A DNA stretch of 8,301 nucleotides, taken from Bauldia sp. GTDB lineage: Bacteria > Pseudomonadota > Alphaproteobacteria > Rhizobiales > Kaistiaceae. The translations under genes and the position numbers were made by a program. The stretch is from NCBI GenBank assembly GCA_020442095.1, contig JAGRKY010000166.1:1-8301 (forward strand), written 5' to 3'. Under the pieces are notes generated by a model, which made no database searches, was not told the DNA's origin, and saw only the letters and a list, made by a program, of their open reading frames with translations. Below, piece after piece: positions 1 through 8,301 of the stretch (positions are counted from its first letter, which is position 1; each line of letters begins with the position of its first letter).

Positions 1-1777
1 CGTCGCTGGCCTCCATCAGGTGGGCCGCGATCTTCTTGGCCTTGGCCTCGATCTTGTCGAGCGCGCGGTAGACCGCCGACGTGCCATTGCCAGCGGTTCG
101 CGAGCCGTAAGTGCCCATCCCCTGCTGGACCTTGTCGGTATCGCCCTCGATCACCGAGACGGAGTCGATCGGGATACCGAAGCGGTCGGCCGCGATCTGG
201 GCATAGGTGGTCTCGTGGCCCTGGCCGTGACCCAGCGTTCCGACCAGCACTTCCACCGTGCCGACGGGATTGACCTTGATCTCCGCCATCTCCCAGACGC
301 CGACGCCGGCGCCAAGCGCTCCGCCCTCGGCCGAGGACGGCGCCACGCCACAGGCCTCGATATAGCAGGAAAGGCCGATGCCGCGCAGCTTGCCGCGCTT
401 GGCCGCTTCCGCCTTGCGGGCCTCGAAATCATCCCACTTGGACGCGGCCAGAGCCTTGGTGAGCAGGCCGTCATAGTTGCCGGAATCGTATTTCCACAGC
501 ACCGGCGTCTGGTAGGGGAACTCGCGGACGAAGTTCTTTCGCCGCAGCTCCGCCCGGTCGACCCCCAGCTCGCGCGCCGCCTTCTCGATCAGCCGCTCCA
601 GCACATAGGTCGCCTCCGGCCGCCCCGCCCCGCGAACCGCGTCGACAGGGACGGTATTGGTGTAGACGGCGCGGACGTTCACATGGATGTTCGGGATGAC
701 GTATTGGCCCGACAGCAGCGGCGCATAGAGGTAGGTCGGGATCAGCGACGCGAAGAGCGACATGTAGCCCCCGAGATTGGCGATCGTGTCGACCTTCAGT
801 CCGAGCATCTTGTAATCGTCGTCAAATGCGATCTCGGCCGTCGTCACATGGTCGCGGCCATGGGCATCGGTCAGGAATGCCTCGTTCCGGCCCGATACCC
901 ATTTCACCGGCTTGCCGGCTTGCTTGGCCGCCCACAGGCAGACCACCTCCTCCGAATAGGTGAAGATCTTCGAGCCGAAGCCGCCACCGACGTCGGGCGC
1001 GATGATCCTGAGCTTGTGTTCGGGGGCGACGTTGATGAAGGCGGAGAGCACCACCCGCAGGAGATGCGGGTTCTGGGTCGTGTTCCACAATGTGAAATGC
1101 CCGTCCGACGACCGGTAGTCGGCGACCACCGCCCGTGCCTCCATGGCACTCGGCACGACACGGTTGTTGACCAGGTCGATCTTGACGACGTGCTTGGCGG
1201 ACTTGATCGCGTTATCGGTGGCGGCCGCGTCGCCGAGCTCCCAGTCGAAGATGAGGTTGCTGGGTGCCCGGCCGTGCTCCCAGACCGAGGAATCCGCCTC
1301 GAATTCGTGGATAGCCGGTGCGTCGGGCTTCAGCGCGTCGACGGGATTCGTAACCGCGGGGAGGGTTTCGTAATCGATCTGGACGGCTTCGGCGGCATCC
1401 TCGGCCTGGTCGCGGCTGCGCGCCACGACGGCGACGATCGGCTGGCCGACAAAGCGCACCTTGCCGATCGCCAGCGGCGGGTAGGGGCCCATCCGCATGC
1501 CCGAGCCGTTCTTGGAGGTGATCGCCCAGCCGCAGATCAGATGGTTGATGCCACCGGCCTCGAGCTCCTCTCCCGTATGGATGGCGACGACGCCGGGCAT
1601 CTTGCTCGCCTCTGACAGATCGACCGATTTGATATGCGCGTGGGCGTGCGGCGAGCGCACGAAGACCGCATGAAGCTGACCGGCGAGGTTGACGTCCCCG
1701 GTATAGGTGCCCTGTCCTGTCGTGAAGCGTCGATCTTCCTTGCGCGGAACGCTCGCGCCGATTCCGTCGTTTGCCAT
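1..1777 (-). CDS. CoxL-like molybdopterin-binding large subunit of a form II / xanthine dehydrogenase-family hydroxylase (3' end cut by the window)
   Basis: I translated this frame by hand from the ATG at 1777-1775. It stays open for 592 codons to base 1, so the C-terminus (roughly 180-200 residues in this family) lies outside. The gene encodes the catalytic Mo-cytosine-dinucleotide subunit of an aerobic hydroxylase, which oxidises a C-H or aldehyde group with water as oxygen source. Visible motifs are an N-terminal '[19 protein letters not shown]' (11-29), DVGGGFGSK (262-270), the active-site loop AVRGAGRPE (380-388), GHGQGHE (516-522) and GMGTYGSR (553-560). The loop has Gly-Ala-Gly where form I CO dehydrogenase has Cys-Ser-Phe, so the selanyl-cysteine site is missing and CO is not a safe substrate guess. 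The start is supported by AGGGGAGGA five bases upstream. It follows the small subunit after 46 bp, in the S-L order typical of form II clusters. The family call is firm; the substrate is unknown. Confidence 0.93.
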
Positions 1778-1823
1778 GATATTCCTCCCCTGGGCGTCCG
1801 TCGGCCGGAGCCCGTAATCCTGA

Positions 1824-2288
1824 TTACATCCGCGCCGCGCCGGCCTTGATGGCCTTCACGATGTTTACGTAGCCTGTGCAACGGCAGATGTTGCCCTCCA
1901 GCTCGCTTCGGATCGTCTCGTCGTCGAGGTCCTTGCCAAGCCGGCGAACCATGTCGACACCGGCCATGATCATGCCGGGCGTGCAAAAGCCGCACTGGAG
2001 ACCGTGGTTTTCGTTGAACGCGGCCTGCATCGGATGAAGGTCGCCGTCCTTCGCCAGCCCTTCTATCGTCTGGATCTCCGAGCCATCCGCCTGCACCGCG
2101 AGGGTCGTGCACGACTTCGTCGCGACCCCGTCGATCAGGACGAGACAGGCACCGCACTGCGACGTGTCGCAGGCGACATGGGTGCCGGTCAGAGCGAGCT
2201 GGTCGCGAAGCACCTCCACGAGCAGTGTGCGGTCCTCCGTCTCGACCGAGACGGGATCCCCGTTCACCGTCATTCCCACCGTTGTCAT
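1824..2288 (-). CDS. CoxS-like [2Fe-2S] small subunit of the molybdenum hydroxylase
   Basis: This 154-residue protein is the electron-transfer subunit that carries two [2Fe-2S] clusters between the Mo centre and the flavin subunit. The N-terminal plant-ferredoxin-like domain has C40, C45, C48 and C60 (CDTSQCGAC then KSC). The C-terminal helical domain has C99 and C102 (QCGFCTPGM) and C135 and C137 (ICRCTGY). All eight cluster ligands are therefore present, and the length is normal for the family (about 150-165). The ATG at 2288 is preceded by GGGAGG five bases upstream, and the gene ends in TAA at 1826-1824. It is the first gene of the leftward unit, 46 bp ahead of the large subunit, and is transcribed divergently from the GntR regulator. 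No flavin/CoxM subunit is seen in the window; in form II clusters it usually follows the large subunit, which would place it past the left edge. Confidence 0.95.
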
Positions 2289-2344
2289 TGAAACCTCCCG
2301 TTGTCGATTCTTCTCAGGCTATCCCGAGTTTGGCCAAAGGTCGA

Positions 2345-2373
2345 TTGACCGTCGACATCAGTCAAGATACCAT
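2345..2373 (+). promoter_or_regulatory. Possible sigma-70-type promoter for the regulator operon
   Basis: TTGACC (2345-2350) and TACCAT (2368-2373) are separated by 17 bp and match the -35/-10 consensus at 5/6 and 4/6. Transcription would begin near 2380, giving a leader of about 17 nt, with GGTATACC just downstream of the start site. An alternative -10, CATAAT at 2371-2376, matches better but sits 20 bp from the -35. This is a weak call from sequence alone. No comparably good minus-strand pair was found. Confidence 0.25.
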
Positions 2374-2387
2374 AATCTGGCATTACA

Positions 2388-2395
2388 GGTATACC
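2388..2395. promoter_or_regulatory. Candidate operator of the NanR-like regulator (GGTATACC)
   Basis: This perfect 8-bp palindrome ends one base before the regulator's ATG. Because it is palindromic, it contains GGTATA on both strands, and GGTATA is the repeat recognised by E. coli NanR. FCD-type GntR proteins in general favour GTATAC-like palindromes. On the minus strand a second, imperfect copy (TGGTATC, within 2366-2372) lies 24 bp away in the same orientation. Binding here would cover the only SD-like bases (AGG, 2387-2389) and the start codon, consistent with autorepression. Site identity is inferred. Confidence 0.45.
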
Positions 2396-2396
2396 A

Positions 2397-3104
2397 ATGT
2401 CCGGAACGGTGGTTCGCCAGCGCAAGCTCTACGAAGAAGTCGCGAAGCGACTGGAGCAGCGCATTGCCGACGGCGATTTCGCACCAAGCGACCCGCTTCC
2501 CTCCGAGCGCGAACTGATGGAAGCCTATGGCGTCGGCCGCCCGGCGATCCGCGAGGCGCTCTTCCATCTGCAAAATCTCGGCCTCGTCGAATTGCGGTCC
2601 GGAACCCGCGCCCGGGTCACGCGGCCGACGCCCAGGTCCGTCGTCGACGGGCTTTCGATCACCGCGCGGCACATGCTCGCCGCGCCGGACGGCATCCGGA
2701 ATTTCCAGGGCGTCCGGGTCTTCTTCGAGACGGGGCTGGCGCGACATGCGGCTCTCCATGCCACCGAGCAGGATCTTGCGGATTTCGAGGCCGCGCTTGA
2801 GGACAATCGCGAGTCGATCGGCGATTTCGGCCGTTTCGAGCGCACCGACGTGGCGTTCCACTACGTCCTCGCGGAGATCCCGCGGAACCCGATCTTCACG
2901 GCGATCCACGCCGCCTTTGCCGAATGGCTGCTCGAGCAGCGCCAGACGACGCTGGCGCCCGGCGTCGACGTCATTTCCTACAAGGCTCATCGCGCGATCT
3001 TCGAGGCGGTGGCGGCCCGCGATGCCGATCGCGCCGATCAGGCGATGCGCGAGCATCTCGAATTCGTCGCGCTGCGCTACGCCGACGTCAGCGAGGCACG
3101 CTGA
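2397..3104 (+). CDS. NanR-like GntR-family (FadR/FCD) transcriptional regulator
   Basis: This 235-residue regulator has an N-terminal winged helix-turn-helix (about 8-76; LPSERELMEAYGVGRPAIRE at 34-53, wing SGTRARV) and a C-terminal FCD effector domain (about 103-225). The FCD metal ligands are all visible: D151 and H155 (DVAFH), H198 and H220. The FCD part closely follows E. coli NanR, with segments such as VLAEIP.NPIF.AIH, PDGI.NF and R.FFE. It therefore probably senses an acidic sugar-like metabolite, although no sialic-acid genes are nearby. The ATG at 2397 has only a weak AGG as ribosome site, which overlaps the candidate operator, so a leaderless or short-leader message is possible. The gene shares one base with the following ABM gene. 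It most likely regulates itself, the downstream catabolic genes and perhaps the divergent hydroxylase. The family is certain; the effector is unknown. Confidence 0.92.
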   Translation: MSGTVVRQRKLYEEVAKRLEQRIADGDFAPSDPLPSERELMEAYGVGRPAIREALFHLQNLGLVELRSGTRARVTRPTPRSVVDGLSITARHMLAAPDGIRNFQGVRVFFETGLARHAALHATEQDLADFEAALEDNRESIGDFGRFERTDVAFHYVLAEIPRNPIFTAIHAAFAEWLLEQRQTTLAPGVDVISYKAHRAIFEAVAARDADRADQAMREHLEFVALRYADVSEAR

Positions 3105-3406
3105 TGTCCGGTTATGTGGTCATCGTCGATTTCGTGCTGAAGCCGGGCAAGCGCGCTGAATTCCGGACGATGATCGACAGCAACGCGCGTGCCTCCTTCA
3201 CCAATGAAGAGGGCTGCCGGCGGTTCGACGTGCTGGAGCCCTCGGGCGAGGCCGACCGGATCCTGCTCTACGAAATCTACACCGATCGCGCCGCTTTCGA
3301 GGCGCATATCGAGACCGGGCACTTCCGTCACTTCGATCGGGCAAGCGCGGATCTGGTTCTGAAGAAGTCCTTTGTCGAGTGCAGCCTCGTGGTGGAGGCC
3401 GCATAG
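3104..3406 (+). CDS. ABM-superfamily small protein (putative quinol monooxygenase, YgiN-like)
   Basis: This 100-residue protein has the single ferredoxin-like dimeric alpha+beta-barrel domain of the antibiotic biosynthesis monooxygenase family. It opens with the beta strand YVVIVDFVLKPGKRAEF (4-20). It then has the typical core 'NEEGCRRFDVLEP' (34-46), 'LLYEIYTDRAAFEAHIET' (54-71) and H73, F74 and F77 in the GHFRHF segment. Family members include cofactor-free monooxygenases and small isomerase-like or scavenging enzymes, so the reaction cannot be assigned. Its ATG overlaps the regulator's TGA by one base (TGATG), with GCGAGG seven bases upstream, so it is translationally coupled to the regulator. 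It may act on a reactive intermediate of the pathway encoded downstream, but that is only inferred from position. The ORF can be extended upstream in frame, but only inside the regulator gene, and the domain begins here. Confidence 0.85.
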   Translation: MSGYVVIVDFVLKPGKRAEFRTMIDSNARASFTNEEGCRRFDVLEPSGEADRILLYEIYTDRAAFEAHIETGHFRHFDRASADLVLKKSFVECSLVVEAA

Positions 3407-3558
3407 GTTCGATCGCCTGCGGCCGGAGAGCCGGGGCGGGGAAGAAGGGGGGAGATGGATTGATGGCAAGCCGGAGCCGCGAGGCGACAGCCGGTGTGAT
3501 GGTGTCGGGAGTCGTCTGATCGTGCCGTCGCTTCCATCAGGGCTGCGGGCGTGATCCG
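3407..3558 (+). other. 152-bp gap before the RuBisCO-like gene
   Basis: This is the only sizeable gap in the rightward unit. It is GC-rich, with a purine-rich run (GGGGAAGAAGGGGGGAGATGG, 3437-3457). I see no convincing promoter, terminator hairpin or GGTATA-like site. An 18-codon ORF at 3463-3519 sits behind a good SD-like run and ends in a TGA that is also the in-frame stop upstream of the RuBisCO-like gene. It has no recognisable content. Confidence 0.5.
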
Positions 3559-4806
3559 ATGAGCGAGCGTATCCACGCGCGTTACATTGTCGAGACGGCC
3601 GACGAGCCGCGCCGTGCCGTCGAGGTGATGGCCGGAGAGCAGTCGTCCGGGACGTTCGTCGCCGTGCCGGGCGAGACCGCCGACATCCGCGAGCGGTCCG
3701 GAGCGCGGATCGAAAGCCTGACCGTGGTCGAGGATGTCGACGCGCCCAGCCTGCCCGGCGCGCGAGCCGGCAGGATCTACCATCGCTGCGCGGTCGAACT
3801 GTCCTGGCCGCTCGAAAATCTCGGCCCGTCGCTGCCCAATCTGGTGGCGACCGTGGCCGGCAATCTCTTCGAGCTCAAGCAGTTCTCGGGTCTGCGGATT
3901 GTCGACATCGACCTGCCGCGGGCCTTCGCCACGCGCTACGAAGGACCGCAATTCGGCATCGAAGGCACGCGGCGCCTGTCCGGCGTCGCCGACGGTCCTC
4001 TGATCGGCACCATCGTCAAGCCGAGCGTGGGGCTGACGCCGGAGGCGACGGCCGATCTGGTCGATACGCTCGCCGGTGCCGGAATCGACTTCATCAAGGA
4101 TGACGAGCTCCAGTCCGACGGGCCGGCCTGTCCTTTCGAGGCGCGCGCCCGGATGGTGATGGCGGTGATCGACCGCCATGCCGACCGGACCGGCAAGAAG
4201 GTGATGTTCGCCTTCAATGTGACCGGTGACCTCGACGAGATGCGCCGCCGTCACGACCTGGTCCTGTCGCTCGGCGGCACATGCGTCATGGCCAGCCTCA
4301 ACTCGGTGGGACTGGTGGGAATGATCGAGCTTCGCCGTCACGCCGCGCTGCCGATCCACGCCCATCGCAACGGCTGGGGCTACCTGTCGCGCGCCCCGAT
4401 GCTCGGCTGGGATTACCCCGCCTGGTCCAAGCTGTGGCGGCTTGCAGGCGCCGACCACATGCATGTCAACGGCATCCGCAACAAGTTCTGCGAGGAAGAC
4501 GCCAGCGTCGTTCGTTCGGCGAAGAGCCTGCTGGCGCCGATGTTCCCCGACAAGCCCTGTGTCGCCATGCCGGTCTTCAGTTCGGGGCAGACCGCCGCGC
4601 AGGCCGCCGACACTTGGCGGGCGCTCGGCGGCACCGACCTGATCTATGCCGCCGGTGGCGGCATCATGGCCCATCCGGACGGAATTGCGGCCGGCGTGCG
4701 GGGGCTTCGGCAGGCCTGGGAAGCGGCCGCTTCGGGAATCGATGCCGAGGCCTATGCGAAGACCCATCCGGAATTCCGCGTCGCGCTGGAGGCACTCGCC
4801 CGATGA
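3559..4806 (+). CDS. oiaX: RuBisCO-like protein (form IV), probable 3-oxo-isoapionate-4-phosphate transcarboxylase/hydrolase or decarboxylase
   Basis: This 415-residue protein has the RuBisCO large-subunit fold: an N-terminal alpha/beta domain (about 1-125) and a TIM barrel (about 140-400). Equivalents of spinach RuBisCO residues are clear: E27 (E60), T32 (T65), N102 (N123), K154 (K175), K180 (carbamylated K201), D182 (D203), E183 (E204), H269-R270 (H294-R295), H302 (H327), K309 (loop-6 K334), S341 and G343 (S379, G381) and the phosphate-binding GGG at 366-368. Two differences stand out: F33 for W66 and S156 for K177. The metal site and phosphate sites are thus intact, suiting a Mg-enolate reaction on a phosphorylated sugar acid rather than CO2 fixation. 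The kinase and ApnO-like partners suggest it cleaves 3-oxo-isoapionate-4-phosphate to 3-phosphoglycerate and glycolate, or decarboxylates it. An in-frame TGA at 3517-3519 makes ATG 3559 the first possible ATG, though its ribosome site is poor. The next gene overlaps by ATGA. Confidence 0.88.
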   Translation: MSERIHARYIVETADEPRRAVEVMAGEQSSGTFVAVPGETADIRERSGARIESLTVVEDVDAPSLPGARAGRIYHRCAVELSWPLENLGPSLPNLVATVAGNLFELKQFSGLRIVDIDLPRAFATRYEGPQFGIEGTRRLSGVADGPLIGTIVKPSVGLTPEATADLVDTLAGAGIDFIKDDELQSDGPACPFEARARMVMAVIDRHADRTGKKVMFAFNVTGDLDEMRRRHDLVLSLGGTCVMASLNSVGLVGMIELRRHAALPIHAHRNGWGYLSRAPMLGWDYPAWSKLWRLAGADHMHVNGIRNKFCEEDASVVRSAKSLLAPMFPDKPCVAMPVFSSGQTAAQAADTWRALGGTDLIYAAGGGIMAHPDGIAAGVRGLRQAWEAAASGIDAEAYAKTHPEFRVALEALAR

Positions 4807-6179
4807 GCCTGCCGGCCGATCACCTCGTCGCCTTCTACGGCGACGACTTCACCGGCTCCGCGGCCGTCATGGAGGTCTTGACCTTCGCCGGGCTGCCCAC
4901 CGTCCTGTTCCTCGGCCCTCCGACCGGCGAGGACATCGGCCGGTTCGCGGGATATCGCGGCATCGGCGTCGCGGGCCTGGCGCGTTCGCGCAGTCCCTCG
5001 TGGATGGAGGAACACCTCCCGGCGATCTTCGGGACGCTTGAGCCGATCGGTGCCCCGATCACCCACTACAAGGTGTGCTCGACCTTCGATTCCGCGCCGC
5101 ATGTCGGCTCGATCGGCAAGGCGATCGATCTTGCGGCGCCGATCCTCGGCGGTGCCTGGCACCCGCTGCTGGTCGCTGCGCCGCCCATCCATCGCTACCA
5201 GGCCTTCGGCAATCTCTTCGCCACGGTCGAGGGTGTCGGCTACCGGCTCGACCGTCATCCGGCGGTATCCCGGCATCCGACGACGCCGATGGACGAAGCC
5301 GACGTCCGCCTGCACCTCGCCAGGCAGACCGACCGCAGCATCGGGCTCGTCGATTTCCTGTCGCTTGCGAGCGGCGACAGTGATGATGCCCTCAGGCGGG
5401 AGGTCTCGGGCGGAGCGGAGATCGTCGCCATCGACGTCCTCGACGAGGACAGCCTCGCCGAGGCCGGTCGGTTGATCTGGGAGAACCGCGGCGAAAGGCT
5501 GTTGGCGATCGGCAGCCAGGGGGTCGAATACGCATTGATCGCCCATTGGCGAAAGGCCGGCCTGATCGGTGAGGCACCGCCGCCGCGGAGCGCCGGCGCG
5601 GAGCGCATCGCCGCCGTCTCGGGTTCGTGTTCGCCGGTCACCGGTCGCCAGATCGAATGGGCGGAGATCAACGGCTTCGCCGGAATACGTCTCGAGGCCG
5701 AAGCGGCGGTCGACGAAGCCCGCTGGCGCGCCGCCATCGACCGGGCGGTCGAGCAGGCGCTGACCGTGCTCCACAAGGGAGCGGCACCGCTCGTCTTCAC
5801 CGCAAGGGGCGCCGACGACGCGGCCATCCCCGCGCTCAAGCAGGCAGTTCTCCGCTCGGGCGAGACCGAGGAGGACATCAACGCCCGCATCGGACACGGC
5901 CTTGGCACCATATTGAAGGCCGTCGTCACCAGCGGAGATGTCCGGCGCATCGCGATTGCCGGCGGCGACACATCGGGCCACGCATTGGCGGGAATGGGCG
6001 TCGACGCGCTGGAAGCGGAGGTCGAGCTTGCGCCGGCCTGCGCCATAAGCCGGGGGCGCTCCGGCGAACCGGCGCTCGACGGAATAGAGATCGCATTGAA
6101 GGGCGGGCAGATGGGGCCCGTCGACTTCTTCGGAATGGTCGAAAACGGTCGGCCACTGCATATGGGAGGACGTCAGTGA
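4803..6179 (+). CDS. oiaK: Four-carbon acid-sugar kinase family (DUF1537), probable 3-oxo-isoapionate kinase
   Basis: This 458-residue ATP-dependent kinase belongs to the DUF1537 family. The N-terminal substrate domain has GDDFTGS (13-19), with the DDxTG signature, and the family block HYKVCSTFDSAPHVGSIGKA (88-107). The C-terminal nucleotide domain has AVSGSCSPVTGRQ (271-283), FTARG (332-336), IAGGDTSGHAL (385-395) and LKGGQMGPVDFFG (432-444). Family members phosphorylate threonate, erythronate, 3-oxo-tetronate or 3-oxo-isoapionate. The last is preferred here because the gene lies between a RuBisCO-like gene and an apionate oxidoisomerase-like gene. The ATG overlaps the previous stop (ATGA), with GGAGG ten bases upstream. 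A longer upstream reading in the same frame lies wholly inside the RuBisCO-like gene and is rejected. The kinase family is secure; the substrate is an inference from context. Confidence 0.88.
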   Translation: MSLPADHLVAFYGDDFTGSAAVMEVLTFAGLPTVLFLGPPTGEDIGRFAGYRGIGVAGLARSRSPSWMEEHLPAIFGTLEPIGAPITHYKVCSTFDSAPHVGSIGKAIDLAAPILGGAWHPLLVAAPPIHRYQAFGNLFATVEGVGYRLDRHPAVSRHPTTPMDEADVRLHLARQTDRSIGLVDFLSLASGDSDDALRREVSGGAEIVAIDVLDEDSLAEAGRLIWENRGERLLAIGSQGVEYALIAHWRKAGLIGEAPPPRSAGAERIAAVSGSCSPVTGRQIEWAEINGFAGIRLEAEAAVDEARWRAAIDRAVEQALTVLHKGAAPLVFTARGADDAAIPALKQAVLRSGETEEDINARIGHGLGTILKAVVTSGDVRRIAIAGGDTSGHALAGMGVDALEAEVELAPACAISRGRSGEPALDGIEIALKGGQMGPVDFFGMVENGRPLHMGGRQ

Positions 6180-7027
6180 CGCAAACGATCGCCCTGCTCG
6201 GCGCGGGCGGAAAGATGGGCGTCCGGCTCGCCACCAACCTTGAAGGCGAACCCTATGACGTCCTTCATGTCGAGGTCAGCGAGGCCGGCCGGCAGCGCCT
6301 CAAGGAAGCCACCGGCGTCGAATGCGTCGAGATGGGACAGGCATTGGGCAGCGCGGACGTCGTCCTGATGGCCGTGCCGGACGCCCTGATCGGCAAGATC
6401 GCCCACGGCTTCATCGATCAGGTCCGGCCCGGTACCGGCATCATCATGCTGGATGCCGCCGCGCCCCATGCCGGCGAGTTGCCGAAGCGCGACGACGTCA
6501 CCTATTTCGTGACGCATCCCTGCCATCCCTCGATCTTCCGCTACGAGCCGACGCGCGAGGCGCAGAAGGATTATTTCGGCGGCGTCCTTGCCATGCAGGC
6601 GATTGTTTGCGCCCTGATGCAGGGCCCCGATGCCGACTATGCTCGGTGCGAAGCGATCGCGAAGGCGATCTACAAGCCGGTCAGCCGGTCCCATCGGGTG
6701 ACGGTGGAAGACATGGCCATTCTCGAACCGGCGATGTCGGAGACGATCGCCGCCACCTTGATCACCGCGCTTCGCGAGGCGACGGACGCGGTCGTCGCCA
6801 GGGGCGTGCCGGCCGAGGCGGCCAGGGATTTCATGCTCGGACATATCGGCATCGAGATGGGGATCATCTTCGAGGATTTCCCGGGCCGGTTCTCCGATGG
6901 CGCGCTCTACGCCATCGAGAAGGCGAAGCCGAAGCTTCTCAGGGATGACTGGCTCAAGGTGCTTGAGCCGGACGAGGTGATGGCCAGCGTCAGGGAAATC
7001 TGCAATCCGGGAGGAAAGGCGTCATGA
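6176..7027 (+). CDS. apnO: D-apionate oxidoisomerase-like NAD(P)-dependent dehydrogenase
   Basis: This 283-residue protein begins with a Rossmann nucleotide site, ALLGAGGKMGVR (6-17), and VLMAVPD (63-69). It continues into a helical domain of the phosphogluconate dehydrogenase C-terminal type. Family-like segments are TYFVTHPCHPSIF (109-121), FGGVLAMQAIVCALMQGP (134-151), HRVTVEDMAILEPAMSET (173-190) and DFMLGHIGIEMGIIF (218-232). H114, H117, E184 and H223 are likely functional polar residues. I recognise the pattern as ApnO, which oxidises and isomerises D-apionate to 3-oxo-isoapionate. The kinase and RuBisCO-like genes upstream would then act on its product. The start is GTG at 6176, which overlaps the kinase stop (GTGA) and has GGGAGGA five bases upstream. 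The much longer upstream reading in this frame is inside the kinase gene. The main alternative is an oxidoisomerase for a related branched or tetronic acid. Confidence 0.8.
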   Translation: MTQTIALLGAGGKMGVRLATNLEGEPYDVLHVEVSEAGRQRLKEATGVECVEMGQALGSADVVLMAVPDALIGKIAHGFIDQVRPGTGIIMLDAAAPHAGELPKRDDVTYFVTHPCHPSIFRYEPTREAQKDYFGGVLAMQAIVCALMQGPDADYARCEAIAKAIYKPVSRSHRVTVEDMAILEPAMSETIAATLITALREATDAVVARGVPAEAARDFMLGHIGIEMGIIFEDFPGRFSDGALYAIEKAKPKLLRDDWLKVLEPDEVMASVREICNPGGKAS

Positions 7028-7806
7028 GGGCCCGAGTTGGTGCCGTCCTGGATCGCCCGGGGCTCCGGCTCGGGCACTATGTCGGCGAGTTCGTCACCCC
7101 CGGCATCGGATACATCCTGAAGGAAGCCGGCGCCGAATATGTCTTCTTCGACATGGAGCACAGCGGCAATTCCTTCGAGAGCCTGAACCGCGCGCTCCGC
7201 TACTTCGAGGCAGCCGACGTCCCGGTTCTCGTGCGGGTTCCCTCCGACTCCTACGATCACATCGCCCGCGCCCTCGACATCGGCGCCCAGGCCATCATCA
7301 TCCCGATGCTCGGTTCGGTGGAGCAGGCGAGGTCGGTCATCGAAAAGATGAAATATACCCCGATCGGCAAGCGGGGCCTGGCTCCGGCGCTCGGCAACGA
7401 TCGCTACCACATGGGGCCGGTGGTGGAGGGCCTTGCCGCCGCCAACGAGCGCAACCGGCTGATCGCCCTGATCGAGACCGCCGAGGGCGTCGAGAATGTC
7501 GACGGCATTGCCGCGCTCGAGGGGGTCGACGCCCTCTGGGTCGGGCACATGGACCTCACCGCCAGCATGGGGATTCCGGGACAATTCGATCATCCCGACT
7601 ACAAGGCCGCCCTCAACAAGGTCCTCGAAGCCGGCAAGCGCCACGGGAAGGGGCTGGGGCGGATGGTCACCGACATCGCCTCCGGCGTCGCGCTCGCCGG
7701 GGAGGGATGGGACCTGATCGTCTATCACGGCGACGTCTGGCTGCTGCAGGTCGCGCTGCGCCAGGGGCTGGACGGCATCCGGTCCGGCGTTGGAGGCGGG
7801 ACATGA
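7024..7806 (+). CDS. HpcH/HpaI-family class II (metal-dependent) aldolase
   Basis: This 260-residue TIM-barrel enzyme belongs to the family that splits or forms 2-keto acids from pyruvate (or a pyruvate analogue) and an aldehyde. Residues match HpaI almost number for number: the general acid/base H46 in FFDMEHSG (41-48), substrate-binding R71 in LVRVP (69-73), and metal ligands E151 (IETAEGVEN) and D177 (VGHMDLTASMGIPG). The PIGKRG turn is at 113-118. The length is typical of the family (about 250-265). The ATG overlaps the previous stop (ATGA), with GGGAGGA at 7009-7015 as ribosome site. It is not part of the basic ApnO-OiaK-RuBisCO-like sequence that I know. It may handle a two- or three-carbon product such as glycolaldehyde, glyoxylate or hydroxypyruvate, or define a side branch. 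The substrate is not deducible here. Confidence 0.88.
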   Translation: MRARVGAVLDRPGLRLGHYVGEFVTPGIGYILKEAGAEYVFFDMEHSGNSFESLNRALRYFEAADVPVLVRVPSDSYDHIARALDIGAQAIIIPMLGSVEQARSVIEKMKYTPIGKRGLAPALGNDRYHMGPVVEGLAAANERNRLIALIETAEGVENVDGIAALEGVDALWVGHMDLTASMGIPGQFDHPDYKAALNKVLEAGKRHGKGLGRMVTDIASGVALAGEGWDLIVYHGDVWLLQVALRQGLDGIRSGVGGGT

Positions 7807-8301
7807 CGGACGTCTTCCGCGTCGCGCTCTCGGGCGATTTCAACAAGGCCGACGGGGCGCCGACCTTTCCCGACTTCGACCTCGATCCGTTGCGGGACGA
7901 ACCGAATGTCGAGCTGCGGTTCCTGGAATCGGAGGACACGCTGAGTGGCCGGCAGCTCGAGGATTTCGACGCGCTCATCCTCCTCGCCCATCGCTTCGCC
8001 CGGCAAAGCGTGCCGGAGAGCGGGCGGCTGACGGTCGTCGCCCGGTTCGGCGTCGGCTACGATACGGTCGATGTCGATGCCTGCACCGATGCCGGCATCG
8101 CGCTGGTCATCACGCCGGACGGCGTGCGCCGGCCGGTCGCCGTGTCGATCATGACCTTCATGCTCGCCCTGACCGGCAAGCTCAAGGTCAAGGATCAGCT
8201 GACCCGCCAGGCGGCGGCAGGATTTGCGAAGCGCTCGGATCACATGGGCGTCGGCCTCGTCGGCCGCACGCTCGGGTCGCTCGGCATCGGCAATATCGGC
8301 G
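7803..8301 (+). CDS. D-2-hydroxyacid dehydrogenase, 3-phosphoglycerate/hydroxypyruvate reductase-like (cut by the window's right edge)
   Basis: The frame is open for 166 codons from ATG 7803 to the window end, about half of a normal 310-340-residue protein. The N-terminal catalytic domain shows VVARFGVGYDTVDVDAC (78-94), the hinge-type signature of the family. It is followed by RRPVAVSIMTFMLAL (109-123) and the start of the Rossmann NAD(P) domain, ending GSLGIGNIG (158-166; GxGxxG). The catalytic Arg-Glu-His residues would lie outside, so activity cannot be judged. The family interconverts 2-keto and D-2-hydroxy acids. In this operon it could reduce glyoxylate, hydroxypyruvate or a product of the neighbouring aldolase, but that is inference. 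The ATG overlaps the aldolase stop (ATGA), with GGAGG at 7792-7796, so the operon evidently continues past the window. Confidence 0.88.
   Translation, partial: MTDVFRVALSGDFNKADGAPTFPDFDLDPLRDEPNVELRFLESEDTLSGRQLEDFDALILLAHRFARQSVPESGRLTVVARFGVGYDTVDVDACTDAGIALVITPDGVRRPVAVSIMTFMLALTGKLKVKDQLTRQAAAGFAKRSDHMGVGLVGRTLGSLGIGNIG

Follow-up and report, generated by a model that had tools for sequence, protein, structure and literature searches.

The locus analyzed here, in an 8,301-nucleotide stretch of DNA from a Bauldia species (the window), is probably an OiaT-type gene set for the catabolism of D-apionate derived from apiose, a branched plant cell-wall sugar. This reading draws on the gene content, the coupling of the genes, their family relations, and a residue pattern, from which all substrates and reactions given below are predicted. 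An ApnL homologue would open imported apiose or its lactone to yield apionate, an ApnO-like enzyme would oxidize and rearrange apionate to 3-oxo-isoapionate, an OiaK-like kinase would phosphorylate the latter, and a RuBisCO-like protein (RLP) would transfer the carboxyl group and hydrolyze the product to 3-phosphoglycerate and glycolate. The locus appears to be a variant of the known apiose and apionate pathways, and its unusual neighbors may provide a new way into the pathway or a second route.

Organization of the locus

The core consists of three plus-strand genes: the gene of the RLP, predicted to be of the OiaT type (3559..4806; Pfam RuBisCO_large, 222 bits), that of the OiaK-like DUF1537-type acid-sugar kinase (4803..6179; SBD_N, 156 bits, and NBD_C, 109 bits), and that of the ApnO-like Rossmann/PGDH_C enzyme (6176..7027; PF16896 (PGDH_C), 206.6 bits). 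A sequence-only reading of the window had assigned these families and reported four-base overlaps, and both observations hold: the overlaps are exactly four bases, ATGA between the RLP and kinase genes and GTGA between the kinase and ApnO-like genes. The kinase motifs it had listed (GDDFTG, STFDSAP, and GGDTSG) are present in the translation. ATGA overlaps also couple the ApnO-like gene to an HpcH/HpaI aldolase gene (7024..7806, plus strand; PF03328, 106 bits) and the latter to a D-isomer 2-hydroxyacid dehydrogenase (HADH) gene (7803..8301, plus strand, continuing to contig position 38522; PF00389/PF02826). Upstream of the core on the same strand are genes for a GntR/FCD regulator of the NanR subfamily (2397..3104; NF003011, 271 bits, cut-off 260) and a small LsrG-like ABM-domain protein (3104..3406; PF03992, 67.5 bits).

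A divergent gene row encodes a molybdenum hydroxylase. Its 2Fe-2S subunit gene (1824..2288, minus strand; PF01799/PF00111) is followed by that of the Mo cofactor-binding large subunit (1..1777, minus strand, cut by the window; whole gene at contig positions 45597-47993; PF02738/PF20256/PF01315) and, outside the window downstream of the large subunit, by the FAD subunit gene (contig 48010-48810). The row is closed by the ApnL homologue (contig 48836-50794), which begins 1.5 kb beyond the window. The sequence-only reading was thus right that the window itself contains no lactonase gene. The gaps in this FeS-Mo-FAD-ApnL row are 46, 16, and 25 bases. The intergenic region between the two rows (2289..2396) contains a weak sigma-70-like site (2345-2373), the sole one in positions 1700-4000, where 0.3 would be expected. 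Relative to the assembly, 22 of the 8301 positions of the window are different, and 8 of these lie within the first 26 bases.

The molybdenum hydroxylase, HpaI aldolase, HADH, and ABM genes, which had been left out of the earlier reading, make the locus unusual. The molybdenum hydroxylase adjoins ApnL (though its close copies lie apart from ApnL in other Bauldia), and the apionate core is joined to a GntR-ABM-HpaI-HADH-ABC-ApnL module, which elsewhere can continue into 3-oxo-tetronate kinase/decarboxylase genes. The HpaI aldolase is 70-73% identical to the aldolases of two Bauldia genomes (G297 and G298), with which it shares a subtype, and 49% identical to that of Bauldia litoralis. The PDB relatives of the HADH are glyoxylate reductase and phosphoglycerate dehydrogenase. 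The ABM protein scores 37.7 bits against the LsrG model NF007791, under the cut-off of 135.

Kinase, ApnO-like enzyme, and ApnL homologue

The model nearest to the kinase by far is that of OiaK (NF042436; 547.5 bits, under the cut-off of 700). The kinase scores 135.2 bits against the 3-oxo-tetronate kinase model NF043035 (under the cut-off of 350) and 47 bits against the D-threonate kinase model, and on these scores a threonate/erythronate kinase was rejected. A true 3-oxo-tetronate kinase (569 bits, cut-off 350) is encoded elsewhere in the genome, the OtnK-OtnC genes being on a different contig from the locus. The ApnO-like protein combines PGDH_C and Rossmann domains with homology to labeled ApnO proteins; it matches PDB 5t57 with 336 bits, and among 120 listed relatives 11, at 69-79% identity, are labeled D-apionate oxidoisomerase by JGI. 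The sequences support the view that the three core enzymes group with apionate enzymes and not with threonate/erythronate enzymes. The D-apionate core proposed in the sequence-only reading is backed by the kinase scores, the ApnO labels, and the 68% identity of the RLP to OiaT-labeled proteins, and the grouping with threonate/erythronate enzymes, named there as evidence to the contrary, did not occur. Action on apionate itself I still infer, since the kinase and the ApnL homologue both fall short of the curated equivalog cut-offs of their models.

The ApnL homologue scores 590 bits against NF049900, under the cut-off of 750; among 297 genomes of the order, 7 have a match above that cut-off. 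The homologue has no solved-structure relative at E up to 1. An ApnL tree was built by a quick method from 107 rows, omitting 26 OiaX-type rows, rows shorter than 480 residues, and duplicates. In it, the homologue belongs to a group of 35 rows, most of them neighbors of HADH, importer, or 3-oxo-tetronate genes; the ApnLs of Mesorhizobium-type apiose sets and those of Kaistiaceae RLP sets fall outside this group. One ApnL of this group (locus L134) adjoins RLP, OiaK, and ApnO genes. No close apiose dehydrogenase of the Gfo/Idh/MocA type was found in the 98%-complete genome, the best match having 28% identity and 100 bits, while four cluster apiose dehydrogenases are 46-65% identical to one another.

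The RuBisCO-like protein

The RLP is predicted from its sequence to be OiaT-like rather than OiaX-like. It is 67.5-68.4% identical to all seven compared proteins that JGI names OiaT (3-oxoisoapionate-4-phosphate transcarboxylase/hydrolase), and all 19 active-site residues examined are identical in the seven; these names are the source's own labels, presumably homology-based, and the comparison covers labeled proteins only. The label is carried by 7 of 120 listed RLP relatives in one listing and by 0 of 120 in another. The RLP keeps 15 of the 19 RuBisCO residues (E60, T65, N123, K175, K201, D203, E204, H294, R295, H327, K334, S379, G381, G403, and G404 in RuBisCO numbering), while K177 is replaced by S, H298 by W, L335 by F, and G380 by S. 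The signature ETNKSKDEHRWHKFSSGGG is present in 34 of the 77 rows of the RLP alignment, the present RLP included; in the tree of these rows, the inner forks near its clade are weak. E60, N123, H327, and S379, kept in the RLP, are altered in all 39 OiaX rows, and I infer that the kept carboxylation/hydrolysis residues may be a mark of OiaT. In the public records seen, this clade is mostly entered as a RuBisCO large-chain relative.

According to PMC6302742, the Xanthobacter RLP acts by transcarboxylation/hydration and the Agrobacterium RLP by decarboxylation. The sequence-only reading had named a transcarboxylase/hydrolase or a decarboxylase; by sequence the RLP resembles the former and not the latter. 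An OiaX-like decarboxylase giving L-erythrulose-1-phosphate is very unlikely: the overall family is the same, and OiaX is the best curated model for the RLP (NF042437), but its 456.9 bits fall short of the cut-off of 700, whereas the OiaX of B. litoralis reaches 784, the residues at positions 60, 123, 327, and 379 differ, and no sugar-phosphate isomerase family was matched in the nine window ORFs scanned. On the score and these four residues, an assignment to OiaX was rejected. Comparing the RLP with OiaX, the latter with four more changed residues, yields testable positions that may determine whether a RuBisCO-fold enzyme carboxylates and hydrolyzes or decarboxylates.

Survey of ApnL loci

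I surveyed 136 distinct ApnL loci besides the present one (141 taken, 57 + 80 + 4, with 5 duplicates dropped); the 80 are the best 80 of at least 580 confirmed ApnL relatives. Because these loci share ancestry and I set the identity thresholds myself, Fisher p-values from the survey are purely descriptive; 113 loci span at least 14 kb, and genes past contig ends can be missed. The RLP type of the window is found in 24 of the 136 loci, accompanied by an OiaK-like kinase in all 24, an ApnO-like enzyme in 20, and an apiose dehydrogenase in nine. Given the kinase and ApnO-like counts, the co-occurrence of the trio is not due to chance. OiaK is present in 62 loci and OtnK in 17, never both in one locus, and HADH occurs together with OtnK in nine. 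The survey suggests that one lactonase family is common to three alternative downstream modules. Two Bauldia genomes (G297 and G298) have a single row GntR-ApnL-RLP-OiaK-ApnO-HpaI-HADH-SBP, and genome G299 has the row GntR-ApnL-RLP-OiaK-ApnO. The same RLP type is located with Gfo/Idh, kinase, and PGDH_C genes on a Roseibium plasmid and, together with an ApnL homologue as well, on a Microvirga plasmid.

Comparison with known systems

D-apiose catabolism in Xanthobacter, reportedly described by Carter et al. in 2018, is said to proceed through ApnO, OiaK, and OiaT. The present locus has the same three core enzymes, an RLP of the OiaT-labeled clade, and an ApnL homologue nearby. It differs in that a molybdenum hydroxylase adjoins ApnL in a genome in which no close Gfo/Idh/MocA apiose dehydrogenase was found, and in additional genes for a MalEFGK-type ABC importer, HpaI aldolase, HADH, and ABM protein. 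The OiaX-type clusters of Mesorhizobium, Aureimonas, and Martelella share the ApnL, ApnO, and OiaK families and a NanR-type regulator, but their RLP is 47% identical with other active-site residues, and all 36 surveyed loci of this type contain an apiose dehydrogenase. For strain LCG007, which has an OiaX-type apiose set, PMC11747546 reports growth on D-apiose. D-apiose degradation I of Pectobacterium/Escherichia starts from the same sugar; in PMC13001218 it was screened by a kinase and two transketolase genes, and no such genes were found among the window ORFs scanned. B. litoralis (L110) has the divergent FeS-Mo-FAD-ApnL and GntR-ABM-HpaI-HADH-SBP rows, 64-83% identical except for HpaI; however, its locus lacks RLP, OiaK, and ApnO, whose relatives lie elsewhere in the genome at 49-59%, with OiaX on another contig. 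The 3-oxo-tetronate pathway (OtnK-OtnC) is similar in that the HADH-containing module shares a locus with OtnK in the nine cases above, but the kinase family is different and the OtnK-OtnC genes of this Bauldia are on another contig.

Alternative substrates and the entry step

Is apionate the substrate of the whole locus? A different branched or four- or five-carbon sugar acid lactone as the substrate is rather unlikely; in that case, the trio would have been recruited into a GntR-ABM-HpaI-HADH-ABC-ApnL module whose real substrate would be a tetronolactone or similar. Four genomes (G224, G024, G283, and G181; 85, 93, 96, and 86% complete) have the module with no ApnO-family or RLP match found, and each has one PF07005 kinase whose high score (237-254 bits) suggests that it is of the 3-oxo-tetronate type. 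The HADH-OtnK loci, the trio-free module of B. litoralis, and the position of the ApnL homologue among ApnLs of such modules are also consistent with this idea. On the other hand, three apiose sets that include ApnO, apiose dehydrogenase, and OiaX (L087, L089, and L125) have an ApnL from the group of the homologue, the kinase is far from tetronate kinases, and OiaK and OtnK were never found together in the survey. It is likewise improbable that loci of this family encode a second, undescribed apionate route, with parts of both routes in the window. ApnL would yield apionate, the HADH would oxidize C2, the HpaI aldolase would then remove formaldehyde, the LsrG-like ABM protein would move the carbonyl, and OtnK and OtnC would convert the resulting 3-oxo-tetronate to dihydroxyacetone phosphate and CO2; in Bauldia, the molybdenum hydroxylase placed with ApnL would replace the NAD-dependent apiose dehydrogenase. 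If true, each enzyme gene would have one role in GntR-ABM-HpaI-HADH-ABC-ApnL-OtnK-OtnC rows such as that of Dongia deserti (L111). Neither this route nor a molybdenum-dependent apiose entry is known to have been described, and a limited literature search found no account of either, nor any paper on Bauldia in connection with apiose; both the second route and the entry step become testable with purified enzymes.

Under the preferred reading of an OiaT-type apionate gene set, the most plausible candidate at the locus for oxidizing apiose in place of the apiose dehydrogenase is the molybdenum hydroxylase that adjoins ApnL, a role that I propose only tentatively. Its full-length large subunit scores 664.6 bits against TIGR02416 (aerobic CO dehydrogenase; cut-off 991) and 657.2 bits against NF041018 (glyceraldehyde dehydrogenase alpha; cut-off 790). 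The motif AYRCSFR, which I take to be that of aerobic CO dehydrogenase, is absent, and with the score under the cut-off, a CO dehydrogenase was rejected. It is moderately probable, and compatible with the preferred reading, that the enzyme is unrelated to the sugar pathway, being a general CO-dehydrogenase-like enzyme or an aldehyde oxidase brought next to ApnL by rearrangement. Copies with 82% identity in G297 and G298 have no ApnL downstream, nor does the 83% copy in G299, whose contig is just 5.7 kb and ends about 350 bases past the FAD gene. Relatives at 60-63% in two other genera have no ApnL, RLP, OiaK, ApnO, HpaI, HADH, or importer (SBP) markers within 20 kb. Moreover, B. litoralis, G297, and G299 have Gfo/Idh relatives (47-50%) that could be apiose dehydrogenases. 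These relatives and the copies apart from ApnL weaken the case for a dedicated apiose oxidase. In its favor, besides the lack of a close apiose dehydrogenase match, the enzyme is the sole close copy in its genome (next best 46%), and the tightly spaced FeS-Mo-FAD-ApnL row is kept in B. litoralis.

Organization of the locus

The genome that bears contig C147 is 4.19 Mb in size and 98% complete. On its plus strand, the window encodes a NanR-type GntR regulator (2397-3104), an ABM protein (3104-3406), the RuBisCO-like protein (RLP; 3559-4806), the OiaK-like kinase (4803-6179), the ApnO-like protein (6176-7027), an HpaI aldolase (7024-7806), and, from 7803 on, a 2-hydroxyacid dehydrogenase (HADH). 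Overlaps of 4 bases couple the five genes from RLP to HADH. The gene set observed in the sequence-only reading was confirmed. Past the window, the HADH gene is followed by a MalE-type binding protein, permeases, a UgpC-type ATPase, and then a convergent DUF4432 protein gene. A divergent minus-strand row encodes 2Fe-2S, Mo-cofactor, and FAD subunits and an ApnL (D-apionate lactonase) homologue, with gaps of 46, 16, and 25 bases. As reported earlier, the window has no lactonase; a candidate, the ApnL homologue, lies just outside it (contig 48836-50794, minus strand).

The Mo hydroxylase is CO-dehydrogenase-like (large subunit, 1-1777) and 82-83% conserved in four other Bauldia genomes compared; by eye, its neighbours in G298 (Bauldia) and G311 (another genus) are housekeeping-like genes. 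The divergent intergenic region (2289-2396) contains GGTATACC with ATACC 16 bases ahead of it (by eye), a possible operator for the NanR-type regulator. The ApnL homologue is followed by oppositely oriented genes for an ABC transporter of the polyamine type: two permeases, an ATPase, and a binding protein (contig C147 50848-54743). The window differs from the assembly (G000:C147:39073-47373) at 22 positions, 8 of them within the first 26 bases.

Type of the RuBisCO-like protein

The RLP scored 457 bits on the curated model of OiaX, the decarboxylase relative (cut-off 700; Bauldia litoralis OiaX, 784), and is 47% identical to two aligned OiaX proteins. When a Xanthobacteraceae relative was the query, 7 among the 120 matches listed bore the JGI name 3-oxoisoapionate-4-phosphate transcarboxylase/hydrolase (OiaT), a name absent among the 120 matches listed for the window RLP itself. 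Identity between these seven and the window RLP is 67.5-68.4%, and none differs from it at 19 RuBisCO active-site positions. This pattern is common to 34 of 77 aligned rows, that of the window RLP included. All 39 OiaX rows have D60, G123, Q327, and G or C379, where the window's type has E, N, H, and S, as does a form I RuBisCO control (two rows, one protein). Since transcarboxylation/hydrolysis would need RuBisCO-like carboxylation and hydrolysis and decarboxylation would not, the residue pattern suggests the OiaT type, whose reaction yields 3-phosphoglycerate and glycolate. In the RLP tree, OiaX forms a single clade (support 100/100) arising inside the own-type grade, whose inner forks are weak. 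According to PMC6302742, 3-oxo-isoapionate-4-phosphate undergoes transcarboxylation/hydration by the Xanthobacter autotrophicus RLP and decarboxylation by that of Agrobacterium radiobacter.

The RLPs of loci L201 and L202 depart from the own-type residues in other ways in the 77-row alignment; several catalytic positions are altered in that of G159 (L202 8989), with E204 replaced by A, H294 by D, and K334 by A. A Haloarcula plasmid (L204 3728-8254) has an RLP and a kinase of the window's families, with an HpaI-like aldolase (32%) and a TRAP transporter close by.

The kinase and the ApnO-like protein

The kinase does not group with the threonate/erythronate enzymes, scoring 548 bits on the OiaK model (cut-off 700) versus 135 for 3-oxo-tetronate kinase and 47 for D-threonate kinase. 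Elsewhere in the genome (L194, G000:C173, 2675-4539), a true 3-oxo-tetronate kinase, at 569 bits against a cut-off of 350, is encoded next to a homologue of the decarboxylase OtnC. The ApnO-like protein matches PDB 5t57, and 11 among 120 relatives listed are named D-apionate oxidoisomerase, the rest being hypothetical, generic, or unnamed. The proposed apionate catabolic core is supported, and the route can be refined to one of the OiaT type. Another ApnO-like PGDH_C protein (44% identity) is encoded in L195 (G000:C150:16000-35900) at 9229-10059, with ribose-type ABC and GntR matches nearby.

Distribution of the arrangement

Two further Bauldia genomes, G297 and G298, have the row GntR-ApnL-RLP-OiaK-ApnO-HpaI-HADH-binding protein, at 70-90% identity to the window genes except for ApnL and GntR (37-43%). 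In G299, the row is GntR-ApnL-RLP-OiaK-ApnO-binding protein, with HpaI farther along. B. litoralis has divergent GntR-ABM-HpaI-HADH-binding protein and FeS-Mo-FAD-ApnL rows, the trio of RLP, kinase, and ApnO-like genes being missing there. The window thus seems to combine the two Bauldia arrangements, that of G297 and G298 and that of B. litoralis; the HpaI protein sides with G297/G298 (70-73% identity) rather than with B. litoralis (49%).

The ApnL family is represented in 51 of the 297 genomes from the order and in all five from the genus. The comparison covered 136 distinct ApnL loci besides that of the window; these are related to each other, were partly drawn from the best 80 of 580 relatives, and were scored at my own identity thresholds. 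An own-type RLP was found in 24, together with OiaK in 24, ApnO in 20, and apiose dehydrogenase (Gfo/Idh/MocA) in 9. All 36 loci with OiaX have apiose dehydrogenase. The MalE-type importer occurs in 42 (apiose dehydrogenase in 1 of these, own-type RLP in 10), HADH in 35 (HpaI alongside in 33), ABM in 15, every time with HpaI and HADH, and OtnK (3-oxo-tetronate kinase) in 17, always without OiaK.

Substrate and entry step

The presence of the trio counts for apionate as the substrate. So does the ApnL tree, in which the window's ApnL falls within a 35-row group (support 96) including ApnLs located with ApnO, apiose dehydrogenase, and OiaX (L087, L089, and L125) or with RLP, OiaK, and ApnO (L134). 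In L125, a single contig carries ABM-HpaI-HADH-importer-ApnL, then ApnO, apiose dehydrogenase, and OiaX. However, HADH, importer, or Otn genes, not apiose dehydrogenase, accompany most rows of this group, and the GntR-ABM-HpaI-HADH-ABC-ApnL module occurs in G224, G024, G283, and G181, where ApnO and RLP were not found (two of the four genomes are 85-86% complete). In a different group, ApnLs next to the same importer accompany RLP-OiaK in L068, L084, and L086, whose genomes have one ApnL match each, but OtnK in L067. Related lactonases thus pair with more than one set of downstream genes. HADH and OtnK share a locus in nine surveyed loci. If apionate were oxidized at C2, lost formaldehyde in a retro-aldol reaction, and underwent a shift of its carbonyl, the product would be 3-oxo-tetronate, the OtnK substrate. 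As a bold reading from general chemistry, rows with HADH, HpaI, ABM, and OtnK might form such a second route; if true, it would give each enzyme gene of the HADH-OtnK rows one use.

According to PMC11747546, growth of strain LCG007 on D-apiose is associated with genes for a lactonase, an apiose dehydrogenase, an oxidoisomerase, a kinase, and a decarboxylase. As for entry, in the Bauldia genome a search for a close apiose dehydrogenase gave a best Gfo/Idh match of only 28% identity; four apiose-cluster members share 46-65% with each other. The Mo enzyme adjoining ApnL would be an obvious candidate for this step. In G297 and G298, however, no ApnL follows its 82% identical copies, and Gfo/Idh relatives at 47-50% identity are present in B. 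litoralis, G297, and G299. A Mo large subunit of at least 38% identity occurs in only 2 of the 136 loci (B. litoralis and G228). The lactone or acid may also be imported ready-made, as 41 of the 42 loci with the MalE-type importer show no apiose dehydrogenase. In G299, no ApnL was seen by the Mo enzyme copy on its short contig. L171, a 6-kb contig, has three HpaI-like matches beside ApnL and HADH.
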